64,000 nt of DNA from Owenia fusiformis (taxonomy: Eukaryota > Annelida > Polychaeta > Sabellida > Oweniidae): NCBI GenBank assembly GCA_903813345.2, contig CAIIXF020000010.1, positions 19,355,181 to 19,419,180 on the forward strand, read 5' to 3'. The position numbers were made by a program, and so were the translations under genes. Of the stretch, positions 1 to 64,000 are shown one piece after another. Positions within the stretch are counted from its first letter, which is position 1. Each line of letters starts with the position of its first letter. A model generated the notes under the pieces. That model ran no database searches and was not told the DNA's origin. It saw only the letters and a program-made list of their open reading frames with translations.

Positions 1-422
1 GTAATGAGTCTTAATGAAAATGATAAATGGTTATATAACATCAACACATATGATACACATATACAGAATAAGCTATGTATATTACTATGGAGGTTAAACA
101 GGGATTGATCTGAAAACTAGGGGGGACAAGCGTTGACAAAATATTTGGGCCCCTAAAATCAAAAATTGGATCCAAATTATGAAAATTAAAGTCCCATTTT
201 CCCAAAATGGGAACCATCTGTCATGTATAGTATGGTTGTGAGGAAACAACAGTTAAGCCTGCCACCTATTAGATTTTTTTGTTTTACCCCTAACATGTCA
301 ATAATGGCATATAATATTGTCCTCATCACCTGTAAAACATTTCTTGATTATATTATCATTATTCCAAATGGAAAGCCATCTGATATATTTTGTTGCATTA
401 TGGGTAAAATGTTTGATTTTAG

Positions 423-3400
423 ATCCAGCAGAATGGTCTGATATTCAGATACAGCAATGGCTGATGTGGATCGTGAATGAATTTAACCTGGGAAATATCA
501 ACATGGGAGCATTTCAAATGTCTGGCCAAAATCTGCTGAAAATGGGCAAAGAGAATTTCCTGTCAAGGGCGCCACCTTTCATGGGTGATATTCTATGGGA
601 GCATCTCGAGATCCTTCAGAAAGGTAAGAAAACATGTTGAAAATGAAAAAATCACACACTTGTACATTAATTATTTCCAAGGATCTGAAGATAGATTCTC
701 AGGATTCTCATCATTTGTTTTCTGATTAGATGACATTACTAGTTATTCTTCAAGTGCATTGTAAAGTGTCCCCTTGATTCTTTGAGGTCTCGTGTTTAGG
801 TTTAACTCATATTTTATAATCACACGTGATCTCTGTAACTTCCTCCTTGTGAAAAATCCAACTTTTAGCGTGATAAAATTCATAACATGGCGAAACCCTC
901 AAAGCTTCTCCTCAATCAGGCTATAACACTCACCGTGTAGAACCTCAAAGGTGAATTACTCATAATTTAGAAGATCAGTATTAAGGCAATCAGACTCGCA
1001 CATTTACGTCAACATGAGTAGATTTAGTTCAATTTATGAAAACCTCAATGTTCGTTCTGTCAGCCATTTGTTTAATTTTAGACTGAGTAAGGTGTTATAT
1101 TTTGATCCTTTCATCTCGACTGACGTTCATTGTAGTTCAGCTCATACGTTTCTCTGGCATCTTTGATTCAATTAGTTATAATTTGATATATTTCTATGTA
1201 GTATATGTATGTCTTAATTTGCATTTATCTTTACAATTAAACGAAGTCATTAAACTTGTTTCACATGTTTTAAATCAGACAATTTTATGAAAGATGCTAA
1301 TAATGCTAAAATTAGCAAACACAAACCACATCGTCTTGTAAATGGCATTTAGTAAGCTGTACCTGTATTCTTGTAATCCGTTAATACATCATAGCTTGTC
1401 TAGCTCATAAATCTAGATTAGCAGTGTTGTAATTGTGAGTATATTCTATCCCTATTGTGTTATAATTATTATATATTTAGCACTTAAGCTCCCATTATTA
1501 TTTCTTAATGAAGACACATACTCTGGCAACATTCCTTGTGGATTTCGCTTTAAATCATTGAACATGCACTCTGAAGAAATTCAGAAATTTCCACGCATTA
1601 ATGATAGGATTTAATGCAAGGATATTTATTGCTTTATTGATAATCTGGATGCATGATTGAAGATTTCATAGACTTGACATTTCAATTAATATTTAAAACA
1701 ATTAAATTATTGTGTCTGGTTTTCGTCATTATTATGACATTTGTAGCTATATTGTACATTCATTCAATTACTGAGGGTGGAAATATTTTGAAAGAAGCTT
1801 CTATGATGAGGCCAGAGTCAATATTATGTGACTATTGGTTACTATAGTAACCATTCATTCATTAGCAATATATTACATTATAATAGTTTTACATTTAAGG
1901 TATGTTACCATGGAATTGTATATAATTTCTGTGTCATCACCCTTAAGTACAGTTATACGGAGAATAAGGACTAACAATAAAAACATTTTCTTTATTTTAT
2001 TGAAAATTATAAATTGGTAAAACACTGACAATGTCAGGATGCCAAACTTATGATGTACTATTAAATGATTCAATGTGTCTTGCGTCTATCATATTTTTTT
2101 CACATGTTCTGAGTTGTATTCTGTTAATATAAATATTATCAAAAATGTGTTAGGTCAAACATGCGTCTGTATTTATTGTGACTTGTCGAATGTGGTTAAT
2201 GTTGATAAAGACATCAAATATTATTTCAATAATTTTTTCAGTTGGATTTATCTTCTTGTAATTGTGGTTTCCTATTACAAATTAAATTCAATTCAACATT
2301 TTGTATTGCAATAGTGTAAACTGTTCTGAGGTATATTCAATTCATATGTATTAAGTATGTATATTATGTATTAAGTATTTATAATATGTAGTATGTATCT
2401 TAATGCCTGAAGAACTTTTAAGATCAACATTTGATATTGAAAATATACACTTGATATTTAATTGATTTAATCTCGAAGGAAGGTCATTTTGTTAATGCTA
2501 TTGATCCTAACAACAATAATTATAAAAATAATTCCCTTTTTCTGCCATATTAAAGAGGTACTATACCATAGGAAAACACAATTGAGACCCCTTGGAGTCT
2601 TTTACACATAGAGTTTTACCACATATTCACCGATCTACTTACCAACATAGAAGTCACAAATCATCCCCCCCCCCTTTTAGTGCTAATGTTGTGATTGTAC
2701 TGACAGATCGAATTACTTTTGCAAAAACTAATTCAATCTGAGATTTGAATATTTCAGGGAAATTCAGATGCTATCTAAATTTGTTTATCATGAACCTGAT
2801 TGGCTGCCTGGTTCAAGGGACGTGTCGGGCACTTGTTTCACTTGATGGGGATTCCCTTTGTTCCCCGCAGGATCAATTGTATTCAATTCTTACAGTTGGT
2901 TGTCCAGTTGATTATTTCTATTTATCACTAATAGTATACCCATAAGTTGGTCTTGAGATATATCTGAGGTATGTAAGATATTATATAAGCAATTATAATG
3001 GGACATCATTGATCGTCCGGGAGAGAAAGCTATGGTATAATGCATCTTTAAATGTCAAATAAAAAACTGTATTTATTTATTTGTATTTAGATAATATATA
3101 CTCACTGTTATCAGGCTCAGTAATGATACTGTACAGGAAGTAGATATCTATTAAACTCCACCTTTGTATACACAAATATTGTATTAACATTTACTGTCCA
3201 TTACACATGTTTTATTGTTGTATCTGAACTAGGGAGACAAAAGGTGTTTCCTTAGTTACTGATTAAATGTGGAGTCTGGCCTAAATTGAGAATGATACAG
3301 AAAGTAGTCATGACTTAGTCAATAACCACTATAAGTGTCTCCCATCCTAATTTATTCATATCTTAGACATGATCTATGATCTTAACTTAGGATTTTACAG

Positions 3401-6400
3401 AAGTGAAAGTTTTGTGACCAACCTCCAAATTTATAGTTTACTTACTACCATTTGACTATTCCTTCATCATCAAAAAACTCTAATGGTGAAATATGTTTTA
3501 TTTTATGGTCATTTATGAATTATTATCTTGGTTGAATTTGATCCAACGCACATACTTAATTTATATGAAACCACCAGCGATCTCACTCAATGATCTTGTC
3601 TGAATGGTGCATGTATCCTCATTTTTATATCACCACCAGAAGAAGTAACAAATTCTTACAGTCTCCAATTTTTTGTGGATGGTTTTTGTCATTTGGTGGT
3701 TTGGCATCTGTAACAAATGGCTGGTGGTGACATTTTGCATGATAATGCCTTGTTTGTAAAGGATTTCATTCTTGTTTTCATTGACCATTTATTAATCAGT
3801 AAGTGGATAATAGACTGCTACTTAAAGTACATCCTTACTCAACTTTTTAGTCCCCCACTTAGTCCATAGAGCTGTATAGCAATTTTTTATGACTGTTATG
3901 TCATGATGATAGGTAATGTAATGTTATATGCATTCTTATTATTTTTTTCTTCACATTATAGCCACAAAAGTGGTTACATATTGTTAGGGTCTCTGACAGT
4001 TTTGTGAGTGTGTTTGGTGTCCAGCATTCAGAGTTCAGCATCTGTAACAAATGGCAGGTGGTGACAATTTGCATGTTAATGCCTTATTTATGGAACTGTA
4101 ACAATTTGCAATATCTTACCGGATGGTGATATTTTGTTATGTTAATACCTTGTGTTATCATTGTTCCAAGGTAGTGCTGATTGATTCTGATTTACATGAG
4201 GGTTCACATGCCAAATGGCCATTCAATGTTAAATATGATTTCCCACAAGGACAACACACTACTGAAAACTTTTATAATAATGATGTACGGCTGTTGCAAT
4301 GTCTACCATAGAAATATTGGCCAAATTAATATTTTTGACTCCAATATTGGCTTAATAGCCCCATGTATTATTGTTTCAATTGGTATATCAGGGATGCTAC
4401 ATAGTCTTGATATCGGCCATGTCTGCCTTTTAATGTAGGTTATACTAGATTCCAGCCCCATATCCAGGGGGGTTTAGGGATACAACCCCTCTGGCCTAAA
4501 ATTGTTGAGATCAAATGAGAACCCCCCCCCCCCTGGAATTTTTTTCAGAAAATCAACCTCCTTGACTGGTATTAGATATTATTTTATTTCATTTTGTAAA
4601 CAGTTTTAAATTGTCTTTGTCATCATACCCTTTATAAGAGGTTGTCCTCTACTCTTCAATTCATTGATCTCGCCTATCTTTATCCAATCAGAATATAGTT
4701 GTCATCAGAAGATCATGACACCAAATGTTCTGCCTATGATTACCTAATATTCAGTTCACAATACAATACTAAAAATCTATCATTCTGTTTGAAGTCAGAG
4801 GGCAGTATGGCAAATTGATGGAGACCAGGGTAGATATCTGTCCAAAGGAATCTTTTCTTACATTTTGAACTGTGTATTTTCAGATAGTGCAGCTGAGAAA
4901 TCCAACATAATAAAAACACAGTCCAGTTTTCCGGAACCAGCCAATACTCCGGAGTTTGAAGAAAGGCGTCTACTTAATCAAGGTGTGCTTTGAATCTTAT
5001 ATGTGTTTGGATGTACATGTATCAAATAATCAGATCGGGTTAACCATGCATTGGAGCACTATGTCAAGAATTTAGAAATTACTTTTTACCAAATTTGTTG
5101 TTGTTGATATGAGAATCTGATAAATCTTTATTTTCTTATTGTCCATGTCAATAATCTGCAAAAGGCTAATACACCCATTTAAAGCAGTGATATAATTTAA
5201 CAGTGATATAATTTGAATAGAATATAATTTAAAACGTAAACTTAAATTACACGTATCATAATTTGAAGAAGTGTTTAGTCAGAATTATTCACAAGAAAAA
5301 TTACCTGGAGAATACAGGCGCATAATTTGTATGACTTGTTTTTGTTTGCGGCTAACCGAGTCATGGGATCTCCATGAGTTGAGAACCACTAGAAATAATA
5401 ATGGTGATGCCCTTATTGCGATCATATATAATGTTTTAACAATCCATTATGGCTGATATCTACAAGTAATAACCATTTGATAAATGTTGATCTGACTTTT
5501 TTCAATATGGCAACTGTTGATGTGATAAACATGTTTGTGACAACTGTTGGTACGATATATGTTGATATTACAACTATTAACTTTGGGATAAACAGATGTG
5601 AATTCAGAGCTTTCCATAAAAATAATAATAGAACATGATACTTTTGTAATAATGAAAGATGATGACTTCTCAATTCAGATCTGCAGTATAACCAAATGCT
5701 GACATATGATATAAAAATATCCTCTTCAATAAATACTACAAGTGTCAGTTATAATATCTTGCATAAATGATATTGAATTATGTTTTTGAAAATATTAATG
5801 TAAGTCTAATTGATGGGTTTATAAGCTGATAATGTGAATCAATATTAGTACAAAGATAACATACAAGTTTATCAACAGAAGTAACTATGCAGTAGCTTTT
5901 ATTTGATTGCCTCGACTATTTCAGAGTTTGTAAGTAGTTCGTTCAAAGGTTTTAAAGTTTAATTCAGGAGTGCTTATCTGGCCGTGGCCTCTAGTGTAAC
6001 TAAGTAATAAAATGATGAAAATGTGATTTTAGGTTACAGTAACAATAGTCAAGACCTGTGCGATGTTCGCGATGTCAGAAAACCTCATGTTCGCGATGTC
6101 AGAGAACCACATGTTCGTGATGTCAGAGAACCGCATGTTCGAGAACAACATTGTGAACAACAGCAGCGTGTCAGCCCACCTGCCCCAGCTGTGTCACAAA
6201 CAAGCCAAACATTCATTGACAGTGAGTACACTTCGAATTTCTTAAGATTGCCATTTGGAAATTCACTATTATGTGTAATGCGATACTGCCATGGTTACAT
6301 GGAAGACAAATATACATGTATATTTATGAATTCTGATGCAAAATGTATTAGGCAATATAGTGTACTAATATCTTTGTACATTGTTGATAACAACTGACTT

Positions 6401-9400
6401 GGCTATTATACATATATGTAATCACAACACAGCCGTAATGCTTGAGTAGATAAGTCTGTTTTTCAATTTATTTCCTTCGAATGAAACATCACAGAACAAA
6501 TATCAAAAACTTTTGCATAATATTCAATTTTATTCAAAGTAATTCAAGATCTTTTCATTTTTTTATACATGTATATTTAATATGCAGAGATATTAGAGTG
6601 TGGAGATTTTAGGCATATTGTCACTTTTAAGGGCAACCCATACTAGTGTTGTCGCAATTAATCGATACATCGCGATATACATCGCCAAAGCTGATTCTGG
6701 CGATGCATCGATGTCTGAAACAAAACATCGATGTTTTTAAAAAAAATTAATTTGCTAAAAATCACCCTTTTCTTATCTTATTTTGACGCAAATCGCTTAC
6801 CTTTCTCATGTCTTATTTCATTTTCCAATGTTTTCTGATATTCTTTCGCTTTAAACTGTTTTAGTTAGTCGAAATGAACCATTAATTTAAAAAAAATTAC
6901 TTTACTTTCATTTCACCGTTACTAGAAGTTCCCGGATGTACCAGCGTACTCTTACTAATTTGATCTGTGCCATTTGATTATGGCACATCGCGACAACACT
7001 AACCCATACATGAACAAAAGATATACCACCAGGAGAGTTTTAGAAATTATTATTATGTTCAAGAGTTCTTGACATTTTTCATAAGTAGTTCAATATTTTT
7101 TAGTCATGCCCTAAATGAACCATAGACTAAACAGACATTTCTAAAAAACTCTTCCTCATCATGTTGCTACATTAAATAGACAGACTTTCATTAAAACTAC
7201 ACCACTGACATCATGTGTCTGATAGATAATTAGCACAATTCACTGGGATTCTCTATTCACTTGGCATCTCTCAAATACAAAACATGATCTTATTTCAGAT
7301 ACAAGTTTTGCTATCAGCGAGGGCTTTAATGCATTAAATGGCAATCTGGAGATCAAGACTGAGCCGAGGCCAACTCTCGCACATAGTAACTCCTACGAAG
7401 AATCCGACTATCATAGCCTAGAGTCTAATAGATCCCAGCCACCCTACTTTGAGAACCACTCGGAGTTTTACCCAGCTATCCCAGAACAGAAATATAGACC
7501 ACCTTTGCAGAGACAGGCTAATGTTGATAGAGGTATGTGTTAGGCTTTATCTCAATATTATTAATATTCTTGAAATGATACAGATCATACTTTGCCTTTT
7601 AGAATTAGTAGTTATTCAGAGTCGGTGAACTTGTGAAATGACACCCCATTTTCTGCTTTCAGGTATATCTTGCATACATTTCACGTTCAAACTCCCATAT
7701 ATGGCCATAAATGCACCGTGATATTGGGGTCAAATCCTAAATCAAGTACACCAGTCAATATCTGCAACTTACCCCCTGAATAACCCCCCCCCCTGCCCTC
7801 CCCAATATGATTTTTTAAGATATTTTTCTTATTGCAGCTTTTCTACCAGAACGAGAGTTTTTCCAAAGAGGCAATAGTGAGGGTCAGTACCAAATGGTCC
7901 CTAATCCCCAAAACGAGTACTGGAACCACTCCAGGGACCTCCCTGATGGATGGCCTAATGGGGAAATCCGCCCTACTGACATCCGACAGGGAGACATAAG
8001 GCCGGGGGAGTCTGTACGAGGCAATATGAATAATGCGCTGTTTCATAGCATACATGCGGCTGGCGCTGCAGAGAATACTTTGGGCAGCATGGACTCTAAG
8101 CCCATGATTCAAGCTGCTGCCTTGGCTGGTTATTCAGGTATGCCCAGAATATAAAATGGAAAATGTTTAAAGTTTTCCTTCTGATCTTTTTGCGCTATAA
8201 CATGTGTTTCGACTTTCTGCTTTTGCACTTCTTTATGTTTTGAATCTTAATAGTTGTATGAATCGGAAATGTCATTATTATTTCCTTTGTTTAAATTAAA
8301 AAAAACATATTTGCTCACAGTGTGCATGAGAGTTGTTAATTGTATTCATCCTCATGTCTGTATGTAATTTGTCATTCACATGTTCCAAATGTAAAATCAC
8401 ATTCTAAACACGTGGTTGTCAATGACACAAGCCATAGAATAGAATTACTGTAGTTTTTGTTTTAAAGCCCCAGACATATGAAATAATGTACCATACAAAT
8501 GCAGTTAGAAAATATGGCTGGCTTTTCCATTGAAACCAGAGCATTTGAGTAATTCTTAAGCCCCAGACATATGAAATAATGTACCACACTAATGCAGTTG
8601 GAAAATATGGCTGGCTTTTCCATTGAAACCTAGGAACATTTGAATAATTCTAAAGCCCCAGACATAGGCAAAACGATATAAATGCAGAAAATATGGCTGG
8701 CTTTTCCATTGAAACCAGAGCATTTGATTGATTATCAGAGAAGAGAAAGTTCAGATGGCACTTTTGTGCTTTCAGTCATTTATTTGATATACAAATAAAT
8801 GATGTACATGTATTTCTTGTTGATGTTTTCATGGTAACCATATTACATTTCAGACTGTATCATCTCTCTCATGCCGTAACTATGCGCTGTTCACTTAATA
8901 TCTAGCCTATCGAGTCAACTGTTAACACCTCATTACTTGGCTTACTAATTTATCATCCACTTAAGGAGAACTCTCTTTTGCTTATATTCAAGTATTAATT
9001 CAACATTCTCTTCATGTGTATACATTCCAAACATGAAGTACATGTATATCCAACTGGCTAAGTGAATTTCATAAATGATGTTTTAATATACACATTAAAG
9101 GTAAAGCCTGTGTAGATGTATTACAACTAGAGTGTCTACTTGAATTGATTTTGATCACCTTATTGTGATGTATATCGTAGAAAAATGAAAATGATGGATA
9201 ATTTGCAAGGTTCGATCCGGTTGAGTAAAATTCACAAGTTTGAAGCATAAAGTGAAATCAACTGTTATAATGCGATTAACTTTGTTATTATGAAGTTTAA
9301 TCGATCAAATCATTTAAATCTCATGATAACAGAATTATAACAACTGTCTAATTTAAATTAAGCTTAAAAATAAATCCCTGACCTTCATCAAATGTTTGTT

Positions 9401-10472
9401 TAACGTCTTCAATATCTCATAACAGCTGTGTTTAAATCCCATTCAGTTCCACATTTTCTTGACAATGATGAATTATTTATTTTACTAAATATGGTAAATG
9501 CCTGTACATGTATTTTGGATTTTGATAGTCAATTGGTTATGTAAAGTACCTTTAAAGGAATGTACATGCTGAATTTTATAAAAGTTCAAAATATTGATAT
9601 ATACTTCTGAGCTTTGAGAAACTTGAAAACCTGGCTCTCTAAGTCAAAAACGTACTCATTATGACCTCTTTAGAAGTTTTGTGAACTATCTGATGTAAAT
9701 TTGAATAAAAAACAGTTTTGAGACGTTTAAGTTTGCAAGCAATCTTAGGGATGGTCTCAAGACAGTCTGAGTTAACTGCAAGGTTCTCACATAAGCCAAT
9801 GTTACATGGCAAGACCACTACTATTATATAAGCTTCACCATTTGGTAAATTGACACCACCCACTTCATTTTTTACCCAGGCGCTTTTTGCCACATTGTTT
9901 TAATATCACCACCAAAGACAAATTTGATCAACTTTTTTCACCCAATGCCATTTAATTATTACCTTTAATTACACATTAATTTGCTTATGCCAGTATTTAA
10001 AATTTGATTGGATTGCTTATTTTATCCATTTTTCTGTTTGAGTTTTCAATAAATGTCCATTATGTGAAGAATCATCCATCCTAGGAATCAGGCCTTGTTT
10101 AATAGTTGATTATCTTGCTGTGTTTCAGGAAGTGGACCTATCCAACTTTGGCAGTTTCTACTCGAGTTACTCACCGACAAGTCTTGTCAACACTTCATCA
10201 GCTGGTCCGGGGATGGCTGGGAGTTCAAACTCTCAGATCCGGATGAGGTTGCACGTCGTTGGGGCATTCGGAAAAACAAACCAAAAATGAACTACGAAAA
10301 ACTGAGTCGAGGCTTACGTTACTATTACGACAAGAATATCATCCATAAAACTGCAGGGAAGCGTTACGTGTACCGGTTTGTTTGCGATCTCCAGAGTCTG
10401 CTGGGTTACACACCCGAGGAACTTTTCAAAGCGTGTGATATCACACCTCACAGAGATAGCGATGATGAGTAG
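423..10472 (+). CDS. ETS1/2-like: Ets1/2-type (pointed) transcription factor, 3' six coding exons, 5' partial
   Basis: Sequence-specific nuclear transcription factor. Exons: 423-623, 4884-4982, 6033-6221, 7299-7532, 7838-8137, 10129-10472 (stop TAG 10470-10472). All junctions are GT-AG and keep one reading frame. The first exon encodes a complete Pointed/SAM domain ending [13 protein letters not shown], as in ETS1/ETS2. Exon 4 has IKTEP, a psi-K-x-E sumoylation consensus. Exon 5 ends AAALAGYSG, matching the ETS1 inhibitory helix just before the DNA-binding domain. Exon 6 is the ETS domain, [13 protein letters not shown] to [10 protein letters not shown], including the recognition-helix motif [14 protein letters not shown]; the tail is short and ends DSDDE. 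About 455 residues are visible; the N-terminus, with any MAPK site, lies left of the window. Exon 3 carries an octapeptide repeat not known from ETS1. A candidate AATAAA lies at 10907-10912. Ets1/2 class is near certain; ETS1 and ETS2 cannot be separated in an invertebrate. Confidence 0.95.
3628..4155 (+). repeat. Dispersed ~120-bp repeat, two units plus a fragment, in Ets intron
   Basis: Units at 3628-3751 and 3961-4090, with a decayed piece at 4126-4155. Each begins with a caccaccaga or related word, passes through tttttgtggatgg, and ends near aacaaatggcaggtggtgac, ttgcatg, aatgcctt. The same unit recurs at 43481-43545 and three times in tandem at 54109-54446. No coding capacity seen. The rest of this intron (624-4883) shows only AT-rich sequence and short poly-C runs near 2666 and 4508. 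Confidence 0.75.
6060..6152 (+). repeat. 24-bp coding repeat in Ets exon 3
   Basis: About three and a half copies of a 24-bp unit inside the Ets reading frame. They encode the octapeptide RDVREPHV with small changes. The unit is in frame, so copy changes would add or remove eight residues. It lies in the linker between the Pointed and ETS domains and is followed by a Q/P-rich stretch. Confidence 0.85.
6644..7001. mobile_element. hAT-like non-autonomous element (MITE) with 8-bp target duplication
   Basis: The 358-bp element is bounded by the inverted ends TAGTGTTGTCGC and GCGACAACACTA. It is flanked on both sides by the direct octamer ACCCATAC (6636-6643 and 7002-7009). An 8-bp duplication with AGTGTTGTCGC-type ends is typical of the hAT superfamily. 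The interior is AT-rich with repeated catcgatg words and has no ORF. It lies in the intron between Ets exons 3 and 4. Confidence 0.85.
8464..8735 (+). repeat. 94-bp tandem repeat, three copies, in Ets intron
   Basis: Three diverged copies start at 8464, 8558 and 8652. Each opens with aagccccagacata and contains atatggctggcttttccat and gaaacc. The third copy is internally shortened. They are intronic, between Ets exons 5 and 6. The rest of that intron (8736-10128) shows nothing beyond AT-rich sequence. Confidence 0.85.
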
Positions 10473-11419
10473 ATAAACAGGGGCGATATCATTGGGTTTT
10501 CAGAATTCCAAATGTGTAACCGTATTGTACAGTAAATACCCCTTGTAGTCCTACCATTATTATCTGGTAAAAAAGAAGCTCTAGGGGCGGGACATTGTTG
10601 AGGCTGTGTTATGTGATGAACTTATGATAGATAAGAGAAGCGAACATGAAGAGAAGAAACAGTCATTTTGGCACAAGGCCAGTACTTGCCAATATGAATG
10701 CGGAAGAAATGAGACAATGTCTTGTAAAACACTGTTGATTTGAACGCTAGTCGCAGCATTGTATCGGGTGATATTTGGCACATAGGGGGCAGCACGTGCA
10801 GAAGGAAGTGGACATTGTCAGTATTTAAAGAAATCACTGCATGAGTCAGTTGCTTTTATAGCAAGCTAAACTTGGATGAACACAGATTGTAGCAGTCATT
10901 TTTATTAATAAAATGGCTTAATTTTGATTTGAAAGAGAGGCTGAGATAAACGCGATCAGTGCCTTGTAATATACTATCAGCTTTTTATTAAATTATATTT
11001 TAGTCACAGTGTAGTATTAGTCCATTTGTATGTGAATTTGTTTTGTGAATTTTTGATTGAAAGTTCTATAAATTTGCGCAATGCTGTGCAAACAGTGTTG
11101 CGATCTCATTTTGGCTTTTTTCATTCACATGTGTTTAATTTGAGAATTGACTCGGCAAAGCCACATACTTTGACTTATAAGAAGCAGGGTGTTTTATGCT
11201 TAGAGTTGAAATCAACTTATATTAAGCAATTTTTGCTTGTCAAAATCAACTAAGTTTAAAGATAAGCCAAATTTAGAATGTATGGTGAAATGCCAAATAT
11301 ATTTTCAAACTCTGAAACCATTTTTGAATCGTCTAATTTCTTGCCAATTGTGTTTAGTAACTTACCCATAAGTACCCATTTTATGCTAGAATCTCAAGTT
11401 TGTTTTCCAAATAACACTT
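10473..11419 (+). other. Ets 3' UTR and downstream flank
   Basis: No ORF with recognisable content. An AATAAA hexamer lies at 10907-10912, about 435 nt past the Ets stop, in an A/T-rich setting fitting a polyadenylation signal. Whether the transcript runs on into the duplicated block at 11420 cannot be told from sequence. Confidence 0.4.
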
Positions 11420-12874
11420 GTAGAATCTTCAAATTAATTTGGCATGTCATGACTCCTATGAACCACCACATATAGAAATGGCATGCTGAGTAGTGTGTAC
11501 AGTCAAAAGACAACAATTTGCTCATAACATTTCATAAATCTTTCAGCTTATTTTTGTGTGGGTATGAAGTTGTATCCATTGCCAAGTTCATGCATGTAAA
11601 ATATAAGTGAAGCAAAATGGGATCAAAGTAGCCAAATGATAAAACTTGGTTTCTGGTTTGCCTACTGTGAACTCAGATATTTTTCCTACCAGAAACTGCT
11701 ATGTTTTGTAACTGTACATAAATATATTGTAATTGTCTTGTATGAAATCTGTCGATGCCGGGGGCACCAAATGTTTGGATAATTATTGCAATTATGGTGT
11801 TTGTCAAGATTTTTACTACAAAATTAAATTTTACGTGCAATATCCGCATTTTGTGTTTCGGGCAAATTTTATATTAGCAAAATGCTTCACATTGCATGGT
11901 GTATGGCATATTGTAAATTGGTGACTCCATGTGCTATATGTGTCATGCATATGTGTCATATATATGTGTCTGTGTCCTGCTGGCGTAGAATTTAGTCATT
12001 AGACAGTTAGATGCTGGCATCATGTAGTGTAAATCAAAAAGAAAATGAGGAAATATTGTTTAAGTGAAAGTGAAACATTGTTATATTAAAGTAATCATAT
12101 TTTAACTTTTATAAATCTATGTATATCAAAGAATTATGGTGATGTCATCACTAGGAAACTGAGGAATTTGATGACCCTGCTTATAATTAGTCCTTTCTGA
12201 TGGTATATAACAACCAGCTATAGATTTAGTATTTCATTGTACTGTACAGATAAACATATTTACATTTTACACCATATACTAGGCCAGTTTCAAACATACT
12301 TGGCATCGTTTAGTTCTTATACAATTAGATGATGTTAATGTGTATATAATTAGGCCTTAGATATCTCCTTGAGTACACCGGTTATACACAAAAACTCACT
12401 GCTGAACTGTAGAATCAGGAAAAATCATTTAAATGCGATATATTCTTATGAAAAATGTTCATAAGCTTGTCATAGACTTACATTGTGTTCCAAATCATGC
12501 TCCCCCTCCTTCTCGCAAATACAATTTTTGAGATATGGATAGGCGTGAGGACTGTTGGTACACAAAGTGCAAGTTTAGTAATTGTAAAGTGTGAGACTTA
12601 ATCTTCAGGCCTTTAATAATAATGGGATTCCAACTAAAATCTGCATTTTGAAATATTTTCCCATTTTGGAATTGTCCTGAGAAATCAGGCAAATTCTCAT
12701 CAGATTCCTTTTAACTTCCATCTTTGAAGTGTTATTAATGAAATTTTGTCTCCCTCGCTATGAAATATGATAATGAGATTACTTCTCTCCTCTAATAATA
12801 TCAATCAATTGTGTTTGAATCAGTGAAGATTTGAAGCTTAGCTCACCAAATACATGAAACATACTATCTAAAAG

Positions 12875-13175
12875 CAAGGAGGATTGGCTCCCAGGATCGA
12901 AACTCAATATTTTCCAACAATTAAAATATTGAAATGCCGTTATTTTCTGTATAACTGACTATAAATTCAAAATAAACAGTCCAAAAGATTCAAACCAATA
13001 TCTCGATCATTTCTTGAGTTTTGGAATTTTTTGTTAGGAAAGAGACCCTAAATTCACGATTCAAATGTTGAAGTGAACAAAATTGCAGCTGTTTGAATTC
13101 GAATTTTTTCTATTACGACATGTCCATTTATGGGACAGAATATCGATATTGCACTCTGGGAGCCAATCCTCCTTG
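12875..13175. mobile_element. 301-bp element with 20-bp inverted termini (copy in duplication unit 1)
   Basis: Starts CAAGGAGGATTGGCTCCCAG and ends with its near-exact reverse complement. No ORF is seen inside and no clear target duplication outside. Size and structure fit a MITE. The superfamily is not recognised. Confidence 0.7.
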
Positions 13176-13893
13176 ATCAAAAAGTGAACATTTCCACATA
13201 GGTATTATTATTATCATGTACAAAGTCTCAGTTAGCTAGCTTTCTTCATAAACCTGTAAATTAATGTATGAGTGTAGTCGCATAGAAAAATCTCATTGTA
13301 TCCGAGTTAATGTACAGCATCTTTGAAACTTGTGCTGTAATATATATCAATCAATTTTGATGAGTCGCAGTTGTTGAAACGGTATTAAAATGCGATCTCA
13401 ACTAGCCAATAAACTGGTTCAAATCTTAAATCGTGGCATAGATCCTGTTATGAATTCAAGAAAAATGAAATAATGGGAAATAATTGTTTAAAATGTGTTT
13501 GATAATTTTGAAAAAAAATGTTTCAACAATTTTCTTTTTTTGGGATTATTTAAGGTTGATTGATATAGTTGACAGTCCAATCTGTACACAGATATTTATC
13601 AGAGAAAATTTCATATTTTATTTTTCCATGTACAGTTAGTTATATAAGAAAATTAAAGATCCTGTGCTCTTTGTAACACATTTAATGTACAATAAAATAT
13701 ATTATAAGATGAAGAGAGTATGTGATGTTGATTATTGTTGAAACTTAATATGGTCAGAGTTCTCAAAGTTTTATTTTTATATCTACATGTATTTCATTTA
13801 AGAGACTTCTAATACCCCTAATATTTAATGACATCTGTTGGGATAACTTGAATACCAGTTGACAGATTTGGTGAAGATTTTATTGGCTGATAC

Positions 13894-14850
13894 TACAGTG
13901 TGTCTCAAAAAAATGTTACGCTTACAAAAATTTCAATATCTTTCATAATTGTGAATTTTCCCCTAAAATATACTTTGGACACCAAAAGACAAATCTTTCT
14001 TGAATAATTTGATACTAGACTGTGGACTACTCTGATAATTGCAACTTCCATTTTTCATGGAAGGTCACACATTCCAACATATTTCAAACAGTCTGTATGA
14101 TTATGCTAGGCACTTTCTGGGTAGTTGGACTTCATGTAGGGGTGGCAGACGGCCCTCAGGCCAATTCATACCCCCACCCTAAGAAAACCTTGGGGGTACT
14201 TTAATACCACCTGATAAAAAGAATACTAATGCATGTCATATATTCATAGTTTTATAGTAGGAAGAGCATACCATGGTTAGTCAGTGCCAGAAATGTCCAA
14301 TCTCTAACTTATATGGTTACCATGGAAACAGTATTTATATCTCAAAATCTTCTCAATTTGACCTCCTCCAAAATATGTCCCTTAGCCCTCAAAGTGAAAT
14401 ATTTGCAAATTTGTTTGGATTTTGTGGCTGCAACTTTGTCAAAAGGTGTATAAATATGTATATATTCACACTAAAGCACTAAAAAGTTGATATAATGCTC
14501 CAATAAATCAATAATATCTATCAAATATAGTCACACACAACTACTTTTAGGGAAAAGTGGGCGTGGCACTTTTTGGAACTTGTGTAATTGTTGCAGCATT
14601 AAGCAAAAAATACATATTACACTAACAATAATTGACATTTAATTATCATTTACTAACATTGTGTAACATTGTAATATGTTCATTATCATTATTAGATACT
14701 TAAATTATTTTATGTAAGTGTTATCATGAACTTTCCTTTTATCCCTATACCATACAAGGTGGGCATCACCAATGGTGTCAAACTAACTTTTCTATTTAAC
14801 TTATTTTTTACCATAGACAAGGGAAAAAGCTTTACTTGAAGTCGTGACCT
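13894..14850 (+). mobile_element. Decayed mariner-type DNA transposon, forward copy
   Basis: Begins TACAGTGTGTCTCAAAAAAA, a mariner-like end in a TA context. The following ~900 bp match, with divergence, the reverse complement of 21690-23046. Shared marks include ctttctgggtagttggact, the gggggtactttaatacca word and aaaagtgggcgtggcact. It lacks the part that holds the transposase remnant in the inverted copy. The right end is not clear. It is repeated exactly at 17823-18779 in duplication unit 2. Confidence 0.65.
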
Positions 14851-16803
14851 CATTAGGTGCTATGTATATGGATAGATGGATTGATACTAGTCGGTAGATG
14901 GCAGCACTTGTGCTAGTTGGGCTAGATACACGTATTTACCATTGACTTGACATGTGTCACTTAGTCTATTGATTTACCATATTCGTTCTGTTGGATTAAA
15001 GTAAAACTGCATTTGCATTGAATTTGATGATGTTCAGATTGTGTTTGAAACTTGATGATAATCAGAAGTGTTTGAAACTGGATGTTGTTCAGATTGTGTA
15101 CACATGAACTTTAATAGGACCACTGAAACAATAAGTCAATGTTTAAGATTCTTTAAAATTATCTCAATGAGAATCTAGCCTGTTAACCTATAGTTAAACT
15201 ACACTTCAGCAAGATTTCGAAGCTATATAACAAATCTCATAATTTGCAACTTTTTCATTATTTGATAATTTAACCCATTATTCTTTATTGCTGATTTAAA
15301 AATTGCAAGGAATTCAAATGACCTAGGGAAGCCAGTGATATGAATTTAGTAGAATCTTCAAATTAATTTGGCATGTCATGACTCCTATGAACCACCACAT
15401 ATAGAAATGGCATGCTGAGTAGTGTGTACAGTCAAAAGACAACAATTTGCTCATAACATTTCATAAATCTTTCAGCTTATTTTTGTGTGGGTATGAAGTT
15501 GTATCCATTGCCAAGTTCATGCATGTAAAATATAAGTGAAGCAAAATGGGATCAAAGTAGCCAAATGATAAAACTTGGTTTCTGGTTTGCCTACTGTGAA
15601 CTCAGATATTTTTCCTACCAGAAACTGCTATGTTTTGTAACTGTACATAAATATATTGTAATTGTCTTGTATGAAATCTGTCGATGCCGGGGGCACCAAA
15701 TGTTTGGATAATTATTGCAATTATGGTGTTTGTCAAGATTTTTACTACAAAATTAAATTTTACGTGCAATATCCGCATTTTGTGTTTCGGGCAAATTTTA
15801 TATTAGCAAAATGCTTCACATTGCATGGTGTATGGCATATTGTAAATTGGTGACTCCATGTGCTATATGTGTCATGCATATGTGTCATATATATGTGTCT
15901 GTGTCCTGCTGGCGTAGAATTTAGTCATTAGACAGTTAGATGCTGGCATCATGTAGTGTAAATCAAAAAGAAAATGAGGAAATATTGTTTAAGTGAAAGT
16001 GAAACATTGTTATATTAAAGTAATCATATTTTAACTTTTATAAATCTATGTATATCAAAGAATTATGGTGATGTCATCACTAGGAAACTGAGGAATTTGA
16101 TGACCCTGCTTATAATTAGTCCTTTCTGATGGTATATAACAACCAGCTATAGATTTAGTATTTCATTGTACTGTACAGATAAACATATTTACATTTTACA
16201 CCATATACTAGGCCAGTTTCAAACATACTTGGCATCGTTTAGTTCTTATACAATTAGATGATGTTAATGTGTATATAATTAGGCCTTAGATATCTCCTTG
16301 AGTACACCGGTTATACACAAAAACTCACTGCTGAACTGTAGAATCAGGAAAAATCATTTAAATGCGATATATTCTTATGAAAAATGTTCATAAGCTTGTC
16401 ATAGACTTACATTGTGTTCCAAATCATGCTCCCCCTCCTTCTCGCAAATACAATTTTTGAGATATGGATAGGCGTGAGGACTGTTGGTACACAAAGTGCA
16501 AGTTTAGTAATTGTAAAGTGTGAGACTTAATCTTCAGGCCTTTAATAATAATGGGATTCCAACTAAAATCTGCATTTTGAAATATTTTCCCATTTTGGAA
16601 TTGTCCTGAGAAATCAGGCAAATTCTCATCAGATTCCTTTTAACTTCCATCTTTGAAGTGTTATTAATGAAATTTTGTCTCCCTCGCTATGAAATATGAT
16701 AATGAGATTACTTCTCTCCTCTAATAATATCAATCAATTGTGTTTGAATCAGTGAAGATTTGAAGCTTAGCTCACCAAATACATGAAACATACTATCTAA
16801 AAG

Positions 16804-17104
16804 CAAGGAGGATTGGCTCCCAGGATCGAAACTCAATATTTTCCAACAATTAAAATATTGAAATGCCGTTATTTTCTGTATAACTGACTATAAATTCAAA
16901 ATAAACAGTCCAAAAGATTCAAACCAATATCTCGATCATTTCTTGAGTTTTGGAATTTTTTGTTAGGAAAGAGACCCTAAATTCACGATTCAAATGTTGA
17001 AGTGAACAAAATTGCAGCTGTTTGAATTCGAATTTTTTCTATTACGACATGTCCATTTATGGGACAGAATATCGATATTGCACTCTGGGAGCCAATCCTC
17101 CTTG
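16804..17104. mobile_element. 301-bp element with 20-bp inverted termini (copy in duplication unit 2)
   Basis: The same element as at 12875-13175, carried along by the 3,929-bp duplication and with no difference seen, so it is not an independent insertion. Confidence 0.7.
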
Positions 17105-17822
17105 ATCAAAAAGTGAACATTTCCACATAGGTATTATTATTATCATGTACAAAGTCTCAGTTAGCTAGCTTTCTTCATAAACCTGTAAATTAATGTATGA
17201 GTGTAGTCGCATAGAAAAATCTCATTGTATCCGAGTTAATGTACAGCATCTTTGAAACTTGTGCTGTAATATATATCAATCAATTTTGATGAGTCGCAGT
17301 TGTTGAAACGGTATTAAAATGCGATCTCAACTAGCCAATAAACTGGTTCAAATCTTAAATCGTGGCATAGATCCTGTTATGAATTCAAGAAAAATGAAAT
17401 AATGGGAAATAATTGTTTAAAATGTGTTTGATAATTTTGAAAAAAAATGTTTCAACAATTTTCTTTTTTTGGGATTATTTAAGGTTGATTGATATAGTTG
17501 ACAGTCCAATCTGTACACAGATATTTATCAGAGAAAATTTCATATTTTATTTTTCCATGTACAGTTAGTTATATAAGAAAATTAAAGATCCTGTGCTCTT
17601 TGTAACACATTTAATGTACAATAAAATATATTATAAGATGAAGAGAGTATGTGATGTTGATTATTGTTGAAACTTAATATGGTCAGAGTTCTCAAAGTTT
17701 TATTTTTATATCTACATGTATTTCATTTAAGAGACTTCTAATACCCCTAATATTTAATGACATCTGTTGGGATAACTTGAATACCAGTTGACAGATTTGG
17801 TGAAGATTTTATTGGCTGATAC

Positions 17823-18779
17823 TACAGTGTGTCTCAAAAAAATGTTACGCTTACAAAAATTTCAATATCTTTCATAATTGTGAATTTTCCCCTAAAATAT
17901 ACTTTGGACACCAAAAGACAAATCTTTCTTGAATAATTTGATACTAGACTGTGGACTACTCTGATAATTGCAACTTCCATTTTTCATGGAAGGTCACACA
18001 TTCCAACATATTTCAAACAGTCTGTATGATTATGCTAGGCACTTTCTGGGTAGTTGGACTTCATGTAGGGGTGGCAGACGGCCCTCAGGCCAATTCATAC
18101 CCCCACCCTAAGAAAACCTTGGGGGTACTTTAATACCACCTGATAAAAAGAATACTAATGCATGTCATATATTCATAGTTTTATAGTAGGAAGAGCATAC
18201 CATGGTTAGTCAGTGCCAGAAATGTCCAATCTCTAACTTATATGGTTACCATGGAAACAGTATTTATATCTCAAAATCTTCTCAATTTGACCTCCTCCAA
18301 AATATGTCCCTTAGCCCTCAAAGTGAAATATTTGCAAATTTGTTTGGATTTTGTGGCTGCAACTTTGTCAAAAGGTGTATAAATATGTATATATTCACAC
18401 TAAAGCACTAAAAAGTTGATATAATGCTCCAATAAATCAATAATATCTATCAAATATAGTCACACACAACTACTTTTAGGGAAAAGTGGGCGTGGCACTT
18501 TTTGGAACTTGTGTAATTGTTGCAGCATTAAGCAAAAAATACATATTACACTAACAATAATTGACATTTAATTATCATTTACTAACATTGTGTAACATTG
18601 TAATATGTTCATTATCATTATTAGATACTTAAATTATTTTATGTAAGTGTTATCATGAACTTTCCTTTTATCCCTATACCATACAAGGTGGGCATCACCA
18701 ATGGTGTCAAACTAACTTTTCTATTTAACTTATTTTTTACCATAGACAAGGGAAAAAGCTTTACTTGAAGTCGTGACCT
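17823..18779 (+). mobile_element. Decayed mariner-type DNA transposon, copy within duplication unit 2
   Basis: Exact counterpart, at +3,929 bp, of the element starting at 13894. It carries no independent information about transposition. Confidence 0.6.
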
Positions 18780-19276
18780 CATTAGGTGCTATGTATATGG
18801 ATAGATGGATTGATACTAGTCGGTAGATGGCAGCACTTGTGCTAGTTGGGCTAGATACACGTATTTACCATTGACTTGACATGTGTCACTTAGTCTATTG
18901 ATTTACCATATTCGTTCTGTTGGATTAAAGTAAAACTGCATTTGCATTGAATTTGATGATGTTCAGATTGTGTTTGAAACTTGATGATAATCAGAAGTGT
19001 TTGAAACTGGATGTTGTTCAGATTGTGTACACATGAACTTTAATAGGACCACTGAAACAATAAGTCAATGTTTAAGATTCTTTAAAATTATCTCAATGAG
19101 AATCTAGCCTGTTAACCTATAGTTAAACTACACTTCAGCAAGATTTCGAAGCTATATAACAAATCTCATAATTTGCAACTTTTTCATTATTTGATAATTT
19201 AACCCATTATTCTTTATTGCTGATTTAAAAATTGCAAGGAATTCAAATGACCTAGGGAAGCCAGTGATATGAATTG

Positions 19277-21690
19277 GCCTTATTCATTGAGTTACATTAA
19301 AATGGAAAATTGTGAAGAACAAGAGAACTGTTCCACGGCTTCACAGGAAATATGGAAGCAAAGTCAACAAGGGATGTGGGAACTAGGCTGTTAACATATA
19401 GAGATTTAGAACTCTCCAGGGAAGTGTCTCTATTTGGTATAAAATACACAGGTCTATTCATGCACACCATTTTATATGAATCAAAATTAGTGATATCCAT
19501 GTTTCTGGTGAAAGCATTAATTGAAAGAGACAAACATCCTACCCCAATGGTATAAAATATAAGGAAGTTCGAAGCAGTAAAAAGGTATTGCCATTTTAGA
19601 TTTGATTGAACAAATTGAATCAGAGGCAATTTTTAAATTTCGATATATTAAAAGAGGCTCTCTTGGTTAGATGGGAGAATTAGCTGCATGTTAAAGGTGC
19701 CGCTTTGTTTAGTTTATAACAAAATTGATACTAAGCCCGAAACAGTAAGAAATGTTGAGCAAATATTTCATTCTATGGAGGGCAATACCTGTTCATCTTT
19801 CAATGATTTTTGCAATATGTATTGCCCGCAGCCCGTAGGGCGATGGTAATACATGTTGCAAAAATCATTGAAAGTGCAGTTGTCAGAATCCCGAGGCGGG
19901 CAATACGCTGGACAATACGTCTTTTAAATATGGAAATAATTCAGTGAGCTGTGAAATACGCTGGTATTTTTAGTCACATGGTTCTGAATTAGCCAATCAA
20001 ATCACACGATTTATAGCAATGATGCAATAATTAGTGCTACTTCCATGAACACCCGTTTTGTAGAATAAGATTCTGATTCTCGTTTTTGGTATATATATGA
20101 ATTAGACAAAGGCAAATCCAGTCGAACATCTTGTTGAGCATCAAACAAAGGTACAAGCTATATATCATTTCTCAAAATGGCCACTTTACTGAAGAAATTG
20201 TCAAAAGATTATATGTATCATGTTTTAATGTATTTACGTTTAAATATAGCTGTCTTAATAAGTACACATGATGAAAATACAGGCACAAACAAAATGCATA
20301 CTTTCTGAAACCCTGCGTTTGGATATTGATAAATTGAATGATATTGGCTAAAAACTTCTGTCAGAATTGAAACAATATTTCCCCAAGAAAAGTCAACATT
20401 TCAAAACAACAGCAATAGCTAGAACTATCCTATTTAGATGTTTACTTGACAGTATGGAAAATTGGGGAAGCCTGACAGAGAATCATAACAGATAGAGGTA
20501 GAAAGATTTGATAAAGAAAATGGAGTTTTGGTGTGGGAGGGGGGGGGGGCGTGTAATTGTATACTTGTTTATAAAATTGATAAAATGACATATTCTAGAC
20601 AAGGATAGGCATTTGCCATAATAAACTATGAGGGATAATGACTCATAAACTTACACAATGGAGATTTGGGGTAGTAATATGGAACATACGTTATATGGAA
20701 ACTGTAACCTTATAAGATCTTGTCCAGTATTTCAGTCATACCTGATTATAAAGGACCATTAATGTTACAGCATCAGGGCATATTACATATAATATTTAAT
20801 CATGACCATCATTTCTACTGTGCCAAAATCATTCAACCAATTTTAAAATGGAATACGAGAACAAGATTTCTTATTTTAGGTTATATTCATATTTCTAATA
20901 ATATTTGATATTAAACATATTAACTTTTATTGTTTTTATACACTAAACAGATTTGTTTAGATATTATTTTAAGTTTTAGTATAACAAACCACTTTCCAGG
21001 TCGAAGGAATCACTAAAGGTACAGCATTTCAGAAATGTGTAAATTGTTTATATTTCATTATTTTGTGAAATACTAAAAGAAGTTTTACCCGTTCCTTGTT
21101 GACCATGAGTCAATGAATGCATTATGTAATATCTGCAAAATGATGCACTATGCAATTCATACATGGAATAATTTATTTTGCCATATTGGAATCAAGTATT
21201 TTCGTTAATCCATTGGATAGATCATGCATTACCTGATGTTGATAATAGAATCAGTTAGTCAATTGTAAGACACCATTTATCCGAGAAAATCTTAGTTATG
21301 TATTAAGGCAGGGCATAACATTTCACATATCGTTTATTCATGTTTACTACATCTATGGTTCCAATGTCATTTAAGCCTGATTTGGTGCAAATGTCAAAGC
21401 ATAACATCAACTCTAAAGTAGTTTAATTCAATGAAAATTAAAAATATCAAAATCGACAATTACTGTCCGCCATCTTAGATGCGAAGGTTACGGCCGTTAC
21501 CTTCACTTGGTACTGATCAGTGTCGGTCCATTACTTTTCAATTGCATAAAATGGCTCTGACCCTGACAAATGTATTAATCAATTTTAACTCATAGCTCTT
21601 GATCAATGAAACTATTTATATTCTAGCTTCAAGTCAATGAATACGACTTTGATAAGCTAAAAAGACTAAGGACCTCTAGGACTTAAAAGT
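19277..21690. other. Intergenic spacer, no gene recognised
   Basis: AT-rich spacer holding palindrome A, a poly-G run near 20541 and, around 21300-21545, a segment related to 29270-29330 and 29680-29750 (shared words: gccatctta, gatgcgaagg, tgatactgaccagtg). The longest open stretch (19297-19629, minus) has no recognised domain. Confidence 0.5.
19770..19925. repeat. Palindromic element A with GC-rich centre
   Basis: Arms around tcaatgatttttgcaa (19799-19823) and its complement (19847-19873) enclose a centre reading gcagcccgtagggcgatgg. The centre matches that of the palindrome at 43704-43860 (gaagcccgaagggctagtgg) and resembles that at 56067-56237. This suggests one family of foldback elements. 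No ORF. Confidence 0.65.
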
Positions 21691-23046
21691 TAATTTGACC
21701 ATTAATGACCTATGATAGGGAAGGGTTATGATAACACTTATATAAAATATTTAAAGTATCTAATAATGATAATGAACATACTACAATGTTACACAATGTT
21801 AGCAGATGCTAATTTAATGTCAATTGTTGTTAGTGTTATAAGTATTTTTCATTTAATGCTGCAACAATTACACAAGTACCAAAAAGTGCCACGCCCACTT
21901 TTCCCTAAAAGCAGTTGTGTGTGACTACATTTGATAAGTATTATTAATTTATGAGATCATTGTATCAAGTTGTTAGTGCTTTAGTGTGAATACATACATA
22001 TTAATTCAACTTTTGACAAAGTTGCAGCCACAAAATCCAAACAGATTTGCAAATATTTCACTTTGAGAACTTAGGACACATTTGGGACGGGGTCAAATTG
22101 AGAAGATTGTGAGATATAAATACTGTTTCCATGGTAACCATATAAGTCAGAGATTGGAAATTTCTGGCACTGACTAACCATGGCATGCCCTACCCACTAT
22201 AAAACGATGAATATCTGATATGCATTAGTATTATTTTTATTGGGTGGTATTAAAGTACCCCCAAGGTTTTGTTGGGGTAGGGGTATAAATTGGCCTGAGG
22301 GCCTTCTGCCACCCCTACATAAAGTCCAACTACCCAGAAAGTGTCTATTATAATCATACAAATTGTTTGAAATATGTTGGAATGTGTGACCTTCCATGAA
22401 AAGCGAGATCCATTTCTAGAGCACTTCTACAGAATAGTCCGCAGTCTATACCATCAGATTCAAAATCAGCTTTTAGTGTCCCATGGTAAAATCTGTCTAT
22501 TTTAGCAGAAGTTCATTTAGGTCAGTTTGTGATGCTGTAAAGCACTTTCAGAGGCCCTTCAAAAAATCAAGGGTGTAAAGTGGGATGACCCTTGGGGCCA
22601 ATCCATTGGGTAATGCAATGCTATCTTCTGATTTCCAAAGAGTTCTACCAAACGATTTGCCACAAGCCTTTGCACCATCCTGTTGCCATCATACATAACA
22701 AAATTGAACACTATGACAATGAAATCTTGTATTTCTATCCAGGAAAGAAACAACTGGATCATTGATCATATCAAGATATCACTGTCCACAACATTCACAC
22801 CAAAAAAGAATTAATCACTACATGTCCAACCACTGAGAAGTTGGTGCAAATCACATTTCACATGTGTCTATAACATGTATAAAATCTGTCCTGTACAGCC
22901 AATCATGGACGGATTTTGAATCTGATGGTGTGGATTTATTCGAGAAATACTGGTCTTTTGGTATTAAGTATATTTTAGGGATAAAGGAAAAATCATGAAA
23001 GATATTGAACCTTTTGTAAGTGTAACATTTTTTGAGACACACTGTA
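21690..23046 (-). mobile_element. Decayed mariner-type transposon with transposase remnant, reverse copy
   Basis: On the minus strand it begins TACAGTGTGTCTCAAAAAAT at 23046 and matches the element at 13894 through most of its length. Between about 22400 and 22960 it has extra sequence. There the minus-strand ORF at 22559-22762 includes MDWPQGSSHFTPLIF. This is a degraded form of the WPxRSPDLTPLDFF motif near the C-terminal catalytic residue of mariner-related transposases. Frame breaks and lost consensus residues show it is dead. Confidence 0.6.
22400..22762 (-). pseudogene. Mariner-related transposase C-terminal remnant
   Basis: Readable only as a fragment. The stretch RLVANRLVELFGNQK followed by the WPQGSSHFTPLIF degenerate motif resembles the end of the DDE/D domain of mariner-like transposases. 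The expected acidic residue in the DLTPLDFF motif is replaced and the frame ends soon after. Inference by motif only. Confidence 0.45.
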
Positions 23047-23307
23047 TAATACCATACATGTATATGCTTGGGACTGCTCCAAAGAGGATTTTCCAATATG
23101 GGATATTCAATATGGCTCCCATTTTGAGTAAAAAAAGATTTTCAGTTAAAACTTCATGCCTCATGTATTGTCATATTTATAACAAATAATGTTTATGATG
23201 TTTGCCGTTAATGGGTTTATGCATCAGGAGGCTAATAATTGAATCATTGCCACAGTGCAACTGACTGAATGTGACGTCTTATGTTTTCTTTCAATACACG
23301 AGCATAC

Positions 23308-23405
23308 CATTTTAATCACTGATCATTTAAAGAGCGACATACAACAAATCTGAGTCACAATCACTGATCATTTAAAGAGCAACATACAACTTAAATCTGA
23401 GTCAC
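23308..23405 (+). repeat. ~48-bp tandem duplication
   Basis: Two near-identical copies of a unit running aatcactgatcatttaaag, agc(g/a)acatacaac and aatctgagtcac. Non-coding spacer. Confidence 0.75.
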
Positions 23406-23788
23406 AGGGGCAATTTCAGAATCAGAAATATATTGACTCCACAAACATTCGTTTGAGGTTACACAACCATCTTGTAAAAATTGGTTGTGTGAATTGTTCT
23501 ATAATTAGTAATTATAAAAGTTAATATACAGTTTTCTTGATTTTTCTTTCCACAAAATTTATATTGTCCTAAGTTTAATAGAATCCAACCATATGCGAAA
23601 TTAAAAAATCTTCCACTGTTTTTCATAGTACAGAACTACTTTCACAAACACGAAATCATATTAAACAATAATGGATTTTATTTTTTTTGATGGATTATTG
23701 GAAACCTCATTGTAGAATTAGTTAAAAGGTTCAAACCACTGCTTTAAAGTGGAGTTTCCATGCAAGATCACTTTATAAGTACAACTGC

Positions 23789-23938
23789 AGCATTGCATGG
23801 ATGGAAACTCATTTTCGTAGCATTGCATGGATGGAAACTCATTTTCGTAGCATTGCATGGATAGAAACTCATTTTCATAGCATTGCATGGATGGAAACTC
23901 ATTTTCATAGCATTGCATGGATGGAAACTCATTTTCGT
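23789..23938 (+). repeat. 30-bp minisatellite, five copies
   Basis: Five near-perfect copies of a 30-bp unit beginning agcattgcatggatggaaac. Differences are single bases (g/a in tttcgt, atgg/atag). Because 30 is a multiple of three, the array is open in several frames. The resulting repetitive ORF on the minus strand is not considered a gene. Confidence 0.92.
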
Positions 23939-25140
23939 GTATTTTCATTGCTTGTTGCTAGTTTTCACATCGACTAATTTATGCCGTGGTCATATTTGCT
24001 CCGATCTCCGAGTAAGCTCTAATAATTATCTGAGGTTTAATTATTTTAATCTGGACCAGATAGCGGTTATGTTAGAACGAAGAGAGAAAACATATCTCCC
24101 ATTGGACTGCAACACAGAAAAAGTGAGAAATTTTTGATCATCAATCAGATATATAGCTTTCGCTTCCCACTTTTTTCTATATTTCACCTACCAAGATCTG
24201 TGACTTGGGATTTGCACCCAGATACAATAACCTTCAACTACAAATTCTAAGTGAGCGATATTGCCAATGTCAAAGTAACAATGTACTTTCTCATATCCTT
24301 GGCTTCTGCGTATTGGGGAGCTTTCGATGAAAGTTTCCAGCCAAACTTATACTGCAACTTTAACTTTTAAATGACATCAAAACCACTGGGGAGGAAGGTT
24401 TTTCAGGGAAATAAGGAAAGTACATTTAATTAGAAATTGATTTGTGAATGTCCCAGCAATGGCAGAATTAATTTCTAAGTTGTAATCATATTTTGAAGCT
24501 GGAACTCACAAACTACATACTTCCAAATATTTTGTTGATTTGTAGGGTGAAAGCACCCTATCTTAATTTCCAGAGTTCCTCCCCTGTGCTAAACCTGACT
24601 TGTACAAGTACAAGTTTGCATATACGTATTCCAAATAACTTATAACGAAAGCTCTCTATTGTAACAGGAAACATCTATCATTATTATGTTTATATACATC
24701 AAGTTGCTAATTATAAACTATCTATTGTTTTATTTTAAAAGTATATTGCACAAACGAATACAAAAAAAAATCAATATTACATTATGATTCAGTGTGAAAA
24801 TAGCAACCTACATTAATGTGTTGTCATGGTGTTGTTTAATCAGACAGTAAATGTTAATCAACACAATGAACATCTTTAATGAGCATGCCTCATTATTCAC
24901 ATCAATGCTACTAATTTCTGCATGTATCACAGATTTCAAAAATGAAAATATAAAAGCAAGCATTATCATTATTACAATATAAAGTCGCATTGATACTAAT
25001 ACATGTATATAGTTCTGAACTTTTACAAGACTTTGTACTTGACTTGAGTATTTAATTACATCAAAACAAGCAATGGTGTTTTATTGAAACTTTTTGGTGG
25101 ATAAATTTCCCAAATCAGATCATTTCCAAAGGTGTAGACA

Positions 25141-25430
25141 GGATCATAAAATAGACACAGTATTTAAGAAATAAACAAGGTATTTAGGAAATAGACAAGG
25201 TATTAAAGTAATAGACATTTAAGAAATCGACAAGGCATTTATGAAATGGGCAATGCATTTAGGAAATAGACAAGGTATTCAAGAAAGAGACAAGGTATTC
25301 AAAAATAGACAAGGTATTCAAGAAATAAACAAGGCATTTAAAAAATAGACAAGGTATTCAAGAAATAGACAAGGCATTAAAGAAATAGACAAGGCATTTA
25401 AGAAATAGACAAGGTATTAAATAGTTAAGG
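25141..25430 (+). repeat. ~19-bp imperfect minisatellite
   Basis: About fifteen degenerate copies of aagaaatagacaaggtatt. It lies 0.8-1 kb downstream of the NKAPD1 stop, which is transcribed leftward. On the minus strand an AATAAA at 25781-25786 lies between the stop and the array, so the array is probably outside the transcript. Confidence 0.85.
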
Positions 25431-26203
25431 CAAAGAGTTTAAGGCAATGTAATACTTCATAATCAGAAGATTTCATTTTTTCATCATTTCAATTGAAAAA
25501 AATATTTTATTCTTTCAATAAATGTTGATGAAGCAGTTGCCTTGCCTGCCTCATCCCAAGCTACACTCATGCTTTCAAAGAACTTTTAGGCACAATATAG
25601 TAGTTGTACAAAGAGCATAAACCAGTTAGTAGGTGCTGTATACATGGTTTTAAAATGTTGATTTATAAAAATATAAAATTAAAGGGATTCAGTCTCTAAC
25701 AGTTTTTCTAAAATAACCAAACTGTAAAATGGTAAAATTCACAGGGCTGACAACAGATGATTCATTATAATGCCAATTCCTTTATTCAGAAGTGAAACTG
25801 AAACCTTGTGAATCATATATATTTAAAAGTGTTAAAAACTCACAAAATATACATGCAGAGTGTACCTTGAATAACATCTATTCCTTCCTCACCATCAAAT
25901 TACATTAAAGCCACAAACAGACAATTTACTTATATTTTAAAACCCCGAAAAGTAATAAATATGACACTGAGCTAAATAAAATGAGATAAAAAAATATATT
26001 GTGGCTCAGAAATGACTTTGTTAATTTTAGAAAAAGTTTACCACTACAATTCACTACAATTACTAAAATAAGTCAACAATCATGCCAATAATGTTAGAAT
26101 ACATATCTGAGTAAATATTCAAAGCTAAATTCAGAATAAATGCAATTTATCCAGTATTTCTTGAAATCCCTAATTCTTATGGTCAATATGAAAAAATTAA
26201 ATG

Positions 26204-28811
26204 TCAGTCAGATATTGACCTTTCTCTTGAATATGGACTTCTAGAATAATGCCTTTTTCTAAAACTTTTTGACCTTTTTGATCCTTCAGAAACTGATGTT
26301 TTCCTCAATGACCTTTCATTTGAATATGACCTTTCTCTTGAATATGTCCTTTCTCTTGAAAATGACCTTTGTTTTGAAACTGCATTTTTTAATCTCTTTG
26401 TTGAACTTTTGTTTGAATTGAACCTTTCATTTAAATATGACCTTTCTCTAGAGTGAGACCTTCTTTCAGAGTCTGATGTCTCTTTTGAATATGACCTTTT
26501 CATTGAATTTGAACCACTACCATCTTGTGTTTCACGCTTAACCTTTAATGAATATTTTTGATTTCTCCCACGATTTTTCCTGATTTCTTTTTTAACATAA
26601 TGTTCCTCCTTTGCAATTTTACGATGAATGTGCTCTTTCCATCTCTTGAGTTTTGCAAGATCGGGACTAGAACTTGGAGATCTTTTAGACGTTTTATTTT
26701 TTGACCGAGATCTGGAGGTTTGAGAGGAATCAGCACTTGAAGAGTCTTCAGATTGACAATTTCGTTTACGTTTCCTTTGTTCAGATCGTGTGAGTTCACT
26801 TTCACTGTCAGAGTCAGAATAAGATTCAAATTTCCTTTTCTTTGATTTCTTCTTTTTCTTCTTCAATTTTGACTTCTTGGACTTTTTCCTGGAAAAGGGA
26901 AGTTGAAGGATTTATTGGGTAAAACTACTATACAGAGAGTTTATATTTTTAATTACCTTAGTGACCTTTTAGAATATAGATCTGTATCAAAGAAATTCAG
27001 TATTTTTAAAAGTACGAAATTTTACGACTTAAAAATACAATTTCAAACCTTTTCGATAAAAATACAATTTCAAATTTTTTCAATAAAAATACAATTTCAA
27101 ACCTTTTCAATGGTGAGTCACTGCCATTTATCCTGCTTGATCTTTGAGAACTGAAGTCTTCTTTGTAAAGCTCTTTGTAACCACTATGACCCCATCTATA
27201 ATAAACCAAATGAATTAAAAATGGAAACGAGTTAATGGAACAGTATGGCTGAACATAGGATAGGTGACAATATCATTTTCCCAATTCACACCCTGTAACA
27301 TCCATATATTTAACACATATGAGAAAGTAATTATCGGTAATGCAAAATGCTGTTAGGGGAGACATCTTTTAATCAAGGCAAAAATGTTCATATTACCAGC
27401 CAATCTTTGTACTGACCTATCTGGGTCCTTTTCTTTTGCGTCTAATAGCTGTCTCTCCCAGTAGTTATCCCTCTCACCCCTAATTGGACTGTTCCTATCT
27501 TCATCATCCATGTGTGCATGTCTTGCATCTGAAAATAAAAACAGTAGAGCCAGAAATCAGATAAATGCAATTTTAACATTTGTAATATACTTTATGATTG
27601 TTTCAAGGTAAAAACAATTAAGGGTGGTTGATATTTCAGGGATTATCATACCTTCGTGACATCATTAATTTACATCACAGATTTCAATAAAGATTTTACA
27701 TCACCAGTTTAAACTCTTTCTTTCCTTTCCATAAATGCATTTCAATGTTCTCCACAGTGGGTGCAAAATTCCCATTTTCACAATTCACATCAGAATTGCT
27801 CAAAATATGTCAATATTTCAGGATTCTTTTTCATTTTCAAGTGGGTGCAAATGGCTTTTCAGGTGGATGCAAGTCTGTTTCCAAAATCTCAGGTGGGTGC
27901 TGTGCTCACTTGCTTTAATGCTGGGGAGATCACTGCTTTTTGATAAGTCCCTTTAATCCAATAGGTTATGGTACTGATAAGGGTACAACTTACATTTCCT
28001 TTTCTTATCAAAGCTATCGTATTTCAGGTAAGAGCGATCATCGCCACGGTCTAATGGATGCTTGCTTTGAGATTCTGATTGGTTCCCAGATCTAGTGTCT
28101 GATTCCTTTCTGCTTCTGAAATCTGATTGGCTCCTGGATGCTGATTTTTGAGATAAATGTTGACGCCACATTTCTGCTTCTTCCACAACCTTAAATTGCA
28201 TATTATATATGGTAAAAGATGTGACTGATACCAGTTAATAACCTATTCCTTTGATGTTGTGAAAAATTTGTTTATATATTTTTTTTTATTAATGATTAAT
28301 TTCGATAGAAAATACAAGTAAAGCATAATAATGTTATGCCATTGAGGAACAACATTATAAGCCATATATATATTTGTATTTCAGTCCCTATTTTTTCAAT
28401 ACATATTTTTTGTGCATGATTTTCTACACAAAATTTTATGTTCACTTCAAGATCTAGTTTTAATTTTATCATTTTGATTGTGACACATTGTAAACACACA
28501 CCATTAAACTTTCTGACCTGCCTAATTAAAAATATTTTTAGCAAAATTTGGTTATCATAAGTGTTGAAACGGTTTGCCATAAATGGACACAGAAAGGCAA
28601 TTTACAAAAGCAATGGTATGTTGTACATGTTCTACCCTCCTACCAAAAAACACATTGAGGAAGAAGAAACATTAATTTGATGTTTAGATTGAAAATCCCT
28701 AGAATGTAGTCTACGTTTATTGATAAACAAATCATTTGTTACCTTGTTATGAGCATCTGTGTGACGGATAACATTTCTCAGTAGAGTTTTGTTCACCTGG
28801 GACTTCATCAT
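26204..28811 (-). CDS. NKAPD1: NKAPD1 (C11orf57) homologue, five exons
   Basis: Exons in transcript order: 28811-28743, 28189-27994, 27528-27417, 27195-27103, 26888-26204. Together they give an uninterrupted 384-residue frame, against about 290 in human. The first exon ends LLRNVIRHTDAHNK, the hallmark N-terminus of the family. Exon 2 continues with EEAEMW and exons 3-4 join to DPDRWGHSGYKELY, the second family signature. The last exon is highly basic (a KKKKKK run) and then SR-like, with repeated SRERSYS-type units in its last 100 residues. Human NKAPD1 is a little-studied, probably nuclear protein; a role in RNA processing is only suggested by composition. Start: two adjacent ATGs (28811, 28808). 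The exon 4 donor (AAAAG|GTTTGA) is weak and lies in a 27-bp repeat, so that junction is the least certain. The gene is divergent from PIH1D2. Confidence 0.9.
26210..26500 (-). repeat. Degenerate coding repeat in NKAPD1 last exon
   Basis: On the plus strand the word tgacctttctcttgaatat recurs with variations. It encodes (S/Y)SRERSYS-type units, with breaks where the protein reads SNERS or KQRSFSRER. The repeat supplies the SR-like tail and explains part of the extra length relative to the human protein. Confidence 0.7.
27025..27110 (-). repeat. 27-bp repeat, three copies, spanning the NKAPD1 exon 4 donor
   Basis: On the minus strand three 27-bp units read ttgaaaaggtttgaaattg followed by tattttta. 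Units 1 and 3 keep AAAAG|GTTTGA; unit 2 has AAAAAATTTGA and loses the GT. The first unit supplies the donor used in the gene model (exon end 27103). Unit 3 offers an equivalent GT 54 bp downstream in the same phase. Confidence 0.75.
27757..27934 (+). repeat. Dispersed ~180-bp repeat, copy in NKAPD1 intron 2
   Basis: Runs from gtgggtgcaaaatt through ttttcaagtgggtgcaaatg and ggtgggtgctg to cttgctttaat and ggggagatca. A second copy in the same orientation is in PIH1D2 intron 1 (33376-33554). No ORF of note. Confidence 0.85.
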
Positions 28812-28970
28812 AATGCTAGTCTACACACATACATTTGATCTGTGGACTCTCCCTGAAAACAGGTACAAAAACAATTGTTACATGTAAGGGAAATGATCAC
28901 AGACAGTGGGAAGTTCTGCATATACTATAAGTATTATCAGTTAACACCTGACAAGGAGAACTTCTCAGTA

Positions 28971-29102
28971 TCCTATGATTTTTTCGTGATACCATTTTAA
29001 TCCACTCGTTGATATAAATATCTGCACTTATGGCTACACTCACGAGTCCAGATATTGATATCAACTCGTTGATAAAAATGATATCTCTCAAAATCATAGG
29101 AT
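28971..29102. repeat. Palindrome ~130 bp upstream of NKAPD1
   Basis: Arms tcctatgattttttcgtgat...cagata and complement, with a very short loop near 29035. The element lies 160 bp upstream of the NKAPD1 start codon, inside its 5' UTR or promoter region. Confidence 0.65.
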
Positions 29103-29360
29103 ATCCTATACATATCCAAGAAAATGGAATTCTAAGGAGAGTGCATTTTGCTGAAAGGACCACTCATAATTCCACATGTTGGCAAATAGCTGCACTGGTT
29201 ATCAAACAATAACCTATATGGATGACATTGTCTCTCTGTTCTCTGGACTAAGGACTAGTCTATAGTACTTTAGCCACTGGTCAGTGTCAAGCGAAATGTA
29301 CAGCCGTCCCCTTCGCATTTAAGATGGCAAATGGGAAGTATGGATTTCAATATTTTTAGT

Positions 29361-29588
29361 TTTCATATGACATGAAAACTCTGGAGTATAATCAATATAT
29401 TGTGCATAGGCACCACAATTCAACGATATCTTCCACCGCTTAAAGGGAGAGTTACTGGGATTTTCATGATCGTTACCATATCATACATTTCCAGTTACCT
29501 TACGTAAGTGGTGGAGATATTGTTGAACTGTGCCATCCATGCACGATATATGAACAAATGATCATATTCCATAGTTTCCATGTCATGT
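29361..29588. repeat. Foldback element, ~80-bp arms
   Basis: Left arm 29361-29441 (contains gacatgaaaactctggagta and caccacaattcaacgatatc) pairs imperfectly with right arm 29508-29588 (contains gttgaactgtg, tttccatgtcatg). The flanks (29270-29330 and 29680-29750) resemble 21300-21545, so a larger dispersed repeat may include this foldback. Confidence 0.65.
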
Positions 29589-31340
29589 CATTCTGATACT
29601 CATAGCATCTCTCTCTGTTGCATCGCGGATCCAAGATCCAAAAGGATAGAGATGGAGAGGGTGTGGCTTACCACGATGATGTCATGTAAGTCTGATTTAG
29701 TTCAAATATCAAAGCATTATGTCACTTGATACTGACCAGTGATAGCCTCGCCTACGTGCAGCATTAGATCTATAAAGTAAACACCGATTTGAGTCAACGT
29801 TTTTTTTCAAAACTTACTGCCATATAATTTTACCAGGATTTGAAACAGGAATTCAAAAAAGTTACCTGTTTTATTTCCTTATTCTAGCCTTAATTAGCTT
29901 ATCTTCGTGACTTGCTTGCACAGCTATAGCAAAAGTCTTAAACTATCCCATCACTCGAAAGTATAACTGTTATTGTATCTATTAGCCTCATTTGACTGTT
30001 TCCAATTGACTGGTAAGATCCAGTCAGAGTTTTGGCAATGGATGATGTTGTCAGAATTATGTACATATGTCTATACATGGGCTTTCTGTTCTAAATGACA
30101 TCATTTTTTTAGAATAACTTCCATCTTGGAATTTGAGACGAATGAGAGGGAGAAATGATTTGAGAGATATGAGAAAAGGGGATTTCTATTCAATTTCCTG
30201 TGATGAACTGACAAAAGGTAGGTGGCGCTAGATAAGGCATCGGCAAACTTATAATATATGGAGGGAAAACTAAGAATAAAGCCAAATGAGAGAATAAATA
30301 GATTTTTTAATCGTCGGACACCAAGGTGTTTAAGAGTATAGATCTAATTGAAAACCCATGGTCTATCCGATGACCAATCAAAGAGCACGATATGATCACG
30401 TGATCAATCACACGTTTTCTAAAAGCTAATCAATGATGCCTGTTTATGAAGAGGGGATCACGTGACCTTCTGCCAAAGCACTGGATGCTTGTTTTTAATC
30501 CTGGTAAAATTAGATCTAGTCTAACGTTCACTCAAGTGAAAGTAACAATGAAAATCAACAATAAAAAGTGAATTTATTGCAGCAGAATCACTGAGCATAA
30601 CCCCTAACATAACAAGAATGGGAACGAACTTTCATGAAAAGAAAATCCACACCAACCCAGTTATATTTAGACTTTAATCGGCTGTGAACAGTGGTGAAGG
30701 CAAAAGTATTTTCAGACACTTACTTTTTTAGAAAGACGTGCAGAGCTACTAAAATTAAACTCTGATTTGTTTCGTATTTAAATTTCATTTTATTAGACTT
30801 GAATGAGCCATAAATATATGTTAAAAAGATCTACAATTAGATTTTAGTCGATGATTTGTGAACATGCCATGTACTTTTATCTCTCATTTATGCATATATT
30901 TGTAAGATTACACAAGTCTTGTTTATACGAAACTTATTCTTAAAAAGATTCGTAGCTCAGTAATCAATTTGAAATTATTTTGAAACTTTCGGAAGATTTC
31001 TGTGTTTTATGACATATCAACGTTTATCAGCAACATAACTGCATATTCGTCGCCAAAAAGATTTTAAGGTTCGTAATGAGGTCCGTAAAGGCCCAGTAAT
31101 GACAAAAAAGGCCCACTTTTTGGGGCCTACGGCCAAAAAAACAGCCCGGAGATAAAATATTGATGTTTTGGCCTCTTATCATTCAACACAGTATTGCTTG
31201 AATAACGTTCATTAGTGATAAAAAGTTAAAGAATAACAAGACGCTTCGAATGAGGTACATGTATGATTTGTCGCATATTTTTCAGTAATTGCTGCGCAAT
31301 CATCATTTTAAAATTTCGAAATATTTTTGGTGTCTCATCT

Positions 31341-31682
31341 GGGGCCGTGAATTCGTACGATCCCCAATCCAATCTGGATAAATTTTATCTTTTGGGATAA
31401 ATCTTGGATTACTAATCCGAAAAATATTTGGTGAATTCGTACGATCCGAGGACTATGAGGGGGAATCCCCAAGATTTATCCAATTTGCATTGGAATTTGG
31501 ATAAAATTTATCCAAAAAGTAATCCACCTCACGAGGTGGATTGAGATTTATCCTGAGATTAATCCCATGATGGTACGAATTCACCGATTTTTGGATTAAT
31601 TCTTGGATTAATCCCACAATGCATCATTACCATGACGAAATTTATACGGATCGGATCGCGGATCATACGAATTCACCGCCCC
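31341..31682. mobile_element. 342-bp element with ~23-bp inverted termini
   Basis: Left end GGGGCCGTGAATTCGTACGA, right end the complement with two mismatches (GGGGCGGTGAATTCGTATGA read inward). The inside repeats the words gaattcgtacgatcc, ggataaat and ttggatta in both orientations, so it folds at several levels. No ORF and no convincing target duplication. Confidence 0.7.
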
Positions 31683-32175
31683 TGGAGGAATATTTATTGA
31701 GACACTTCAAAAGAATCTGGCCGGGATCTATGCCTGAAGATTAGGAGTCTTACTTACCCTCTAGAGATTAGAACACACATTTCAATTTATTATCCTTGAA
31801 AAAATTAACTTGGCTGAAGCTACTTAATAACAAGAGGTCATAGATTTAGAGTGAATGGGTATAATGTTGATTTTAGGTAACTTCAACATATGGGGTAACT
31901 TTAACACCTTGTTGTTTGTTTGCTCTAATTTCAGATCTAGGGGCAAGCCATGTATGTAATTCTTCTCGCATGTCGACATTACCCAACTCCTCGAGGTTTC
32001 ACCCCGTTGTCCTGTTGCACATAAAACTAATTAATATTTTGACTCCTATTAGGGAAATAAAATGTTGAAATAGACTGTAATCATAATCTAATTTCCACAG
32101 ATGAGCCTCAATATTCAAAAAGTTGAATTTCTGAAAATATTCAAATGTTGGTACTTAATCTTTCAGCCTACTTTC

Positions 32176-32722
32176 AAGTACACTGGTGATCCACTCGATT
32201 ACGCTGGTTACCAAAACGAACCGTTTTGGTAACAAAATGTCGGAACATCCGGAAGGTACGATTTTTCTCGTTTCCTTATTTTACACGTTGTAGGCAGAAT
32301 TCATACGACATTTTTTAACACAAACGTGTATCAGTATCATATGTTTAAGAAAGTGTACATATTTGCGAACAAATAGTTCAGAAGACAACAGAATCGTTGA
32401 TTTACTTCCTCACTTAAGTTACATAAACAGTTTGGGTTAAAAGTGCAGATCTTAACTGTTTTTCGAAAAACCGTTTATGTAACTTAAGTGAGGAAGTAAA
32501 TCGACGATTCTGTTGTCATCTGAGCTATTTTATCGCAAACATGTACATTTTCTAAAACATATGATACTGATGCACATTGTGAGAAAAAACGTCTTGGGGA
32601 TTCTGCCTACAACGTGTGAAATAAGGAAAAAAGAAAAATCGTGCCTTCGACGTTCCGACATTTTGTTACCAAAACGGTTCGTTTTGGTAACCAGCGTAAT
32701 CGATTGGATCACCAGTGAAGTA
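32176..32722. mobile_element. 537-bp foldback element with CACTGG ends and 5-bp target duplication
   Basis: The element occupies 32181-32717 and starts CACTGGTGATCCACTCGATT. Left arm 32181-32437 and right arm 32465-32717 are close reverse complements, including the internal ccaaaacg/cgttttgg palindrome, with a loop of about 27 bp. AAGTA lies directly before (32176-32180) and after (32718-32722). CACTG ends with a 5-bp duplication would fit Transib/RAG-related elements, but CACTA/Chapaev types have similar ends. There is no coding sequence. Confidence 0.75.
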
Positions 32723-32982
32723 GTACATGATGATCAATCGTGTTATGTCATCAAATGTTTTTTGTTAAGCTACTCAATAGCTATATATTAGTTATAGAGA
32801 TACTTGAAAATGAATCTAAATACAAAAAAGTTTCTTCTCATCATTTGTTTGGGTCACATCTGAATTCCAAGTATGAACAAATTCATTTTGACAGCAGGTG
32901 ATTACATGTATATCCAAAATTCAATAGGAGCCTAACTGTTCCTAATAGAAAACAAAATTTGTGTTTTCTCAGATTGCAGTGA

Positions 32983-35900
32983 ATGATGGACCCCTCAAAG
33001 CTGAACATCAATTCAGAGGATATGATGAATCAGGCTCAGAGTATCTGGTCAATGTTGGATGATATGTCTGAGAATAATCCAGAGAGTTACCGCAAATTCA
33101 TTGAGAAGCAGATGAAGGAGGGAAAACAAGCCATGAAACCACCTTCGCCACATATGTGTGTCCAAACGAGGGTAAGTCAATAAGTCATGTTAGCCATAAT
33201 GAAGAACACATTGATCTAGTATTAAGGCATAAGTGTAACTGATCTTTAATTTTAAAATTGGTTTCACCTTCATTTTATGCAGCCGTCTTTCTGCTTACAA
33301 ATCAAAGAGCTACACTACAGAGGCATTATTTCAAAATTCACACTACCGCACTGATCTCACCAGGATTTTTTCTCGGGTGGGTGCAAAATTATCATTTTCA
33401 CAATATTATTCATACAAACATTGGTCAAAATATGCCAATTTTTCATGATTTTCTCATTTTCAAGTGGGTGCAAATGGATTTTCAGGTGGATGGAGGACTA
33501 TATTCTAAATCTCACGTGGGTGCTGGGCCCACTTGCTTTAATCTGGGGAGATCAGTTCACTGGTATATGGTCTGCTATGATGTTTGTCATCATCATGACT
33601 TAAACTGTTACTTCTTACATATATGTTATATTTTCCTAATAAATAAAGATGTTGGCCCCTAAGAGAGTTTGATTTTAATGTTTGTACTTCCAGGACAACA
33701 AAAACAGAAAATTCTATATTAACATGTGTGAATGGCAACAAGTTCCTGATGCCAAAAATGAAGAGGCACCAATACCAGTTGTAGGCGGTGCTATACTGAC
33801 AGATTCTCAAGCTCAGGGTAAGTGGTGGTAATATTAAGAAAAATAAGTGATAATTTCTTTCTGTTCATTTATGGTTTATCGTGTATGTTTGTTTGATTAC
33901 ATCGAGGATGCTTTAATTGCAAATTTGAATGTTAAACTCATGGTACTATATTACAGGGTGAGCCAAAAAAATGTAACCCAACCAAATCTTAATAATTTAG
34001 TCATCCTGCATGAGTTTAGTGTCATATTTGGCACAATTAGGCCTTGTCCAATGTATTGTCATTCTACCAAGTTTCAGTGCTCTATCTCTAGTGGTTACGA
34101 TTTCATGGCCATTTTACAAAACATGCAACATGTATTGGGCGTATTTATTCACAACACGAACATAAACAACTTGTGTTAGGGCTCTCATCTTCATTCTTAT
34201 CTCTTGTTTCAAGGGTTGTTATAGAGTATAGGCCCACAGATTAAAATCTGGTGGGATTTATGAACAGTCAGTGAGGCACATTTCTGCATTTTGAGCATGT
34301 TTTGTAAATGACCATAAAATTGTGTGACTATTAGAGATAGACCAGTGATACTAAGTAGAATGAAAGAACATTAAACAAGGCCAATATGATTTAGAACAAT
34401 GCTGAATGACTGAGTTATTACCATACATTTGTTTGGGTTACCTTTTTTGCTCACCCTGTATAATAAGTTGATTAATCATCCCATCAAACGAAATTTGGAG
34501 GGATATGGAGAATGCCTCTGTCCGTCCGTCTCTCTGGATGGCCTGATTTTGTTCATATTTTAAACACATGTGCCCTATGTCAGCAGAAGTTTTCCTCGAA
34601 AGTCGATTTTCAACATTTTTATGTTTGTTATTTTATATTTTCTAATACAATTCTAAAAGTAAATATAGCGATTTTGTTCATATTTTACATGTGACTACTT
34701 ATAAGCATGGTACACTGTTCATTGACAATTTTACTCGAAAATGGCCATTTTGAAAAAATGTTGTTTTATGAAGTTTGCTGTTACTAAAATCGTAGTGAAG
34801 CAATTTTATGACCGCCATGGCCATTTAATGAAGTCATGCCTAATGTTGGAAAAATGTCACCCACCCATAACTTGAGAGGTTAATATGCCTTGATACTTTT
34901 TGAATAGCCATAAAAGGAGATCTACTGTAGTTTATAGGTCGAACAAAAGGGCGCTTCATCTAAATATGAGTGTCATTTTTGTGCCATCTCCAGGTATTAA
35001 CATGCTTAAGTGAATAAGTGTACATGTCCAGGTATTAACATGTTTAAATATACATCTTCAAGTATTAACATGCTTAAATGTATATATCCATGTATTAACA
35101 TGTTTAAATGTATATCTCCAGATATTAACATGTTTAAGTAGATATCTCCATATATTCACATGTTTATAAACATCTCCAGGTATTAACATGTTTAAATGTA
35201 CATCTCCAGGGATAAACATGTTTAAATTTACATCCCAATGAATTAACATGTTTAAATGTACATCTCCAGGTATAAACATGTTTAAATGGACATCCCAAGG
35301 AATTAACATGTTTAAATGTACATCTCCAATTAGTAATATGTTTACATGTACATTTCCAGGTATTAACATGTTTAAATGTACATCACTATGTATTAACATG
35401 TTTATATGTATATCCCTATCTATTAACATGTTTAAATGTACATTTCCAGATATTAATGTGTTTAATTATACATCTCCAAGTATTGACATTTTTAAATGTA
35501 CATCTCCACTCTCTAGATATTAACATGTCTAAATGTACATCTCCAAATATCAACATGCTTAAATCTTCACTTTCATGTATAATAAACATGTTTTAAATGT
35601 ACATTTCAGGAGATGTAGTCATAGCAGCCACTGCCTTCAATCCTAATATCCTGAAAGAATATGGCAAGAATGCTAAGAGTAAGGAAACGAGAGACTGTCT
35701 CATTGGGCTTGCATGTGATTTTATAGAGGACCAAAACAAACCAATCAAATTATCAAGAGACTATGTTGTTTTGGATAGCACAGACTATTATGGCAACCCA
35801 GCTCATATAGCTAAAGCATTTGAAAAACAAACCAAGAAAATCGAAAAAGAATTTGAGAATAATATATCAGAAATTGAGAAAACGTTTGGGGCATTGGCTC

Positions 35901-36319
35901 CTGGAGGAACTGAATCTTTAATGAGTAAATTATCATCTTTAACTACAGATGATACTCAAGAAAATGGGATTCATGCTGATTCACCATCTCCTGGCATTTC
36001 ACTTCTTAAAACGGAACAAGTCAAGCCAGGCCTTATCGAAGAAATAAAAACTGAACAATTATCTCGTAAGCCTGACTATTCATTGTCTACAAGGGAGATC
36101 GGAGGCAGAGAGGAATATGTTCTAAAAATTGAACTACCAAGTGTGAAATCCGTTTCAGAATGTGATTTAGAAGTCTTGAGCAAGTCTCTTGAATTAACCG
36201 TTGAGGAGAAATATTCGCTGACTTTACATTTTGATCGGTCAGTAGATGAAGATAATACAGCAGCAAAGTTCATTAAGAAGACATCTACTTTGACTGTTAT
36301 ACTGCCCATTATTCAATAG
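32983..36319 (+). CDS. PIH1D2: PIH1D2 homologue, three coding exons
   Basis: Exons 32983-33171, 33694-33817, 35610-36319 give a 340-residue frame (human PIH1D2 is 315). The N-terminus has SIWSMLDDMSENNPESYRKF and KQMKEGKQ, matching the human layout WNLLDDLAQSDPEGYEKF and QLKEGKQ. The PIH1 N domain follows (residues about 45-165) with FYINMCEW, and the C-terminal CS-like domain (about 245-340) has ELPSVKSVSECDLEV and AKFIKKTSTLTVILP. PIH1D2 proteins are Hsp90 co-chaperone adaptors of R2TP-like complexes (RUVBL1/2 with SPAG1) and are linked to assembly of axonemal dyneins; they act in the cytoplasm. Two ATGs are in tandem (32983, 32986); the first is taken. The acceptor of exon 3 is embedded in a minisatellite. 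A middle stretch rich in S/T/E (about residues 180-240) is longer than in human. The gene is divergent from NKAPD1. Confidence 0.93.
33376..33554 (+). repeat. Dispersed ~180-bp repeat, copy in PIH1D2 intron 1
   Basis: Second copy of the repeat at 27757-27934, in the same plus-strand orientation. It is therefore sense to PIH1D2 here and antisense to NKAPD1 there. Confidence 0.85.
33952..34460. mobile_element. 509-bp mariner-type MITE in PIH1D2 intron 2
   Basis: Ends are TACAGGGTGAGCCAAAAAAA on the left and the complement of TACAGGGTGAGCAAAAAAGG on the right; the inverted match continues into gtaacccaa. TA at both tips fits a TA target. No transposase is present. Known Tc1/mariner relatives have TACAGGGTGxCCCAAAA ends. 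Confidence 0.85.
34461..34989 (+). other. PIH1D2 intron 2 segment, nothing recognised
   Basis: AT-rich intron. A short tccgtccgtctctctgg stretch near 34521 resembles the start of the repeat at 41525 and may be a fragment of the same family. Confidence 0.4.
34990..35608 (+). repeat. ~31-bp minisatellite running into the PIH1D2 exon 3 acceptor
   Basis: About twenty degenerate units of the form catctccaggtattaacatg followed by tttaaatgta. The last unit reads tttaaatgtacatttcag and its AG is the acceptor of exon 3 (exon begins 35610). Most earlier units carry a similar pyrimidine-poor ccag. The array yields repetitive open frames on both strands (35058-35429 minus, 35248-35523 plus) that are not genes. 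Confidence 0.9.
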
Positions 36320-37686
36320 TTTCTTCCAGTATGCAAAACAGTTGTTCAATATTGGGCATGTTGGGTGTTCGTCCGAAACTGCCCAGCGAAATCATAAATG
36401 TGCTGATTCAGTCAAAAATTGAACATCAGTTTCAAATTGTTTAGCATTCCAAAGGCCTGTTTACCATTCCATTCTCAAGTTTTGTTTTTATTCCATTCCA
36501 TCCTTAGTAAAAGGCCATTTTTAAGTTTAGATATTCACAGATACATTCTACATTTTTTCACATTCCACATTTTATGCAACTAATCATAAATTCAGCCGTC
36601 CATACATACGATACGTGTAAAGTTATATGTTGTTATAAAGTTATACATGTGTATATGATGTCATATAGTGGATATTTGACAAAAAATAAGCCGTCCTACA
36701 ACTTTTTATTATTGTTATGTAATCATTTGATATACTTTATATTAAAAATAATTCAAGTATTATGTAAATTTTGTTTTTACATGTTTTATGTTACCATTCA
36801 AACGTAAGAATACGTTGTGATCCCCCAATATTTTTATGAGCAGCATCTGGGGGTAGCTGTCATTAGTGTTACACTTTTCTAACAATTAAGTAATTTCAGA
36901 TGGTTGATGTTTTACTACAAACACATTATTGATGGATTATGGGACACATTTATGTGAGATTCCCAGATTTTAGGCAATATCTGTTACCATGACAACAAAT
37001 TATGGGATTTAACACTACATTTGTTGCATTGTGTTGGCTTGAAAAGTTCTGGCCAGGTTGACTTGAAGTGAATTCAGTGATCACCTACAAGGGTTGTTTA
37101 ATAAATACTGATACAAACATTCATTCCTTATTTATTTCAAGTAAATCAGGATGAAACGTTTTTGATGTCACAGCAAATTTAATATGTAGAGATCGAGGTA
37201 TCCAGATTTATATTTTTATATGTCATTTATATGTTTTAAATGTAGTTCAAATACATTTCTATGTTACGGCCCATTTTGCTATTTCTGAATCTGTTTTCAT
37301 CATTATGGTTCTATAGGACTATTAAATTGACTCTTCCAGTTTTCTCCAGCTTTCATGTCATCCTGTAACAACTTTTGATTTATTGCCTAATATAAAAAAA
37401 GCAAATGCCAAATATGACCAGAGGCATAGATTTCAGCTAAGATAGACTTCCAAATTGCTTACAGTCTATAAAACTCTCAAATTTATCCCTTCGGTTAATA
37501 GGCATGAAAATGAGAACATTTGTATGAGTATTTTTTGAATGACCCTTGTATAGGTGTGGTTTAGAAATCTTCGGATTTTTTCAACACTTCTACTCATACA
37601 CATAAGACTACATGTACTGGTACTGGACCTTGAAATATAAAGAGAAGAAAGCCTATAAGTTTTGTTGACCTGTAACATCTGTTAAT

Positions 37687-37915
37687 AGAGAGATTTCGCA
37701 ACTCACTTATAGCATGTTTATTATTCCTATATAACATATGAAGAGATTGCTTCATAATTCATTGCGCAGGTCCATAAGTGTGATATTCTTATGTATTGAT
37801 GACGATTTATAAGATTATCACACCTATGGACATAAAGAGCTGCGCAATAAATGACGACATAATCAAATGCCTCATAAGTTATATGGGAATAATAAACATG
37901 TTTTAAGTGAGTTAC
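37687..37915. mobile_element. ~230-bp palindromic MITE, family agagatttcgcaactcactt
   Basis: Left arm begins agagatttcgcaactcactt; the right arm ends in the complement of gtaactcacttaaaacatg. Inner arms also pair (cataagtgtgata / tatcacacctatg and tgcgcag / ctgcgca). The family recurs at 56984-57318, where a second segment has been inserted. Confidence 0.75.
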
Positions 37916-38913
37916 AAAATCACTTCAAAGGTTTTTAAATTGATTTTGCCACATATTATAAATAATTTGAAGTAGCCTAATTAAAAAAGTAAACCTGTAT
38001 GAGTGAGGTATGGCATTAGCAAAGCAATAGCGTACTTAAATTTTGAATCAAATAAAAACTAAAAAAAGTTGTCCCAGGGGTCAAAATATTTAAAATCACC
38101 ACAACAGGCAATAAAATGAAAAAGTGATGTGAGAGCTATCTATCAGCAATAGTGGTTTAATAGCATGAAGTCATCTTGGCCAGATTAATAGACTTCACAG
38201 TTTGACATGATCTGGTATGGAAGCAACTGGCTTTGGATTTAATAGGAACCTATTTAAATCTGCTCTCATAGTATCATAGTGTAACAACCCAACAATGACA
38301 AGGCCCAAGTCATATTGACCTTGCCAACTTCAGAATGCGACCTTCCATAATGTCAATAGTGATATCGACCTACATGTGTAACATTGACCTTCTGTGAGCT
38401 CTGTAGGGCTGACTTTTGTGACCTTTGAACTAAACTACAGACTAAAATATATTTTGATTAGTATGTGACGTTGAGCTGAACTCCCCTGTGTTTTAACTTG
38501 CTCCCAATTGACCCCACACTTGACCCACAGCAGTCATCCCAGGGTTGGTAACCATGGCAACAGATATAGCAGAGTAGGGAGAGTGGTACTTGTATGCATG
38601 GACATTCTGTATACATAAAGTAACTCTACAGCCCTTTAGGATGTCCTCCACTTCAGATTGCATTTGTACACGTATTCTTGTCATATATTTTGTGCAAATC
38701 ATGAAATTTTTAATTTTATGAAATAAAAATACCAATAACAAGAAACTATAATAAATTATTTGTAAAATTCTCAGGAATGGATGGTCACCTAAGTGTTATA
38801 CATATTTGGAATATTGGTGGAGCCAAATTATCGCAAATTCAACACTTCTAACCCTCACAAGTATTACATGCAGGGAATCATAATATAATTGTAATTCATC
38901 CTCTCCCCCCCCC

Positions 38914-39100
38914 TAGTCATATAAATCTGACCCTCGTATTATGTTATTTGTTGTTATTTTTTCTGATTTGGATATTTATTTTTTCTTATTTTCTTGCATA
39001 TGAGCGTCCATGTATGCAAAGAAAATGATAAAAAATAAATATCCAAATAAGAACAAGGAATATCGAAGAACAGCATACAACGGTCTGATTAATATGACTA
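38914..39100. mobile_element. 187-bp palindromic element inserted in a poly-C tract
   Basis: Inverted ends TAGTCATATAAATCTGACC and TAGTCATATTAATCAGACC (right end read inward). The middle is a long pairing of atatttattttttct with its complement. It is flanked on both sides, on the same strand, by runs of C (38905-38913 and 39101-39111), as expected if the target was a C tract. Confidence 0.7.
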
Positions 39101-40351
39101 CCCCCCCCCCCAGGACAGTTACACATAAAACATTGTCATTGCTTTGTACTTCAATGAACTTCAATACATATTATAGATATACGAGATAATACTATAGTCG
39201 ACAAAAAAGTCCATATGAACTTGTATTATATAAAGTGTGTCCATTCTCAAAGCACAGTCCAGGATCACGCTCTGAAAAAACTCGTGCCAATCTCTTCCTT
39301 TAGATCTAGAACTTTGAAGAAACAGTACTTCGTAAGACTCTGACTCAAGTTTGTTTAATAGAGATGTAAGTTAGCCTTGCGAACTTTACTAAAAGCATTC
39401 AATGAACACTGTATATGGTGTACATATACTTACATGTATACATGTACATGCACATGTGCATATATTGAATATTGGGAATGATTATGATTGAATGTTCTTA
39501 TAATTCATGATCATTCCCAGTCTCATTGTGTTATGAAAACCCCATTTGGAGGCCTCATACAATCACCTGTAATGCTGTTATAGGGAAAATATCGTTTGTA
39601 TTGACCATAGACTCAGATTCAATCTACACAGATTCCCAATAAACTCCTGCTTGAGGCACTGTATTGATTGAGTTCATCATTGTGCAGCACAACCATTTTA
39701 TGTGTCGTGTCATGGTGTGTTTTCCAGAATGACCCAATCGAATTACGTCATTTATTCACTTCCTTAAATGCACAAATCAAAACAAGAGTTCGAACAAAAA
39801 TGGTGTAAGTATTTCTCCAGTTCATAGGTTACATTTGGTGTAATGCGTCACAGATATATGATGTTCGTAATTTTGAGTTTACAAAGAACAAACTTGCCTA
39901 GTTTTGATGTTGCTTATCCAGTATATAACGAACAATTTTGATTTCAATTTGAGGAAATTTTTTTATGATCCATTTTTTAAAAAAAAGTACACCACTGCTC
40001 ACCATAAATAAATGACACCTGTATTTGCTGAAGTGGGGATTCATGTTAAAAAAAGAGAATTTTAGAGAGGCCATACATAAGTTGTTGAAAGTATACAAAA
40101 TGTAAAATATACAAAACTAAGGGATGTGTATCTCGACATTATTGTAAAGTATGAAGTCTCAACATGGTGATAGAAAATCAAGATGCCATTTATTTATGGA
40201 GAGCACTGTAGACTAGACTTCTATATTTCACATATTTCAAGCATTAAATGACACATACACTTCACATATTTCAGTTCCCAAAAAGGGGTTGACTTTACTC
40301 ACTTCGAGAGCCATGTTAGATTTTGAAACTTATGGCTCTCAAACGGAGAAG

Positions 40352-40797
40352 TGGACAGCTGATTAATAGTGACCTTTGAAATGGAATTAAGTCGATCCGC
40401 GGCATACTTTTGTTCTCTAACTATGTTATACATCATTATCTTTTCGATCAAGACTTGTAATTGTTAGTCGAGTGAATGTTTTTACTGCCAAATTCCAATA
40501 TGACGTTTTCTGCTCGGACATTTTCGTAAATCTCCGGAGGTTGTCCGAACCTAACTAATTCTCAAAATTCATTTCGTTCATTGCGTATCTCGTTCCTAGC
40601 AAACTGCCATATTGGAAATAGGTCTAAAAAATATTCACTCGATGAACAATTTATAAGTCTTGATCGAAAAAGAAGTATTTCAGCGCTCTAATACTTATAC
40701 GGATTGATGATACTGATGTAAGACACAGTTTTAGACCAAAAGTAAGCCGCGGATCGACTTAATTCGATTTCAAAGGTCACAATCATTCAGCTGTCCA
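40352..40797. repeat. ~446-bp foldback element
   Basis: Outer arms tggacagctga, gtgacctttgaaat and ttaagtcgatccgcgg pair with the right arm 40735-40797. Inner arms around tcgatcaagacttgtaa and gagtgaatgttttt pair with 40623-40676; gaps between arms differ in length. No ORF. The flanks (ctcgaaagccagctgag near 40935) hint at a slightly larger unit. Confidence 0.75.
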
Positions 40798-41524
40798 AAT
40801 GCTCCATGGGAAAGCTACATGTATTATATCAAAATCCAAATAGCTTTCGCAGGAAGTAAGGTTGACTTACTCCCAATTCATGAAGTAGGACTCATCGAAT
40901 GGATTTCAGAAAACCTTACTGAACACAGCTGGCTCGAAAGCCAGCTGAGTATATCCTCGGTCCAAGGGTATTTCACTTCTTAACTTAAATATATCTTAGT
41001 TTGTTTTGTAGTTTGACTATCATATGTTTGACCTGTTTTACTTTGATGAACACTGTCATGTTATTTTAGGTCATGTAGCTTAGCACAGTATACATAATTA
41101 TCTGAAATAAAAACAAAAGTTAGGTATTGTACATAGGTTTCTATTTTTCATATAATATTACTGTTGCAACTAATATACCTATGTCAAAGGCTGTGACTGA
41201 TTCTGATATACAGCCTTCAGGCCTATAGCCAGGGGGTTCACAGGGTTCGGGCGAATCCCCCCTCCCATGGGCAAAAATACTTTCAAAATCATTCAGTTTT
41301 TCACCATTTTGAGCACTTCTCATGTGATTTGGACCATATTTGGGCCAAAATTGTCAAATGTGAACCCCCCTGGAAATTTTTGAAAACCGAACCCATCCCT
41401 TGGCAAATCCTGGCTACGGGCATGGCCTTTCAAATCAGGATATAGGTAACTTTGTAGTCATAATGTCTGAATTCAGCGGCTTACTTTCTATCTATGAATG
41501 TTCCTAATATCAGTAGTCTTTTTT

Positions 41525-42540
41525 TGACTCACACAGTGAGCCTATGGGACGACCAGGCGTCCGTCCGTTTGGTCGGTCCGTCCGTCCGTTGGTCGGTCCG
41601 TCCGTCCGTTGGTCCGTCCGTCCGTCCGTCAACATTGGCCGCACAAATTAAAACTGCTATTCGGATTGAGTCATATCTACAGTCATTTTATGCATATCCA
41701 TAATGCCTATTTGACCTATCATCGCCATTTCCCAAGTTCGCCCGGTTTCCGAGAAATTGCTGATTTTGACGTCAGAAAGTCAAATTTTCTGTAAATACTA
41801 GATACTTTGTTGAAGTAGAACTTTCAAATAACTTGTAGTAGTTGCTGTATATGCAACTTATGTCCTCTGAAGATTTCAAAGCTCTTGGAATTACAGTTTT
41901 TGGTGCTTACTCTATAAAATTTGACAAAAAGTAGGACTTCGTCATTTTCAGGAAACTTTCTTATGTATAAAGTCAATGGCAGGTTTTGTGATTGACAAGT
42001 TTCTCAAAGTTTGCCTTATACTTGATCATTTCTTGCAATGAATTACATCAAAACTAGATTTAAGCATTCCCTACATATTGCTCAATATATGTCAGCATCA
42101 AATTTTTACCCTTTTTGAGATATATGACGTAAAAAAACTCAAAAAAATAAGTTATTTTTCAACTTGCTTCAATTTGACTAAATTCTTTTTTGAAAATCAT
42201 CTACAAGTTACCAGGAATTCAAATCTGACATTAGTTTTAGGATTTGACCTTTACTTGACCTTCAGTGACCTTTGAAAGGTCAAAAAGGTTGATTTTTCAA
42301 ATTGATTTTTGGATGTAAATTTTGGTCAGCTTAATCACAAAAGCCCTTACTGACCTCTAAATAAGTAAAATTTTCAAGGTCAAAGGTCATCACAACTAGG
42401 TCACACAACTGTGCTGTCTAAGTTTCTCAAAGTTCGAGGCTACAAATCCAAATCAATATTTTTGTTTGAAAGTCAGGATATACATTCCTCTGAAGGTTAC
42501 AAACTGTGTGAGCACAGGACCGTGGGTCCTATTTTTTAGT
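41525..42540. repeat. ~1-kb dispersed-type repeat with GTCCGTCC tract
   Basis: Opens with tgactcacacagtgagccta and a (gtcc g) tract at 41560-41630. It closes with aaactgtgtgagcacagg and a gtgggtcc word, a weak inverted match to the opening. The body is AT-rich with several tgacctt/aaggtca words. No coding capacity. Family unknown to me by name. Confidence 0.5.
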
Positions 42541-43480
42541 GAAATTATGGAAGACTTAGGTGCCTCAGTGTGGATCAAAACTTCTTTTTATAGGCTGGGG
42601 TGAAATAAACTAAAATGGCTGTTTTTACGGAAAAAAACGTATCATGCAGAGATTTTCAAATGATGTCAATAAAGCTAGCACCATTATCGTCTGATATTTA
42701 CCTTGCTATGAGTTCACAATCAGCATTCGAAAGATTTGACTAATGCTTTATAAATGGCCACTAGTTAAAGCCATTTAGTATGTTGATCACCTCTGAATTA
42801 TTTTGTCAGAAAAAAGAACAAAACTTGCGATTTAAATTTGAAGTGAGAAATGCAGACACCAGGAAGCTTTATTGGCATCATTCGAAAATCTTCGGACGAT
42901 TCGTTCCTATCCGCTAAAGCCACCATTTTAATTTCTTGTGGAATTTCTTTCTACTTAACAGGTAAACCAACCAGGGGATATGTTGTCATAAATCTTGACC
43001 TTTCCTGTCTCAGTTTCCATCATTACATCCTTTTTAAATCATTTGAATAAGCTTTTTAGGTTCACTTTAGGTAGCTCTAGATATATTTAAGATTTTTAGG
43101 TTTACTTTAGGTATATTCCACATATATCTAAGTGTTTTTAGGTTCATTTAGATAACTGTCAATTTATGGGATTCACTTTTAGGTTCGGTTTAGGTTTGAA
43201 CCTATATCGTCTACTAAAAGGCAAGTCGCCTCTTTCCCTTATTAGTTAGTATTTACTTCGGACAGGTAGGCAATTCTTTAAGTTCTGTTACTACTTTATT
43301 TACTTTAGATTATCCTGATATTCTCAAGACAACGTGTGTCTTGAACAAGGACATAATTATGACTATACCACTTACTGTATGATACAGTGTATCTGATGAC
43401 TTCAGTTATTTTAGGTGCTCTATCGACACATTTGACTTCCTGTTTATGAAATTTAACTCCATAGTACTATTATTATGTAA

Positions 43481-43545
43481 CCACCACAAGTGGTGACATA
43501 TTCATTGTTACAGTCTTTTTTGTGGATTGTGTTTGGCGATTGGTG
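43481..43545 (+). repeat. Fragment of the ~120-bp dispersed repeat
   Basis: Reads accaccacaagtggtgacat and ttttttgtggattgtgtttg, matching the first half of the units at 3628, 3961 and 54109. Confidence 0.65.
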
Positions 43546-43703
43546 TTTAAGACTTCAAATATGCCCCTTCCTTGTTGGTTCCTGGATCGGCCCATTGATA
43601 TGGGTAGTAACCTTCAAAAACAACTGTTGAATGTAAAATTTTCTCTCTGAATTTTATATTCCTGTCAGGTGTTCCTTGTGCATAACTCACCACGTATCTG
43701 TGT

Positions 43704-44275
43704 TTGATATTATACAAATATTTAATTCTATTTTCGGTGAATACCTGTGCATCTTTCACAAGTGATATTCCACGAAGCCCGAAGGGCTAGTGGAATATCA
43801 TCTTGTGAAAGTGTCAATGTATTCACCGAAAATAGAATTAAATATTTGTTTTATTATATCACTGTCATAACATCTTCTATAATTAAATAAGTCATATTTT
43901 AACATTGAAATACATTTATATTTCTTCTACAATATAACAATAAATACAATAAATATCAACTACCAAATTGTATAGTCAATAAATATCAACTCCCAAATTG
44001 AAGTATTTTAATTTAAGGTTTCATGTTAACATTATGATTAATTGTAACATTGCAATGGGTCAATGAAAATGGAACCATTGTGTTCATACTCATAGTATTG
44101 GCCATGTGGGTAACAAGGTTGGGAATGTTTTTTAAATGTCCATTCATGACCGTTGAATATCATTTGATATTCACCGGAAGTCACGTGACCTCCGTTGAAT
44201 ATCGCTAGTTATTTTTTAGTCACGTGTAGGACATGGACCAATAAGAGAGTGAGGAATATGACAGTGATATAATAA
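43704..44275. mobile_element. Palindromic element B with adjoining inverted terminus
   Basis: A near-perfect palindrome at 43704-43860 (arms caaatatttaattctatttt and cggtgaata, centre gaagcccgaagggctagtgg) is followed by 400 bp. That stretch ends with tatgacagtgatataataat, the complement of ttattatatcactgtcata at 43850. Near 44150-44200 are further tgaatatcatttgatattca palindromes. It could be one element with a foldback at one end. Confidence 0.65.
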
Positions 44276-44718
44276 TAATATTTATTCCATTCTACTTGTC
44301 TCAGATTTCTTTTGTGTAGTTTAAACCCTGATAGTGTAAGACTAGTTTCATAGTATAATTGTTCTTGTTGTTTCATCTCATTTCAACCAGCAGGACTGAA
44401 TATTGGAAATTCCATAAATATGTGGATTGTGTATTCTTGCCGCGACTTTAGAGTAAAACCTCTTAGACAACAAAATATTGCATGCAATCCAAAGAAATGT
44501 CCTCCTTTATAAGCAGTTCAGCCTATAGGATACAGGAACTTTGAAAACTAATATAATACATCTTGACAAATAACTGAGAAATATGGACATGTGCAACCAT
44601 CCATATCATTTAACCAATATCATTCGATTCATTTATATGTTTGTTTCAGTGTTTCAACCAATCACTGCTTTAGGAAGTGAATTTGAATACCTCAGAGTGC
44701 ATCTCCATAGTTACAACA

Positions 44719-50748
<6,030 letters not shown>

Positions 50749-53219
50749 ATGTCTCTACTGTGTACCTACCAACTCCAGAGCCGTACATTATCTAAGGAGT
50801 GGATTGAGATCCACTGGGGCTTAAATGACTATTTCGTTACGATTATGCTCCGGTGATTTTTGATTTTAAGGAAGTTGTTATATTTAAAACTCACGAATCA
50901 AGTTCTACATCATTGTGAACCTTGAAATAATAACACATTTTCTCTTCAGTATGAAGATTTCTATCACACATTCTGTTGGCAAGAGATGTTATGATGTCAG
51001 CTGCAATGTACGAGAGGAATTGTTGAACATTAGAGGTTTTGCGCATATTTGATGGAGTTAATCCTTAGAGTGTCCCACAACGTTTACTCGTACACCAGTA
51101 TGTACTTAATGGTATGAAAATGATGCTGAGCACTTGGTTCAAGTACAGCAACTAGATTGAAAATATTGCCAATTTGGTACTTAATGACTAAATTATGATG
51201 ACAATGCAAGAACTAACTTGTCGGGGCAAAGAAGGGTATGGTCCAGTCAGAAATGTAAAATGTGAATGCAAAATGAATCCACAGTTTCGGATTATTTCTC
51301 CTTGCCCTTTTAAAAGTAAAATATGTGTATGTGTGGTGAACATTAGGGGTCGACTCAAAGAATTTGCACTAAACTCTACACAAAATCATGTTGTTAAGCA
51401 CTTTTGGTGATAAAAAGTCTTAGAAAATGACTTCAGACTTTATAAATGATTTCAGTCTTTATTTAACAAAATGGCTGTTTATCATCCATCCATCCACTTA
51501 ACACGACCAATCATGAGTTGGACTAAGTGTAAAACAGGAGACTTTGCCTGAAGGACAGGCCCCTTAAATTTGAAGGACTGAGAGGGTTGCATATTGAAGC
51601 ATGGACTATTTGAACCATCTGTGCATCTTTCCTTGCCATGCCCTCTAAATGCCTGGGTCACATATGCTCAGATCAATCGGCGGCGCCCGGCTGATTGAGT
51701 GTTTTGTTCAATATTGTATTCAATTTTGAACAAAATACTTAATCAGCCGGGCACCGTAGAGAAATCAGAGCAAATGTGACCAAGGCATAAGCAAGCATTA
51801 TTTATTTTGTTTAATCTCATAAATGTGTATCAGTGGTGGATCCAGAAATTAACAAGGGAGGGGTGGCAAATTTTCAGCTCCCCCCAGATCCGCCAGAGAG
51901 GGTATGCTAGATATGTAATAACTATTGCTAAGTAGCTTTCTGAAGGCTCTATTTCAGAGTGCAAGTTGCATGTATATTTGCCAGACGTTTGCGAATTGCA
52001 TGTAACAGTTGGAAGCACTGTATAACTTAATAAAAATGAAGTCAATAATCATACCAATGATCTAAAATGATAGGGCACTTTGAGCTTCTTTGCAAACATC
52101 AACTACATTTGTATATACATAATTCATTTTATTTTGCCACAAAATATTATAAAAAGTTTTGGAAGTCCAAAAATTGTTAGATTTTCAAATTGTTAAAAAT
52201 AACACTTTTGGGACCAGCTTAATGAATTTATATTATTTGATATTTGTTTCAATCCACATTACTTTGTATTGAGCAGATGTGAATATCGATGTAAGATAAT
52301 TCTAACATTTCTAAGATATGCTAGGAGTTAATAAATAAAATATTTAGCACATCTTCTAAAATAAGAAATAAGGTCATCATTTATGGGAAATCTCAAGCCC
52401 TTGTTCTTCAAAACAAAAACTGCAGAAACAGAATTGTATCCTTATTCCACAGCTTATCCCCACTCTTCCTTCCTTGACCTACTAAAATGTAATATATCAA
52501 TTTTTCTGATCATTCTATATACAGTTTTGTGCAGAATACAAAGAATTGTTGCACGATTGAGCTAAATGGTTTTTTATTTACTTGAAGCTGGACAGTGGAC
52601 TGAACGAGGCTTCTAAACATCAAATGCAAGCTTTTTGTATTGGAATGTTCAGATTATATTTTATGAAAAATGAAACATATTTTTTGCAGTATTGATAAAG
52701 ATGACATAAACCATGGATGTGTACTAAAATAACTATTTAGAAAATAGAAAATGTTGTTTCAAAGTACAATTATAAATCATGTTTTTGTTTTCTTTCATTG
52801 TAAAAACCTTTATTAATTTTATTCCTGAAATTAAAATAATGAATTCCTCACATGGAGTTACCGCTGCCCTGTAGGATATCCTGTAGTAATACAGTAATTT
52901 GAAGTAATATTAATATTTTGACATGTACCGAAGAACACAGCTTTAAAGGTGGGAAGCTGAAACAATAACAAACATTTATAAAATGTTTTTAGTGGAAGGT
53001 TGAAGGCTTCTAAAATGTTGAGATATGATATCATCCCCCATTCACTTAGATATATAGTTGTGTGAAGTGAAGTTGTTTTGCATTATAGGATATACCACTC
53101 AGTTTGTTGTGTCCCAAGACTATGCATATTCTGAGACATCATATTGTTTTCTGATACCCCCATACCCCATTGCAATAGTCTGCAGTACTGTATCAAGTCA
53201 GTATTTGTCGAATCCCTCA
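50749..53219. other. Converging 3' flanks of DCAF8 and the TIR receptor
   Basis: No gene recognised. Candidate polyadenylation hexamers: AATAAA around 52029 and 52330 for DCAF8 (plus strand), and the reverse complement at 52809-52823 for the receptor (minus strand). A small palindromic MITE lies at 51643-51790, and a ggtggatccag / cagatccgcc repeat fragment at 51836-51895. Confidence 0.45.
51643..51790. mobile_element. ~145-bp palindromic MITE
   Basis: Left arm gcctgggtcacatatgctca and cccggctgattgagtgtttt; the right arm is the complement of gccttggtcacatttgctct and cccggctgattaagtatttt. A short AT loop lies near 51715. No ORF. Confidence 0.75.
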
Positions 53220-56200
53220 TCAGCATTTGGCATCTCTTCGTTTAACTGCATTTAGTATTACATCGGGTTCCACCCGTGTGTCCTTAGCTAAGGCAGGTAG
53301 CTGTAGCCTAAGTCTCTTCCAAAACATTTCCACCTTCCTTCGTTGTTCATCCTGAGGCCATTTTATAGTTTTAATGACTTTCATGGCAGATTTAGTACTT
53401 GCCCTCTCCAAGTAATCGTTCCAGTTCTCGATAGGTTTATACACAAGGAATGTACATTGTCTATGATGTTCTAGTGCTACTTTAAGCGCAAAGTCGCACC
53501 AACCGCTTTTGAGGAAACTCGGTGTAATCAGAGCTATGAAGTGCTGACTCGCTTGGATACATCGTAAATATTCATCAGCAAGAGCTGGAAATGAGCAGAA
53601 GAATATAAAGGTCAAGGTCAAATGATGATCGGCAAAATGAATTTGACCTTCTGAGCCTATGTGAACGATAAGCAGAGGGTATCAGTAGTCATTTTGTTTG
53701 TTTTCAAAAAGCAGTATATCCAATTTACTGTCGTCATTGGTGAATTATTCTAGAAGACAAGGTTTCGCTTTTATAAAACGCACGAAAATATTTACGCATA
53801 TGCAGCCATCTTCGTTCACTCGGCTCCTGTCGGTCGAACGCAGTGAAGAGTACAGTGAAACACATGTTGAATACCTGTTTGTAACTAGCAGAAATGAATT
53901 ATATGTTGTAAAATGTTTACTTACTTTCTCCCGCTCCAAAATCCCTGTCAATTATACACATCTTATAATTACATTTCTCTTCTAGTTCAGTCAACATGGC
54001 AGTTACCACAAACTCTTGGTCATCATCAGATTTGTGGTCGTAAGCCACAAACATGTGGTAGCACATGTCCTCTGAAAAAAGATAGATGTGATTGTTTTTT
54101 ATGTCGTCATCACCAGAAGTGGTGGTTATATTCAACATTTTTTGTGGGTTGTGTGTGGCGGTCGAGGTGTGTAACAAATGGAAGGTGGTGACATTTTGCA
54201 TGTTGAGGACTTTTATGTCACCACCAGACGTGATGACATTGTTATATTCAACATTTTTTGTGGGCGGTAAGTGGCGGTCGACGTCTGTAACAAATGGAAG
54301 GTGGTGACATTTTGCATGTTGCTGACTTATGTCTCCACCAGACGTGGTGACATATTGTTAGTCTCCATCTTATTTGTGGATGGTGTTCGGTGGTCGGTGT
54401 CTGTATCAAATGGCAGGTGGTGACATGTTGCATGTTGGTGCCTTGTCTTATTAGTAATATCAACGTGATCCTAGGCTATAGTTGTGTTAAATAGCTGTTA
54501 AATAACTTTGAATGTTACCAATGTATGATTTTACTGCAGCAATACTCGCTTGTCGTTAGCCTGGTTTCATTTAATTAACTGCACATCGCCTAGATTATTG
54601 AAAACAAATCTCCACCCTCGACTGCATCGACCCCTCTAGAGCTTTCCAGTTATCAAAATGGCATGAAAAGGTGAATGAAAAATTCCCCGATGATTCCCGA
54701 AACACAGAATTTTTCAACAAAATCATAGCTTCAAAGAGTCATGGTAACCTAATAACCCATCACGATACCCGCACCCTCGTTATCTTGGACTTTCCAAAGT
54801 GACTCACGCAAGCGGCAGACCCGGGGCGGCAGATAGATAAGAGCAGGCCTGTACACCATATGTAATAATCGAATTAGATGAAATAAATTAAATCCAGAAA
54901 GTTTTTCTCAGAATTTAGACGAGGAGTGGAAATGAGAATTTGAGGAGATTAATAGTTCAGAGTATATAAGGACGTGTCATACCTTAATCTATTCGTTTAT
55001 ATATGCTTTCAGTGAGAAAATATATATTTTAAATTCTGAGAAAAACTTTCTGATGACAAAATAATTATCCTAAGTTATGCAATTTATGTATCATCGACAT
55101 TTTCAGAGAATTGATCTTTTAATGTGATGTCACATGTGTGATAATGTCACGTGTGAGAACTTTTATATTATTGTTACCTAGAGGTTCTCCAGTTTGCAAT
55201 TGGCTCTTAACGATGAGTTGTATTTCCAACCTGTAGTTGAATCCTAGAAGGCAGACAAAGGCCACTACAGCGAAAAGACAAGCCACCGTGATCACAGCTG
55301 GTTTGAAACCACCAGGATCCGATATTACAGAGCGAATGATTTCCGTGGCATCAGGGTCTGAAAGAGAACATGGACACGTTTAATATGGTTTGATTGGATT
55401 TGGTAATGGAAGAACAAACCAGTCATTTAATGATCACTTGTTTAGCCAGTGGGAAATGGGAAAGGAGGTAGTTTAGAAAATATATGACAGAAAATGCAAG
55501 ATTGGGTTCCCATGGACAATATGTAAAAGATGTTGATCAGAAACAGACCTTGGATGATGTCGAGCCTATTGTTTCTGTTGACCATTTTGACACCAGTATT
55601 ATTGACAAAACTGAAAGACCACATACAATCTACTCTTACCTCCAGATAAGGGTTATTGGCAATTTCCGACACTATTTGTGATTAATTGAATCATGGGTTA
55701 TTTTTATTTTCGGGGTTTACGTCTACTTGTAATCTACAGTAAAACCTGTCTAAGTGAACACCTGTCATGTATTTTGTACACTACCGTAAAACAGAACGTG
55801 TAGCCATATTTCTGTATTACTTGTTAGTACCTCCATAGATAATTGATGCATTAAAATAAACTTTATCTCTCCGTCTCCCCCTTGTCATTCGGCACTCATA
55901 GGTGGCGTTGTAGTCGTCTAAGTTGACATCATCAACATGTAAATATGCTCCAACTATTAAAGAGTCATATCTGAAACAATCAGAGTGCAGATGAAAAAGC
56001 AATTTACACTATTAGCATCGTACAAAAGTAAAGACTATACAAACAAGAACACTGTGGGATAGTGTACAAATAGTGACTGCCATTGAGGGAAATAGTGCAA
56101 AATATTTTCCTCAAGGGAATATCCTGTCCACTGACATGTTCCCGAGGCTGCAGGCCGAGGGAACAAGTCAGTGGACAGGATATTCCCGAGAGGAATTTTT

Positions 56201-59200
56201 TTACACTATTTCCCGAAAATGTGGCAGTCACTATTTGTTTTATTATATACCTGATAAGTACTCTGTAAACAAAAACAAAATGAGAAGTCTTTTCATTTCA
56301 ATATCAAATGTTCACAGGTTCTTATTGGCATTTAAAGGCATTTTACCTTTCAACTCCTATAATCTCAGATTTGGGGGAAGATAAAATGTACTATTGACTG
56401 GTCACATGACCTAACTGGTGATTAGTACAATTCATCTTCCCTGAAAGCAGGGATTTAGGACTTTCCAGGGAATTAGTTCATCTATTCCATGTCATGTGAC
56501 CATGAATAAGCCAATGAGCATCTAGAATACATTTGAGGTATATAATAATCATTAATAAAGAACGTCGCAAGGGCGCCGGGAGTTTTATCTCGGACATAAA
56601 AGTTGCCTGTGTCTACCCGAATTTTCTCAACCAATCTTATCGATGTTAGTGTTCGGCAGTTGTTGTTCGGCGGTCGGCGTAGTCGGGGAACTTACTTTTT
56701 TACGGACACTTCTCTATGTCTTGGCAAATTTCCCGCAAATTGAATACTACCGTTGTAATATTTCAACCAGTAAACACTTTTTCTCCTAATAGATCCAAAG
56801 TATGCCTCGCAATAAAACGTGACGTTCGCCCCGGGGAGGGCTACTACGTCACGTGGTTCCTCTGACACGAGGGGTGGTCCAGTGTAGTCAACGAATTCTG
56901 AAAAAGTAAAGAACTTAGTATTCATTGAACTCAAAGACACTTTACATGTAGTAGGTGTATTCAAGAATCGGATTTATTGTCATTAGAGAGATTTCGCAAC
57001 TCACTTATAACATGTTTTTGTGGCGTCGGAAGGGAAAGCGTTGGGGGTGACCGTCCCCCGCTTCCCTAGAATTGAAAGCTCTAGAGTTAAATGCGACTTT
57101 GAAGTTTGAAAAGAAAATGGGCTAAAAAATTTCAACGTTTTTTTCTCTGACCTGAAATTTAGCCCCCCCCCCCCCCCCCCCCCCCCTATTGGTTCCCAGA
57201 TCCGCCCCTGCAATGCCCCCGTATAGAGCTGCGCATTAAATGATAACGTAATCAAACGTTTCAGAAGTAATGTTATACAGGAATAATCATGCTATAAGTG
57301 AGTTGCGAAATATCTCTATTATCATCTTTGCAAGTCGTAGAGTCGTCGTATCTTGGTTCAAGAACAATACTTCCTTTTGATTCAACTTTTTTTGATTTAG
57401 GACCGATTCATGGATTAATTCAAGTTATTTGATTTTAACATCCTGTTATATTTATTACTTATAAGTATCAGGCCTTATTCCCACGAAAGCGGGCTGTCTA
57501 AGTTCGAAATGGAAAGGATGTTTAAATTAAATCAACACACCCTGTGACTTCAACGAAATGGTGAGTCATCAGTCAACTCAAGAGACCCAGTCTCATTCCA
57601 CTGACGGCATATTTAATCTCTTACTGACATTTTGTCGCGAGTGCATTTTTCGTATCATGTCATTCACACTACCGTACCAAGCCCCGTAGAATACTTTTGA
57701 ATCGTGGCGACCTCGCAAAAAAGGTCGAAATTTTAAAGCCGGATGCCCCAGTAAAGTTGTTTAATTCTATGATCACTAAAGAATCACTTAAGTCGACACT
57801 TACAGGTTCTGACCAATGTAGCTGGCAACTACAGATAAGCCCACTATTGTTCTAAAACTTGAAACATGAGAAATAAAGGACGGAAGAGTTTCCCTTTACA
57901 TGGCCTTAGACCATATATTCAAATTAATCCAAGACTGAGTTTAGATGTATTATTAGTGTTACCTAAGACAGTGAGGTTGACTGCATGCGATATAACGTCG
58001 GCTCCAGAGGCCACGTCCCTAGAAGCTACGCCCCTACACGTATACAGCCCAGCGTCTTCTAAATATGTATCCTTAATGACTAATGTCTGGTTGTTATTCT
58101 CCAGCTTTATTCGTCCTTGTCTCTCCCAGGGAAATGGTTCACCATTGAAGTGCCACTGTAAGGTAGCGTATCCTTCCGCACAACAATGGAGATCTTTGTA
58201 TTTGGCGTGGACGGCAAAGTCAATGAGATTTCTCTCCTCAACGGGTCTAGTGAATCCGAGTTCGGCTATCAAAAATCAAATTTAACATTTTTTCTTTAGT
58301 AAGATTGGTTAAAGTGGCAACAAGGCCTGTAGAGAGTTGTGTAACTAACCCCCCTATCACACCAAACTAGTTCTTACCCGTTCTTGCCAGTCCTACGAAA
58401 ATGTCGTACAACGGGCTCAGTCTGGCTGCGGTCGGGATATATGTCTAAAATAATTAGCTACTTCGTTCATAAACAGTCCTCAATACGTCCATCTCATTCG
58501 CAGTTCGTTCAGGTCGCACCACGTCGGTGTGCAACGTAGTATAAACCGTCCCTTAGTCTAGAAGGTCATCATGACCTGATTACAGAACGGTATGGTCGCC
58601 ATCGAATTTTAAATCGATTCAAAATTCTAAATCACATACCCCGTCCGGGAAAGTCCATGAAGTTCGTAAACAGACCGGAGAACGTTGTAGCTACGTTCAT
58701 TCAGTTCGCACACAGTTTGAAACCGGTTCGGCAACGTTTGGACGATCACCAGAATTTTTTTTAGCATTCCCTAAGTGCTGGAGGACCTACTCGTTCTAGT
58801 AGTTATATGAAGTTTGTATACAGATCCCAAACGGTTTTTAGTGGGTTCTTAGTACGTCAAATCCGTTCGTGCACAGTTTAAGCCCGTTTTCGAGACGTAG
58901 TGAGAACTAGTTTGGTGTGATAGTAGGGTAAAATAGCGCAATATTCAAATATTTGAAAACTAGAAAAAAACAATTAACTATTTTTCTAAGATTCAACTTT
59001 TTCGAAATACATACAATTATCTAAATCATCAAAAACATTATTTTCAAACTCTGCATAGAGTCTTTATGCGTCATTTTTTCAACTATCCATCATTTACTTA
59101 AAAGATTATGTGTATTTTCTAATTGGATAGATGCGAACCTTAAAGAAAATAAAAACGTATAAAGATAAGAATTAAAATTTTATTTAACAAGAGCGAGGTT

Positions 59201-59663
59201 TCATCTCTGAATCAACAATCGCTCATGAATCTGTACTGAATCTGTACATTTTTTCAATTTTTGCACCATGAGATATATCGGTATGTACGCTATGCATGGG
59301 TTAAAGTATTACTTTTGCGAAGATACGAATGATTACTAATATTTTTTTTAATATGAACTTTCACAATTTTCGACCAAATGACCTCTTAACTTTAGAAGTG
59401 AAAAAAATGTTTTACATATCCAAATTCCATTGTTTAAGACTTCAATATAAGCTAAGATGGTCTAAATTATACACGGGTCCTTTAACTACTGAACTTTGCT
59501 CAGTGAAGTGTGTACAACACACACTACAAACGTTTAAATGTTTCGTGTTACATCTCACAAATGTAGTTATCAGTTACTCACCGGTCTTCACTTGGTCACG
59601 ACAGAATTGAAGTTGGGCGCTCGTTATTTCTGCGAGGAGAAGAACAAATCCGACTTGGGACAT
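53220..59663 (-). CDS. IL-1 receptor-like protein: signal peptide, two Ig domains, TM, TIR
   Basis: Exons in transcript order: 59663-59582, 58265-57963, 56897-56696, 55970-55831, 55357-55178, 54071-53925, 53584-53220. The frame is unbroken, 472 residues. The start MSQVGFVLLLAEITSA gives a clean signal peptide, but in-frame ATGs at 59681, 59699, 59711, 59738 and 59750 could extend it. Ig1 (about 30-128) has LHCCAEGYATLQWHF and DAGLYTCRG. Ig2 (about 135-240, split over two exons) has VTFYCEAYF and YNATYECR. The membrane segment is AVITVACLFAVVAFVCLLGF, then RLEIQL as in IL-1R family juxtamembrane regions. The TIR domain has box 1 YHMFVAYD, box 2 region RDFGAGE and box 3 FWKRLRLQLP. Proteins of this type signal through TIR contacts at the cell surface in immunity or neurons. 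Vertebrate IL-1Rs have three Ig domains and SIGIRR one, so two is unusual by vertebrate rules. The proline typical of box 2 is replaced by alanine. The ligand is unknown. Confidence 0.88.
54109..54446 (+). repeat. ~115-bp tandem repeat, three copies, in receptor intron
   Basis: Units 54109-54215, 54216-54329 and 54330-54446, each with caccaccagacgtggtgac or a variant at the start, a ttgtggg/ttgtgga middle, tgtaacaaatgg, and ggtggtgacattttgcatg at the end. Same family as 3628-4155 and 43481. It lies in the intron just upstream of the first TIR exon. Confidence 0.88.
56067..56237. repeat. Palindromic element C, ~78-bp arms
   Basis: Left arm caaatagtgactgcca, gggaaatagtg, gggaatatcctgtccactga; the right arm is its complement. 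The centre is cccgaggctgcaggccgagg. The right side continues tttgttttattatata, the same sequence that follows palindrome B at 43848. It lies in the receptor intron between the two Ig2 exons. Confidence 0.75.
56984..57318. mobile_element. MITE of family agagatttcgcaactcactt, with inserted segment
   Basis: Ends TAGAGAGATTTCGCAACTCA and, read inward from the right, TAGAGATATTTCGCAACTCA; TA at both tips. Compared with 37687-37915, the middle is replaced or interrupted by a segment (about 57018-57222) rich in ccgtccccc, with a 24-26 nt C run and a cccagatccgcccctg word. It lies in the intron between the Ig1 and Ig2 exons. Confidence 0.75.
58352..58928. mobile_element. 577-bp element with inverted termini and subterminal repeats
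   Basis: Left end CCCTATCACACCAAACTAGT; the right end read inward is CCCTACTATCACACCAAACT followed by AGTTCT. Inside, the word gttcgt(a/g)(a/c)acagt recurs at irregular spacing together with cgtcc and aacgtt words. No ORF over 60 codons. It lies in the first intron of the TIR receptor. Confidence 0.75.
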
Positions 59664-59750
59664 CTTCACGCCAATCAACATCGAAGTTAGACGTAACATC
59701 TTTAATAACATGAACAGTGACAACTGACGGCGCGGCATCACAAGATACAT

Positions 59751-60887
59751 GTAAGCCCGGCTAGTCTATTTGAACGTTGTCAACACATATATTAAGATCT
59801 TATAATATTCCTTTGATAAACTAATTATTGTTGTAAATAATGTAAAATGTTCGTTCAAAATTTACAGTAAGTTATTACAAAGGTTCGTTATACTCATATG
59901 ATGACGATTATCTATTCTCTGAATCTGCCACACAGATATGACTCATTTATATCAATAAACACGGACACCGGATATCGCAACCAGCTAGATTTTATAAACT
60001 TCTCTCTAATCGTCTATGGTTGGCTCAGATGAATAAATCAAAACAACAAGACATCTTAAGTGTCATTATTTAACACAATTTTAATGGTTATAAACCAGAA
60101 ATGTATAATGATTGGTCTTATATTGTGTCATACACGTTTGGCAAAGTATTTTTATTTTCACAGAGACCTTGTTGACTTGTTGTAGCTCTCCGTTTATACA
60201 CACGAGGTATTCTTTTTTTGATTTAACGTGACATTTTTATTTTGTTTCCTTTTTAATTACATGATAAGATTCTTTATATACAGGATGTTTGATATATGTG
60301 CTGAAATAAAGGGATGGTGAAGTTGAAGGTCACCTTTGCCGTTTCGAAATTCCAAAGACCAACAACGAGATGACTTTTGCCGAAAAATAAATTTTCAGTG
60401 GAATTTATTTTGCCAAACTTGCCAATGAAATATAGATGAAGAATTAACTTTGAGGGCAAACTCCTTTTACTTAAAATACTCTGTTCTTACCTAAATTACA
60501 GTAATATTCTTTCAGGGAGTATACCAGCGAATCATATACATAAATTATTTTTGCAGCAAAACACTTTTTTGATAGCAAAAACTTATTTGCTTTCAATATG
60601 TATTCAACTTATATTGTATTTAATCGATAGTAGATGAGATTATGTTGTTATGTTGAGATTATGTTTATGTTTATATTTAATTTAATCCAGTATGTATGCA
60701 AGCATCAGTGGATTACAATCAACATGGGACAACTAAGCTCTAAACATAAGCGATAAACACGACACAAACAAACAGATTTTCGACACATTTATGGAATTGT
60801 GATTAAATCCTTCACTTGATTCTCATTTATTTACTTCCTGATCCAGCGTTTGTTAAAAGTCACATCTTTTATTTCCGGTTTCCAATA
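59751..60887. other. Upstream flank of the TIR receptor, nothing recognised
   Basis: AT-rich. It should contain the promoter of the minus-strand receptor gene, but no core element can be assigned. A tatacaggatgtttga word at 60280 may be a decayed mariner-type end. Confidence 0.35.
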
Positions 60888-61127
60888 TACAGGATGTGCC
60901 TAAAAACGCCACTTTAAAAAAAACGCTATATAACTTTTTATTCCCAACCTACCAAATTTTGTAGCAATATAATGCCAGAGGTCCTGAGTAATGAAATAAT
61001 GGAATAGGTCTTTCAACTTATTTGATCTAAAAGAGGAGTTTAATTATCATTTCACAAGGTTTATTTCATGCAAATTATTTAGATCAAAAAAAGGTTAAGT
61101 GGCGTTTCCATTTTGGCCCACCCTGTA
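60888..61127. mobile_element. 240-bp mariner-type MITE
   Basis: Left end TACAGGATGTGCCTAAAAAC then gccactt; the right end read inward is TACAGGGTGGGCCAAAATGG then aaacgccactt. TA tips, no coding sequence. Its ends are related to, but distinct from, those of the 509-bp element at 33952. Confidence 0.85.
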
Positions 61128-62357
61128 TATTTATAATAAAGCTGTTAGAATAGAATTTTTGGCGCTATGCCTAAGGATTTCAGCAATCTCGGTGATATAT
61201 ATCATGTGTTTGTTGTAGAGGAAGCTACAACCTAAACCGAAACTGTTTTAAATTTGTAAATTATTCTTACATAGTTTTTACCAAAACATAAAAACTTATT
61301 CCAAGAGTTGGCAAGAGTTGCTGGGTATTTGAGGGTAAATAAAAAACAAAGAAAAGGTCAGTACACGGTCATATTAAAAGGGTTTTCGTCTAAAGTCAGT
61401 CTTGAGGTATATCACTTTTTAGTTCTCCAGAAGGTCTATGGAGAACTTTAACCTTAGAATAAGGAAAACAACATTGACCATTGGAAAGATATAGTCACAC
61501 CAAAGTACACGAACTTTTAATTCTCCCCAGGATAAATACTCCAATTAATGCAAAATCTTTATATTAGATCATATAAATGAAATTTGATATCGATAATATG
61601 ACGAATTTATCTTACTTGCGAAACATTTAATTTGACTTAGTTACTCGATTGTGCATTCAAAATACAAACAGCGTAATTCTAAAACGCTAGATTCCAATTT
61701 CCATTTCAGTTTAACTATATTTATTCACCAGAGAAATGACTATTACATTATACACTTGATGTCAGTTATACTTATTACAATTTTCATGATATCCTATAAT
61801 AATGTCAGTAATTTTGCTGGTCTCTCAATTTTGTATGAATTGAAGTATTAGTTACAGTACCATCGTATTGAACGTCAATATCGCATGTATTTGGAATTCA
61901 TACTTGTAAAATACACACTAGTTATTTTTAGAACTCCCTACATTTTTACTAAGCAACCAGTGGAGTCCGAATAAGTACCATCTTCGTTCACATGGCACTC
62001 GTCGGTCTTCTGAACGAGTGAAGAACGAGTGTGTGAAGATGAATGAGTACAAAGTCGCCAAGAAATCCCAACGAGTTCCATGCAGGAAAAAGGCGATGCC
62101 ATGTGGATGCCAAGTTTTTGAAGGTCCCATCATGCACCATTCAATGCATATGCTCAGTGCCATCTCAGGGCAGATCCAGGAACCTACAAGGGGGCATATT
62201 TGAAGTCGCGCTTGAACCTTAAACCAAAATTTTGAAAATTCAAGGCCCATTTTCCTTATAATTTGGCCTAAAATAATAATTTTAGGATTTAAATCTTGCT
62301 CGCGGTCAAAAAAGCGTGTACAAAATACAGCCAGAATCATGATTCAGATGTATCTCA
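61128..62357. other. Spacer, no gene recognised
   Basis: AT-rich. The segment ccatcttcgttcac, ctcgtcggt, gtgaagaacg near 61978-62030 resembles 53805-53860 in the receptor intron, suggesting a small dispersed repeat. The 140-codon minus-strand open stretch at 61918-62340 has no recognised domain and overlaps that repeat. Confidence 0.4.
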
Positions 62358-62858
62358 AGCTACGTTCACACCAACGGCGCTTTGATGGCGCTTTAAAGTT
62401 GCTTGTAAAGCGGCACCAAAGCGTAACAAAGCTTCATTAAAGCGTCGGGGTCGTAATAGGTCCTAAAAAACCTCGGAGTAAAACGGGATATTCGGCAAGA
62501 GCGCCAAACATTTTTAAAGCTACTTTCACACCAACGGCGAATGCCACGCTTTAAATCGGCGAGCAAAGCGCTGTCATTTATGTTTACTTTTCCAAAAATA
62601 TCACGATCTCCTAAGTAATGTTACGCTCTGATAAGCTCTGATACGCTCTGATTTCCCGACTTGTTACGGTTCCTCACGCTATGATCCCGCTTCGACCAGG
62701 CTTTGTTACGCTTAAAATCACGCTTTGATAAGCTTTGGTAAGCATTATTACGCTTTGATGCGATTATGACGCTTTAATCAGGCTCTGATACGATTGCCAA
62801 GCTCTGTTGTGCATTTTCGAGATCGCCTTTATCATGACGCTTTTTGATCAAATGGCTG

Positions 62859-62864
62859 TATAAA
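62859..62864 (+). promoter_or_regulatory. Candidate TATA box inside the foldback element
   Basis: TATAAA in ggctgtataaagatgc, 48 bp before the ATG of the 29-codon ORF at 62912. It sits in the only stretch of the unit free of the cgcttt motif array, which makes it stand out. Promoter activity is inference. Confidence 0.35.
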
Positions 62865-62911
62865 GATGCAGTAGATCCATAAAACCATTGCATCTGTGAC
62901 TCGAGAAGACG

Positions 62912-63001
62912 ATGGCAGAACAACAAGATCCAGAATTTCCAGATGGACCAGATCATGACCCATCTGAAGAAGACATGATGTTTGTCGCACGGCGTGAATG
63001 A
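62912..63001 (+). CDS. 29-codon ORF at the centre of the foldback element
   Basis: ATG to TGA, predicted peptide very acidic in the middle: MAEQQDPEFPDGPDHD then PSEEDMMFVARRE. It lies near the centre of the 62518-63573 unit, between two motif arrays. It could be a captured first exon of a host gene, the start of a lost transposase gene, or chance. No homology recognised. Confidence 0.3.
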   Translation: MAEQQDPEFPDGPDHDPSEEDMMFVARRE

Positions 63002-64000
63002 GCGTGAGAAAGCGTGAGGAAGCTTGTCAAGCGTAACAAAGCTTAAAAAAGCGTTTCAATCCTTGATTAAAGCGTCTCAATTCGTGAAAAACCTTCATGA
63101 AAGCGTAACAAAGAGTGTCAGATATATTAATGAAAGCGTCTGACCTCGTGTCAGATCTTCATGCCAGATCGTAGCAAAGATTGAGACATCTAAACGAAGC
63201 GTGTCAAGTGGTAACAGACCGTGAAGAGACTGGGGTCCCCGCTTTGAACCAAGCTCTGTTAAGCTTTACTACGCTTTAGGTCAAGCTTTGCTGAGCTTTG
63301 TTACGGTTTGTTAAGCTTTGATACGCTCTCGGCGCTTCAATCAATTCGTAACGGAGCGCCCAAAATTTTTAAACAGTTTAAAAAATTTTGGCGCTCTTGC
63401 CGAACATCCCGCTTTACTTCGAGCTTTTCTACGACCTATTACGACCCCGACGCTTTAATCAAGCTTAGTTACGCTTTGGTGCCGCTTTACAAGTCCCTTT
63501 AAAGCGCCATGCTTTGGTGCCGCTTTGCTCGCCGATTTAAAGCGTGGCATTCGCCGTTGGTGTGAACGTAGCTTAGCTATGTTCACACCAACGGCGAATG
63601 CCACGCTTTAAATCGGTGAGCAAAGCGCCGTCACTTTTGTCATTTTTGTTCATACCAACCGCGCTTTGATGGCGCTTTAAAGCGGCCTGTAAAGCGGCAC
63701 CAAAGTGTATCAAAGCTTGATTAAAGCGGCGGGGTCGTAATAGGTCTTAGAAAAGCTCGGAGTAAAGCGGGATATTCGGCAAGAGCACCAAAAAAAGTTT
63801 AAACTGTTTAAAAATTTTGGACGCTCTGTTACGAAATAATTAAAGCGCTGAGAGCGTATCAAAGCTGAACAAACCGTAACAAAGCTCAGAAAAGCTTGGC
63901 CCAAAGCGTAGGAAAGCTTAACATGGCTCTGATAGGTTCCTCACGCGTTGACCAGGCTTTGTTACGCTTGAAATCATGCTTTGATAAGCATTATTACGCT

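Follow-up and report, generated by a model that had tools for sequence, protein, structure and literature searches.

A probable foldback-type element with strand-switching arrays of a 10-bp motif in Owenia fusiformis

Foldback elements are defined by long, composite terminal inverted repeats (TIRs) that contain short tandem repeats, and they arose in different superfamilies (PMC3169594, PMC4079207). For instance, Galileo, a foldback-like element of the P superfamily in Drosophila, has long, internally repetitive TIRs (PMC3688188, PMC3573991), and additional sites for its THAP transposase are located within the TIR repeats (PMC3688188). Galileo copies without a transposase that consist of two TIRs have been described, as have copies with recombinant TIRs (PMC3688188, PMC3573991). 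Its TIRs reach up to 1.2 kb, with repeats of ~210 bp in subfamily F, and its target site duplication (TSD) is 7 bp long. In Tm1, a Mutator/Phantom foldback element of root-knot nematodes, the TIRs are composed of several domains and contain a short motif, mostly of 14 bp, which is repeated in runs and in variable number; copies without a transposase occur as well (PMC3169594). Tetris and the Drosophila element FB4 have palindromic modular arms, a variable middle and rearrangements among copies (PMC4079207, PMC2955051). For Tetris, no transposase was found, and the repeat unit is ~220 bp (PMC4079207).

Short motifs that are repeated in both ends and bound by the transposase are also known from the hAT elements Ac/Ds and Hermes (PMC3260210, PMC10368747). 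The Ac transposase binds AAACGG repeats cooperatively (PMC3260210). The BED domains of Hermes bind subterminal repeats with strict phasing, and these repeats are oppositely oriented in the two ends of the element (PMC10368747). Furthermore, in plant MULEs with tandem TIRs, the outer terminal sequence is accompanied by an additional one (PMC3310237).

Here, we analysed a window of 64,000 nucleotides from the annelid Owenia fusiformis (contig CAIIXF020000010.1, positions 19,355,181 to 19,419,180), which contains a cluster of inverted units at 62358–64000. With moderate confidence, and from this one locus, we read the cluster as a terminal fragment (Z), a bounded copy (X) and an incomplete second copy (Y) of a foldback-type DNA transposon whose motif arrays are docking sites for a transposase. 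The features of the cluster are as follows.

62358–62517, plus strand: Z, a terminal fragment whose 22-bp terminus AGCTACGTTCACACCAACGGCG is directly joined to an A block; aligned with X-right and Y.
62518–62583, plus strand: left terminus of X (B block); inverted repeat with the right end of X and 91% direct repeat of 63575–63640.
62602–62845, plus strand: D_L array, with 15 of 16 motif sites on the plus strand; from autocorrelation, sites and orientation.
62846–62986, no strand: motif-free centre, with TATAAA at 62859–62864 and the first part of a 29-codon ORF (62912–63001).
62987–63223, minus strand: D_R array, with 15 of 15 motif sites on the minus strand, the first one weak.
63238–63340, plus strand: C_R array, with 10 of 10 motif sites on the plus strand; homologous to the copy in Y.
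63360–63391, no strand: AT-rich palindrome of the right arm of X, from the sequence; in Y too, at about 63788–63820.
63396–63510, minus strand: A block of the right arm of X; 62385–62518 and 63377–63510 are complementary over 134 nt at 90%.
63521–63574, minus strand: right terminus of X (B block), from the inverted-repeat map.
63575–64000, plus strand: Y, a further unit in head-to-head orientation to X, comprising terminus, A block, AT palindrome, C array and the start of D; cut by the window end.

X is a bounded copy (62518–63573) whose ends, 62517–62570 and 63521–63574, are complementary at 98% over 54 nt. At the junction of X and Y, 63521–63573 and 63575–63627 are complementary at 96% and lie 1 nt apart; over the whole cluster, the inverted pairs range from 54 to 152 nt. 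The repeat map confirms the ~54-bp inverted unit ends and the head-to-head abutment at 63573/63575 that the original prediction had described. The four ends have AGCTA..TTCACACCAACGGCG in common. When read inward, X-right and Y are colinear at 87.1% identity, such that the terminus with the B block is followed by the A block, the AT-rich palindrome and the C array. Z passes from the terminus straight to A and stops inside the AT palindrome, and the left arm of X consists of B and then D_L, without A, palindrome and C. The region 63257–63923 is an imperfect self-palindrome of 667 bp (82.4% over 699 columns), and the single-strand fold reaches −330.1 kcal/mol compared to −103.1 in 20 shuffles. 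The terminal 53 bp are marginally better conserved (2/53 vs 37/274 mismatches, p 0.06; p 0.19 when compared to a part of the arm with 25/253 mismatches). X may be an element of its own or part of a longer one that extends over 62358–63573.

The hexamer AAAGCG occurs 18 times and its complement CGCTTT 17 times within the 1,643 bp of the cluster (expected 0.13 and 0.16), and they occur 5 and 6 times, respectively, in the remaining 62,357 bp of the window. Using a 10-bp matrix with the consensus CACGCTTTGA, we detected 88 spaced sites in the cluster (53.6 per kb), a count that is optimistic since the matrix was iterated on the cluster itself; outside, the scan gave 256 matrix positions (4.1 per kb). 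The original prediction had claimed a recurrence every ~10–11 bp and had asked for an autocorrelation against shuffled sequence. We observed that lag 10 gives the top autocorrelation of 62518–63573 (35.8% identity, z 7.8), reached in none of 500 dinucleotide shuffles, and that lag 20 is the second strongest. Across 59 control windows (60 shuffles each), the top z at lag 10 or 11 was 3.8. The D_L, D_R and C_R arrays are each periodic at lag 10 individually (0/500, 0/500 and 1/500 shuffles), and the motif-free centre gives no lag-10 signal (z −0.9). The recurrence is thus real, with fitted periods of 10.55 bp (D_L), 10.45 bp (D_R), 10.35 bp (C_R), 10.20 bp (C_Y), 10.60 bp (A_L and A_Y, four sites each) and 10.00 bp (A_R). 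Because the minimum distance was not always enforced in the null for crowded arrays, the counts of fits as good in 2000 are rough: 46 (D_L), 3 (D_R), 3 (C_R), 83 (A_R), 36 (A_L), 30 (A_Y) and 11 (C_Y).

The strand-switching blocks were upheld as well. The 88 sites form 21 orientation runs compared to 45.0 expected, and none of 20,000 permutations gave as few. Sites are on the plus strand in 15 of 16 cases between 62602 and 62836, on the minus strand in all 14 cases between 63007 and 63214, and on the plus strand in all 10 cases between 63238 and 63331. The blocks stand as described, and further motif sites lie in the A blocks and throughout what is visible of Y. The C copies of X-right and Y are alike beyond their common motifs (142 vs a null mean of 67.1, 0/1000 unit permutations). 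For D_L and D_R, an inverted-repeat relation beyond the common motifs was not demonstrable (606/1000 permutations), nor was a likeness beyond motifs between D_R and D_Y (576/1000). The comparison of D_L to D_Y is only suggestive (68/1000 permutations with 5 units).

When comparing the locus to the described systems, the likeness lies in the long repetitive or composite inverted repeats of Galileo and Tm1, in the modular palindromic arms of Tetris and FB4, and in the repeated short motif of the hAT ends. Galileo differs from the locus, which has a 10-bp unit and where no TSD was found. Tm1 differs in its motif, in its asymmetric 7-bp end motifs and in its 9-bp TSD, and the strand-switched blocks seen here are not described for it in the available extract (PMC3169594). 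In the tandem-TIR MULEs, the extra terminal sequence can be compared to Z beside X; these elements have recognisable TSDs (PMC3310237), whereas none is seen here. Ac/Ds and Hermes differ by short TIRs without long inverted arms, and neither a hAT transposase nor an 8-bp TSD was seen here. The FB repeats of 10, 20 and 31 bp are the nearest in unit size to the 10-bp motif. The original prediction knew of no named family with this layout; this is too strong, since the foldback group is itself defined by long TIRs of composite structure that contain short tandem repeats.

The reading as a foldback-type mobile element is carried by the inverted ends, the colinear composite arms and the palindrome, and this part of the original interpretation is well supported, whereas its promoter or cargo centre is not. 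Long multi-domain TIRs are present in X-right and Y, with the left arm of X lacking A and C, and the short tandem repeats in the arms are evident from the lag-10 signal and the motif sites. At the ends, no target duplication of at least 4 bp was found around X beyond the common end sequence, and none of 7, 8 or 9 bp; Z+X likewise gave only a 4-bp match (tested pairs: the ends of X and of Z+X). As no transposase gene was seen in the visible part of the cluster, X is read as non-autonomous. Galileo, Hermes and Ac serve as analogies for the arrays, to which the transposase of an autonomous relative outside the visible sequence probably docks. This transposase would recognise the 22-bp terminus and would dock repeatedly on the array motifs along one face of the helix, which would raise specificity and pair the two ends for cut-and-paste movement. 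In the composite arms, a conserved terminus is followed by an A block and an AT-rich palindrome, and then by the C and D arrays, which face inward and have ~10.4-bp spacing. The irregular layout would result from rearrangement at repeats and palindromes, with a deletion from A to C in the left arm of X, and the same process would have produced the end of Z in the AT palindrome and the head-to-head joining.

The arrays might instead be a decayed short tandem repeat of the same foldback element that spread through slippage and unequal exchange; they would then bind no protein, and their period would be accidental. We regard this as a serious possibility but lean against it. It agrees with the spacings, which have their mode at lag 10 and scatter at 9–13 and 19–23, and with the absence of phase compensation, as equal or better coherence was obtained in 2643 (D_L), 2036 (D_R) and 1993 (C_R) of 3000 permutations. 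In addition, mismatches are not significantly rarer in the motif core than at other positions (15/136 vs 38/258, p 0.35), and the TIR repeats of Tetris and Galileo grow and shrink. Cooperative transposase binding, as originally proposed, is plausible by precedent and has no independent sign of selection on motif or phase. Decay alone fits poorly with the strict orientation of the motif blocks, with arrays at matching places in two arms, and with six of the seven arrays being best fitted at 10.2–10.6 bp, though three of the seven have only 4–8 sites. Moreover, comparable repeats in studied elements bind transposase (PMC3688188, PMC3260210).

A more elaborate form of docking, which we consider unlikely, is that the alternating blocks of the 10-bp motif, with a spacing of about one helical turn, are a phased scaffold on which the transposase would polymerise from each arm and stop at the strand switches. 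The orientation of the arrays would then encode the position of end pairing.

The centre had been proposed to be captured cargo or a promoter that regulates itself; in this reading, it would include a small gene and be controlled by the flanking arrays. The motif-free stretch was located where it had been placed, with its TATAAA ~50 bp upstream of the ATG, and it is the sole long one: the largest gap between site starts (62836 to 62987) is 151 bp and the next largest 65 bp. The ORF runs from the ATG at 62912 to the TGA at 62999–63001, and its last codons extend into the D_R array, which speaks against the proposal. When the bases of the centre were shuffled 5,000 times, an ORF of at least 29 codons arose in 804 cases; among 1,244 151-bp tiles of the window, 221 contain one, and TATAAA is counted 58 and 71 times on the two strands. 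The 29-aa peptide had no match in Pfam or among PDB sequences. A bacterial promoter scan gave 1 hit compared to a shuffle mean of 2.5, from a model that is inapplicable to an animal genome. Since neither the ORF nor the TATA box exceeds what chance would give, we reject the centre as a working gene, consider a promoter or cargo role very unlikely and unsupported, and treat the centre as filler with no functional gene.

It is also highly improbable that the arrays work via DNA shape, that is, by phased bends or nucleosome placement instead of specific protein binding. The period is near-helical, the highest curvature in the element (0.452, as estimated from wedge parameters) exceeds the maximum of the rest (0.378), and AA/TT power is high in D_L (reached by 19/414 controls) and Y (7/413, at 11.25 bp). 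However, AA/TT phasing is ordinary in X as a whole (38/174 controls), D_R (133/414), C_R (170/415) and A_R (215/415).

Concerning the surroundings, PIH1_CS, SAM_PNT and Ig I-set were matched above their Pfam cut-offs and a TIR domain just below its own, and the window content is, judged from its sequence, eukaryotic and metazoan. Minus-strand pieces with an Ig domain and a split TIR domain (53223–58275) resemble exons of a single receptor gene, which suggests such a gene ~4 kb left of the element. Tandem arrays are found at 35015–35604 (unit ~30 bp), 50062–50473 (~44 bp) and 41558–41630 (~20 or 4 bp), and 21719–22402 is an inverted repeat of 14052–14736 and 17981–18665 (685 columns, 90%), probably another dispersed repeat. 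A 3,927-bp tandem duplication (11420–15346 and 15349–19275) with 100% identity is either very recent or an assembly fault. Palindromes can arise from hairpin chimeras, and this duplication shows that an assembly fault in the window is conceivable, yet we give almost no credence to the head-to-head palindrome being a sequencing or assembly artefact, since its arms diverge (87.1% identity over aligned columns plus a 31-column gap), whereas arms produced by a read artefact would match almost perfectly.

In searches for relatives, the 15-base terminus was found in 61 stretches of viral contigs and at least 118 stretches of genome contigs. Blast of the element against these 179 stretches gave, among the matches listed, a best E of 0.004 and a longest match of 38 nt, which we take as chance. 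Longer patterns gave no matches, nor did phages and plasmids, and Rfam gave none. A text search of published papers did not find the sequence, and the search of these papers gave no publication with the 10-bp motif. As far as seen, this is a so far undescribed foldback element of an already known type.

If the arrays do not dock a transposase, the element is merely a further repeat family for annotation. If they do, it would supply many closely packed, naturally occurring transposase sites with near-helical spacing and built-in strand switches, and would be useful for testing the recognition and synapsis of foldback ends. Structures such as the head-to-head palindrome promote inversions, a role that has been proposed in the case of Galileo.
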